Below, one piece after another: positions 1 through 52,959 of a stretch of DNA of 52,959 nt (its first letter is position 1; the number at the start of each line of letters is the position of its first letter). Origin of the DNA: Candidatus Heimdallarchaeota archaeon (GTDB lineage Archaea; Asgardarchaeota; Heimdallarchaeia; Heimdallarchaeales; JAJRWK01); NCBI GenBank assembly GCA_027061945.1, contig JAMOVR010000095.1, positions 1-52,959 on the forward strand. The letters are read 5' to 3'. The translations under genes were made by a program, and so were the position numbers. The notes beneath the pieces were generated by a model, which was not told the origin of the DNA, did no database searches, and saw only the letters and a list, made by a program, of their open reading frames with translations.

Positions 1-2
1 AT

Positions 3-806
3 GCATTCGTATTACCTTCAATCATTGAATTGTTGCAAGTAGGGAGTAAAACATCACAATTACTTGGGACAATTCTTTACGATGGTTTTGAAAATCATCT
101 TGTGTTGAAAGATAGAATCGAAGTTTTGAGTCACCAGCACCGTATGCATCCAGATATTTCCAAATTCCCAAGAGAATACATCTATAAAAACCAAAAATTA
201 AAAGATCCGAAATACATAGAACAGGGAGCAAGGGAATGGGGTTATCTGTCAGAAAGAAAACATTTTCTATGGGTAGATATAAGACCGGGTAAAAAAAGGG
301 TGAAGGGGCAGGCAATAAATATTGCAGAAATTAATGCAACTATCAAATATCTGGAAGAATTCATCGAGTATGCAGACAAGAATGGCCCTATTGAGAGACA
401 AGAAAAGACATACTCCGTTGGTATTTTGACATTTTATAAGGCCCAAGAAAGAGAATTAAAGAAAAAAATCGCTCAAAAATTAGGTGTTGAAAGAAGCCGT
501 TGGATCGTTTATGAAACTCGAAAAAACAAGGTGAAAATCAACATAGAGATATGTACTGTAGACCGATTTCAAGGAAAAGAAGCCGACCTAATATTGTTGT
601 CAATGGTCAGGACTCGAGGCTTAGGGTTTATTGACAGTCCTAATAGATTAAACGTTGCCCTTACAAGAGCAAAATACCAGTTAATAGTTTTTGGAGAGTT
701 GTCTAATTTTAGCAGGCAGACAAGATCTCCCATCATTCAGTCGTTGGTCTCTTTCGTAAAAGAAGAGGGACTTATCGCTAAAGCTGATTTAATTAAAAAA
801 ACATGA
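3..806 (+). CDS. Superfamily I (DNA2/NAM7/UPF1-like) helicase, C-terminal part; 5' end beyond window
   Basis: Frame open to the window edge (..AFVLPSIIELLQVGSK..); LSHQHRMHPDIS, VDRFQGKEADLILLSMVR and RLNVALTRAKYQLIVFG match SF1 AAA_12 motifs. Confidence 0.9.
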   Translation, partial: AFVLPSIIELLQVGSKTSQLLGTILYDGFENHLVLKDRIEVLSHQHRMHPDISKFPREYIYKNQKLKDPKYIEQGAREWGYLSERKHFLWVDIRPGKKRVKGQAINIAEINATIKYLEEFIEYADKNGPIERQEKTYSVGILTFYKAQERELKKKIAQKLGVERSRWIVYETRKNKVKINIEICTVDRFQGKEADLILLSMVRTRGLGFIDSPNRLNVALTRAKYQLIVFGELSNFSRQTRSPIIQSLVSFVKEEGLIAKADLIKKT

Positions 807-819
807 AATGTGAGTGTAA

Positions 820-2013
820 ATGATAAATAGTAATAAACAACAATACATTATAAACGAATCTTCAAAATTCGTTTTAACAAAAAAAGTAAAAATAGAACGT
901 TATTTAGTAAAAACTCAATATCAGATAAGGCAGAAAAGAAAAGACCTTTTAATTGTCTTAAAGTTCATCCATGAATTTAAAGAGAACTATCTTAGCTATC
1001 CGACGCCGAAAATCATCCGGGAAGAGCTTCTTGCTATACCTATTATCGGGATAAAAAGACTAATACAGCGGTTAGCTAACCTCGATCTAATCGATTTAGA
1101 CATACACGACGGACTGATTTCTGATGAACAGCACTTGATTCTTACTGAGAAAGGGCGTCTTTCAATATCAGAAGGAAACGTTTTCTTACCCTCAGAAGGA
1201 ATTCTTGAATTTTCAGTTATCGATGACCCATTATTTAGTTTATACTTTTACGGGATTAGAGAAAGCCCTCAATATAACAACAAGGAATTAAAAGAAGACT
1301 TGAATAAACACAGCAAACCAGTCGATTTGACACAAACCACTAAGTTAGAGCAATATATCGGGGCAAAAATTAATGGAGAAATAGAGCCTTATTTAAAGGG
1401 AGAAATAATTATAGAAGCAATTGATAAAAATGGAATAAGACTACCGCCGATAGAAGCAATTATTTCAATCGAGGTTACGCCTAATAACAAAACAAATGCG
1501 TATATTCAAGGTACAAACAGAGTTCGTTTTAGCTTTAGTTTGCCTCAAGAATTATCATATTCTAATTTATTTGACAATTTTCAGAAAAATTATCAAAGTG
1601 ATAAATGGGAAAATGGTTATTTCCTAGTTAAATCTAAAGAATTAAAAAACCAAGAAAAAAAGAGTTTCCTCAAAAAGTCATTAATAATACAGGACCTGAA
1701 AATCAATGAAAAATATGTTTTAAACCAAGTCAAGTTTCAAAACGTGCCTATCCAACCAATAAATCAAGAAGAAGCCTATTTATGGTTGAAAGAGCTGGTG
1801 ATTGACGACATAGATTATTTTGTAACAGAGAAAGAATTCAACGAAATAGTCGAACGCAACAAGAAAAACTTCGTTTTTCATAAAGACCAATTAAGTCTAA
1901 CACTAGAAACTGTCTTGAACACTATTAAAGATAAAATAGAAAAAGGAATTACTAATTATCTTTCAAAATTTTGGTATTTACAAGCACCCATCGATTTAAG
2001 GAGGTGGAACTAG
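820..2013 (+). CDS. Hypothetical protein with N-terminal winged-helix-like region, in helicase/PLD operon
   Basis: 397-aa ORF, 13 bp after helicase and 1 bp before PLD gene; N-terminal IIREELLAIPIIGIKRLIQRLANLDLIDLD..LTEKGRLSI resembles wHTH. Confidence 0.6.
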   Translation: MINSNKQQYIINESSKFVLTKKVKIERYLVKTQYQIRQKRKDLLIVLKFIHEFKENYLSYPTPKIIREELLAIPIIGIKRLIQRLANLDLIDLDIHDGLISDEQHLILTEKGRLSISEGNVFLPSEGILEFSVIDDPLFSLYFYGIRESPQYNNKELKEDLNKHSKPVDLTQTTKLEQYIGAKINGEIEPYLKGEIIIEAIDKNGIRLPPIEAIISIEVTPNNKTNAYIQGTNRVRFSFSLPQELSYSNLFDNFQKNYQSDKWENGYFLVKSKELKNQEKKSFLKKSLIIQDLKINEKYVLNQVKFQNVPIQPINQEEAYLWLKELVIDDIDYFVTEKEFNEIVERNKKNFVFHKDQLSLTLETVLNTIKDKIEKGITNYLSKFWYLQAPIDLRRWN

Positions 2014-2014
2014 A

Positions 2015-3631
2015 ATGAGTTCTAAAGTTTCTATAGGATTTTTTAAAAGTCCCCAGAAAATCACTCATAAATATTCTTTTGACTTGTCTTGGTCTAACTT
2101 CTGGATAGCTAGAAATGAAGACCAAGATATCAGTCTGTTAGGGGCAGACCTTGCTCAAAAAGGGATTTTTATCAATCGAACAAAAAATAAGACCTTAAAA
2201 GACGTTGTTACTGGGCTTATTAATGATGCGAGAGAAGTTATTGTTATTTCTTCTTTCTTACTATTCGAAGATGATTTAGCCAATAAACTAATTGAGGCGG
2301 CCCGAAGAGGAGTTAGGTTTTATATTCTTTCCTCGCCCGAACAAACGATAGATAAAGAAGAGGACTACATAGAAGATAACCCGAACAGTATTAAAAATAA
2401 GACAAAACACTTTTACAAAAAAATTAATCGGTTAATATTTCTGAGAACAGCAGAATATTTCCATGCCAAATTCCTAGTAATTGATCCGTTTACTCCAAAC
2501 GCTAAAGGAATTATGACAACTGCTAATTTCAATAAAGCTTTGGATGACAAAATAGAACTCGGGGTGTTATTAAACAAAGAGCAAGTAAAAGGCGCGTATA
2601 ACTTTTTCGTATACGGTTTCTGGTTAAAAGCAGAACGAGAATTAGTAGAAACAGGCGACTTACATCCTATTAATAAAGATAAAATCTCTTTATCGATAAA
2701 AAACCTAGTTCCTGAAAAAATAAAAGGCGTGTTTTTGACCCTCCCTAAAAACAAATCTGGAAAAAAGGACATTACTTATGATAGTATTGAAAATAAATTA
2801 TTGGAACTCTTGTCTATAAATGACATTGAAAAAATCTATGTATCATCTTTTGGTTACGAAGAAAATCAGTTCTACAACAAACTTAAAGAAATAAGTAAGA
2901 ACGCAAAAGCAGTGGTCTTCGCTCCACGACGAGAATCACAATTCGAAATTTTATCTAAACTAAAAAATGCTACCTCAAATGTCCAGATCTTGGCCCATCC
3001 TTTACTGCACGCGAAATTTGTCGTTTTAAAGACAAAGAATTCTAAATACTATGGTCTTGTAACTACTGCTAATTTCCAGCAAAAAGGGTTGAAAGAAGGT
3101 TTTGAAATAGGAGTAGCTCTTTCTAATACACAGGCCAGAGAACTTTTCGATTACTGCAAAATATGGGAGCAAAAATTTCCCTTAGAACTTTCCATGAAAA
3201 ATTCAATTAAAAACAATTTACAGAAGCTACCTCCCGAATTCCAAATCCTAGTTAAAAATAATAATCAGCGATTTAGAACCTATAAAATAAGAAAGTTTTA
3301 CAAGGAATCGGCAGACAACAAATTAACGTCCTTAGACGAAGAAATTAAGTTTCCAGACAAAACAACGTTATTAAATAAATTCAAAAATCGTTCATTTATT
3401 CCTCTGTCTTTTGAATATTCTTACAACGTCATTCCTCCCATTGTTACAAAATCAGAAATAAAGATTGACCAAGAAAAATCAAAAGAAAAACAAATAACAA
3501 TTTTCCAGTCTTCGAAAAAGAGTGGAGCATATATTTTAGGAGTTAAAAACCAGAAAGAATATGTTATTGCTAAGAAATTGAAGAAAGAAGAAAAGAAATT
3601 CAAAAACGCAAAGATAGTTGTAATTGATTAA
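2015..3631 (+). CDS. Phospholipase D-like nuclease (two HKD-type motifs)
   Basis: FHAKFLVIDPFTPNAKGIMTTANF and LLHAKFVVLKTKNSKYYGLVTTANF; 538 aa. Confidence 0.85.
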   Translation: MSSKVSIGFFKSPQKITHKYSFDLSWSNFWIARNEDQDISLLGADLAQKGIFINRTKNKTLKDVVTGLINDAREVIVISSFLLFEDDLANKLIEAARRGVRFYILSSPEQTIDKEEDYIEDNPNSIKNKTKHFYKKINRLIFLRTAEYFHAKFLVIDPFTPNAKGIMTTANFNKALDDKIELGVLLNKEQVKGAYNFFVYGFWLKAERELVETGDLHPINKDKISLSIKNLVPEKIKGVFLTLPKNKSGKKDITYDSIENKLLELLSINDIEKIYVSSFGYEENQFYNKLKEISKNAKAVVFAPRRESQFEILSKLKNATSNVQILAHPLLHAKFVVLKTKNSKYYGLVTTANFQQKGLKEGFEIGVALSNTQARELFDYCKIWEQKFPLELSMKNSIKNNLQKLPPEFQILVKNNNQRFRTYKIRKFYKESADNKLTSLDEEIKFPDKTTLLNKFKNRSFIPLSFEYSYNVIPPIVTKSEIKIDQEKSKEKQITIFQSSKKSGAYILGVKNQKEYVIAKKLKKEEKKFKNAKIVVID

Positions 3632-4056
3632 GGTAAAACAAACATCAGGGTGCCTATAATCTTGAATTTCAACAGTTTTTTCAAAGTACTATTATATTTC
3701 TGGTATTTTTCTTGTTGGTATTGGTCATTAGAAATTATTAACGCATCAAATTTTTGGGCTAAAGAGAGGATTATCTCGTCAGGGTCGACGTTTTTCTCAC
3801 TAAAGTATAAAGTTACGTTACTCTGTTTTTCAGATATTTTTTTAACGTTTGTACTACTAACGGGGCGGTCTTACTTAACTTAAGAGTCATAACTTCCAGA
3901 ATACTATGTTCCGGTTGTTTTTCAAGAAGTCGACCAATGCTAAGAAATTGTTCACACTATCCTTGTCTTCTTATCAATACATTTGGAGTGTCTATAACAA
4001 CTACCAAGTCTTTTTGTTTGGCATAATCTATTATATTTAGATAATCTGTCTAATAA
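3628..4056 (-). pseudogene. Frame-disrupted PIN/NYN (Zc3h12a-like) ribonuclease
   Basis: Minus-strand pieces in different frames: DYLNIIDYAKQKDLVVVIDTPNVLIRRQG*, then NNFLALVDFLKNNRNIVFWKL*, then STNVKKISEKQSNVTLYFSEKNVDPDEIILSLAQKFDALIISNDQYQQEKYQKY..*. Confidence 0.65.
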
Positions 4057-4101
4057 TAAAAAGGAATATTAAAAATATTCAAGAATTAATAAAAAATTTA
4101 G

Positions 4102-4800
4102 ATGGAAAAAAACGTATACGTCGCTACTGTTGGTCTTACAAAACAGCCCGTAATTGATGGTCTAAGAATAAAGCCATTTGACTATATTTATTTAATAACT
4201 AACGATACCCATAATAAAGATAGTGTTAATAATTATTCTAAAGAGAACCCTAAAAATATTGCATATTCTATAAAAGATTTTGTTGACGAGTTTTTTTCTT
4301 CAACTCAAAAATGCGAAATTTTTCTAGTAAATCTTATGGACTTCAATGAGAGCTTGGACAAAATAATAAGTATTTACAAGAATCATCGGAAAGACAATAT
4401 TACAGTCAATATTACTGGCGGAACTAAAATAATGGTCTCTGCAGCATTGATTGGCGCATACGTAATCGGAGCGGAGATCTTATACGTTAAAGAAGCCAAA
4501 GAGAAAGATGTTACTTTAGAAGAGAGAATTATTTGGCTACCTACTCCTAAAATCCCCATAGAAGAGCTAGGTGAAAGTCACAGAAAACTCCTGCTAATTT
4601 TGGATAAGCAACCTAACAAAGAACTAAAACGGGCAACAACCTATCTTTCCCAAGAACTCAGATTAAAAAAACCGACGATTAGTGCCCATATTAATTTTTT
4701 AAGGGAAAATAAACTCATAGAATACAAAAGAAGCGGGAGAGATGTAATTATTAAACTGACTGCTTCTGGAGAGCTATTAGCCAAGTTTTATCATCAATAA
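4102..4800 (+). CDS. CARF-domain / winged-helix transcriptional regulator (Csa3-like)
   Basis: N-terminal Rossmann-like with NITGGTKIMVSAALIGAYVIGAEILYV; C-terminal wHTH (LSQELRLKKPTISAHINFLRENKLIEYKRSGRDVIIKLT). Confidence 0.8.
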   Translation: MEKNVYVATVGLTKQPVIDGLRIKPFDYIYLITNDTHNKDSVNNYSKENPKNIAYSIKDFVDEFFSSTQKCEIFLVNLMDFNESLDKIISIYKNHRKDNITVNITGGTKIMVSAALIGAYVIGAEILYVKEAKEKDVTLEERIIWLPTPKIPIEELGESHRKLLLILDKQPNKELKRATTYLSQELRLKKPTISAHINFLRENKLIEYKRSGRDVIIKLTASGELLAKFYHQ

Positions 4801-4964
4801 ATCTTTTTGGTCAAAGTTTTTCAAAGACTTCCAAAAACCGGCATTATAATACTTTGGCTCTAATTTCGTTTTTAACTAATTTTTAAAGAGGTGTGTATTT
4901 CTAAAGGATCTCCCCCAAAATATTTTAAAAAAGAAGTTAGAGAAAAAAAGTTTAGTCCCTCTTT

Positions 4965-5867
4965 TTATAGTATTAATTTTATTCCCGTGAACAGAAGCAA
5001 CGTGGAAAAAGCTAGTTTCAAGTATAAAGACTGTATTTTTCTTGCAGACCGAGCCCCTAAATGTGCCCCAAGAACCGCGCCGATCGCAAGGGGAATTCCG
5101 TACGTAATAATGTTTGTCCATGACAAGTAATCTGCTTTTACTATAACAGCCATAATGCTGGAAAAGATAATTATAAAGGTCGATGTTGCTACTGAAAGAT
5201 GCATTGGTAATCCAATAATTAGGTTTAATGCAGGAACAAAAATTATACCCCCACCAATTCCCAGCATTCCTGCAAGGACGCCACCAATAAAGCCAAACAC
5301 TGCTCCCGTCTTCATATCCCTGTTATAGACAAACTTAACTCCTTTTGCGTCTGTTTTTTCTACTTTTTCTCCCCTGGTGGTCTGTAAGTCTTCTGTGGTT
5401 ATACTTATTGTTTCCCCTTTTCCTTTCATCTTTTTGATTTTGAGATAAAATCTTCTATAGTCTCTTAACGCTAAAATTATAAGTAAAAGCCCAAACAATG
5501 CTCTTAAATATGTCCTCAACATTGAATAATAAGTAACAATTCTTGCCCCAATCAAGGAACCAGGAATTGCTAGCAACACAAGTATTATTCCTGCCTTAAA
5601 ATCTATTCTCTTTTGTTTAGCATATTCAATTGTCCCGCTTAAAGATGTAAAAATAATCACAAAAGAAGAAACAGCAGTGGCAGTAAGAGCATCTACTTTA
5701 AATCCTAATATTAAAATAGGCACATATAAAACACCCCCTCCAACACCAAGCAAAGAAGCCAAAATACCGACAAGCACTCCAATTACTATTAACAAAATAA
5801 AGCTTACAACTTCCATAATGCTTGTTTCGAAATACCTTTTTTGTGTTTTTTTAAAATGCAGCAACAA
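4965..5867 (-). CDS. TauE/SafE-family sulfite exporter-like permease
   Basis: Duplicated LLGVGGGVLYVPILILGF and MLGIGGGIIFVPALNLIIGLP motifs in an integral membrane protein. Confidence 0.88.
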   Translation of the reverse strand: MLLHFKKTQKRYFETSIMEVVSFILLIVIGVLVGILASLLGVGGGVLYVPILILGFKVDALTATAVSSFVIIFTSLSGTIEYAKQKRIDFKAGIILVLLAIPGSLIGARIVTYYSMLRTYLRALFGLLLIILALRDYRRFYLKIKKMKGKGETISITTEDLQTTRGEKVEKTDAKGVKFVYNRDMKTGAVFGFIGGVLAGMLGIGGGIIFVPALNLIIGLPMHLSVATSTFIIIFSSIMAVIVKADYLSWTNIITYGIPLAIGAVLGAHLGARSARKIQSLYLKLAFSTLLLFTGIKLIL

Positions 5868-6023
5868 TGTAAATCCTTTGGTTAAAAAAAGGATTATAAA
5901 GAAAATAAATAATTAACAAATTACTTTTTGTTTTATTTAATATGAACAAGATAATAAAAGAAGTAAATTTCTCCAAAAACAATAAGATAAGGTCCTTGTG
6001 GAATAGCAATAAATTGTTTTCTT

Positions 6024-6260
6024 TTACCAGTCAATTTTAGAGGCAATCTCAGAAGGAATTTCTACTCCATTGAAAACAGCTTTAACAGCCTCTCCACTCT
6101 GAATAAATTCAATGCTTAAATCAAAATGGGACTTATCTTTAGTACATACATATCTGGTCATTTCTTCATTTATAGCCAACTCCCCCCCGCACACAGGACA
6201 CTTACCAGTAGCCAAAGCATTTTTTATTAATTCGATTTCTTTTTCAAATGCCATTACCAT
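6024..6260 (-). CDS. Small zinc-ribbon protein
   Basis: 78 aa; CPVCGGEL..YVC. Confidence 0.5.
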   Translation of the reverse strand: MVMAFEKEIELIKNALATGKCPVCGGELAINEEMTRYVCTKDKSHFDLSIEFIQSGEAVKAVFNGVEIPSEIASKIDW

Positions 6261-6374
6261 TCCACCAGAAAAAGGTTCTAATTAGAATTATTAAAAATTT
6301 TTTTACAATTAGTCCTAATAAGCCAAAAAAGAGGTTAATAACTATTAAATTTTTATTTTTTTGGCTTTTTAAAG

Positions 6375-6662
6375 CTATAATTGAGTGATGTCGATTAGCA
6401 CGACTAAATCACTACCGCAATACGGGCATTCTCTATGACTATATAATGACTTTTTGAATTTTTTATTACAACTAATGCATTTCCAAACGTGGAGCGGTCC
6501 AACAATTTTTTTCTGTCGGAATATTATTGATGACTTAAACATAGACATTGTTGTAATGTTAAATTTGTTGCTCCCGTTTTTAATCGTTCCCCTTATTGGC
6601 AGTATTCTTCCCCCTATGTCCTCCTTAGAAATAAATAAATTTCCCTCTCTATGATTATTCAA
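6375..6662 (-). CDS. Small zinc-ribbon protein
   Basis: 95 aa; CISCNKKF..CPYCGSDLVVL. Confidence 0.5.
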   Translation of the reverse strand: MNNHREGNLFISKEDIGGRILPIRGTIKNGSNKFNITTMSMFKSSIIFRQKKIVGPLHVWKCISCNKKFKKSLYSHRECPYCGSDLVVLIDITQL

Positions 6663-6778
6663 ACGCTATAACACCACTGTTATCTATTATCGGCATGTAA
6701 TAAATCTTTATCTTATTTAGAGCAAGAAATTCAGTATGCGTTGAATTTGTGTATTTTTTGATCGTAATGCCTTATTTT

Positions 6779-7672
6779 TCACCATAAAACTTTAGAAACT
6801 TCATCCATGTTGTCTTTTGCTTTAGCTACTTGACGATTAGAGCCTGGCAAAATAGCGCCATCATGAGAAACAGGGGATGAAGCCATGAATAGCATTATAT
6901 AAAACTCTTTGATTAATTTAATTGAATCTGATAATAAAGAAGTCCATTTCCCTTTTATCATGTCATTGCTTATTTTTGTCCTGAAAAATGCAGAACTAAA
7001 TGGTCTTCCTTTCCTTGTAGTCAGATTTCCACCAGCGATCATGTTGTCTCTAATAATATGCCCTAAAATAACATTATCATGAAGTCCTAATGCCCCTAGT
7101 TTTTGCCTTTGTTCTTCGCTTCCTTTTTCAAAATTCGTTAATATAAAGATTTTACGACTCTCTGCTAGCTTTTGTATTTGCTCTATATCTAAGTAGTCAG
7201 GAGTAGGAACTGCCAGAAAAACATAAAGATTACTATTATTTTTAGTGATTACTTGATGCATTAAAAAAGACATTGCCACTTCTAGCTTATATTTTTCTTC
7301 TTTTTTCATGCTTATCGAGCCGCTTCTGTTACGAGAAACGCTTGAAAGTAAAGACATAGCAGCGGCATTAATAAAGTCCTCACTTAAAGTTCCTGAGATC
7401 CTTGCAATATTAGAAAAAATAATAGTAGGTACTTCTGTTACTTTATGTTCTTCTGCTTTCTTTTTTCCCTCTTCACTCATAATGTCATAGATTTCGTAGG
7501 CAAAATTATCTTTTCCTACTTTCTCAGACGCATACTGTAAAATATTTTGTAATACTTCTTTGTTAGGCATGTCAGATTCGATGAACAGCTTAGCAGTTAA
7601 ATTTACCATCAAGAACAAATAAAAAAACCACATTGTTAAGATTATCGTATTTTCATTAATCTCATTAATCAT
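6779..7672 (-). CDS. Hypothetical protein with thioredoxin-like fold domain (no CxxC); start may be at 7609
   Basis: VGKDNFAYEIYDIMSEEGKKKAEEHKVTEVPTIIFSNIARISG resembles the Trx/Grx beta-alpha-beta with cis-Pro. Confidence 0.5.
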   Translation of the reverse strand: MINEINENTIILTMWFFYLFLMVNLTAKLFIESDMPNKEVLQNILQYASEKVGKDNFAYEIYDIMSEEGKKKAEEHKVTEVPTIIFSNIARISGTLSEDFINAAAMSLLSSVSRNRSGSISMKKEEKYKLEVAMSFLMHQVITKNNSNLYVFLAVPTPDYLDIEQIQKLAESRKIFILTNFEKGSEEQRQKLGALGLHDNVILGHIIRDNMIAGGNLTTRKGRPFSSAFFRTKISNDMIKGKWTSLLSDSIKLIKEFYIMLFMASSPVSHDGAILPGSNRQVAKAKDNMDEVSKVLW

Positions 7673-7802
7673 CCTAAATAACTACATAGAGTTTTAGAAA
7701 AATCGATTTTAAGCCGAAATAACTAAAAAATCGGTGCGGAACTTTAGTAGTAAATAAAAAGTATTATGTTACTTAAAAACTACTTATTCATGATAATGAT
7801 GT

Positions 7803-8711
7803 TTAGTCATCCAGAAATGATAATAATTCTGCGTCAATGTTAAGTTTAGGTCTTTGATTAGATATTTCTTCATCTAACTTACGAATTGCCTCGTATAAAT
7901 CTTCTAAATATTTTAAAATGGTTCTATCTGCTTCTTTTAATTTGTTAACTGTGTTTTCAATTCTCTCAATTTTGTTCTCTAAAACGGAAACTCTAGTAAC
8001 TAAATTATTTAATTTAGTTATTTCCTTTGAAAATTCTTCACTTTTACCATCTTTTTTTGAGGACAGAAGTGATCTAGACTTAAGACCATGCGTTTGAAGT
8101 CTTTCTGGCTCACGATCTTCATAATAATACCTTCTAGCTTTTTCATCTTTTTTAAGAACCTCTTCTCGAATATCTTCTGGAAGATAAGATAAAGCAGTAA
8201 GATAAAAAAGCTTTTCAATGTTTTCACCAGTTAAAGCCGAAGTTTCAACATAATACGTTGGGATCTTGTATTTTTCCTCTACATAACGAGCAAATTCTTC
8301 TCCTTCATTAGTAGCTACCACTCTAAATTCTTCTAGATCTATTTTATTTGCAATAATCGCTACTGTTTTTATTGTTTGTTGTGCAGCATCAAAACATTCT
8401 GATATCCAGTACTCTAATTTTTCGAATGATAATCTGTCTGTTGTATCATAAACAAGAAGAACTGCATTGGCCCCTTTATAAAATAAAGGTCTCATTGTTT
8501 TAAACATGACATGTCCAGCTAAGTCCCATATCTGGAGATGAACTACATAATCTCCTAAGGTAATTGATTTAGATGAAAAATCGGAACCTAAGGTTGCGAA
8601 ATAAGATTCTTTAAATCCTTTTCCCATGTATCTTTGTCTAATACTTGTTTTTCCAACCAACCTTTCCCCTACTAAAATCACTTTTATTTGAATACCTTGA
8701 CTTTCAATCAC
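7803..8711 (-). CDS. Rab/Ras-like small GTPase with C-terminal coiled-coil extension
   Basis: P-loop GERLVGKTS, WDLAGH, NKIDL, ETSAL; long C-terminal coiled coil. Confidence 0.93.
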   Translation of the reverse strand: MIESQGIQIKVILVGERLVGKTSIRQRYMGKGFKESYFATLGSDFSSKSITLGDYVVHLQIWDLAGHVMFKTMRPLFYKGANAVLLVYDTTDRLSFEKLEYWISECFDAAQQTIKTVAIIANKIDLEEFRVVATNEGEEFARYVEEKYKIPTYYVETSALTGENIEKLFYLTALSYLPEDIREEVLKKDEKARRYYYEDREPERLQTHGLKSRSLLSSKKDGKSEEFSKEITKLNNLVTRVSVLENKIERIENTVNKLKEADRTILKYLEDLYEAIRKLDEEISNQRPKLNIDAELLSFLDD

Positions 8712-9763
8712 TCAAGGACCTCCGTAAGGATTTTGAGTACCTTCTCAACTAATTCATCATTCTCACGTTTGGCACCCTTTTCCATCGCCTCTGCTAATTG
8801 TTCTTCTTTTTCTCTTAAGGCTTTTTCTAGAAAAATTATTTGCTCTCTCATTTCAGCAATTTCTTTTGCATGGTTCTCAGTCATTTCTCTAAGCTTTTCT
8901 CCTAATTCTTTCTGTATGAATTCTAAGTTTCTCTCTTTCTCTTTAATGACATTCTCCAGTTCTTCTATTTGCTTTCTTAGTTCTTGATTATTCTCACGTA
9001 ATAGTTCAATTTCCTTTGAGAAAGAAATATCTTTATTTTCGTAATCTGCTAGTTTATTAGAAAGTTTTTCTTTTTCTTGTTTTAATACGAAGTTCTCAAC
9101 CTTTAGGGTCTCGATTTCAGTTTCTAGCTCCTTAATTCTTTTTTCTAAAACTTCTTGCTTGCCAGTTTCAGAAGCTACTTTTTGTTCTATTCTTCTTAAA
9201 TCCTTAATTTCTTCAAATGCTCTAGCAAGTCTTTCCTGTAAACTAATATTTTGTTTTTGAAGCTCTGATTTTTCTTTTTCTAATTTAGTGATATATTTTT
9301 GAAGGGTAATAATTTCTTCTTGACTCTTTTTTTTCAGATCTTTTTCAAGGTCAATAATTGCTTGGTCAAACCTAGTAAGAAGATTAGTGAATTTCTCAGA
9401 AATATTTTGTAACTGCTTTTTAAGCTCCCTATTTTCTTTTTTTAATCTTTCATTTGCCCTTATTAATTGTTCTTTTTCTTTTTTTAACCTGTTTTCGTAG
9501 TCTCTAAGTTTATCTCCGAGTTCCTGGTTTTCTCTTTTCAATGTTTCTATCTCTTGAAGTAACTTGTTGAAGGCTTCACCAAAAGAATAAAATGCATCTT
9601 TTACTAATGGATGTAAGTATTCCCAATATCTTCTAATTAATGCATCTAAATCTCTATGAATCTCTGGGAGTTCCATTAGTTCATAATTTGGCAATCCTTC
9701 ATCTACTGCAAATATGGGGTCATAATCAGGCATTGCATGCCAAAGATTTTTCTTTTTACTCAC
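8708..9763 (-). CDS. Coiled-coil protein, 4-bp overlap with downstream GTPase gene
   Basis: 351 aa, mostly heptad-like E/K/L repeats; ATGA-type overlap with GTPase start. Confidence 0.85.
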   Translation of the reverse strand: MSKKKNLWHAMPDYDPIFAVDEGLPNYELMELPEIHRDLDALIRRYWEYLHPLVKDAFYSFGEAFNKLLQEIETLKRENQELGDKLRDYENRLKKEKEQLIRANERLKKENRELKKQLQNISEKFTNLLTRFDQAIIDLEKDLKKKSQEEIITLQKYITKLEKEKSELQKQNISLQERLARAFEEIKDLRRIEQKVASETGKQEVLEKRIKELETEIETLKVENFVLKQEKEKLSNKLADYENKDISFSKEIELLRENNQELRKQIEELENVIKEKERNLEFIQKELGEKLREMTENHAKEIAEMREQIIFLEKALREKEEQLAEAMEKGAKRENDELVEKVLKILTEVLE

Positions 9764-9878
9764 GGGGCACTCCTCTTTATGCTTTAATTAGATCCCCAAC
9801 AATTTACTTTTAAATAATTAAAGCTAGGGTATCTCTTATACTTCTTTCTCAATAACTTATTAAACAAAACACGTTTTT

Positions 9879-10373
9879 ATGTTCTTTTCCATAAAACAAT
9901 CAATGATGGAAGAATTTCCGCCGGGATTTGTTGTAAATACCGAAACAGCAATTGGCTCTAATGTGTTAAATCATCTTATTAATAAAGTAAGAAATCAACC
10001 TGGCTTTAGTTTGTTTGACTATGAAAAAGTAAAAGGTTCAAGACATATCTTAGCAGCAATTAATAATACAGTACGAAGGAAACAATACAATGACTTACGT
10101 GCTAAAAGCATAGAAACAGAATTTATTCTTTTTCTAAGCGGAGAACGTCAAATAATAAAAGCTCAGAAAGACATAGGTCTATCGGAAAAAACCCGAAAAA
10201 TAGGGATTATTATTTGGAAAATACACGATGCTGAGCATATCCTTAAGGAAATAGTAAATATAATTTCCAAAGAGGGAATGATTCTCAATGTTCATAAAAT
10301 TGATTACTCTGAAGATAATGGGTTAGAGGAGGATTTAGCTATAGAAAAGACTACTATGAGTAATTTAAAATGA
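9879..10373 (+). CDS. KEOPS complex subunit Cgi121-like
   Basis: KGSRHILAAINNTVRRKQYNDLRAKSIETEFILFLSGERQIIKAQKDIGLSEKTRKIGIIIW matches the Cgi121/TPRKB pattern; start may be the internal Met at 9906. Confidence 0.65.
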   Translation: MFFSIKQSMMEEFPPGFVVNTETAIGSNVLNHLINKVRNQPGFSLFDYEKVKGSRHILAAINNTVRRKQYNDLRAKSIETEFILFLSGERQIIKAQKDIGLSEKTRKIGIIIWKIHDAEHILKEIVNIISKEGMILNVHKIDYSEDNGLEEDLAIEKTTMSNLK

Positions 10374-10396
10374 GTATTATTATGACTAAATTAAAA

Positions 10397-10472
10397 TGGT
10401 GGGCCGGGGCGGAATTGAACCGCCGACCTCCACGATGTCAACGTGGCGTCATAGCCCCTAGACCACCGGCCC
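10397..10472 (-). tRNA. tRNA-Val(GAC), CCA encoded
   Basis: Cloverleaf: acceptor GGGCCGG/CCGGCCC, anticodon arm CCACG-UUGACAU-CGUGG, T arm GGCGGUUCAAUUCCGCC, 3' ACCA. Confidence 0.95.
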
Positions 10473-10647
10473 AAAGGGTATTTTACAATAAAAAGGGACA
10501 AGAAATGGTTTTTATGTTTGTCGCTTGTTGTTCTAGCTATTCGCAAATTTTTCAACACAGAAAAAACATCAAAGCAACAAGAATCTAACCACCCCAATAT
10601 CAAATAAAGCAAAATTTTTTCAAACAATTTTTTTAACATTCAAAAAG

Positions 10648-11664
10648 ATGAACCTAATAATCAAAAGAACTTTGTATTCGTTATCTATGGCTTACGTGCT
10701 AATGTATGTTTCAGAAATAATGTTTACTGCTACGAGCGTTCTTCTTTCTAATCTTTCCTACTTATTATTAGCATATCTATTTTATTTCATGGCTACTTGG
10801 ATATTACTATTTATAATAGAATATTTTCATGTAAATGATGTTTGGTCATTATTTTTAGCAGGTGCGTTTTATGGATGGATATTAGAAGGAATTTATAGGA
10901 CTACTATGTACTCTGCATTCCCTATATATCTCTCATGGATTGGTTTAGCCTGGCATGACTTATTATCAGTCATTATCTTTTTCTATTTTATTCGTCGTTC
11001 AATAATCTTAGATGATAAGAAAACAATAGCCATCACAACAAGTTTATTGGGGATCTTATGGGGAATTTTCCAGGCAGGATGGAGTCAGATAAAAGTATCA
11101 ACAGTCTCTCCATTTGTTTTCTCCATATATTCATTTTTTGCAACGATACTCCTAATTATTGCATTATTTGGTTGTGGCTTTTTCTATGAAGTAAAGTTTG
11201 ACCCTGGTCTTAAAGAAAGTTCAGTATATTTTCTCCTTCTCATCATCATATATTTTTTCGATGTAGTATTTTATCTTCAAGCCTTATTCTTAGTTCCTAT
11301 ACTTTATTTTCTAAATTATTATCCGTTAAATAGACATAGAAAAGTCCATAAAGAAGAAAAATCTCTAATTCAAATTTTAAATGATGCGATAATAATTAAA
11401 AAGGTGTCTCAAGATAAAACTTTCTTAGTTAGCTTGTTATTAATTCTACTCATACCACTTTTTGCTTCATTTAGTTATTACTTGTTTTCTCCTCTTACAA
11501 TATCTAGTGATATTTTTGGGTGGATCTTCATAATTCTAACGTTTACGGGGTTTATTATTTATATAATCGCTTATATTAAAGTTCTCAGAAGAGCTCCTAA
11601 AATAGAAAACGATAATCTTTTAGCGCAAATCACTAAAGAAAAGAATAGTAAACGCAAAAAATAG
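10648..11664 (+). CDS. Multi-pass membrane protein
   Basis: 338 aa with repeated hydrophobic segments. Confidence 0.7.
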   Translation: MNLIIKRTLYSLSMAYVLMYVSEIMFTATSVLLSNLSYLLLAYLFYFMATWILLFIIEYFHVNDVWSLFLAGAFYGWILEGIYRTTMYSAFPIYLSWIGLAWHDLLSVIIFFYFIRRSIILDDKKTIAITTSLLGILWGIFQAGWSQIKVSTVSPFVFSIYSFFATILLIIALFGCGFFYEVKFDPGLKESSVYFLLLIIIYFFDVVFYLQALFLVPILYFLNYYPLNRHRKVHKEEKSLIQILNDAIIIKKVSQDKTFLVSLLLILLIPLFASFSYYLFSPLTISSDIFGWIFIILTFTGFIIYIIAYIKVLRRAPKIENDNLLAQITKEKNSKRKK

Positions 11665-11766
11665 TTTTTTTAGGTCTTTTTTTTTAGTCTTCTTCATAGT
11701 TTTCAGTCTTTTTTCCATGTTTTACCAAGAAAGGTATTTGTATTTCTCATTAATAATCGTATATGA

Positions 11767-13701
11767 GTGATCTTTATGGCAGAAGGCGTAGCCAGTTCTA
11801 CAACTCCTGAAGGAAAACCAAAGTCAATGTTTGAAAAAATAATTGATGGAGAATATAAAATACCTTTTGAAGAGAGGCTCCGTTTAGACTTAAAACCAGA
11901 TGAAATACCCCCATTACCCAAAGGTGAAGAAGCATTAAAACCAAGTACGGTTGCAGGATGGCAAACAGAAGCTATAATTCGAGCTATGATTAATAATCTA
12001 CATAATGGCTCTGATTGGGAAACTTTATTTATATATGGTGGATCTGGAAGAGTAGCTAGAAACTGGAAAGCATTCTTTGAAACGATTGAGCTTCTAAAAA
12101 CACTTAAGCCTAATGAGACATTATTCCTTCAAAGTGGTGTTCCCTATGGAAAGACAATAACTCATCCATGGGCTCCAAGAATCGTAGTGACAAACAGCAT
12201 TATTGTTCCAGAATGGGCTAAATATTTTAACAACATGGTTGAGGCTGGGCTAACAGTATATGGTCAAATGACTGCAGGGTCTTTCTGTTTCATTGGGCTA
12301 CAAGGAATTATTCAAGGCACTTATGAAACAATTGCAGCAGCTATTAAAAATGCAGAAAAAAGTCCCGCATATCAAAAATTATCAGACTTTGAAAAACAGA
12401 TCATTGTCAGTGCAGGATTAGGTCTCATGAGTGGAGCACAACCATTAGCCATTAAAATGAATGGAAAAATAGCGATTATTGCGGAAGTTAACCCGAAACA
12501 AATCGACCGTTTATATAATTTAGGAAGAGACCGTGGAACACCATACTTAGACATAAAAGTTGACAGCGTTGAAGAAGCAATTAGAATTGCAAAAGAATAT
12601 GCCGAAAAGAAGGAAGCTGTGTCGATAGGAGTATTAGCTAATGCTGTTGACTTGTTACAGTACTTGGTAGATAATAATATTACTCCTCATGTTCTCACAG
12701 ATCAGACTTCTGCTCATGATATGCTAAATGGTTATGTCCCTGCAGGGATGACTTATGAAGAAGCAATTAAACTTAGAGAAGAGAACCCCAAAGAATATGA
12801 AAAGAAAGCATATGAAACTGTTAAAAGACACGTAGAATTAATGCTCGAGCTTCAAAAACGTGGAGCAGAAACTTTTGACTATGGGAACAATATTAGAGGG
12901 CAAGCACTAAAAGCAGGAGTCAAAAATGCATTTGACTTTGAGGGATTTGTACCTAAATATATCAGACCATTATTTATGGAAGGAAAAGGTCCATTCAGAT
13001 GGGCAGCACTTTCAAATGACCCACAAGATATTTTGGTAACTGATGAATATGCAAAGAAACTTTTCTATGATGATCCACAATTAGTCAATTGGATTGACTT
13101 AGCAGAAAAGTATATCCCATTCGAAAAAGGATTACCAGCCAGAGTTTTTTGGGCTGGTTTCTTCGGTAGAGCTGCTTTTGGAATGTTGATGAATAAGCTA
13201 GTTGCTGAAGGCAAACTAAAAGCACCGGTATTTATTGCGAGAGATCACTTAGACGGTGGTTCTGTAGCGTCACCATTCCGAGAAACGGAAGGAATGAAAG
13301 ATGGTAGCGATGCTATAGGGGACTACCCCGTCCTAAATTTATTAGGTAATGCATTAGGAGGAGCAACATTAGTAGCTTATCATGGTGGTGGGGGTGTTGG
13401 AGTAGGTTATTCTCTCCACGCTGGACAAATTGTTGTTGCTGACGGGACGAGGATTGCACAAGAAAAGCTCTTCCGAGTGTTATTATGGGATCCTATGTCT
13501 GCAATTTTGAGACATGCTGCTGCAGGTTATGAAAAAGCAATTAATATCGCAAAAGAATATGGATTAGTGGTACCCGGAATATTAGAAAACAAGGAAATAG
13601 ACTACAAAGGACTATACAATAAAATTATTGAGACTGTCAAGGAGAGAACAGGAATAGATCTATGGCCACCAATGGAAAAAATAGAATTAGCTCTTCTTTA
13701 A
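11767..13701 (+). CDS. hutU: Urocanate hydratase-like protein
   Basis: GLMSGAQPLAIKMNGK..AEVNPKQIDR, VLTDQTSAHDMLNGYVPAGMTYEEA, GGATLVAYHGGGGVGVGYSLHAGQIVVADGT. Confidence 0.93.
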   Translation: MIFMAEGVASSTTPEGKPKSMFEKIIDGEYKIPFEERLRLDLKPDEIPPLPKGEEALKPSTVAGWQTEAIIRAMINNLHNGSDWETLFIYGGSGRVARNWKAFFETIELLKTLKPNETLFLQSGVPYGKTITHPWAPRIVVTNSIIVPEWAKYFNNMVEAGLTVYGQMTAGSFCFIGLQGIIQGTYETIAAAIKNAEKSPAYQKLSDFEKQIIVSAGLGLMSGAQPLAIKMNGKIAIIAEVNPKQIDRLYNLGRDRGTPYLDIKVDSVEEAIRIAKEYAEKKEAVSIGVLANAVDLLQYLVDNNITPHVLTDQTSAHDMLNGYVPAGMTYEEAIKLREENPKEYEKKAYETVKRHVELMLELQKRGAETFDYGNNIRGQALKAGVKNAFDFEGFVPKYIRPLFMEGKGPFRWAALSNDPQDILVTDEYAKKLFYDDPQLVNWIDLAEKYIPFEKGLPARVFWAGFFGRAAFGMLMNKLVAEGKLKAPVFIARDHLDGGSVASPFRETEGMKDGSDAIGDYPVLNLLGNALGGATLVAYHGGGGVGVGYSLHAGQIVVADGTRIAQEKLFRVLLWDPMSAILRHAAAGYEKAINIAKEYGLVVPGILENKEIDYKGLYNKIIETVKERTGIDLWPPMEKIELALL

Positions 13702-13738
13702 TCATCTAATAAAAAATATTAATTAATAAATTAAGAGT

Positions 13739-14238
13739 TCATAATTTTTTCATAACCAATATGTGTTGATGAATAATGTTTGGAATATATGAGTAAGGAT
13801 ATCCATAGGGTCTAAGTTTAATTCCTATAAAAACCCAAATGATATCTGCCTTTAGAATAAAACCAATTGTTTTCTAGTTCGTTGACTAATCTCGCATTAT
13901 TTAACTGATATATTCCTTTTTGATAAGGATTTCTGATAATTATTACCAAATATTTTTGTTTTTTAATACGCGATATGTTTTTTTAAAAACGTAATTAGTT
14001 TTTCAAAAAATCCATCTGTATTCTTTAAATCTGCCAAGTCTTCTTTATGATTTGAATGCATATTATAAGTTGTCTTCCGATTACTAAATTTCTTGTATTC
14101 CCCATTGCTTATTGTTATATTCTAAGTGAATATTATACGGAGTATCCGTACAACAAGACTAATACTTTCGTCTTCTAGTTCCTTTTCTAGTTCCTTCAAT
14201 AACTTAAGAGCGTCTCCCTGTTGAAGTTCCTGTTTTTT
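13739..14238 (-). pseudogene. Degraded N6/N4-type DNA methyltransferase
   Basis: Minus-strand fragments in shifting frames: QELQQGDALKLLKELEKELEDESISLVV / TDTPYNIHLEYNNKQWG / YKKFSNRKTTYNMHSNHKEDLADLKNTDGFFEKLITFLKKHIAY / KYLVIIIRNPYQKGIYQLNNARLVNELENNWFYSKG / IKLRPYGYPYSYIPNIIHQHILVMKKL*. Confidence 0.75.
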
Positions 14239-14241
14239 AAC

Positions 14242-14408
14242 TTTCTCGGCGGGAAATCCTCTTCCGAAAGGGAGGGGATGAAAGCCGAAAACATCATATG
14301 TTTTTTTGTATATTTTTTTCTTGCAGGGCTGGGACGGCTCGTAGCGCCTGTGGAGAGAGTCTCCTCTGTGAAGCAGGAAGTCCCTCGCAAAAGCAAGGGG
14401 TAGTTCAC
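14242..14408 (+). mobile_element. IS200/IS605-type relic (omega-RNA / tnpB 3' end), copy A
   Basis: ~167 bp near-identical to 41780-41943; encodes ..VAPVERVSSVKQEVPRKSKG* in frame; hairpin tcggc..gccga; TTAA on left flank; ends gtagttcac. Confidence 0.7.
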
Positions 14409-14839
14409 ACGTCTAGAATTACAAATACGTACCATTTTCCATTTTCCTTTTTTTCTACTTTGAGTAAGTGCCAAGTAACTGCCTTAATATCCATGCCTAT
14501 TTCGTGTTTGTTAATGTCAGTAATATCTGCCTTTCCTCTTAAAAAGGCCTTAATTTTCCCATCAAAATATTTTACTTTTGCTCTTAGTTCTTTGAAAATT
14601 AGTCCTTCAGCATCTTTCAAAAAAATTATTTCTTCTAAGCAATCTAATAATAGTCTTTCTTCATTTTCTGCTTCTAACTCTATTTTTTTCTCAATTTTCC
14701 CTTCAATGGTCTCGATTTTAGCCATAAGTTTAATCATTGCCTCTATAGTTTCATTTAATGCTTGTTCGAAACTCTCTGCATCATAAACCTCAATGGCAAC
14801 ATCTGCGATAGCAGTATCTTCAGGATATCTATAAGGCAT
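14405..14839 (-). CDS. Archease
   Basis: MPYRYPEDTAIADVAIEVYDAESFEQALNE..LLLDCLEEIIFLKDAEGLIFKELRAKV..HEIGMDIKAVTWHLLKVEKKENGKWYVFVILDV matches archease. Confidence 0.88.
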   Translation of the reverse strand: MPYRYPEDTAIADVAIEVYDAESFEQALNETIEAMIKLMAKIETIEGKIEKKIELEAENEERLLLDCLEEIIFLKDAEGLIFKELRAKVKYFDGKIKAFLRGKADITDINKHEIGMDIKAVTWHLLKVEKKENGKWYVFVILDV

Positions 14840-15062
14840 CTGAAAGAAAGTACGGTTAGAGTTATTAAAATAATTATTTTGTATAAGAAAAATTTGTAAT
14901 TGTAGTATGTGATTTCTTCCAGGAACTCTTAATTTATATTTTTTTAAAAAAAGGTTATCTACGACAATAGAATCACTAAAAAAACAAAGTAAATAAATAA
15001 ATAAAAATAGCTTAATAACTAATTATTATCTCTAAAAACTAAAAAAACATTATTCATTAGGA

Positions 15063-18035
15063 GTGATTGAAATGGCTGATAAAAATATTTTTGAAAGAGT
15101 AGATAATGTTACTTGGAAAATTCCTCGGACCTATAAAAAAACTATGAGGACAGATGCGATAATCTTTGGGACTGAAAAAATTATCGAACAAATGGATGAT
15201 TATGTAATTAATCAGATTACTAACGTTGCAAGTTTACCTGGTATCGTTGGTAACGCCATGGCCATGCCAGATGCACATATGGGTTATGGGTTTCCTATTG
15301 GAGGAGTTGCTGCTTTTGACTTAGAAAATGGAGTTATATCTCCAGGCGGAATTGGTTTTGATATCAATTGTTTAGCGGCAGATACAAAGATTTTACTCGA
15401 ACATGGATATACTAAAACCATTGCCCAGTTACAAGAAGAATGGAAAGATGAAAAAGTAATAGTAATGGATTTTAATAAGAAAACCCCCATAGAAGCAAAA
15501 ATGATTTATTTCTTTTCTAAAAAACCAGACACTCCTGTATTTAAAATACGAACTGTAAGTGGTAATCAAATAATTGTCACTGCAGATCATCCGATTAAAA
15601 CTCCAAAAGGAATGATAAATGCCGAAGAACTAAAAGAAAATGACAAAATCGCAGTATACCCATTCAAAGGAGTTCCTTACGAAGAACCCGAAAGTACAAC
15701 AATTCTCGCCGAAGAAGATCTTAAGCTATTAAATTTAAGCCAAGATAATTTGAAAGAAATCATTTCTGAACTAAAAAAGAAAGAATTACTTCCATTAAGA
15801 CTTAATTCCCCTAAATTACCTTATCTTATCAAAATCTTTGGCTATCTACTTGAGAGTGGAAACATTGTGAATATAACTCATAAGAAAGGAGTTGTATGGT
15901 TTTATGGGCAAAAGGAAGATCTCTTAGACATCCGTAAGGATCTTTTAAGGCTTGGTTGGTATTCTTCCGATATTGTTATGAAAACAAAAGATATCCCAAT
16001 TGAAACAGCATATGGTGAAGAAATAATTCAAAAAACAGAATATCAAATCAAAATAGATTCTCAAAGTCTTGTTGCATTATTAACAGCATTGGGATTTCCT
16101 TTAGGTAATAAGTCTGCACAAGACTATGAAATTCCTTATTGGATTAATTTGGCACCTTTATGGATGAAGAGACTTTTTTTAGCATCATATTTTGGGGCAA
16201 AACTAAGTACACCTCGAACAATTTTAAATAATGGATATGAGTTTTACACGCCAACCATAAAATTAATCAAAAAATCACAAAATTCAAAATCTGGCTATTC
16301 CTTCTTAAATCAAATTAAAAACTTACTTAACGAATTTGGAATAAAAACCGATGAGATCTCAGAAAATATTATTGTTTCCCCGGAAAATAACGCTTCTGAA
16401 GAAATTATTCTAAAATTGACAATTACACCAGATACTGAAAATCTAATTAATTTATATTCTAAAATTGGTTTTGAATATAGCAGGAAAAAACAGCTTTTGG
16501 GATTAATGGCAACACATTACCTTAAAATTAAACAATTAGCAATGTTTTCTGAGCATGCAAATGTTCAGACAAAAAACATTGAAAACAAAAAACTAATTGA
16601 GCTCTTAAATCAAAACCAAAACGCTATTGAAGCACATACTACGATAAGCACACATTCTTCCCAAGAAAAAAAAGGAGCATATTCTACTTCTGATCTTTTA
16701 ACATTTGAACAATTCATAGAAATAAATGCAATATATGAAAATGGAGCAATTGGTTGGGTTTGGGATGAAATAAAGAACATTGAAGAGTTAAAAAATTATG
16801 ATGATCTGGTTTATGACTTTACTGTTGATCATGAAGATCATAATTTTATTGCTAATAATATTGTAGTTTCAAACTGTGGTATGAGACTAATCCGAACAAA
16901 TCTAACAATTGATGAGGTTAGGCCGAAAATAAAAGAATTAGTCTCAACATTGTTTGACATGATTCCAGTAGGTGCTGGTAGAAAAGGCTTTGTCCCATTA
17001 AACAGAGCAGAGTTTGAAGAAGTAGTTACTATGGGCGTAGATTGGACTGTTGAAAAGGGCTTTGCCTGGAAAAATGACAAAGATCACACTGAAGCAAGAG
17101 GGCGTTTAGAAGATGCTGATCCTGAAGCAATTAGCGCTAGGGCATTCAAAAGGGGAAAAGATCAGTTAGGTACCCTTGGCAGTGGAAATCATTATTTAGA
17201 GATTCAATATGTCCATCCAGGGGATATTCATGATCCCGAAACTGCTAAAGCATTTGGAATAGAACAGGAAAATCAAGTTACTGTAATGGTTCATTGTGGA
17301 TCTCGTGGATTTGGACATCAAATAGGTACCGATTATCTTAAACTATTTCTTGATATCATGCCAAAATATGGTATTAAAGTTTTAGACCGTGAGCTCGCAT
17401 GTGCCCCATTTAATTCACCAGAAGGACAGAGATATTGGAAAGCAATGAGTGCAGCCGCAAACATGGCTTGGGCCAATAGACAAGTAATAACCTACCAATT
17501 AAGAAAAGCATTTGAGAAAGTGTTCAAAACTCCTGCTGAAGACCTCGGTATGGAATTGGTGTATGATGTGGCCCATAACATAGCAAAAATTGAAGAATAT
17601 GAGATAAATGGTAAAAGGCGTAAATTAATAGTCCACAGGAAAGGGGCCACTAGATCTTTTGGCCCTGGACAACCAGAACTGCCCGTTGAATACAGAAAAT
17701 ATGGGCAACCAGTAATTATCGGGGGTTCCATGGAAACAGGTTCTTATCTTTTAGTAGGCACGGAAACAGCAATGAGGAAAACATTCGGTAGTACTGCACA
17801 TGGCTCAGGTAGAACAATGAGTAGGAGAAAAGCAAAACGTAGTGTTAGAGGTGATGAACTTCAAAAACAAATGGAGAAAAAAGGAATCTACGTCAAAGCT
17901 GCATCAATGAGTGGTTTAGCAGAAGAAGCAGGTTTTGCTTACAAAAATATTGATGAAGTTATTCACTCAGTTCACTTAGCAGGAATATCTAAACCAGTAG
18001 TTAAGTTAAGACCTATTGGAAACATAAAGGGATAA
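15063..18035 (+). CDS. rtcB: RtcB tRNA ligase precursor with intein
   Basis: Exteins: MAMPDAHMGYGFPIGGVAAFD..GGIGFDIN//CGMRLIRTNL; GTLGSGNHYLEIQ, MVHCGSRGFGHQ, HRKGATRSFGPG, GSMETGSYLLVG. Confidence 0.97.
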   Translation: MIEMADKNIFERVDNVTWKIPRTYKKTMRTDAIIFGTEKIIEQMDDYVINQITNVASLPGIVGNAMAMPDAHMGYGFPIGGVAAFDLENGVISPGGIGFDINCLAADTKILLEHGYTKTIAQLQEEWKDEKVIVMDFNKKTPIEAKMIYFFSKKPDTPVFKIRTVSGNQIIVTADHPIKTPKGMINAEELKENDKIAVYPFKGVPYEEPESTTILAEEDLKLLNLSQDNLKEIISELKKKELLPLRLNSPKLPYLIKIFGYLLESGNIVNITHKKGVVWFYGQKEDLLDIRKDLLRLGWYSSDIVMKTKDIPIETAYGEEIIQKTEYQIKIDSQSLVALLTALGFPLGNKSAQDYEIPYWINLAPLWMKRLFLASYFGAKLSTPRTILNNGYEFYTPTIKLIKKSQNSKSGYSFLNQIKNLLNEFGIKTDEISENIIVSPENNASEEIILKLTITPDTENLINLYSKIGFEYSRKKQLLGLMATHYLKIKQLAMFSEHANVQTKNIENKKLIELLNQNQNAIEAHTTISTHSSQEKKGAYSTSDLLTFEQFIEINAIYENGAIGWVWDEIKNIEELKNYDDLVYDFTVDHEDHNFIANNIVVSNCGMRLIRTNLTIDEVRPKIKELVSTLFDMIPVGAGRKGFVPLNRAEFEEVVTMGVDWTVEKGFAWKNDKDHTEARGRLEDADPEAISARAFKRGKDQLGTLGSGNHYLEIQYVHPGDIHDPETAKAFGIEQENQVTVMVHCGSRGFGHQIGTDYLKLFLDIMPKYGIKVLDRELACAPFNSPEGQRYWKAMSAAANMAWANRQVITYQLRKAFEKVFKTPAEDLGMELVYDVAHNIAKIEEYEINGKRRKLIVHRKGATRSFGPGQPELPVEYRKYGQPVIIGGSMETGSYLLVGTETAMRKTFGSTAHGSGRTMSRRKAKRSVRGDELQKQMEKKGIYVKAASMSGLAEEAGFAYKNIDEVIHSVHLAGISKPVVKLRPIGNIKG
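15369..16874 (+). other. Intein in RtcB (~502 aa) with degenerate LAGLIDADG domain
   Basis: Begins CLAADTKILLEHGY after GFDIN; block B TADHPIKT; ends DHNFIANNIVVSN before extein Cys; LAGLIDADG-like IFGYLLESGN and LFLASYFGAKLS. Confidence 0.95.
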
Positions 18036-18150
18036 TTTATTAAAAAATAAATTAAAAAATTAACTATATCTTCCTCTACTTCCTTTTCTTTTCCCTATCA
18101 TCCAAACGATATGATTTTATTATTAAAAAACGAGATGACTTCAGATTGCT

Positions 18151-19521
18151 TTGAAAAACAATGGTTCTCTTTTAGTTCCTATTAATTATCAACAAAAAAT
18201 AGTAACTCCTTTTAATTCATTAAATCGTTTTCTTATATATTATGTTGCTTTTATAATTAGGGCCGTTACAGCGGTGTTATTTATAGATCGAATTGATGGT
18301 TCGGTTTTCATACAAACAACAAAGGATATCTTACTATACAAAACAGAACTATATTTCGATTCAACTTTGCAGTATAAATTCAATTATTTCCCTTTAGTAT
18401 ATCTGATATATTTACCTTCAATGGCTTTCTATTACTTTATATTTCCAATTAAATCACCCGCTTTTGAACGTTTATTTTTAAAACTTCCTCTAATTCTTGG
18501 CGAATTATTTGCAGCTTATCTGTTCCGCCCAATAAATAAAAAAACCATGGTTTCAACTTTGGAATTATTTATCCTATTTAATCCTTTTATTTTGTATGCT
18601 GGTAGTTATAAGTCTCAGTTTGATATATTTCCCGGCATTTTTATGTTATTAGCATGGAGAAAAAAAATAGAAGAAAGACCTTATGCTTCCGGCATTTTTT
18701 CAGGAATTGCAATGATGATGAAGCAATATTCATTGTTATTCTCATTTTTTATATGGCTACATTATGTTAGGCATGATAAAAAAAAGGCATATTATCATTC
18801 GCTTGGAATTATTACGGTGTTTATCCCTGTTTTAGGAATTGGCGCTCTATTAAATCCACATGGAATGATTTATCATGCTATTTTATTTCATTTAGGTAGA
18901 AATCCTAATGGTTATTCTCTAACAGTAATTATTTACTATGCAACTTTAGCAATCTTGTCTTTTTTAGGGTCTTTTCAAATAATAACTACTTTAATCGCCC
19001 AAGGAATCCTTTTAGTTGCTAACTTCTTACTTCTTTATTTATTAGTTAAAATAAGCATAAGGGTATGGAATACACCCAAAAATGATTATGCTGGACTGCT
19101 ATATAACGTATTGTTAGGATTTGGGATCTTTTATTTTTTAAATAAAGGATTTTTATTTCACTATTTAGCAGCGTTCTTTGTATTGTTAACTGAATATTGG
19201 CGAATTACTAGGCGTAAACCATCTTTAAGGTTGTTAGCTTGGGAAATTGCTTTTATTCCCATAATTTATGCTTTGCGAATAATTCTTATGGTGCCTATTG
19301 ATATTAAAGTTTTAATTGGTCCTAATTGGTTTTTGATTTTATGGATAATTCTCATTCTTATTCATATGCTCATTATTATACTTATTACAATAATAAAAGG
19401 AAAGAATTATCTATTTTATAACAAAAAAGTAAAGATAGGATATGTTATTTTTCTTATTCTTTTGCCTCTCCATTTCTATGGCCTATATTTGACCCTTAAA
19501 CTCCAACTTTATACTCCATAA
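18151..19521 (+). CDS. GT-C-type membrane glycosyltransferase-like protein
   Basis: 456-aa multi-TM; FNPFILYAGSYKSQFDIFPGIFMLLAW and MMKQYSLLFS typical of polyprenyl-dependent GT-C families. Confidence 0.6.
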   Translation: MKNNGSLLVPINYQQKIVTPFNSLNRFLIYYVAFIIRAVTAVLFIDRIDGSVFIQTTKDILLYKTELYFDSTLQYKFNYFPLVYLIYLPSMAFYYFIFPIKSPAFERLFLKLPLILGELFAAYLFRPINKKTMVSTLELFILFNPFILYAGSYKSQFDIFPGIFMLLAWRKKIEERPYASGIFSGIAMMMKQYSLLFSFFIWLHYVRHDKKKAYYHSLGIITVFIPVLGIGALLNPHGMIYHAILFHLGRNPNGYSLTVIIYYATLAILSFLGSFQIITTLIAQGILLVANFLLLYLLVKISIRVWNTPKNDYAGLLYNVLLGFGIFYFLNKGFLFHYLAAFFVLLTEYWRITRRKPSLRLLAWEIAFIPIIYALRIILMVPIDIKVLIGPNWFLILWIILILIHMLIIILITIIKGKNYLFYNKKVKIGYVIFLILLPLHFYGLYLTLKLQLYTP

Positions 19522-19640
19522 TTATAATTTTACCGTATTCAAATGTCTTTTAAATCCAAGAAATATTAGCCTATGCGCGATGAGATAAGGGTTAAAAGTT
19601 TAATAGTATGGTGAGTAAAAAGACATAGTAGGTGGTAGTT

Positions 19641-19802
19641 ATGCCAAGATGTCCTAAATGTGGTTCAACCAAGGTAAGAAAAGTGGAAGACAAAACAAAA
19701 ATCGTAGCAGTAATTGGACACACTCCCAGATACAAAACTTATTACATCTGTGGAAATTGTACATATCAATGGGATCCAGAAGAACAAAAATCAACAGAAT
19801 GA
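19641..19802 (+). CDS. 53-aa zinc-ribbon protein (below ORF-track cutoff)
   Basis: MPRCPKCGSTKVRKVEDKTKIVAVIGHTPRYKTYYICGNCTYQWDPEEQKSTE*; two CxxC; upstream ggtggt RBS. Confidence 0.75.
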   Translation: MPRCPKCGSTKVRKVEDKTKIVAVIGHTPRYKTYYICGNCTYQWDPEEQKSTE

Positions 19803-19940
19803 TCTTGAAAAAAGAAAGGAGAACTTTTTTCTTAGGCAAACTCGTTGTTCATTTCATTTCTTAAAAGATAGGCCTTTCTTACTAATTAACTGTGTCATTA
19901 TTGTTTCCCTTTTTAATGAATTTTTTTAAAAACGAATAGG

Positions 19941-20546
19941 ATGTCATATTCCATTTTAAACATCATTATAGCTACTATGATTATCTTTTTAGCAGAACTA
20001 GGAGATAAAACTGGACTATTAGTTATTGCTTTGTCAAGTAAAACTGGAAAAACAAAATCAGTGATTATTGGTGCAATGCTTGGTCTATTTTTTATGACAA
20101 TAATGGGTATTATTGCGGGGTCATTATTAACTCAATTAGTAAGTAATATGTATCTTGTTCATTTAATTGGTGCAACAATTTTTGTAATTATCGGGGTTTA
20201 TCTCATTTATAAGTCTTTGAGAAAAGATTCAGAAGAGAAAAAAGAAGAAGATAATCCTTCAGGGAAATCTATTTCTGAGTATAGCCATTGGAAAGTTATC
20301 TTCTTGTCATTAATAGCAATTGGAAGTGCCGAATTCTTAGATAAAACCCAATTTGCAGTAGTAACTTTAACTATTGAGTTTGGTTGGATAAATACGTTAA
20401 TTGGTTCTATGTTAGGGTTCTTTTTGATTACTTTTTTAGAAGCAATACTTGGTAATAAGTTGTCTGAAAAACTACCTGAAAAATATGTTGACCGTTTTGC
20501 AGGAATGCTATTCGTGTTAGCGGCAGTCTTTATGGTTTTATTTTAG
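19941..20546 (+). CDS. TMEM165/GDT1 (UPF0016) family cation transporter
   Basis: Two ExGD-like motifs AELGDKTGL and SAEFLDKTQF in hydrophobic protein. Confidence 0.88.
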   Translation: MSYSILNIIIATMIIFLAELGDKTGLLVIALSSKTGKTKSVIIGAMLGLFFMTIMGIIAGSLLTQLVSNMYLVHLIGATIFVIIGVYLIYKSLRKDSEEKKEEDNPSGKSISEYSHWKVIFLSLIAIGSAEFLDKTQFAVVTLTIEFGWINTLIGSMLGFFLITFLEAILGNKLSEKLPEKYVDRFAGMLFVLAAVFMVLF

Positions 20547-20707
20547 CGTTTGAGATTTAAACTAAAAAAGAAAAACAATTTTTTTAGTAGATTTATATTA
20601 AAAACTCTTTATTTTCACTTATTACCGGTTTTTGGATAACCATTAAACTACCAATAGTTTATAGGTATGAATGGCATACCAAAATATGGGAATGTGTCTA
20701 GGGTACT

Positions 20708-21190
20708 GTGAGGGTATTAAATATGAACACTGAAAGAAGAAAGATCTCCTCTTTGGCGCTTGATCTTGAGAGATTGTCTGCCATAGGGGATGTGATTACC
20801 GTTCAGATCGATTTACAACCTTTACCTGATGTCATACAAGAGCAACTAAAAACAATATTTAACGATCCACATAAATTAGGCAGATATCGGGATAATATGA
20901 TTTTTATTGATCGGGCTGGAGCTGCACATATTGATTATGAAGAGATATTAACTAAGATTGCAACAATTACTGGTGGTATTGATTCAATTGATGGAATTGT
21001 TGCTATGTTGGAAATTCCTTATCAAGGTGTAAAGCAACCTATTGTTGTAGAATTAGATTTTGAGCATAAAGCACCCCAAGTTTTATCTGTTCATAATACT
21101 AAGGAATTATTTAATATAACAAATCTTATTCAAGCAAAATGGGCTTTATCAAGGAAATTAATTAGCGAAGAAACAAATGATAAAATATAA
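20708..21190 (+). CDS. Hypothetical protein
   Basis: 160-aa ORF; internal ATG at 20723 may be the start. Confidence 0.6.
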   Translation: MRVLNMNTERRKISSLALDLERLSAIGDVITVQIDLQPLPDVIQEQLKTIFNDPHKLGRYRDNMIFIDRAGAAHIDYEEILTKIATITGGIDSIDGIVAMLEIPYQGVKQPIVVELDFEHKAPQVLSVHNTKELFNITNLIQAKWALSRKLISEETNDKI

Positions 21191-21216
21191 AGATAAGAGA
21201 TCTTCGGTCATTATGC

Positions 21217-22302
21217 TTAATGAGAATAATGTTTATGAGGGACAAATGGAAATTTTTCTAATATGATCTTATCCGCTTTATCAAACTGAGAAACAAAATA
21301 TCTATCATCATTAATTTCTTTTCTAAAAACAAAACAAAATTCTTCTGCGAAGGCCTTAAGGCCGATTTTCAAAACTTTACTTACATTTGAAGAAATTAGC
21401 AGGAATCCAACATTATGTTCAGATTGATTATATATCTGAATAGCGGCGTCTTTCAACTTTATCTCTTCAACTTGACCTTTACCGATACTTTCACCCATTA
21501 AATCGAATAATCCCCTAATAGCGCCACTAAACAATATAATATTCAATTCATCAATTTTATTCCATTCATAAGAATAAAGCGGAATCCCGGAGATCAAGTC
21601 TACAGAGATCACAGCATAAACTTTGAAAGGCAACACATAACCTAGTTTAGGTTCTTTCCAAAAACTGTAAGAAGACAAAAATACCCCCATAGAAACAAAC
21701 ATGTAATCTATCCCAGGAAATAACCAGACTAATCCAGTAGCAAAAGAAAGAGACGCTATTGGTCCAGACATTGTGGCACCTATCAAAGAAAGTAATGCAT
21801 ATTTCTTAATATTAGAAGGGCTTTTGTAGTAAATTTTAGTATTATAGTAGAACCATAAGGAACTATAAAGTAGAAAAATAATTGCACCACTTAGCATGAA
21901 GTAACCATTTAAAGAAGGCGCTACCTCATTCATTTTTGAGATATTAATAGATATAGCTTGTTCATCAAAAGCAAATACTAACATTAATGTTGAAAAAAAG
22001 GTTAAAATAATAATTTTATAAACATCCATATCAACTCGAGAGACAGTATCAATTAACCAAGAAATTGAAAAACCTATGGGAATCGTAATTAAAATAGCTA
22101 ATATATACACTAAAATATTAAGACTCCAGTAAGCATAACTAAGAAAAATAATACTTAAGAAAATAAATAACCATGAAATAGACATTGAGAGAAAATGTGG
22201 ATATCTGTGTTTTTTAAAGCCTAATACACTTATTCCTAATGCAAGTAGAGATGGTAGAATACTTATTGTCAATATTATTGCTCCAGTATGTGAATAAATC
22301 AT
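21217..22302 (-). CDS. Multi-TM protein with C-terminal longin/roadblock-like soluble domain
   Basis: TM-rich N-terminus followed by DLISGIPLYSYEW..LFSGAIRGLFDLMGESIGKGQVEEIKLKDAAI..FRKEINDDRYFVSQFDKA. Confidence 0.55.
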   Translation of the reverse strand: MIYSHTGAIILTISILPSLLALGISVLGFKKHRYPHFLSMSISWLFIFLSIIFLSYAYWSLNILVYILAILITIPIGFSISWLIDTVSRVDMDVYKIIILTFFSTLMLVFAFDEQAISINISKMNEVAPSLNGYFMLSGAIIFLLYSSLWFYYNTKIYYKSPSNIKKYALLSLIGATMSGPIASLSFATGLVWLFPGIDYMFVSMGVFLSSYSFWKEPKLGYVLPFKVYAVISVDLISGIPLYSYEWNKIDELNIILFSGAIRGLFDLMGESIGKGQVEEIKLKDAAIQIYNQSEHNVGFLLISSNVSKVLKIGLKAFAEEFCFVFRKEINDDRYFVSQFDKADKIILEKFPFVPHKHYSH

Positions 22303-22428
22303 TTCATACCCTCAAAGATCCTAATAATTCTCCTTTTTTAAAAGAAAAAGAGAACAACTAGAATTTCTCGTGATTGTTTCTAATTTATTTATGATGTACA
22401 TAAAAGTTGAGGAAAATATTTCCATTAT

Positions 22429-22676
22429 GTGAACTATCTCTTGCTTTTACTGAGAGTTTCCTTACTGCTTTTTAAGTAAGGTATCTCTAAACTATTTTCT
22501 TGTAAGAGAACTGCCTGGTAATAGCCGATTTTATGAAGGCTTTTTAACAGACGCTACAGTAGGAGTTATTTCATCTATCTATACAAGTCCCGCCAACAAT
22601 ACTATAAAAAAAGATGATCGATATCAATGATTATTCCATTTTCCCTTGCGGAAGGGGACTTCCCGCCAAGATAGGC
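22429..22676 (-). mobile_element. IS200/IS605-type relic, copy E (degraded)
   Basis: Reverse strand: ttggcgggaagtccccttccgcaaggg ... ctgtagcgtctgtt ... gcagtaaggaaactctcagtaaaagcaagagatagttcac; TTAA flank at 22682. Confidence 0.55.
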
Positions 22677-22721
22677 AAAAATTAAGAGATTAAAAAAGCA
22701 GTAAAAACCATATTCTAAATT

Positions 22722-23096
22722 CTAAGATAGTAATGGCTTTATTTTTTTAAGGAGCTGTTTTGCATTTAGCATTAGTAAACCCTTTGTTTCTTCTGTCGTT
22801 GCAATAATTACTAAATGATAATCTTTGTTTATTGGCAAAAGCAAAATGTTATGGTTTTCTTCCTCGATCAAGACCCTTTTTAATTGATAATTGCCCTTGA
22901 ATAAAGCTGATAACGTATTGTCAGCTAGTGAAAGAATTCTTTCACTCATTGCTTGAACAATTTCTCGGGGGTATTCTTGACTTGCTTCTGCCAAAACAAG
23001 TGCTTGTGGAGAATAAATAATTGAGGTTCCTTTGATTCCCTCAGTTTCTTCTTCAAACTCGCGAAGGACTTTTTCTATTTCATGTGCATTAACCAT
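22722..23096 (-). CDS. Roadblock/LC7 domain protein
   Basis: 124 aa; EIEKVLREFEEETEGIKGTSIIYSPQALVLAEASQEYPREIVQAMSERILSLADNT..HLVIIATTEETKGLLMLNAKQLLKKI. Confidence 0.75.
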   Translation of the reverse strand: MVNAHEIEKVLREFEEETEGIKGTSIIYSPQALVLAEASQEYPREIVQAMSERILSLADNTLSALFKGNYQLKRVLIEEENHNILLLPINKDYHLVIIATTEETKGLLMLNAKQLLKKIKPLLS

Positions 23097-23324
23097 GAGT
23101 CAATGGCCCCCGTTAATTTACTTACATCATATTGTTATGTTGATAGTATTTAGGATTTGCTAGAAAAAAATGTTGTGTAAATTCAGAACATGATAAATTG
23201 ATAACTTGAAAATATTGGTAGAAATAGGGAAAAGACAAAATATATCTTGTGAAAACCCTTTTTTCTCCTAAAAACCATTTTTTTTGAGAAGTTTTCTTAT
23301 ACTATTCAATCAAAGAAATAAATA

Positions 23325-24698
23325 ATGAGTTATGTAGAGAAATCATTCTACTGGTACCTAAAAAGAATGCTTACTTCCGGTTTCAAATTATTATTTAGCC
23401 GGAAGTATTTACCTTATTCTTTGTTCTTCATAATTATTATTAGTGCAACCAGTATTCTTGCTTACCTACGTTCTCAAAACGTTCAACAAGCCTTAGAATT
23501 ATATGATTTCATTTTAAAACTAGAATTAGCAGTAGGAACTGGTTTTATTCTTACAGGAATCTTTCTGGGGAAACGTTCTTCAGTAACTCAGTTCAGTTTC
23601 ATCATAATTATTTCAATTCTTGCATTTCTTGGGTATTCAAATGTAGATCCAATTGTATTAGATTTATTAGCTGCTTCTTCTTATATTATCTGGATTGCAA
23701 TATCTGTATTTGCAAGTTATAGTATGTTTCGAGATCTTTTTGGAAGTAAAGTATTAGGCACCATTTTGTTTTTAGGTAAAAAAGAGGGTGAAGGAAGTAT
23801 TTTATTTGCAGGACCCATTGCACTTCTTTTATTAGGAGATCTAGGAATAATATGGTACGCCGTACAAAATAGCCAAGAGTTGACTAAAGGGACGATTTAC
23901 GCATTGTTAGCATTTGTAGCAGCGATTTTTGTAGGAGAAATTATTATTTTATTCTTTGGTTCAGTGGATGACGTGTTTTTCACTTCATTGTTATTTTTCC
24001 TTGCTATGGGTACAATTAGATTATTACAATTGGTTTTAGATATTTTATTACCTCGAACAAAAAGCAGTATCTCATGGACAGACACTATTTTAGTCATATT
24101 CTTCCTTTTGTACAGTGTGCAAGGTATGACTAAAAAAGCAGAAAAAATACCGGATGAAGAAATAATCGCGGAAGGGAGCTGGATCGGACAAAAAATCACT
24201 ATGATTATTGGCGATCGAGGCGCTGTAATAATCTTATTAGGACTTATCTTTGGGTTCCATGTTACACAATTACAAGTTCTTTTTGGAGAATCAATCATAT
24301 TGACTAGATATTTTGCTGGTAGTAATGTTAGTGTTGCTCAGTTAGGACATGAAATCGGTGTTTTAATACAAGGCATATGGTTCTTTGTATTACTGTTTTT
24401 ATGGATGTTCTCTCCCAGTTTCAGGAAATATGCTTCACCCGAAATAAAGAGATTTGGTTGGTTACCTCCTTTCGAGGATTTAGTTGAATTTATAGAAGCC
24501 TCGAAGGGCGGAGAAATTGATTGGAAAAAAGAATTAACTAAGTTTGCTCTTTCAGCAGCTGGTTCTAAGATAATTTCTCCTTTTAAATCAAATCAACCTA
24601 CTTTCGAAGAAAGAACAAAAAATTTCTTTTCAAAGATGAAACAAAAAAGAAAAGAGAAAAAGAAACAACAAAAACACCCATCAAAAGACGAGGAATAA
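23325..24698 (+). CDS. Multi-pass membrane protein with basic C-terminal tail
   Basis: 457 aa, many hydrophobic segments, K/Q-rich C-terminus. Confidence 0.7.
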   Translation: MSYVEKSFYWYLKRMLTSGFKLLFSRKYLPYSLFFIIIISATSILAYLRSQNVQQALELYDFILKLELAVGTGFILTGIFLGKRSSVTQFSFIIIISILAFLGYSNVDPIVLDLLAASSYIIWIAISVFASYSMFRDLFGSKVLGTILFLGKKEGEGSILFAGPIALLLLGDLGIIWYAVQNSQELTKGTIYALLAFVAAIFVGEIIILFFGSVDDVFFTSLLFFLAMGTIRLLQLVLDILLPRTKSSISWTDTILVIFFLLYSVQGMTKKAEKIPDEEIIAEGSWIGQKITMIIGDRGAVIILLGLIFGFHVTQLQVLFGESIILTRYFAGSNVSVAQLGHEIGVLIQGIWFFVLLFLWMFSPSFRKYASPEIKRFGWLPPFEDLVEFIEASKGGEIDWKKELTKFALSAAGSKIISPFKSNQPTFEERTKNFFSKMKQKRKEKKKQQKHPSKDEE

Positions 24699-24835
24699 TT
24701 CTAATTTAAATTGTATGCTCTTTTTAATTTCAATGCTCTTAATTTTTGAAATAACAAAAATTGCAATTAAAAAAAATTATTTGACTTTTAAATAATATCT
24801 CATTTCATCATCGATTTTTATTATTACAAAATAAT

Positions 24836-25092
24836 GTGAATTCATTACTTATTTTGGCAAGTGGCTTTCTACTTATTTAGAGAAGAATTGTCCCAGAACA
24901 ACCTCCTTGCATGCAAGGAAATGGTATAATTCGGTATAGATCTTCCGGAGGAACCCCCTATAAACATTACAAGATGAATTGACTGCCCCAGATTTATAAT
25001 AATACTAAATAAAAAAATGTTAGTTTCAGTATTGGTATCGGTTTTTATTCCCCACACCCACCTTTCCAGAAGAAAAGGGACTTCACGCCGAC
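24836..25092 (-). mobile_element. IS200/IS605-type relic, copy F (degraded)
   Basis: Reverse strand: gtcggcgtgaagtccctt..ggaaaggtgggtgtggggaataaaaaccgata, like copy C; ends gaattcac; TTAA at 25097. Confidence 0.5.
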
Positions 25093-25295
25093 AAAATTAA
25101 CATTATTTTCTTTTATTCATAAACATGATAATAAGGAAGGAATATATTTAACAAAAATAAAATCTTTCTTTTTCTCACCAATAAATATTTGTGTCTAGCT
25201 AAAAACACCTTTCGATAAATTCAAATTCTCCTTTTTTTGCCCTACTTTAGATAGTAACATTAATTCACTATAGCATCATCAACGAGAGGATTAAG

Positions 25296-25820
25296 ATGCC
25301 TAAGAAAAAACGTGTAGAGTTCCCAGAAGATCTTTATTATTTGAATAAAGAGGTATGGTTAAGAGAAGTTGAAACAGACCGGTATGCTTTAGGCATAACC
25401 GATTATTTGCAAAATGAGTTAGGCGATGTAGTGGGCATAGTCACTTCGCCCCCTGAAACCATCATCCAAGAAAACGAAGAAATGCTTTTTTTAGAATCAA
25501 TTCAAACGGATTATTCAATCAGAGCCCCTACCTCTTTAATTATTAAAAGAGTTAATGATGAAGTAACTAGAAATCCCGAGTTAATAAATGAAGATCCTTA
25601 TGAAAATTGGATCATTGAAGTTTCGTTTATCGGAGCAGATGTAAAGGACCTAGTAGTTGAACTGGAAGATCTCTTAGATGAAGTATATGAATTAACAGGA
25701 TACCAGGATGACATGTTTGAAGAAGACGATTTTGACGGAGCACCACTATTTGATAACAATGGAAAAACAGGTTTTGATGATTACGAATCAGATTATGGTA
25801 TATACGAAGACGAATGGTGA
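25296..25820 (+). CDS. GcvH-like protein lacking lipoyl lysine, acidic C-terminal tail
   Basis: FPEDLYYLNKEVWLREVETDRYALGITDYLQNELGDVVGIV..LFLESIQTDYSIRAPTSLIIKRVNDEVTRNPELINEDPYENWIIEV aligns with GcvH; ESVKA replaced by ESIQT. Confidence 0.8.
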   Translation: MPKKKRVEFPEDLYYLNKEVWLREVETDRYALGITDYLQNELGDVVGIVTSPPETIIQENEEMLFLESIQTDYSIRAPTSLIIKRVNDEVTRNPELINEDPYENWIIEVSFIGADVKDLVVELEDLLDEVYELTGYQDDMFEEDDFDGAPLFDNNGKTGFDDYESDYGIYEDEW

Positions 25821-25997
25821 AAAAACTAAAAAAAATGTTATTTTATTTACTTTTCTTTTAATATTTTTTTATGAATGAAGTTTTTGTCGTATATTATAAA
25901 ATAGCTCTGTGTTTCTTGTGAGAAATCAATTTTCGGATACAAAACTATAATAATTATGTTGAGTAATGTGAAAGCGTAAAATAATTGAGGGCTGATA

Positions 25998-26192
25998 ATG
26001 TCTGGAGGACCAAACATTCCGGTTCCACATGTTGATAGTTCAAGCTCAAGACCAGTAAACCCACAATGTGAATTATATGATGGCGATGAAACTACTGCTT
26101 GGGTTTGTAAAGGATATATTACCAAAACAGGGACCTGTATTCGCAGAGATGACGTAGAATGCGACGGGTTCGGTAACATTACTCCAAAATAA
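25998..26192 (+). CDS. Small hypothetical protein
   Basis: 64-aa ORF, four Cys. Confidence 0.4.
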   Translation: MSGGPNIPVPHVDSSSSRPVNPQCELYDGDETTAWVCKGYITKTGTCIRRDDVECDGFGNITPK

Positions 26193-26255
26193 AATTTAAC
26201 TCCAAAATTTTTCCCCTTTTTTTCTTTTTTAAAAACAAAAATTTAAATTACTTTT

Positions 26256-27344
26256 TTAATCAATGAATTGCTTAAAAACTTCTAGAAAAGGCTTATTTTC
26301 CAGCACATCTAAAGCGAAGTCCAGTCGTTCTTGCATTTCCTTTAATAAAGTTGCTTGTGGAACCTCTTTATGTACTCTATTTGGATAATCTAATGCGTCA
26401 AGAACTCCCCATTGCGCAACAAAGTAATCTACGGTTAAACCGTAACTGAAAATTTTTGTAAGTTCTGGACCGTTCAAGTAATTCATTTGAACTTGATATC
26501 CTTCAATAAATGAAGAAAAATCTTTCTTTACTACTGAGAATTTTCCGGTAATTCTCCATTCCTGAAAAGCCTGATTCCCAAAAAAGATGCCCATGTCTTC
26601 AGATCGAGAAAATCCATTTGTTTGGATATAATGGGGATCAATTACATATACAGTATTAATCATGTTTTTATCTTCGATCTTAGAGATCATAACATTACTT
26701 TGATGAAAATCCCCGAAGATTAAGGATTCTTCGAGATTATTTTCTAGCATAGGAATAAATAATTTACATCCTTGAAGAAATCGTTTTTCGAAATTTTGAT
26801 TAATCTTTTCTCCTTTCATCCCTAATACTCTTATAAGATCTTTGTAAAGAGAAATATTTACTTTCCCTGTATTTATCCCATGAATTGTTGCTAAGAGTCT
26901 TCCTGTTAAAAATGCTTTTTCAGGATTAGGGGGCAATTCATCATAGTTTTCACCTTCAATACCCTCATAAACAATAATTGGAGGAGAATTTGTTGATGCA
27001 AAGATAACTTTGGGCGTGGAAAACATGTAATATTTGCTGAGCCTTCGTTCTATAAGCATAGAATTAATAAGTTCACTTTTAATTGCTTTCACATCATCAG
27101 TAAATTTCATAGCTACTGTTGCACTTAATTCTTTTTCATTTGCTTGGAAAAAAACTTTTGAAATATAAAGGCTCCCTTCTGCCCCCCTTTTACTTTTTGT
27201 TTTTGTTTTTAATATTGCGAAATTCTTGGGTTTATTTCCTAGTATTCTTGAAGCCAAATACTCAAAATAATATTGAAATGCTTTTACAGCCTCAGGTATT
27301 AAGTATTTATCGGGATTCGAAAAGTTGTTGTCGCTTTTCATCAT
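26256..27344 (-). CDS. Aminoglycoside-phosphotransferase-like kinase-fold protein
   Basis: LIFGDFHQSNVMIS (Brenner motif) followed by VYVIDPHY. Confidence 0.75.
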   Translation of the reverse strand: MMKSDNNFSNPDKYLIPEAVKAFQYYFEYLASRILGNKPKNFAILKTKTKSKRGAEGSLYISKVFFQANEKELSATVAMKFTDDVKAIKSELINSMLIERRLSKYYMFSTPKVIFASTNSPPIIVYEGIEGENYDELPPNPEKAFLTGRLLATIHGINTGKVNISLYKDLIRVLGMKGEKINQNFEKRFLQGCKLFIPMLENNLEESLIFGDFHQSNVMISKIEDKNMINTVYVIDPHYIQTNGFSRSEDMGIFFGNQAFQEWRITGKFSVVKKDFSSFIEGYQVQMNYLNGPELTKIFSYGLTVDYFVAQWGVLDALDYPNRVHKEVPQATLLKEMQERLDFALDVLENKPFLEVFKQFID

Positions 27345-27369
27345 TATGCTAATAACCTCTTTTCTTTCT

Positions 27370-28263
27370 TTATTTTAATAGCTTCTCTATCTTGTTCATA
27401 CATAATTCAAAAATTCTGTTTACAGTTTCAGAACTATTAGTGTTTTCAATTATAGGAACACCCATCACCTCTGCAGATTCAACTAAATAATCATGGATTT
27501 TCCGGATATTTTGAAAATATTCTTTTGTATTTTTTGTTATTCTTTTCTCTTCTAAAATTCTGTTTAAATGTTCTTCAGAATCTTCTAAAAACAAAGTAAC
27601 GAGTAAAATATTTGGGTTGTCTCTCATTTCCTTATCGATTATTTGTGGGACTAAATGTTCTCCTCTTAGAATAAAACTAGTTTTTTCTAACCATGCACGG
27701 TTTATCATTGCTTGTATTCCTGCTTTCAAAATTTTTACTTGCTCTTCAAATCCAATAATTACTTTATCAAATAAAGCGGAGTGGATTGGTCTTAGGGCTT
27801 TCCAAGCTAAATATGAGGGATAATAAAGCTCTGGAGCTAAGCTTTCCGAAATTACTTTTTGAGAGATGTTTAACAGCAATGAAGTCTCAAAATTACGGTA
27901 TATGTCTAGTCTAAAAGCGATTTCTCGAGCGATAAGTCCTTTTCCTACACCCGGAGCACCACTAATTAGTATTATTAATGGTTGCTGAGATTCTGACCAT
28001 TTCTCTAAAAGAACATATTTTTGGGCAATCTCGGAGCCAAAATTTTTTTCAAGTTGACCTTTAACTAGGTCGATGAATTCTTCTTCCTCTATTTCTGAAA
28101 CTTTTTTTCTTCTTAAATAACGATAGATATTATTTGCTAAGTTATGCCCGTTATTAAGAGGTATTCCTAATCTAGTAAGCCTATGGGCTAAAATACCCCT
28201 AGAAAAAGGTGTTTTATATTGTTTACCTAAAATAAAAATATTATTAGAGCTCTCCATAGGCAT
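27370..28263 (-). CDS. 2-phosphoglycerate kinase-like P-loop kinase, paralogue 1
   Basis: ATP-cone-like N-terminus; LIILISGAPGVGKGLIAREIAFRL; resembles neighbouring ORF. Confidence 0.65.
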   Translation of the reverse strand: MPMESSNNIFILGKQYKTPFSRGILAHRLTRLGIPLNNGHNLANNIYRYLRRKKVSEIEEEEFIDLVKGQLEKNFGSEIAQKYVLLEKWSESQQPLIILISGAPGVGKGLIAREIAFRLDIYRNFETSLLLNISQKVISESLAPELYYPSYLAWKALRPIHSALFDKVIIGFEEQVKILKAGIQAMINRAWLEKTSFILRGEHLVPQIIDKEMRDNPNILLVTLFLEDSEEHLNRILEEKRITKNTKEYFQNIRKIHDYLVESAEVMGVPIIENTNSSETVNRIFELCMNKIEKLLK

Positions 28264-28416
28264 TACTACACCAAAATTGTTCTTTAATAAAGATCAATCC
28301 CTTACTTCTTTATTTTTTTCCCTAAAAATAAAGAAGTTAAAAATAAAAGACTAAGAAGAAATATAACTCTAAAAAACAAAAAACAACTGTAGAACATTCA
28401 CAATCGGTGGCTGTAA

Positions 28417-29355
28417 TTGACATCTCCCTCTAAAACAAAAAAAACAGATACAAATACAAATAGTAAAAAAAACACACCTTTAATCGTTACCAAAAGCGGG
28501 AAAATACCTTTTTCAACAGGATATTTAGCAGAATCGTTATTAGTTTTGGGTATAACTTTAAAAGAAGCATATAAATATGCAGAAAAAATTAGTCGAAAAT
28601 TAAAGACTCTTGACCAACCGGAAATTAAAAGTTCAACACTTATGGAACTAATAATCAGAGAGTTTCAAGAATCTAAGCACCCTTATGCAATAAGGGCTGA
28701 ATTCCTAAGAAATGATTTAAAGTTGCTAAGACCATTGGTAGTGCTTCTCTCAGGAGTAACTGGAATTGGTAAAAGCACAATTTCTCTTCTTATTAGTCAA
28801 AGGTTTAAAATAGAAAGCTTGCTTGGTTCTGACTTTGTCCGAGAAGTATTTCGTTCGGCAATTAATCCTAGACTAATGCCTACTATTCATTTTAGTAGTT
28901 ATGAGGTCGGTGATCATCTAGGGCTTTCCATTTCAAGAAGACTTAATCGTCATATAATTGGTTTTGAAGAGCAAGCAAGAAAAGTAATGGTTGGTATCGA
29001 AGCTACTATTGACTATGTAATTTCTCAAAGAGATACAATTTTAATCGAAGGTGTTCATGGCATTCCTTATCTCTTAAAGGAAGAGTATGTTTCTTCTGAA
29101 CATGTTGTTCCTATTCTACTTACTTTAGAAGACGAAGAACTTCATTATAATCGACTGAAAAAAAGAGAACGCTTGAATCCAAACAGAAAAGGAACTCATG
29201 TAAAATATTTTGATCGAATACGTTCTATTCAAGCTTATCTTATCGAAAGATGCAAAGATGAGGGCTTTCCAGTAGTTGATCTGAAAGACGAATATGATGC
29301 TGTAACTCAAATCACTGAGGAGATTTGGAAAAGAAAACTCTCTAGTTTGAGTTAA
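28417..29355 (+). CDS. 2-phosphoglycerate kinase-like P-loop kinase, paralogue 2
   Basis: VVLLSGVTGIGKSTISLLISQRF..LGSDFVREVFRSAINP..LHYNRLKKRERLNPNRKGTHVKYFDRIRSIQAYLIERC. Confidence 0.78.
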   Translation: MTSPSKTKKTDTNTNSKKNTPLIVTKSGKIPFSTGYLAESLLVLGITLKEAYKYAEKISRKLKTLDQPEIKSSTLMELIIREFQESKHPYAIRAEFLRNDLKLLRPLVVLLSGVTGIGKSTISLLISQRFKIESLLGSDFVREVFRSAINPRLMPTIHFSSYEVGDHLGLSISRRLNRHIIGFEEQARKVMVGIEATIDYVISQRDTILIEGVHGIPYLLKEEYVSSEHVVPILLTLEDEELHYNRLKKRERLNPNRKGTHVKYFDRIRSIQAYLIERCKDEGFPVVDLKDEYDAVTQITEEIWKRKLSSLS

Positions 29356-29665
29356 GAAACGTTTTTCTACGCGAAACATTTATAAACATGTTTTGTTGTG
29401 TTGATTTTGCTCAAAAACTTTTCATGATGGGGTATTTAGTCTAACATTTATCATGATGAAATATATTCACTTTTTTTCAATAATGTTCCATGGTTTGAAT
29501 TGAATTGACAGTATTTGTAAATGATTGAATAAAGTTATTCATTTACAGTCACTTTTTCAAATAAAATTTATATATGGGCATGATCTAAGTTTAATTGGCT
29601 TAGTCCAAAAACCCCCCTATAAACTTAATGATAAAAAACCAAAAAATTATAAAGAGGTAGTTTGT

Positions 29666-29926
29666 ATGGTTAAAAAACTCCCAGAATCAGGAAGACCAAT
29701 AGTAAGATTATTAGAAAAAGAAGGACCTTTAACTCAAAGAGATATTATTGCAAGGCTCAATATTCCGACAAGGACAATACGTTATGGCATACGGCGATTA
29801 ATGGAAAAAGGGTATATTAAAAAGCTACCCAATTTAAGAGATATGAGAAGTGTATATTACTATATTTCACCAGACATTGATCAAGACTTATTGCGTGAAC
29901 TGTTGGAAGAACCGCAAACGCAATAA
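29666..29926 (+). CDS. Small winged-helix (MarR/ArsR-like) transcriptional regulator
   Basis: Met with upstream aaagaggtag RBS; LEKEGPLTQRDIIARLNIPTRTIRYGIRRLMEKGYIKKLPNLRDMRSVYYYIS. Confidence 0.8.
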   Translation: MVKKLPESGRPIVRLLEKEGPLTQRDIIARLNIPTRTIRYGIRRLMEKGYIKKLPNLRDMRSVYYYISPDIDQDLLRELLEEPQTQ

Positions 29927-30065
29927 TTCTTTTCATTATCTTATCTAGGAAATAATAAGTTTGAAAAAAACGATTGGGGTAGGAACAATTTTTTTCACTT
30001 AAGTTATAAAAAAATAAATAACTACGTATAAGGCGCTCTTTTTTATTTTACCCCCAAAACTTTTA

Positions 30066-31133
30066 TTGCCTAAACAGTATTGTCAAAGTATGAAAGCCGC
30101 ATATTTTACTGGCGCCGGAGGACCAGAAGTTATTGAGTATGGAGATCTCCCTGAACCAATTGTTGGAAAAAACGAAGTAAAGATTAAGATCTACGCATCT
30201 GGTTTAAATCACTTAGATATTTTTGTTAGAAATGGGATTCCTGGTTTAAAGCTTAGTTATCCTCATGTGGGCGGTTCTGACATGGCGGGGGAGATCGTTG
30301 AAATTGGAGATAACATTACTGATATTTCCGTTGGAACAAAAGTTTTGGTTAATCCTGGATTTGGTTGTGGGAAATGTAAAGCTTGTATTTCTGGAGAAGA
30401 GTCCTTATGTAAGAGATTTGCCCTATATGGAGAACATGTATGGGGAGGAATGGCAGAATATGCGGTAGTAAGAGCAGATAAAGTGCTTCCATATCCTGAA
30501 AAGAAAATAACTCCTATTGAAGCAGCTGCTGCTCCTTTAGTAACTTTAACTGCTTATCGAGAGCTGTATACACAAGGTAATTTACGTCCAGGACAGACAG
30601 TAGTAATTCTTGGAGCTGGAAGTGGCGTCTCAACTGTTGGAATACAATTGGCAAAACTAGCAGGAGCCAAAGTTATTGCTACAACTAGCAGTAAAGAAAA
30701 GGAGAAAAAGGCCTATGAACTCGGTGCGGATTATGTAATTAATTATGTAGATACCCCCAATTGGGATAAAGAAGTGTATAATTTAACAAATAAACAAGGT
30801 GCAGAACTAATTGTAGATAATGTTGGTGTTGCTACATGGAAAAAAAGTTTGAGGGCTGTTTCTAAAGGGGGAAGAATAGTAACTGTCGGTGCTACAACAG
30901 GATCAATGGTTGAAACAGACATAAGGATGGTATTTTGGAAACAAATCCATATAATTGGTTCTACAATGAGTAGCCAAAGAGAATTCTTAGAAGCGATGCA
31001 ACTAGTTTTTGAAGGAAAAATAAAACCAGTAATAGATCGGACATTTCCATTAGAAAAGCTCAGAGAGGCTCATAAATATTTAGAGGCAGGAAAACAGTTT
31101 GGAAAGGTAGTAATCACAGTAAAAGCTAAATAA
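30066..31133 (+). CDS. Zinc-dependent alcohol dehydrogenase / quinone oxidoreductase family; likely start 30090
   Basis: MDR family: GSDMAGEIVEIG, NPGFGCGKCKACISGEESLCKRF, VVILGAGSGVSTVGIQLAKLAGAKVIATT. Confidence 0.92.
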   Translation: MPKQYCQSMKAAYFTGAGGPEVIEYGDLPEPIVGKNEVKIKIYASGLNHLDIFVRNGIPGLKLSYPHVGGSDMAGEIVEIGDNITDISVGTKVLVNPGFGCGKCKACISGEESLCKRFALYGEHVWGGMAEYAVVRADKVLPYPEKKITPIEAAAAPLVTLTAYRELYTQGNLRPGQTVVILGAGSGVSTVGIQLAKLAGAKVIATTSSKEKEKKAYELGADYVINYVDTPNWDKEVYNLTNKQGAELIVDNVGVATWKKSLRAVSKGGRIVTVGATTGSMVETDIRMVFWKQIHIIGSTMSSQREFLEAMQLVFEGKIKPVIDRTFPLEKLREAHKYLEAGKQFGKVVITVKAK

Positions 31134-31163
31134 ACTCAATTTTGTTCTTAAATTTTTTTACTT

Positions 31164-31358
31164 TATCTGCGTGAAACGGCCTTCTGGAAAGGTAAAATGG
31201 GATGGTAAAGCCCTACACTTTGATTTATGATATATATGTTTTATTAGGATTTATCCGAACTAGAGATTTTTGTGAAAGTATTTCGTGCTTAAATCACCTC
31301 ATATTGTGGAAACACAGTTGGAAAAGCCCCATGCGAAAGCGATGGATAAGTGGTTTGC
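31164..31358 (+). mobile_element. IS200/IS605-type relic, copy D (degraded)
   Basis: tatctgcgtgaaacggcctt..; gtgaaagtatttcgtgcttaaatcacctcatattgtggaaacacag aligns with copy C. Confidence 0.45.
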
Positions 31359-31498
31359 AAACCATTTCTTCTTAAGCAATAGTAACTCCTTTTTCATTTT
31401 TCATTTGTATTGATTTTTCTTTTCTTCTTTTATTACATAGTTTTTGTTTTGGGTAAATACCTAAAATACTAAAAATAAAGAAATAAATGTACTATACT

Positions 31499-31821
31499 GG
31501 CGGAGAGGACGGGTAGCGACGGGGCAAAAAGCTCCCAGGAACGTCCTGCCACGATGGGCAACCGGTGTGGCGAGAGCCACAAGCTGAGAGGCTTGCTCTG
31601 GCAACAGAAACGACACGGGCCTACACGAGATGAATATGATGCGGTCAACCGCTGAGACGTGTAGGAGACCGGTGAAACGGGCCATCACCGGCGTGCAACC
31701 ACAAATAGGGCCTGATGACCTGCCCGGGAAGGCTGGGTAGTGGGCATAGATGAATGCTACCAGGGAAGCACGGCCAGAAGGTCGTTTCCCGAACAGAAGC
31801 AGGAGTACGATCCTCACCGTT
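31499..31821 (+). ncRNA. rnpB: RNase P RNA (archaeal type)
   Basis: aggaacgtcctgcc (CR-I-like), acagaaacgacacgg, ggtgaaacggg, gtgcaaccacaaataggg, tagatgaatgcta (CR-V), gaacagaagc; ends pair cggagagga/tcctcaccg. Confidence 0.88.
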
Positions 31822-31866
31822 TAATATCTATTTCCTCTCTTAACCACTTCTTAAAGAGGGCTTTGC

Positions 31867-32436
31867 TTGAGATACATAGACGAAGATTTATTTGAAAACA
31901 AAGATCAAAAAGAAATAGAGTTAATATTAGCCTATTTTTATCAGTGTGATCCTAAGAAATGTTCTGGATTACGTATGGTACGTTTAAAAAAAGCCCGTAA
32001 AATCGAATCATTGAAATATATTCCTCAAAAATCAATTGTTCTTGATCCATTTGCAGAAAAAGCTTTATCTCCAGAAGATAGAGAGCTAGCTATAAATCAC
32101 GGGTTAGTTATAATTGACGGATCTTGGAATACTTTAGAAGAATACAAGAATCTTTTTTCTCGAGGAATTGGAAGAGCATTGCCATTTCTTATTGCGACTA
32201 ACCCTATAAATTATGGAGTTCCTACTAAACTTTCTAGTGCAGAAGCAGCTATTGCTGCCCTATGGATACTTGGAGCTAAAAAACAGGCCGTAAACATTGC
32301 TAACAGCATAAAATGGGGGGCAGAATTTATTGCTGTAAATAAAGAACGATTAGAAGCATATTCATTAGCAAAAAACAGTGCAGAAGTAGTTCAAGCTCAA
32401 CTAAAAACTATGCGCGAACTAGGATATAAAATTTAA
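31867..32436 (+). CDS. Tsr3-like 16S rRNA aminocarboxypropyltransferase (DUF367), TTG start
   Basis: QCDPKKCSGLRMVRL, VLDPFAEKALSPED, IIDGSWNT, GRALPFLIATNPINYGVPTKLSSAEAAIAALWI. Confidence 0.92.
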   Translation: MRYIDEDLFENKDQKEIELILAYFYQCDPKKCSGLRMVRLKKARKIESLKYIPQKSIVLDPFAEKALSPEDRELAINHGLVIIDGSWNTLEEYKNLFSRGIGRALPFLIATNPINYGVPTKLSSAEAAIAALWILGAKKQAVNIANSIKWGAEFIAVNKERLEAYSLAKNSAEVVQAQLKTMRELGYKI

Positions 32437-32481
32437 TTTAATAATACTAACACCTAAAACTAAGTTATCCAAAATATTAAC

Positions 32482-34155
32482 GTGAAGGATAATTCTAATA
32501 AAAACATATCAAATAATCCAAACATTATTTACGAAAGGGCACTTCGTTCTGACCCCGAATATCTTAAGATGGCGGAAAAACTATGGGGTGAGATAATACC
32601 GGATTTAAGTTCTTTGAAGTCCCGATTTAAGAAAGGCTTAATACATAAAAGAAAACATGAAACTATTAAAGATCTTGAGGTACTTAAAAAAAGTTTAATT
32701 GAATATCATGAAAAGCTAGGAATTCTCACAGATAAGACAATAGAGAATATTGAAAAAATCGTGAATGGTAGTATTCTAAGTGGTCATCAACCCATTATTT
32801 TTGGTGGTCCTGGATTAATTTCAAACAAGATTGCAACTCTTCAGTACATTCAATCTTTTTTAGAGAAACATAATGTTAAATTAGCCCCTATATTCATGAT
32901 TGCAGATTATGATGGTTTACATAAAGAATTAGTTAGAATGTATTTTACTACGCCAAGATCGTCGAAACCACAAATATTAGATATAAGTAAAAATCTAGAT
33001 TATCCAGAACAAACAGCGTTTCATCGAATAAAAAGCCCTTCTGTAAAATGGCTCATAGACACAATTAGATCTGTAAAACTGGTTAATAGAGAATTTTCTT
33101 CTAAACTAAGTAACGAACAAAAAGCCTTGTTCTTAGAAAACTTGGATCATATATTAAACATGTTAATGATCTCTTATACCTCAACATCTACTCTTAAGGA
33201 CTGGTTTGTCAAATTTTGGGGCACAATCACGAATTTGATTAACGACTGGGGAATCATTTATTTTCCTGTAAAAGATAAAAAAATATCTCAGGTATTAACT
33301 AAATATTATGCCCCTTTTTTACTGAAAAATGAAGATTATGTATCATCTTTTAACGAAAAGTATTATTTTCTAAAAAGGAAAGGTTTCAAACCAACATTAA
33401 AAACAAGAGATAAACAGATTGCACAATTTTTTGTAGAATGCCCAAATGATGGAGTTAGAATGCATCCATTAATTTCGGGTATTGACCACGAAACATACAT
33501 TATCAAAACAAAATGCCCTCATTGCAAAAATGAATATATCTTCAAGTTTGAAAACGGAAATTTTGACAAGAAAATCTCACTACTTTTAAACCCAAAAGTT
33601 GATTCTTCCTCTGGCATTGTTCAAGAACTATTAAATACACAAATAAGGATCAGCGGTCCAGGAGAAATCGCTTATTTTGCAATGGTACGTAGTGGCATTT
33701 TAGCAACGGGTATAAGGACACCAATATATATTAAATATAAACGTGTTTTCTATAATACACCTTGGATTGAACAATTAGGAAAATTCCTTAATGAAAAGGG
33801 CATTCCATCTCTTCACTCACAAGAATTTTTCAAACTACTCTCTAAGTTGGCTAAAGTGAAAAGAAAAAGGCAGTTTGAACAGATCCCCATTATTGAGCAA
33901 GAGGTTTCTGATTATATTAAACATATATATAACAAATTACTGGAGTATTCTGGAGACCCTGATGTAGATACTTATTTATCATGGCAATTTGGGCGATTTT
34001 CAAAACAAAAATTTGGACAAGAAGTTTCTTGGGTATGGTTTGAATTAGGAAAAGTCACTGGACTTAATTACTATTTTAATGCCTTTAATCGTGTATTCTC
34101 GGAGAATTATTCTTTCGGAGGTATGTATTATCTTGGCACTACCTTGAAAATATGA
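32482..34155 (+). CDS. BshC-like cysteine-adding enzyme
   Basis: SGHQPIIFGGPGLISNKIATLQYI..LAPIFMIADYDGLHKEL; ISGPGEIAYFAMVRSGILATGIRTPIYIKYKR. Confidence 0.8.
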   Translation: MKDNSNKNISNNPNIIYERALRSDPEYLKMAEKLWGEIIPDLSSLKSRFKKGLIHKRKHETIKDLEVLKKSLIEYHEKLGILTDKTIENIEKIVNGSILSGHQPIIFGGPGLISNKIATLQYIQSFLEKHNVKLAPIFMIADYDGLHKELVRMYFTTPRSSKPQILDISKNLDYPEQTAFHRIKSPSVKWLIDTIRSVKLVNREFSSKLSNEQKALFLENLDHILNMLMISYTSTSTLKDWFVKFWGTITNLINDWGIIYFPVKDKKISQVLTKYYAPFLLKNEDYVSSFNEKYYFLKRKGFKPTLKTRDKQIAQFFVECPNDGVRMHPLISGIDHETYIIKTKCPHCKNEYIFKFENGNFDKKISLLLNPKVDSSSGIVQELLNTQIRISGPGEIAYFAMVRSGILATGIRTPIYIKYKRVFYNTPWIEQLGKFLNEKGIPSLHSQEFFKLLSKLAKVKRKRQFEQIPIIEQEVSDYIKHIYNKLLEYSGDPDVDTYLSWQFGRFSKQKFGQEVSWVWFELGKVTGLNYYFNAFNRVFSENYSFGGMYYLGTTLKI

Positions 34156-34170
34156 AAAAAGAAAAAATGT

Positions 34171-35280
34171 TTAGAGAACTTCCTCGTAAAGCATTTCATA
34201 TCGAGGAATAATGACTTCTGGAGAAAAATGGGTTAATACTCTTTTTCTACCGTTTTTACCTAATTTTCTTCTTTTTTTCTTATCTTCTGCAAGTATTAAC
34301 ATATAATCTAATGCCTCATTAAAATTGTTTAATTCAAAGAGAAAACCTTCTTTTTCATGTCTACATACTTCTGGAATCCCACCTATGTTTGAAGCCCATA
34401 CCGCAGTTGAAGTACTCATCGCTTCAGCAACTACTAACCCAAAGCTTTCTTTCTTAGATGGTACTGCTACAAAATCTGTAAGTCCGAAAATACGGTACAA
34501 GTCCTTTCTTATCCCCATAAAACTAATTTTATCCAGAATGCCTCTTTTTTTGGCGATTGTATATACTTTTCTTTTCAATGGTCCTTCGCCTACTAATTGA
34601 AGCTTCATATCAGGTATTTCTTTAACTGCCTCTGCAAACACTTCGGTTAAAAAAACAGGGTTTTTTACCTCTCTAAAATTACTCGCATGAGTAATTATAA
34701 CTTCATTTTCATTCCTGTTTTTTCTTTCCTTTTCCAAAGGTCTAAATAAATCGGTATCTACAAAATTGTAGATTACTTTAGGCATATTCTCCAAATTAAA
34801 AACTTCAACGCTTTTATTTGCTAAAAATTTTGATACCGCAGTGATTTCATCGAAATCATGTAACATAGTAGACATTACTTTATTAAGATCTTTATCAGCA
34901 CCGATTGTATGAACATCTGAACCGTGCAGTGTTAATATTACAGGAACTTTAACTAATCTTTTTAATAAAAACCCGGCTTCTACATGGTGAACACCATAAT
35001 GAAAATGTATTAAATCTGGGGAAAGCTTTTCTGTTAACTCTCTCAATCTATTAGCCAATAACATAGCATAAGGTGGGCCTACGTCGATAAATAACGGATA
35101 ATTCTTCAAAGGCACCGTGATTATTTTTACTTTACCAGGATATCCCCTTTTAAATAGCAATGGAACATCATAAGAAATAACGTAGACTTCATGTCCATTC
35201 TCTGCTAATTGTACCGCTAAATTTGAAGCTAGAAGGCCCGACCCTCCAAGCAATGGAAAACTAACAATGAATATTCGCAT
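34171..35280 (-). CDS. BshA-like GT4 glycosyltransferase (N-acetyl-glucosaminyl-malate synthase family)
   Basis: MRIFIVSFPLLGGSGLLASNLAVQLAENGHEVYVIS..DLIHFHYGVHHVEAG..LTLHGSDVHTIGADKDL..VAVPSKKESFGLVVAEAMS. Confidence 0.85.
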   Translation of the reverse strand: MRIFIVSFPLLGGSGLLASNLAVQLAENGHEVYVISYDVPLLFKRGYPGKVKIITVPLKNYPLFIDVGPPYAMLLANRLRELTEKLSPDLIHFHYGVHHVEAGFLLKRLVKVPVILTLHGSDVHTIGADKDLNKVMSTMLHDFDEITAVSKFLANKSVEVFNLENMPKVIYNFVDTDLFRPLEKERKNRNENEVIITHASNFREVKNPVFLTEVFAEAVKEIPDMKLQLVGEGPLKRKVYTIAKKRGILDKISFMGIRKDLYRIFGLTDFVAVPSKKESFGLVVAEAMSTSTAVWASNIGGIPEVCRHEKEGFLFELNNFNEALDYMLILAEDKKKRRKLGKNGRKRVLTHFSPEVIIPRYEMLYEEVL

Positions 35281-35338
35281 TGTGCTAATTTTATAACTAA
35301 GATAAACTCTAAAATTCTTCTGTTTGAAATAAACAATA

Positions 35339-36010
35339 ATGACATATGAGATCATGACTATTTTTGCTCATCCCGACGATGAAACTTTTTCTACAGGGGG
35401 GATATTAGCTAAGCACTCTAAAAAAGGAGCAAAAACAGTTTCTGTATGCTTAACGTACCAAGAGGAGAGAATAGATGAATTTGAAAAAGCAACAAAAATT
35501 CTTGGATCAAAAGGTATTATGTTATCTTATAATTCGTTAAGCTGGAATAATTTTAATGAAATAGAAAAAGAATTAATTCAATTATTAATAAAATTTAAGC
35601 CAAAGGCAGTGATTACACATATACCTTACGATTATCATCAAGAACATCGGCTAACACATAAAATAGTTTTAGAGGCCATAGAATGGGCTGCACACACTAC
35701 GCAATTTGGAGAATCTGCGCATTTAGTTGAAAAGCTTTTCTTAGCGGAAACAACGGTTCTTATACCGTTTCCGCAAGTAATTGTAGATATAAGTGACGTG
35801 TTTGAAATAAAACAACAAGCAATAAATGTTTATCAGAGTCAGTTGGGTAAAGGAGGACCTGGCTTCTATTCTAAATTCCAAACAAAGAGAGCTGAATTAA
35901 GAGGAGTTCAAGCAGGCGTAAAATATGCTGAAGCTTACGAAATAGAGTTAATCCCTTTAATAGGGGCTTTTAAACCAAGAAAATATTTTGACTATCTCCC
36001 ATTTGATTAA
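35339..36010 (+). CDS. PIG-L/BshB-like deacetylase
   Basis: IFAHPDDETFSTGGILAKHSKKGAKTVSVCLT; HIPYDYHQEHRLTHKI. Confidence 0.88.
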   Translation: MTYEIMTIFAHPDDETFSTGGILAKHSKKGAKTVSVCLTYQEERIDEFEKATKILGSKGIMLSYNSLSWNNFNEIEKELIQLLIKFKPKAVITHIPYDYHQEHRLTHKIVLEAIEWAAHTTQFGESAHLVEKLFLAETTVLIPFPQVIVDISDVFEIKQQAINVYQSQLGKGGPGFYSKFQTKRAELRGVQAGVKYAEAYEIELIPLIGAFKPRKYFDYLPFD

Positions 36011-36732
36011 ATTTTTTTAAAAAGATTTTTTTCCTTTTTTTTATTAAGCCAGCGTTCTATTTTCTCAGTAATATCGCAAAAACTACTTGGATTAACCATT
36101 TCATGAGAATTTTTGTATACTTCCTCATGTGTGGGATCTACTGCTATACTATAATCTGCCCACTTAAATAATGAAATATCATTAATCGAATCACCAATAG
36201 CTATCTTCAATAATTTCTTTCCATTGATTCCTAATCTTTGTAAGATCTCTTCTGCGACTAGTTCTTTATTCATTGCGACTTTAGCAATTGGCCTTAGCAC
36301 TTTTCCCTTCTCATCATAAATAATGTCATTTGCAGAAAAAGCGTGAGCTCCGACTTTAATAGCAATTCTCTCAACTAATGCTCTTAGACCACCAGATATA
36401 AGAATTATGTAACAGCCTAATTTCCTTAATTTTTTAACAGCTTTGTCTGCATCTTTTCTAACTTCAATTTCTTCTAAAGCTTTTTCAATCTCTTCTTTTT
36501 TTCTCCCTTTCCATAGGTTTACATCCCTTTTAGCCCATTCATCATAATCAATTTTTCCTTCAAAAAACAAGGTCGTGTTTTTTTCAGCTTCTTTTGCAGT
36601 TCCTAAAACCTCATGTAAATGTTCCCATGAACTAGGGCCAGGTGTAATTGTCCCATCTACATCTATAAAACAAATTGCTTTATGGAGTTTTGGATTAAAA
36701 GGTTCTAATATGTGTATGTACTCTTCCTGCAT
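36007..36732 (-). CDS. HAD-IB phosphoserine-phosphatase-like hydrolase
   Basis: FIDVDGTITPG, ILISGGLRALVERIA, IAIGDSINDISLFKWADYSIAV. Confidence 0.88.
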   Translation of the reverse strand: MQEEYIHILEPFNPKLHKAICFIDVDGTITPGPSSWEHLHEVLGTAKEAEKNTTLFFEGKIDYDEWAKRDVNLWKGRKKEEIEKALEEIEVRKDADKAVKKLRKLGCYIILISGGLRALVERIAIKVGAHAFSANDIIYDEKGKVLRPIAKVAMNKELVAEEILQRLGINGKKLLKIAIGDSINDISLFKWADYSIAVDPTHEEVYKNSHEMVNPSSFCDITEKIERWLNKKKEKNLFKKI

Positions 36733-36867
36733 TTATTCATCTAATGTTAATGAAATATTGTTATTATATCGCTTTCTAATTGTAACAAAATTTTAACGGG
36801 TTTCTTAGCTTAAAAAAGAAAAAAAAGAAAAAACACGTAAACCATAAAAAAGGCAAAAAATGTTTTT

Positions 36868-38502
36868 TTAACCTATATGTTTATACTTCTCCATAAGGAA
36901 TGAATTGACTTTATTTTTCATTTTCTTAGAAATTTTTATTCTAGAAAAGAGCATTGTAAAACCAGCAACTAATGCTCCTTGCTGGTCAGGAGTTCCTTCC
37001 ATAATGTTATTTCCTTGATGTAAGATTATTTCTGATAGCTGTGAGTTATTGAGTAATTCTGTTTTGAATTGATTATTGAATAATAACTCTAAGTTGTCTA
37101 CAAGCGGGTTAAAACCTATGTTTCCATTAGAAGTGTATATCTTGGCTCCCTTGACTTTTTCAAGGTTTTGTGGGAGAATGAAAGGAGGTAGTACACTGAT
37201 TCTTCTGGTGTTACCTTTCTTGAATACTGCTGCATAGAATGGAATATATAGTGTATAGGTTGCTCCTGAAGCAATTGGAACAGCATCTGCAGGAATAAGA
37301 ATTTTTTCTATTTGACTTTCTGGCATTTTTAATTGTGCTAATATTGCTTGTGCTTCGTCTTGAAATTCTTTTTTCTTTTCTTCGAGTGCTTTTATATAAT
37401 TCTCAATTTCAAGTTCCTTCATTTTTCTTTCTTGAATAAATGGATCTAGTTCTGCCTTTTTTTCCTCAATTAATTTTTGGTAGTGCTCTTCTTTTGACCG
37501 ACCGTCTACAACGACTGTTTCTTTGTTTTGATCGGCAACTTGTGCTTGGTACCTTATCTCATGGACAGCAGTGTTTACAGAAGTTCTAAGAATATCGATA
37601 TCTTCTTGTAATACGCTAAATTCTTTTTCTAAAACATCAAAATCTTTATCGGGGTCACTGACTTTCTTAGCAACCTCTAGTGCTTTCTTCATTTGATTCG
37701 AGACTTCTTGGAGATCTCTTGTAAGAGTAGAGGCAAATCGATTATAAATATCTTTTAGGGATGCAGTATTTTCCTTTTTTACTTCTGCTAATAGCTTTTT
37801 TTTCTCATTTTCAAGTTGTTGGAGAAGTTTTTTCTCTTCATTGGCAATCTCTTGCTTTTTTTTCTTAATCTCTTCTTCATGTTTTTTCTTTAATTGTTGT
37901 AATGCTGCTATTGAGTCTTTCTTTTCTCGCTCAATTTCTTCGATGACTACTTTTATTATACTTTCTACGCCTTCTTTGAATTTCAAGTGGTTTTCAAGTC
38001 CTTTTTTCAGTTTTTGACGTCCTTGTTCAATCATTCTGTCTTCTATTAGTACTGGAAGGTTTGTTGCATCTGAGGAAGGTACTGTTTGGGAAAGAAGCGT
38101 CCTTATTGCACTTACTTCAGGGGGAGACAACACCCCTTCTAACTCCATTGGTGCAGTTCTAGGGTTTCTAAGCATGTTTTTGATTTCATCAACTTTTGCT
38201 AGAAAGTCATCAGTATCAAGCATTCTTTTTACTTCATCTTTACCAGGTATATCTGTTGTCATGATTGTGGTTTTTCCTAAACCAAAACCATTGAAAACAC
38301 CGAAATATTGCTCATTTATCTTTTTAAATACTATTGGAAATGCAAATTTAGCGATTTTCTCGACATCTTCTTCTCCTCTCATTAATCCTCCTTTTCTGAT
38401 TTCATCTGAAAAGAATAATAATGCGGCATTTTTTTCTAGTCTTTGCTCGTCTTCGATAGGCACTTCAGTTCTCATTACTTTAACATATCCTTTATTAGGC
38501 AT
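36868..38502 (-). CDS. Coiled-coil protein downstream of ABC transporter genes
   Basis: 544 aa; central K/E-rich coiled coil flanked by conserved-looking globular ends. Confidence 0.7.
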   Translation of the reverse strand: MPNKGYVKVMRTEVPIEDEQRLEKNAALLFFSDEIRKGGLMRGEEDVEKIAKFAFPIVFKKINEQYFGVFNGFGLGKTTIMTTDIPGKDEVKRMLDTDDFLAKVDEIKNMLRNPRTAPMELEGVLSPPEVSAIRTLLSQTVPSSDATNLPVLIEDRMIEQGRQKLKKGLENHLKFKEGVESIIKVVIEEIEREKKDSIAALQQLKKKHEEEIKKKKQEIANEEKKLLQQLENEKKKLLAEVKKENTASLKDIYNRFASTLTRDLQEVSNQMKKALEVAKKVSDPDKDFDVLEKEFSVLQEDIDILRTSVNTAVHEIRYQAQVADQNKETVVVDGRSKEEHYQKLIEEKKAELDPFIQERKMKELEIENYIKALEEKKKEFQDEAQAILAQLKMPESQIEKILIPADAVPIASGATYTLYIPFYAAVFKKGNTRRISVLPPFILPQNLEKVKGAKIYTSNGNIGFNPLVDNLELLFNNQFKTELLNNSQLSEIILHQGNNIMEGTPDQQGALVAGFTMLFSRIKISKKMKNKVNSFLMEKYKHIG

Positions 38503-38535
38503 ATCTATTCACCCTTCTTAATTGATTTTTAAAAC

Positions 38536-39207
38536 TTATGTAACTATCTCTCCATCTAAGAACCTAACTACTCTATCTGCATATCTTCTTAAAGATTCAT
38601 CATGAGTCGCAACAACTGTCCCAGTCCCGCCTCTTGTTAGTTTCTTAAGCATACGCATTATTATATCTCCAGTAGCACTGTCAAGATTTCCTGTAGGTTC
38701 GTCAGCTAATAATAAGCTTGGTTCAGTGATTAATGCTCTAGCAATACCTACTCTTTGTTGTTCTCCACCAGATAATTGACTTGGGAAATGGTGTTCTCTT
38801 TCATAAAGATCTACTTGTCTAAGTAGTCTCATAGCTCTAGCTCTTATCTCATCGCTAGGTATTTTTGTAGGATATAGGGGAACTTCAATATTTTCTATAG
38901 CAGTTAGGTTCTCTATTAATTCCCATGACTGGAAGATAAATCCTACATGATTTCTACGATATTCGGTATATTTTTTCTCATTCCATTGAGTAATATCTTC
39001 TCCTTTAAACAAAATTTGGCCTTCTGTAGGCGTGTCTAAGCCACCTAACAAATGGAGTAATGTTGACTTTCCACTACCAGATGGCCCCATTATAATAACA
39101 AGCTCGTTAGGCATTACCTGGAAATTGATCTTGTTAAGAGCAATTACTTTCTCAGATCCTCTAGAATAAATTTTAGTAACATTTTTAGCTTCAATTAATG
39201 GTTCCAT
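38536..39207 (-). CDS. ABC transporter ATP-binding protein (MacB/LolD type)
   Basis: GPSGSGKSTLLHLLGGLD, LSGGEQQRVGIARALITEPSLLLADEPTGNLD. Confidence 0.97.
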   Translation of the reverse strand: MEPLIEAKNVTKIYSRGSEKVIALNKINFQVMPNELVIIMGPSGSGKSTLLHLLGGLDTPTEGQILFKGEDITQWNEKKYTEYRRNHVGFIFQSWELIENLTAIENIEVPLYPTKIPSDEIRARAMRLLRQVDLYEREHHFPSQLSGGEQQRVGIARALITEPSLLLADEPTGNLDSATGDIIMRMLKKLTRGGTGTVVATHDESLRRYADRVVRFLDGEIVT

Positions 39208-39214
39208 TTATTTA

Positions 39215-40408
39215 TCACCCTCTGTCTCTAAATACGTCTAGCGGTTTGATCTTTACCAATGAATGGCTTGAAATAAACACCGATGGTATGTCGAATAATA
39301 CAACTATGAAGAAACTTAGCAATATGACATCCCACGAAAGAATAGAATTCACAAGAGAAGTCGCATTTTTCAAGAGATATGCCTGTAATCCAAGAATACC
39401 TAGGATATAACCAACCACCGACAACGAAATTACTTCCGCCAATAGTGCTGCACGTATGTTCCAGCTATCATAGCCTACAGTCTTTAACACGGCAATTTCG
39501 GTTTTTCTATATTTGATTATAAGCAATCCATAGATGAACATTATAAATAGAGCGATTACTGTCCCTCCCAAGAAAATAAAGAGATCAGTATTTCTCTCAT
39601 CAATTCTACGATCAATGTTTGGTTCGATACCATCTGGTAACTGGAAGTAATTAGGAGCTAGCCCTGCATTAAGAATGTCATCTCTTGACTTATCAAGAAT
39701 AGTTTTTTTGTTTTGATATGGCTCATTAGAAAACAAGAGATTACCTTTTGCAAGTACTGTTACTTCATAAACATATACTGTTGTACTCATTTCGTTTACT
39801 ATTGTATCAAATGTTTTTGTGTCTACAAAAACCCATGCTTTCCCTTGTGTATCTATATATATTTCTGGACTAATTTCGCCTACAACATAGAAAGATGCCT
39901 TTACTTGCCCTATTGAAATAGTGATTTTATCTCCAGGTGATGGATCAATTGTAGCATTGCTTGTAGCAGTGCTATCCAAATTCAATTCTTTACCAGAGAC
40001 AACTAATGCCTCTCCCTGGGAGCTAATAAATCTACCAGACATTATACTTCTTGGTGTTACAAGCGAGTATGCCCATGGATTCGTATAGTTAACATCGAAA
40101 ATCCTGATATTATTTCCATAATTAATATAACGATGAACAATGACTGCTTCGGTCTCTGGATACGCCTTTAAAGTATCTATGTATGTTTGAACTGTTGCAT
40201 TGTTATAATCTACCACATCAAATCCAGACTGTTTAATGATTACTCCCTTGTTAATCAATAAGTCTGCTTTTGAATAATTTGTAAAGGTGTTTGCATAAAA
40301 CACTACAAACACAGACAAAGATGTAAATAACATTATGAACAATATACTTCTATGCTTGTTTCTGAATGCGAAACGCACTGATTTGAGGAAAACCCTTAAG
40401 TTACCCAT
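39215..40408 (-). CDS. FtsX-like ABC transporter permease
   Basis: N-terminal SVRFAFRNKHRSILFIMLF TM, periplasmic MacB-like domain, three C-terminal TMs; directly upstream of ATPase. Confidence 0.88.
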   Translation of the reverse strand: MGNLRVFLKSVRFAFRNKHRSILFIMLFTSLSVFVVFYANTFTNYSKADLLINKGVIIKQSGFDVVDYNNATVQTYIDTLKAYPETEAVIVHRYINYGNNIRIFDVNYTNPWAYSLVTPRSIMSGRFISSQGEALVVSGKELNLDSTATSNATIDPSPGDKITISIGQVKASFYVVGEISPEIYIDTQGKAWVFVDTKTFDTIVNEMSTTVYVYEVTVLAKGNLLFSNEPYQNKKTILDKSRDDILNAGLAPNYFQLPDGIEPNIDRRIDERNTDLFIFLGGTVIALFIMFIYGLLIIKYRKTEIAVLKTVGYDSWNIRAALLAEVISLSVVGYILGILGLQAYLLKNATSLVNSILSWDVILLSFFIVVLFDIPSVFISSHSLVKIKPLDVFRDRG

Positions 40409-40483
40409 ACTCTACTCACTCCACTTATGTTTTTCAAAAAATAAAAATTGTTCGTAACATATCAATGAAAAGTAGTGAGATTT

Positions 40484-41692
40484 TTATCTCTCCCTATGTT
40501 TTTTTAAGAAATCCTTAGTCAAAAGTGCTTCGATACGTTCCTTCATTATCTTTGCAGGAATATCATAAAGTGTAATTTTTGCACGACGGCCCCGTCCTTT
40601 CTCCAAAGATTTAACAGTAATTCCAATAATTCCAACTTTTTCTAAAGTATTTAAATATATCCTAAAAGAGGGCATACTGGCTGGTTTTTCACCCATCTCT
40701 TCACAAACTAACTTATATTCCTCATAGGCCTCTTTAATTGTTGTTTGGATGTTTTCTGGTCTTGCAAGTATTCTTGCAATAGCAAGACTTGCAAGCAGTT
40801 CATGTAATCTAAGATCATAAAATACGTCTGATCGGAGTTCTGGATACACTCTGTTTTTAGCTTCACGAATAAAGTCTGCCTTTATTTCATGTTCGCCTAG
40901 TCCGTCTGCAATTCTTCCTGCCCTGAGCATTATCTCAATTCCATGTCTAGCATTTCTAGTGCTTGCCGATATCTCCGCTACCATTTCTAAGATCTCATCA
41001 GAAATAACTCCTTCCCAGAAGGCAAGTTTTGCTCTGTATTTAAAAATATCCATTAATTCTTCTTTATTATATCCCTCTATGTTTAATTGATCAAGGATGT
41101 GACCACTTAGTGGTGCATTTAGTAATGCACGCCATTCTGCAGTTCTGGAAATAATTATTGTACTAATACGAGATTCTCCTGAGCCAAATACTTCATTAGC
41201 ATGAATTATGCTCAAGATATCCTCTGCTTTGAGCATATTTGCTTCATCAATAGCAATTATTAGCCTTAGATCCTCCTTTTCACATCTTTTAACAATCATT
41301 TCCAATATTTCTTCTTCACCAAAACCTCTACTTTGAACTCCAAACTTCTCAGTTAAAACATGTCTTAGTATTGATGCCTTAGTCCTCATAGAATGACAGT
41401 TATAATATACAAAATCTACATTGATACTTTTATCATGAGCTACTTCTACTAAATCTTGCATAGTCCTTTTTACTAGTGATGTTTTACCTACTCCAGGGTC
41501 ACCTACAACTGCAATATGGACACTTCGAGGGTTATCTCTTTTTAATATTGTTCTAAAGTTCTTTGCTAACCGAATCATCTCTTCTTCTCTATGTGGAAGT
41601 TCTTCTGGAACGTAATCTGGAAATAAAGTAGATTCATCTTTGAATATATTAGAATCACTTACCGCCTCTTCAACCAGCCTTTTTCTTTTCAC
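40484..41692 (-). CDS. Orc1/Cdc6 replication initiator
   Basis: FPDYVPEELPHREEEM, GDPGVGKTSLVKR, IIAIDEANML, C-terminal wHTH. Confidence 0.9.
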   Translation of the reverse strand: MKRKRLVEEAVSDSNIFKDESTLFPDYVPEELPHREEEMIRLAKNFRTILKRDNPRSVHIAVVGDPGVGKTSLVKRTMQDLVEVAHDKSINVDFVYYNCHSMRTKASILRHVLTEKFGVQSRGFGEEEILEMIVKRCEKEDLRLIIAIDEANMLKAEDILSIIHANEVFGSGESRISTIIISRTAEWRALLNAPLSGHILDQLNIEGYNKEELMDIFKYRAKLAFWEGVISDEILEMVAEISASTRNARHGIEIMLRAGRIADGLGEHEIKADFIREAKNRVYPELRSDVFYDLRLHELLASLAIARILARPENIQTTIKEAYEEYKLVCEEMGEKPASMPSFRIYLNTLEKVGIIGITVKSLEKGRGRRAKITLYDIPAKIMKERIEALLTKDFLKKHRER

Positions 41693-41779
41693 TTCTATTA
41701 CCTACCATTAATTTATTTACAATTAACCAAGTTTTAGAATTTTCCCTCAATTAAAGTCATCCCCACTGATTTTTTTAAA

Positions 41780-41943
41780 TTTCTCGGCGGGAAATCCCTT
41801 CCGAAAGGAGGGGATGAAAGCCGAAAACATCATATGTTTTTTGTGTATGTTTTTCCTGCAGGGCTGGGACGGCCCGTAGCGCCTGTGGAGAGAGTCTCCT
41901 CTGTGAAGCAGGAAGCCCCTCGCAAAAGCAAGGGGTAGTTTAC
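41780..41943 (+). mobile_element. IS200/IS605-type relic, copy B
   Basis: Near-identical to copy A; encodes VAPVERVSSVKQEAPRKSKG*; TTAA at 41775; ends gtagtttac. Confidence 0.7.
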
Positions 41944-41981
41944 TAATTCTTTTATCTACTAAAAATAATTTAGAGAATTAT

Positions 41982-43454
41982 TTATTTTAATTCTTTTTTT
42001 TGTACTTCTTCTTCCCATGCCCTAAGCCAAGGTTTTTTACCTGTGATTATTTCTTCTACTTTCCAGTTAAACTCGTACAACGTATCATAGTTTTTAAAAA
42101 CAACATTTAAGTTTACAAAGACAGGCTCCTTTTTGATTGAACTTTTAACGGATTTGGACCATTTGAACCTATGTGAAGATATAAACTCTTTTAATCCTTC
42201 CGAGAGCTTCTTTTTTTCTTTTTTCTCGAAATACACTAATTTATTTTCTATTATTAGGGGGCCATAAGATCTTTCTAATTTTTTCATTCTTTCTAATATT
42301 TGAGCTATATTATCTTCTGCAAGAGGCAGGGATCTTTCCTCAGAAAAGCGTTTGCTTTCTTTTTCAGGGGTGAAAACAAGAAAACCATATTTTTTCTCAG
42401 GAATAATCTCTACAGGAATAATTCTTGGATTATCGAAATAACTCTCTTTTAGAAAATTCTTCATTTTTTTACTATTCCTCCAAAGCTGAGACCAAATTAT
42501 ATCTTCATTAATACCTTTTAACTCTATTAACACCAAAAATGAGTTCTCCTTTTCTTTACTTAACAACTCATGGAGATCTTTTTTTATGGGTATTCTATTA
42601 AAAAAGAAAGTAAAAGGTCGGTGTAAAAATAGTTTAGCTCCTAATTTGGTATATAATAGATTCTCAAGCGTTACTACGCTTGCAACATTCCTATGTTTAT
42701 CTGTAGGATCTGGAAAGATTAATGGTTGACCTTTCCATTTATCATAGTCTTTTTTTTCTGGTTCTTCAACATCATTTGGTAAAAAAACAGTTGGAAACAT
42801 AGTTTCCGAGAACCATTTAAGGACATTAATGAAGGACCCTAAATTTATAACAAATAATTCGCATAAATATCCACTGAATCCTCTTATCTTTACTTCTGAA
42901 CCGTAGGTTCCAATAGTTTTTAGAAACTTCTTTAATAACCGAATTTCATCCGCCAATTCTGGTTTTTTTTCAATCTCTTTTTTTACGTATTGAGTGTGTA
43001 AAGGCGTTCTGTCTACAGGTGTCAATATTTTTTTTTGTTCCTCTGGAACAAGTTCGGTGTCTACTGCAGGTACTATATCAATACTAAGATTATCCGAACG
43101 CAAAAATAAGTATGGATAATTAGCATGTTTTTTTTCAGGCTTGGCAATAATTCCTTTTTTTTGTAATTCTTTGGGTACTATCTCCTTAAGATTAAAAACA
43201 ATTTTTGGGAATTCTTCTACTTTATTTGGGGGAAATAATAAGAAAATATCAATATCATGATCATTAGATAACCAAGTGCCTTTAGCAATAGAACCAACGA
43301 CTTTAATTTTGAATTTTACACCTAAATCAATGGTGGATAATACTTCTACTAAGTTAGTGATAAATAAATTAACTTTTTTTTCTTCTTCTGGTTTTGGTCT
43401 TAATTTTTTCTTAACAGGATCTAAGATTTTCTCGTAATTGTTATCTGAGCTCAT
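41982..43454 (-). CDS. cca: Archaeal CCA-adding tRNA nucleotidyltransferase
   Basis: KVVGSIAKGTWLSNDHDIDIFLLFP, LFVINLGSFINVLKWF; 490 aa. Confidence 0.95.
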   Translation of the reverse strand: MSSDNNYEKILDPVKKKLRPKPEEEKKVNLFITNLVEVLSTIDLGVKFKIKVVGSIAKGTWLSNDHDIDIFLLFPPNKVEEFPKIVFNLKEIVPKELQKKGIIAKPEKKHANYPYLFLRSDNLSIDIVPAVDTELVPEEQKKILTPVDRTPLHTQYVKKEIEKKPELADEIRLLKKFLKTIGTYGSEVKIRGFSGYLCELFVINLGSFINVLKWFSETMFPTVFLPNDVEEPEKKDYDKWKGQPLIFPDPTDKHRNVASVVTLENLLYTKLGAKLFLHRPFTFFFNRIPIKKDLHELLSKEKENSFLVLIELKGINEDIIWSQLWRNSKKMKNFLKESYFDNPRIIPVEIIPEKKYGFLVFTPEKESKRFSEERSLPLAEDNIAQILERMKKLERSYGPLIIENKLVYFEKKEKKKLSEGLKEFISSHRFKWSKSVKSSIKKEPVFVNLNVVFKNYDTLYEFNWKVEEIITGKKPWLRAWEEEVQKKELK

Positions 43455-43995
43455 ATTCCATTACCGTCTTATAAATTGGTCCTTGACGTGTCAAGATGGA
43501 TTTTACTAGATTAAATCTGCTTATATTCTGTTTTCCAAACACATGACTCGAAAATTTTTCTTTCCAGCGATTAAATAATTCCATGTTATTTACAAACTTA
43601 ACTCTAGCAATCGTTAAATGAGGCTTGAAAGATTTATCTGGTTTAATACCAATAGATCTTAAAGCTGAGCTAATGTTATTTGCTAATTTAATCATATTTT
43701 CACTTCCTTCTTCTACACCCGCCCAAACCACTCGTGGGTTTCCTTTAGGTGGAAACACACCTACACCTTTAATTAAAGCATCAAATTTTTCTGGAAAATT
43801 AATCTGGCTGAGCTCATTCTTGATTTTCTCTGCAATATGAGGCTGAACTTCACCAATAAACTGATATGTAAAATGAATAATCTCTGAATTAACCGGTTTA
43901 AACTTACCTGGGATATTAGAAAGTTCCGATTGAACAAGATTTATCGCTTCTTTAATGTCTTTTTCAGTGATAAAAGAAGCAATAAAAAGTCTCAT
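43441..43995 (-). CDS. thpR: RNA 2',3'-cyclic phosphodiesterase (2H family)
   Basis: IHFTYQFIGEV and PHLTIARVK HxTx motifs; overlaps cca. Confidence 0.92.
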   Translation of the reverse strand: MRLFIASFITEKDIKEAINLVQSELSNIPGKFKPVNSEIIHFTYQFIGEVQPHIAEKIKNELSQINFPEKFDALIKGVGVFPPKGNPRVVWAGVEEGSENMIKLANNISSALRSIGIKPDKSFKPHLTIARVKFVNNMELFNRWKEKFSSHVFGKQNISRFNLVKSILTRQGPIYKTVMEYELR

Positions 43996-44148
43996 AATTA
44001 ATTACCACCAGTGATTAATTTTAGACGTAAAATAAAACACTTTTTTAAAATTAATATTTCAGTACACTTTAAATTAATATTAAAGAATATTTAGACAAAA
44101 CGTGTTTAGGTAGAGTTATCTACTAATCCATAACTACTAAAAAATGTC

Positions 44149-44730
44149 ATGAAAATGTCTGAAGTTAAGCCAATTATCATTGGAGTTACTGGACTCCCTG
44201 CTGCAGGAAAAGGACTTTTCTCTGATATTGCCAAACAAAAAGGTTTTGAAATAATTGTAATGGGAGACGTAATCCGTGAAGAAGTAAAAAAAAGAGGGTT
44301 ATCCGTAACCAGAGAAAATTCTAATAAAGTTATGATTGATTTGCGCAAAGAATATGGTCCTGCAGTCGTAGCGATAAAGACTATACCATATATTGAAGAA
44401 GCCTTAAAAAATGGAAAAAAGAAGATCTTAGTTGATGGGTTAAGATCAATGCATGAATTAAAGGTCTTTAAAAAACACTACCCCTCTTTTGAAGTAATAT
44501 CGATTCATTGTCCTCCTAAGATCAGATATCAAAGAATCTTAGAGAGACATAGAAACGATGATTCTAAGACATGGGAAGCTTTTGAAAAAAGGGATAAGTT
44601 AGAATTATCTGTAGGTTTAGGAGATCTTATAGCTTTAAGTGACTATATGATCTCAAATACTTACCAGATAGAACAAGCAAAACAAGTTTTTAATGAAGTG
44701 ATTGATGATGTCATCAAACGACTCGGATGA
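44149..44730 (+). CDS. UPF0200 P-loop nucleotide kinase-like protein
   Basis: IIIGVTGLPAAGKGLFSDIAKQKGFEIIVMGDVIREEVKKRG. Confidence 0.88.
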   Translation: MKMSEVKPIIIGVTGLPAAGKGLFSDIAKQKGFEIIVMGDVIREEVKKRGLSVTRENSNKVMIDLRKEYGPAVVAIKTIPYIEEALKNGKKKILVDGLRSMHELKVFKKHYPSFEVISIHCPPKIRYQRILERHRNDDSKTWEAFEKRDKLELSVGLGDLIALSDYMISNTYQIEQAKQVFNEVIDDVIKRLG

Positions 44731-45226
44731 TCTCGAAGTATTCGTAACTATAGAGGCACCTTTATATCCTACTGAATCAAAAGAAAAATTAGAAAAAGCC
44801 TTATCAACATTTTTAGAAACACAACAATTTAAGCTTGATAAAAGAGTAAATGGTATTTATTTGACTGGAATAGCAAAAGGATTAGAATCGCTAAAAAAAT
44901 TCAAAGATCAGATAAAAAAGTTTCAAATTGCTAAAATGGTTCGAGGGAGACTAATCCATAACATTGAAGATGATAACTTAACAACACTTTTTTTCAATAA
45001 ACAAGCAGCATTTAATGACAAAATTGCGTTACTAGATCCTGGTGAAGATCCTCCTTTAGGTCTTATTTCCTTATCAATAGTTAGTAATAACCTTATGAAA
45101 GTAATTGACTGGTTAACAGAAATACCATCTAATAAGAAAAATAGTGAGATCTACGAAGAAAGAAAAAGAGAAAAATTCAAAGACCAGAAAAAAAGGAAAA
45201 GAAGAGAGTATCGAAAGTATAGATAA
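44702..45226 (+). CDS. UPF0201 family protein
   Basis: DLEVFVTIEAPLYPTESKEKLEKAL; overlaps UPF0200 gene as commonly seen in archaea. Confidence 0.75.
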   Translation: MMMSSNDSDDLEVFVTIEAPLYPTESKEKLEKALSTFLETQQFKLDKRVNGIYLTGIAKGLESLKKFKDQIKKFQIAKMVRGRLIHNIEDDNLTTLFFNKQAAFNDKIALLDPGEDPPLGLISLSIVSNNLMKVIDWLTEIPSNKKNSEIYEERKREKFKDQKKRKRREYRKYR

Positions 45227-45391
45227 TACTTGTATCATTATCGTAAAAAGAGTAATCTTTTCCCATGGACTTTAATTAATTTTGCTTATTGAAGCATCTT
45301 TTTTTTTACTTTTTTTCGGTAAAAAACGTGAAAAATGCTAAAATAATCGTACAGTTAGGAAATTTTTTTATCTATAATCGGGAAATTAATA

Positions 45392-46429
45392 TTGAAGTGG
45401 TGCCCTTCCATGAAAATTCAAAATTTGAAATTATTGTTATCTTCTTCCTATTGGAAAGATAATTGGAGAGAATATGCTTATGCCATGTTTTTCATCACGA
45501 TATACTTATTATTAGCTAAAATAATGGAAGGAGCCATTACTTTATTCCATATAATCATAATTATTTCCATAATATTGGTTCGTATTTTTATGGGCAAAGA
45601 ATTCTTAAAGGACTGGTTCCCAATAATTTCTTTTTTCATAATGTACGATATGTTACGGGCAATTGCAGATGATAATCGTTATATCTATGTAAAAGAACCT
45701 TTTGAAGCAGAACAATTATTTTTTGCGCCATTCTTTGGAGGAAATATTCCCTCTTTCTGGTTAGATAGAATCCAAAATCCAGTTATAACAGCAATAGCTG
45801 CATTTCTATATTCTTTGCATATTTTCATGCCTATCTTCCTTGGTTATCTATTATGGAGAAAAGAGGAAACTAGAAAACAATTCTTCGAATTTGCTTGGAC
45901 ATTAACATTGACTAGTTATTTTGCTCTTTTCACGTTTTGGCTGTTTCCAGTGGCACCTCCGTGGTGGATATGGTCCCATGGATTCGCACAACCTGATACT
46001 TTAATGGTGTCTCATGAATCTGCTGCAGGTCTTAAAATAATCGATAAAATGATTGGATTTAATTTATTCTCAAACATATATGGAACGTTAAATTCGAATC
46101 CTTTTGCAGCTGTTCCTTCCCTTCATGCAGCATATTCTTTTTTAGTCGCGTTTTTCGCAATTCGTAATTATGGTAAAAAAGGATCAATTGCAATTATTTA
46201 TCCAATTGGCATTTACTTTTCTGCTCTTTACTTAAAACATCATTATCTTATAGATTTAATCTTAGGTACGGTGTACGCTTTAATCGCAACTTATATTGCA
46301 ACTAGGTTAGTCTACAAACCACAACCAAGAAAAGTAATGGATAATGAAGGAGAACGTCCTATTGAAGAGATATATGAAGAGAAATATCCATTAACAGATC
46401 AAATTATTCTAGTTGGGCACAATAGATAA
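45392..46429 (+). CDS. PAP2/Aur1-like membrane phosphatase/phosphotransferase
   Basis: AVPSLHAAYSFLVAF and YLKHHYLIDLILGTVYAL. Confidence 0.88.
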   Translation: MKWCPSMKIQNLKLLLSSSYWKDNWREYAYAMFFITIYLLLAKIMEGAITLFHIIIIISIILVRIFMGKEFLKDWFPIISFFIMYDMLRAIADDNRYIYVKEPFEAEQLFFAPFFGGNIPSFWLDRIQNPVITAIAAFLYSLHIFMPIFLGYLLWRKEETRKQFFEFAWTLTLTSYFALFTFWLFPVAPPWWIWSHGFAQPDTLMVSHESAAGLKIIDKMIGFNLFSNIYGTLNSNPFAAVPSLHAAYSFLVAFFAIRNYGKKGSIAIIYPIGIYFSALYLKHHYLIDLILGTVYALIATYIATRLVYKPQPRKVMDNEGERPIEEIYEEKYPLTDQIILVGHNR

Positions 46430-46612
46430 TAAAATGAATGTATGTCATTTTGAACTATTTCAATCAAAAATAAGTCATGTAATCTTTTTTACACATAATT
46501 TTTAGACGTAGAAGGAAAATAGATTTTATAAAGATAGATTATTAGTTTATTTGCTGTTAAAAGTAATAATTATCTCAAAGTGATGATCTGATTTCTCGAA
46601 AAAAATAACGGG

Positions 46613-47806
46613 ATGGCGTTCATGACAGGTGAATCAGATAAATTTGAAAACCTTACACAGTCTTTCCTTGCTTCTAAACGTCCCAAGCTCGAGGTTACTA
46701 TTCCTAGAAAAGTAGTTCGGATTTTAGCGGTGTTAGATGAATATGAAGGGGATCAAAGTGTACTTTGGACTGCTCGGTTCTTAAGTGAATTATGGGGAGT
46801 AGAAGTAATGAAAACATTAATCTATGATCCTCGAGGCTTGTTCCTTGCCGCCAAAGATTCATATGACGAATTTGTTGCATTAATAAAAGAACAAAGAAGA
46901 ATTTACGAGCATTATAGGTCTTTTAACGAGGTTGAAATGATTATCGATCCTCGTGTTGCTGCCTTCTTTGATAAGATAAGTGAGATTGAGAAAAAGTCGC
47001 GTCAAAAAGAAAAACAAGAAGAAAAAGCAAAGTCCGAAGAACCTATTGAGGCACAAATCTTTGGTGGAGACCCTGAACAGGAACTCTCCGCTAGTCCTAA
47101 AGAGGAATTCTTTCTCACTCCTGAAATGTTTCAAGACTTAGTTCAATTATTATTAAGTCCATTATCCGAAGGAAAGGGAGTAATGGAACAACTAATGTCA
47201 ATTATCTCATGGTATGACCCTGATTTGGTTATAATGTCTCCTCCATTAATTGAGGAGAGAGATCCTGACACAGATAATCCGTTAGGTGAAATTGCTGAAA
47301 AACTATTAACAATGCTACCAAGAGATGTTATGGCTTTAATGGTCATTGAACCATTAGCTAATCTTGTCAAAAAAGAGACTTGTGTACTTTACTCTCCCCA
47401 AAAAGACGATTCTATAATTGCTATGCTTTCTGGGGGAATAACTTTTCTTCAGCCGGATGGAGAAATAGAATTGATCTCTGTTATCGACCAACAAGCTATT
47501 GATGCGGCCGCATTATTAATCGAAGACCAATCACCAGAAGAAATACTCCAAGAATTAGTTAAAAGACAAGAGACAAGATTAGAATCCATTAAAGTGACTC
47601 TGCCAACTGGAGAAAACATTCAATTAAAAGGTAAAGTTGTAGTCAATCCTTTCTCTAGAGTAGTTCAACAAGTTGCTGAAGAAAGAAAAACCCAGTTAAT
47701 GGTGTTTTCCCCACGTCAAACTCAGTCTAAAACTTTAGATCCAATCATCGCTTCTGGCATTAAAATGGCATTGAAATACTATTTGCCCGTCTTAGTAGTT
47801 TGGTAA
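46613..47806 (+). CDS. Tandem UspA-like (HUP fold) protein
   Basis: VRILAVLDEYEGDQSVLWTARFLSE; DPDLVIMSPP; QLMVFSPRQTQSKTLDPIIASGIKMALKYYLPVLVVW. Confidence 0.5.
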   Translation: MAFMTGESDKFENLTQSFLASKRPKLEVTIPRKVVRILAVLDEYEGDQSVLWTARFLSELWGVEVMKTLIYDPRGLFLAAKDSYDEFVALIKEQRRIYEHYRSFNEVEMIIDPRVAAFFDKISEIEKKSRQKEKQEEKAKSEEPIEAQIFGGDPEQELSASPKEEFFLTPEMFQDLVQLLLSPLSEGKGVMEQLMSIISWYDPDLVIMSPPLIEERDPDTDNPLGEIAEKLLTMLPRDVMALMVIEPLANLVKKETCVLYSPQKDDSIIAMLSGGITFLQPDGEIELISVIDQQAIDAAALLIEDQSPEEILQELVKRQETRLESIKVTLPTGENIQLKGKVVVNPFSRVVQQVAEERKTQLMVFSPRQTQSKTLDPIIASGIKMALKYYLPVLVVW

Positions 47807-47866
47807 GAATTGTCTTAACATATCGCGCTATGATGTAAAAGCACTAGGAGAGAGAAATGATAAAGA

Positions 47867-49231
47867 TTGAGAGGATTTATTGGTGAAAAAAGAATGGTTT
47901 CAGGCGAAGGCAGCGTCATATTAACAGAAGCATTGGTATTTGTAGGAATATTAATAATTACGTACATAGGAATAATCCATAAAGATTTTGATAAAGTAAT
48001 GGCAGCTGCCCTAGGCGGGCTTTTTTCAATAATTGTAGGAAGTATTGTGGGCATACCTTTAATTGGAGAAACAAGTCATGAAGGACTTTTAAGAGTCCAT
48101 GACTTAATGATACTTGCAGTAATATTAGGCAACCTATTAATGGTAGAAGTAGCAACAGAAGTAGGTTTATTCCAATATATATCTATTAAACTATTAAAAC
48201 AAACTAAGGGTGATCCCGTTAGGTTATTTTGGTTATTGGGCGCTTTAACAATGGGTTTGTCTGCAGTAGTAAACACGATTTCTGCAATATTAGTCGTAGG
48301 TGCTTTGACTTTTGTTATTTGTGAAGAACTTGGTTACGATCCTTGGCCTTATCTAATAATGGAGATAGTAGTTACTAATACCGGCGGCCTTACAACCTTA
48401 ATATCATCTCCAACAAACCTTATAATTGGTGTTCAATTTGGTATTGGTTATATGAAATTTCTTTCCGTTGCTTTAATTGCAGGAATACCCATGTTCTTTT
48501 TAGTAATGTTCATGTTCAGAAAAATGTTAACATTAGAATCAAATCTAAACGAAGAAGTAAGACAACAAAAGATCGAAGCATTTGATGAATGGAGTGTAGT
48601 AAAAGACAAAAAAGCATTCTATAAGACAGCTGTAGTATTCACTTTATCTATGATCTCATTTATTATTTCTGATTTTATAGGAATTGATCTTGCCGTTCTA
48701 GCAATTGGTGGTGCTTTATTTATGGTGCTTGCTGCAGGAACTACACTTGACCAAATGTTACCAAGAGTAGACTGGTCTTTACTTACATTCTTCCAAGGCC
48801 TATTCATAATAATTGCGGCCCTCGATGAAGTTGGTGTTATGAAAGCCTTAGCTAATGCATTAACAAAAGTTCTAGGAGACAAAACATGGTTAGCAGGTGT
48901 AATGGTATTGTGGTTTTCAGGGATAATAAGTGGCATTTTAGATAACATCGTATTAGCAGCAGCGTTAGCACCAGTACTTAAAGACGCTACTGCTGCAACT
49001 GGTTTGAATCCTGACGTCATTGCATGGGCCTTAATATTCGGCACAAACTTAGGTGGTGGTTTCACTCCTATTGGAGCACCACCAGTAGTACTAGGTTTAT
49101 CACTTTATTACAAAAAGACTGGTAAAAAAGTTGGATGGATCGAATTTTTTAAACTAGCAGGAACCGTAACTTTAGTTAGAATGGTCTATTCAACTATTTT
49201 CTTAATAATATATGCTCTTATTATCTCATAA
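47867..49231 (+). CDS. ArsB/NhaD (ion transporter superfamily) permease; start may be 47894
   Basis: 12-TM; TNTGGLTTLISSPTNLIIG and FGTNLGGGFTPIGAPPVVLGL duplicated signature. Confidence 0.9.
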   Translation: MRGFIGEKRMVSGEGSVILTEALVFVGILIITYIGIIHKDFDKVMAAALGGLFSIIVGSIVGIPLIGETSHEGLLRVHDLMILAVILGNLLMVEVATEVGLFQYISIKLLKQTKGDPVRLFWLLGALTMGLSAVVNTISAILVVGALTFVICEELGYDPWPYLIMEIVVTNTGGLTTLISSPTNLIIGVQFGIGYMKFLSVALIAGIPMFFLVMFMFRKMLTLESNLNEEVRQQKIEAFDEWSVVKDKKAFYKTAVVFTLSMISFIISDFIGIDLAVLAIGGALFMVLAAGTTLDQMLPRVDWSLLTFFQGLFIIIAALDEVGVMKALANALTKVLGDKTWLAGVMVLWFSGIISGILDNIVLAAALAPVLKDATAATGLNPDVIAWALIFGTNLGGGFTPIGAPPVVLGLSLYYKKTGKKVGWIEFFKLAGTVTLVRMVYSTIFLIIYALIIS

Positions 49232-49322
49232 AACTGTTAATGCGAAGGATTATTGCTTTATTAATTTCTGCATATTCATTCCTATTTTACTAAAAAGATA
49301 AGTGGTAACGTGGATATTGAGT

Positions 49323-49361
49323 ATACGAAATGTGAGTTTTTATCTAAGTCACGTTTCGTAT
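49323..49361. promoter_or_regulatory. Inverted repeat (13-nt arms, 13-nt loop)
   Basis: atacgaaatgtga-gtttttatctaag-tcacgtttcgtat; one mismatch (G-U capable). Confidence 0.5.
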
Positions 49362-49593
49362 TAGCCCTACTCCTTTAATTATAATAATGATCATATAACC
49401 ATATAAAATATTATTAGTTTTTATCATCTCTATCTTGTGGAAATTGATTTCCCTCTAAGAAATTTAAAAGTAAAATTTGACTATTTATCTTGAGTTCTCT
49501 TCTCCCAAAACATTTTTTCTGGGAAAAACTTTATGGGGAATGCATCTGTTATTAATAATGAGCAATACATGCTCTGTAAGAGGTGAATAAAAA

Positions 49594-49824
49594 ATGGCAA
49601 CTGCCTATATCCTGATTAATACAGAAGTCGCTGCTGAAGAAGAAGTTCTCGAAAAACTAAAGAAATTGCCTGAGGTAAAAGAAGCACATTTAGTTTATGG
49701 AATTTATGACTTAATTGCAAAAGTAGAAGCTGATACACTTGAAGAATTAAAAGAAGATGTTACAAAACACTTAAGGAGTTTAGACAAAGTACGTTCAACA
49801 ATGACAATGATCTGTGTAGATTAA
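49594..49824 (+). CDS. Lrp/AsnC ligand-binding (RAM) domain protein
   Basis: 76 aa; ATAYILINTEVAAEEEVLEKLKKLPEVKEAHLVYGIYDLIAKVEADTLEELKE. Confidence 0.92.
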   Translation: MATAYILINTEVAAEEEVLEKLKKLPEVKEAHLVYGIYDLIAKVEADTLEELKEDVTKHLRSLDKVRSTMTMICVD

Positions 49825-49928
49825 GAGTCATAACTCACGTTCTTGTTAATTACGTATTATTCTCAAAATAACTTATAGTTAGTTAGTATTTTCTCTGATT
49901 ATTACCCTACCTTGCCTCTTTTAATTTT

Positions 49929-50122
49929 ATCGGCGTGAATCCCTTTCCACAAGGGTGGGGGAATGGAAGCCGATACTCTTGTAGGCCCTATGATATACAT
50001 ACATATTTTTGTTGGGTACGCCTCTGAGACAAGGATCTCCTTGAAAGAATTCCGTGCTAGAATCATTTAATACTGTGAAATCACTTCCAAGAGGATCCTC
50101 GCAAAAACAAGCGGTAATTCAC
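49929..50122 (+). mobile_element. IS200/IS605-type relic, copy C
   Basis: atcggcgtgaatccctttccacaagggtgggggaatggaagccgat hairpin; ends gcggtaattcac; TTAA at 49921. Confidence 0.55.
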
Positions 50123-50157
50123 AAGAAAGAATAGTAAGCTATTTCTTCCTAAATGTG

Positions 50158-51165
50158 TTATATCTTTTTCTTAATAATGTTCCCCATGAAATAAGTTAGT
50201 AATGGGGGAACTGATTCCCCAACTAAATTAAATTTTTGGTCAATGGTTCCTAAAAAGTAGTGATGGTCAGGATAACTCATTAATCTTGCGTGTTCTCTAG
50301 GTGTAAGAAGCCGATCATCTATAGGGTGAATAAATCTTGATTTTCCCATAATTGTTGGTGCAACACTGTTCCAAACAAGTCGAGTATAATTTCCGTATTC
50401 TTTATTTGCTCCCCGGAAAAACATCAAAGACTGATTAGGAAGTACTTTGTAAATTTGTTCTTCGTACTTTGTAGGAGTCGGTACAAATTCATGAGCATTA
50501 ATTCCATGAGGATATCTTGGATCTGGAAGATCCCCAATTGCTTCTTTAATTTTCATGGGCTTTTTTTGTGGTAAAGAAAGATTAGAATTTGAAATAAAGA
50601 CTCTTTTTCTTGCACTTGGGACACCATGTTCCTTAGCTTCTATAACATTATATATTACTTTTCCATAACCAACTTCGGATAGCTCTTCTTTGATTATTCT
50701 TCCTGTTTCTCCAGAAATAGAAGGGACAACATTTTCAATAACAAAGATTTCCGGTTCTAAGTCGCCTATTAAACGAATAGCATGGAGCATTAACCTTCCT
50801 TGGGGATCCTCATATATGCGTTCTTCTGGTCTTCTTTTTCTTTTTTCATTCGCCGAAGTATAAGGTTCGCAAGGAGGTGATGCAATCACTAAAGGAACAC
50901 GACTTATGTTAAACTCTTTTCTTAATGTTTTTATTATGTCCTCTGCTCTTAGAAGAGATATGTCTTTCTGCCAAGTAATAGCACTTGTAAAATTATAATT
51001 ATAAGTCTCTAAAGCAGCCCAGTCCTTGTCGATACTTATTAATGGTTCATATCCCGCCTCAAAATAACCTCGAGCGGACCCACCACCACCACAAAATAAG
51101 TCAACGAAAGGGATTCTTTCTTTTTTTTCTTCTTTCTTTTCGAAATATGGCAGTATAAATCCCAA
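50158..51165 (-). CDS. DNA (cytosine-5) methyltransferase, no REase beside it
   Basis: FVDLFCGGGGSARGYFEAG, IASPPCEPYTSAN, FVIENVV, LTPREHARLMSYPDHH..LVGESVPPLL. Confidence 0.93.
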   Translation of the reverse strand: MGFILPYFEKKEEKKERIPFVDLFCGGGGSARGYFEAGYEPLISIDKDWAALETYNYNFTSAITWQKDISLLRAEDIIKTLRKEFNISRVPLVIASPPCEPYTSANEKRKRRPEERIYEDPQGRLMLHAIRLIGDLEPEIFVIENVVPSISGETGRIIKEELSEVGYGKVIYNVIEAKEHGVPSARKRVFISNSNLSLPQKKPMKIKEAIGDLPDPRYPHGINAHEFVPTPTKYEEQIYKVLPNQSLMFFRGANKEYGNYTRLVWNSVAPTIMGKSRFIHPIDDRLLTPREHARLMSYPDHHYFLGTIDQKFNLVGESVPPLLTYFMGNIIKKKI

Positions 51166-51168
51166 TAA

Positions 51169-51732
51169 TTACCACCACACATCTTTCCATCCCATTTTAT
51201 AAGCTAATAAATTAGAACCTAAATGTACAAATAATGTCGTAGGAATAACGTAGTATAAATACCAAACAGGATATGAAACACCTACAAGCCAAACAAGGAA
51301 AAACGCCATTAGTATAAATCCTAATTGATCAACTATAGGAAAAGGTCCCCCTGAGGGGATATTTAATCTTCTTTTCAAGAATGAACCAGTTGCATCTCCT
51401 AACAATGCTCCAAATCCAAGAACAAATCCTAACCATAACGGATAAACCGAAAACACTGTTGGAAAAACGCTATAAATTCCGATCCACGTAATTTCTCCTG
51501 AAATAAGACCGCCTAATATCCCTCCAATTGTTTTATTTTTTCCTAATAATCTTCTGCCATCAAAAAAATTTTTTCCGCGGTCTATTGGCCCTAGTCCACT
51601 AGTTATTACTGGGACAGCATTTCCAAAATACGCTGGAAGTATGAAAAGCATCGCTTCTGCAAATTGCAACATCCAAGTGGGATAATTACTCACGATCAAA
51701 GCAAAGAAACCCTCCAAAAAAACATTTTCCAT
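51169..51732 (-). CDS. carS: CDP-archaeol synthase
   Basis: PAYFGNAVPVI..GPIDRGKNFFDGRRLLGKNKTIGGILGGLISGE; FVLGFGALLGDATGSFLKRRLNIPSGGPFPIVDQL. Confidence 0.95.
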   Translation of the reverse strand: MENVFLEGFFALIVSNYPTWMLQFAEAMLFILPAYFGNAVPVITSGLGPIDRGKNFFDGRRLLGKNKTIGGILGGLISGEITWIGIYSVFPTVFSVYPLWLGFVLGFGALLGDATGSFLKRRLNIPSGGPFPIVDQLGFILMAFFLVWLVGVSYPVWYLYYVIPTTLFVHLGSNLLAYKMGWKDVWW

Positions 51733-51786
51733 TTAAAACTCTAATAATAAGAAAAAACTAATAATAATCATGAAAAAATGGAATAA

Positions 51787-52701
51787 TTACTTCAAAATAA
51801 TGCGAAGTCCATCATAAGATAATATTGCATTTTCAAAGATTTCCTTAACCTTCTTTGTTTCCTCATTAACATCTTTTATACGTGGAGAAATATGATTTAT
51901 TATTAATCGTTTAACATTTGCTTTTTTAGCGATTTCTGCTGCATCAATCGTTCTGGAATGCATGTATTTTTCATGCTTATCTGTTTCCCAGTGAGGAAAT
52001 GTTCCTTCATGAACTAACAAGTCGGCATTTTTTGCTTTCCCTACAAGTATTTCATTTGGTTTTGTATCGCCTGAAAACACAATTCTTTTCCCAGGAATAG
52101 GCCCCTCCAAAACTTCCTCAGGTCTAATAATCTCGCCATTAAATTCTATTTCTTCTCCACGTTGTAGCTTTCCCCATAATGGTCCCATTGGAATCCCTAA
52201 ATCCAATGCTTTTTTGACGTTAAATTTTCCGAGATAATCTTTCTCTTTTAATACATATCCCAGAGAAAAACCAAAATGGACTGCAGGAAACCACTCTAAA
52301 ATCCAATTGCCCATGTCTATTTCTCCCTCTTCCTCTTTTATTTCATATAAATGAATAGGATAACGTACTGAAGTCCTAAATAAAATAAAGAAATTTCTTA
52401 AAAAATCAGTTAACCCTTCTGGGCCAATAATTCGGACAGGTCTTTTTCTACTCATTAAATCCATGGAAGTTAAAAATGCTAATAGTCCTTGACAGTGATC
52501 TGGATGGAAATGTGTAATCAGAATTGTTAGTTCTTTTCCAGTTTTTACTTTGTGTTCAATAATCGCTCTTTGAATATCTTCTCCAATGTCTACGATAATT
52601 GTTTCGTTACGAATAATCACTGCCGTACTTGATTGTCTGCGTTCTAAAGTAGGAACTGTACTACTTGTTCCTAAAAATATAACTTTAATCGGCTCTGGCA
52701 T
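51787..52701 (-). CDS. rnz: Ribonuclease Z
   Basis: FLGTSSTVPTLERRQSS, ITHFHPDHCQGL, FSGDTKPNE, HEGTF, HMHSR-like region, INHISPR. Confidence 0.95.
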   Translation of the reverse strand: MPEPIKVIFLGTSSTVPTLERRQSSTAVIIRNETIIVDIGEDIQRAIIEHKVKTGKELTILITHFHPDHCQGLLAFLTSMDLMSRKRPVRIIGPEGLTDFLRNFFILFRTSVRYPIHLYEIKEEEGEIDMGNWILEWFPAVHFGFSLGYVLKEKDYLGKFNVKKALDLGIPMGPLWGKLQRGEEIEFNGEIIRPEEVLEGPIPGKRIVFSGDTKPNEILVGKAKNADLLVHEGTFPHWETDKHEKYMHSRTIDAAEIAKKANVKRLIINHISPRIKDVNEETKKVKEIFENAILSYDGLRIILK

Positions 52702-52959
52702 AAGTAATCACTTTTACTGTTCTAACTAATCCCCCGTGGACTTTTTGTTTACCTGATAATAATTCTATAAATCCTAACTGTTTAAGGTTTATCTTATTGA
52801 AAATATTGGTAGGTAATGCAACTACTATACGATTATCCTTTGACAAAACTTGTTTAATATCTTCCAAAAAGTTTTCGAATAATTCTTTAGGGGTTTCTTT
52901 TCCTACAACTTTAGTTCCCATTGCATAAGGAGGATCAGTAGCAATTCTTTTAATACGTT
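52685..52959 (-). CDS. tRNA (guanine-N2) methyltransferase (TrmG10/Trm11-like), C-terminal part; 5' end beyond window
   Basis: Frame open to window edge: RIKRIATDPPYAMGTKVVG.. Confidence 0.75.
   Translation of the reverse strand, partial: RIKRIATDPPYAMGTKVVGKETPKELFENFLEDIKQVLSKDNRIVVALPTNIFNKINLKQLGFIELLSGKQKVHGGLVRTVKVITYARAD

Follow-up and report, generated by a model that had tools for sequence, protein, structure and literature searches.

A bacillithiol-type gene cluster with an insert-bearing BshC in Heimdallarchaeia and other Asgard archaea

Three intact neighboring genes in the window, the whole 52,959-nucleotide stretch of DNA analysed here, encode homologues for all three steps of bacillithiol synthesis side by side in one genome, their activities being predicted only. 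The first is a bshC-like gene at 32482-34155 on the plus strand (557 amino acids, GTG start), whose product is a predicted cysteine-adding enzyme of the archaeal ribbon-insert type. It is followed by bshA at 34171-35280 on the minus strand, a predicted GlcNAc-malate synthase of 369 amino acids when read from Met26 of the longest open reading frame, and by a bshB-like gene at 35339-36010 on the plus strand (223 amino acids), a predicted PIG-L-family GlcNAc-malate deacetylase. The open reading frames, which span 32482-36010 with zero internal stops, have the coordinates and strands reported in an earlier interpretation made from the letters alone (the sequence-only reading). We place the conserved bshA start at Met26 (35280) because the family matches begin there, which leaves 58 bp (35281-35338) to the bshB ATG at 35339 and agrees with the spacing reported earlier for this divergent pair. 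The gap between the two start codons is rich in A and T, contains a single TATA-like run, and is probably a shared regulatory region, with a putative promoter serving both genes.

The window is contig C95 of its source genome and carries genes for Tsr3, Cdc6/Orc, archaeal CCA-adding enzyme domain(s), a Ras-like GTPase, and an intein-bearing RtcB. In addition, a second genome of the same genus, G002 (MAG Dive96_bin2.176, contig JAJRWK010000063.1), repeats the window's gene order around the cluster (QOR-Tsr3-BshC-BshA-BshB-HAD-544aa-Cdc6). Genomes in the same order are recorded as Heimdallarchaeota or Kariarchaeota, and family f9 of the phylum is recorded as Thorarchaeota. Together, the archaeal neighbor genes, the synteny with G002, and the same-order records indicate that the host is an Asgard archaeon of the Heimdallarchaeia, which bears out the archaeal host that had been proposed. 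The source genome (2.9 Mb) is assembled in 377 contigs and is 87% complete, a state that gives some footing to the idea that the triad is contaminating bacterial DNA or was recently transferred into a single assembly. Contamination is ruled out by synteny and trees, and the idea as a whole is extremely improbable, given that Tsr3, Cdc6/Orc, the archaeal CCA-enzyme domains, and the Ras-like GTPase gene share the contig with the triad, that G002 keeps the gene order, and that the window BshC and BshA nest in supported Heimdallarchaeia clades. The phylogeny that had been suggested as a check on horizontal transfer thus found no closer bacterial relative among the sequences sampled, and a search of viral contigs with BshA returned zero relatives. 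Elsewhere in the window, the RtcB RNA ligase gene with its intein-splicing domain lies at 15063-18035 (plus strand), and the Ras-family small GTPase gene at 7803-8711 (minus strand) encodes 302 amino acids, longer than the domain itself. Two adjoining divergent genes at 27370-29355 (297 and 312 amino acids) have weak P-loop/ATP-cone matches and resemble 2-phosphoglycerate-kinase-type proteins.

The window BshA scores 304.1 bits against TIGR03999, above the curated NCBI equivalog cut-off of 273.7, and phmmer aligns it to the BshA structures 2jjm (E 7e-65) and 5d00 (E 3e-59). Consistently, it retains the columns that distinguish BshA from other GT4 enzymes and groups with other BshA in one clade of the tree. 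The mycothiol pathway (MshA, MshB, and MshC) follows a similar logic, with a GT4 enzyme, a PIG-L deacetylase, and a cysteine-adding enzyme that resembles class I aminoacyl-tRNA synthetases. The window BshA, however, reaches 71.5 bits against the MshA model TIGR03449, far below the equivalog cut-off of 462.5, and the third enzyme of the cluster is BshC-like. One feature sets the archaeal protein apart. The window BshA contains the motif HGSDxH (TLHGSDVHTIG, residues 117-127, at 34900-34932 on the minus strand), and reading of the sequences finds HGSDxH in every Asgard BshA covered over the motif region, whereas bacterial BshA has HGTDx[TS] in all 15 genomes read. One otherwise near-fixed position beside HG(S/T)D therefore differs between Asgard and bacterial BshA, while most other positions fixed in the bacterial enzymes are retained. 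Because the change sits beside the near-invariant TxHG(S/T)D of the N-terminal domain, it favors a model in which the same three-step chemistry uses an acceptor other than malate, yielding a new Cys-GlcN-X thiol and not bacillithiol. We regard this model as unlikely, as BshA passes its equivalog cut-off with most of the bacterially fixed positions intact, and return to it below with the evidence from BshC.

The window BshB has a PIG-L domain (PF02585, 70.5 bits against a cut-off of 28.2), and its top NCBIfam match is BshB1, although the score against TIGR04001 (79 bits) is below the BshB1 equivalog cut-off of 182.5. Residues H11, D13, and D14 of the HPDD motif, together with H103, are invariant, and the PIG-L active-site residues are kept. 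The BshB model (pLDDT 89.9) has B. cereus BC1534 (2ixd) as its best Foldseek match and also matches the BshB structures 6p2t and 6ull, with B. subtilis BshB matching nearly as well as BC1534. Archaeal diacetylchitobiose deacetylases match about as well as the BshB structures. In family f4, a relative of the window BshB with approximately 45-51% identity is located elsewhere in the genome.

The window BshC matches the Pfam Rossmann domain PF10079 at 62.5 bits (cut-off 27) and reaches 70 bits against TIGR03998, below the equivalog cut-off of 265.8. Its AlphaFold model (pLDDT 91.5, pTM 0.92) has B. subtilis BshC (4wbd) as the top Foldseek match (E 8e-20, TM 0.67/0.69), far above all others. The next match is class I LysRS (E 1e-6), which is expected because the BshC fold is related to class I aminoacyl-tRNA synthetases. 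Across 51 Asgard and bacterial BshC sequences, 16 residues are invariant. Relative to bacterial BshC, the window protein has no Pfam hit for the C-terminal coiled-coil domain of the bacterial enzyme and contains a Cys-bearing ribbon insert (about residues 314-358, at 33421-33555 on the plus strand), which bears C320, D323, C345, and C348 and is modeled with short predicted strands. C320 and C345 are kept in 41 of 41 aligned Asgard-type BshC, and the f4 members displayed lack the fourth Cys; from these residues, the insert likely binds metal in most members. It is missing from bacterial BshC and from a second Asgard BshC type. In the tree, Asgard-type BshC forms one clade split from bacterial BshC at 100 (SH-aLRT), and this separate, insert-bearing clade is a further point in favor of a non-malate acceptor.

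A check for BshC orthologues in Asgard genomes, as had been recommended, found BshC in 102 of 196 phylum genomes, with BshA over its cut-off in 90 of the 196. The C-A-B cluster recurs across two or more classes, in Heimdallarchaeia, Thorarchaeota, and family f16, and all three genes could be examined together in about 36 distinct genomes (45 loci, as some genomes are represented twice). Gene order is C-A-B in all but one of the clustered genomes, and bshA and bshB are divergent in all but two; bshC is on the strand of bshA in Thorarchaeota and faces bshA in Heimdallarchaeia. This distribution bears on whether the enzymes have instead been borrowed for another job, such as modification of a surface glycan or lipid sugar, in which case no diffusible thiol would be made. 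GT4 and PIG-L are broad families, archaeal PIG-L deacetylases act on diacetylchitobiose, and families f5 and f7 have BshC without BshA, all of which would suit such a role. We nevertheless judge it quite improbable, because the exact bacillithiol set stands side by side and in order in so many genomes and because the triad is co-distributed with DinB_2 proteins.

Asgard-type BshC is found at L039, L041, L042, and L047 (f5) and at L046 and L165 (f7) in genomes without BshA over the cut-off, and the f5 BshC adjoins a conserved gene (a class I/II aminotransferase in L041). These families suggest that Asgard-type BshC may sometimes work on something other than the product of BshA. At L043-L045, L048, and L169 (f8 and f23), BshB adjoins BshC with no BshA beside them. 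In L045 (f8), BshB passes the BshB1 cut-off at 205.6 bits, and about 2 kb separate the pair from a DinB_2 gene. The BshB-BshC pairs of f8 and f23 can also be read in favor of a non-malate acceptor. It is tempting to speculate, though on balance doubtful, that in the Asgard lineage of the pathway BshC binds metal, the acceptor site of BshA is altered, and the product is a sugar-cysteine thiol other than bacillithiol, with the orphan BshC of f5 and f7 and the BshB-BshC pairs of f8 and f23 cysteinylating other amino-sugars. If true, Asgard archaea, as relatives of eukaryotes, would possess a family of novel thiols.

A second, bacterial-style operon type encodes the same pathway in archaea. In f6, another Heimdallarchaeia family (L156-L158, L160), and in G082 of a different family (L161), bshC, bshB, and bshA lie in that order on the same strand, and, unlike in the window, BshC is free of the insert. 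The f6 BshA carries HGSDxH. In G043, the one f6 genome scored, BshA (413 bits), BshB1 (228 bits), and BshC (380 bits) are all over the curated cut-offs, and by NCBI's own criteria the G043 sequences amount to a complete predicted bacillithiol pathway in an archaeon. That the f6 BshA shares the altered motif, yet belongs to a triad passing bacterial cut-offs, argues against the motif denoting a different acceptor. The origin of this operon was considered in trees built on few bacterial sequences, most of them from Bacillota. The BshC tree nests the f6 protein among the bacteria sampled, with low support, and the AU test does not reject a topology that unites all Asgard BshC (p 0.48). In the BshA tree, all sampled bacteria form one clade apart from f6 BshA (98/89). 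For a recent bacterial origin of the f6 operon, the BshC tree therefore leans toward bacteria and the BshA tree separates it from them.

In addition to the biosynthetic genes, we considered proteins that might use the thiol. All eight STL bacillithiol transferases of B. subtilis belong to the DinB_2 superfamily (PMC5815605). By family, DinB_2 (PF12867) is present in 7 of the 7 that have BshA and in 4 of the 16 that lack it (p 0.001). By genome, it is present in 61 of the 67 counted as having BshC and in 5 of the 30 counted as lacking it. These counts are uncorrected for relatedness, and 5 of 9 f6 genomes were scored BshC-positive from BshA alone. The 87% complete window genome gave no DinB_2 match, and both same-genus genomes have two each. 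The bacilliredoxins BrxA/B and BrxC (PF06491, PF11009) were found in none of 97 genomes. A true YpdA was not found in the window genome, where only weak YpdA-like flavoproteins were present (64.5 bits against a cut-off of 339.9). Given that neither the known bacilliredoxins nor a true YpdA was found, reduction of the thiol's disulfide would need other proteins. For gamma-Glu-Cys and glutathione synthesis, the gamma-Glu-Cys ligase (GCS2, PF04107) had no match in the window genome, the searched genomes of its order, or families f1-f4 and f16. Only one of the 97 genomes, G063 (f12), has a near full-length match to this ligase (98 bits); in it BshC is absent and DinB_2 is present.

Our analysis supports, at a probability of roughly 0.7, a model in which the window genes specify an archaeal form of the bacillithiol pathway, with bacillithiol or a near analogue as its product. 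In this pathway, BshA would transfer GlcNAc from UDP-GlcNAc onto L-malate or a closely related hydroxy-acid, BshB would remove the acetyl group via its metal-dependent PIG-L active site, and BshC would couple cysteine to the freed amine. The resulting Cys-GlcN-malate (bacillithiol), or its analogue, would be the main small thiol of the cell. What the computations show is homology, a matching fold, retention of shared residues, conserved gene clustering, and a joint distribution with a family to which thiol-transferases belong; we infer each catalytic step, the malate acceptor, a metal in the BshC insert, and how the product is used. The pathway has three enzyme families in common with its bacterial counterpart (bshA, bshB1, and bshC; Bacillota and others), which it resembles in a BshA over the cut-off, a BshC fold close to 4wbd, shared invariant residues, and the PIG-L metal motif. 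It differs in its C-A-B arrangement with a divergent bshB, in having no known bacilliredoxin, and in its BshA motif and sub-cut-off BshB and BshC. The sequence-only reading had proposed that this archaeon makes bacillithiol or a related thiol. With an archaeal host, a complete syntenic triad, and the shared residues kept, the triad is best read as making a sugar-cysteine thiol, and that part of the proposal is supported; that the product is bacillithiol itself is less certain, given the BshB and BshC scores and the change in the BshA motif.

The idea of bacillithiol in Asgard archaea is not new. According to the available text of a review by Rawat and Maupin-Furlow from 2020, bacillithiol synthesis was proposed in Asgard archaea from 39 InterPro hits each for BshA and BshC in archaea, mostly Asgard (PMC7278568). 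The earlier description, which placed the pathway mainly in Bacillota, Deinococcota, and Bacteroidota/Chlorobi, thus gives only part of the picture, and Asgard homologues of BshA and BshC belong in it as well. To the review, as far as its available text extends, we add the clustering, BshB, the distinct BshC clade, the BshA motif, and the co-distribution with DinB_2. More recently, a 2025 RefSeq survey with Chlorobaculum queries found the full pathway in no archaeon (PMC12719100). The Asgard clusters contradict this survey as regards metagenome-derived Asgard genomes. In the literature searched, we found neither a report of bacillithiol detected in an archaeon nor a description of the conserved cluster, the separate insert-bearing BshC clade, the BshA motif, the second operon type passing all cut-offs (one genome scored), or the DinB_2 link.

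Asgard archaea with the cluster probably make bacillithiol or a close analogue. For the identity of the small thiol in these archaea, the clusters supply concrete genes and testable predictions. Eukaryotes use glutathione. If our reading is confirmed, lineages close to eukaryotes would rely on a bacillithiol-type thiol for their redox chemistry, which would bear on the timing of the switch to glutathione.
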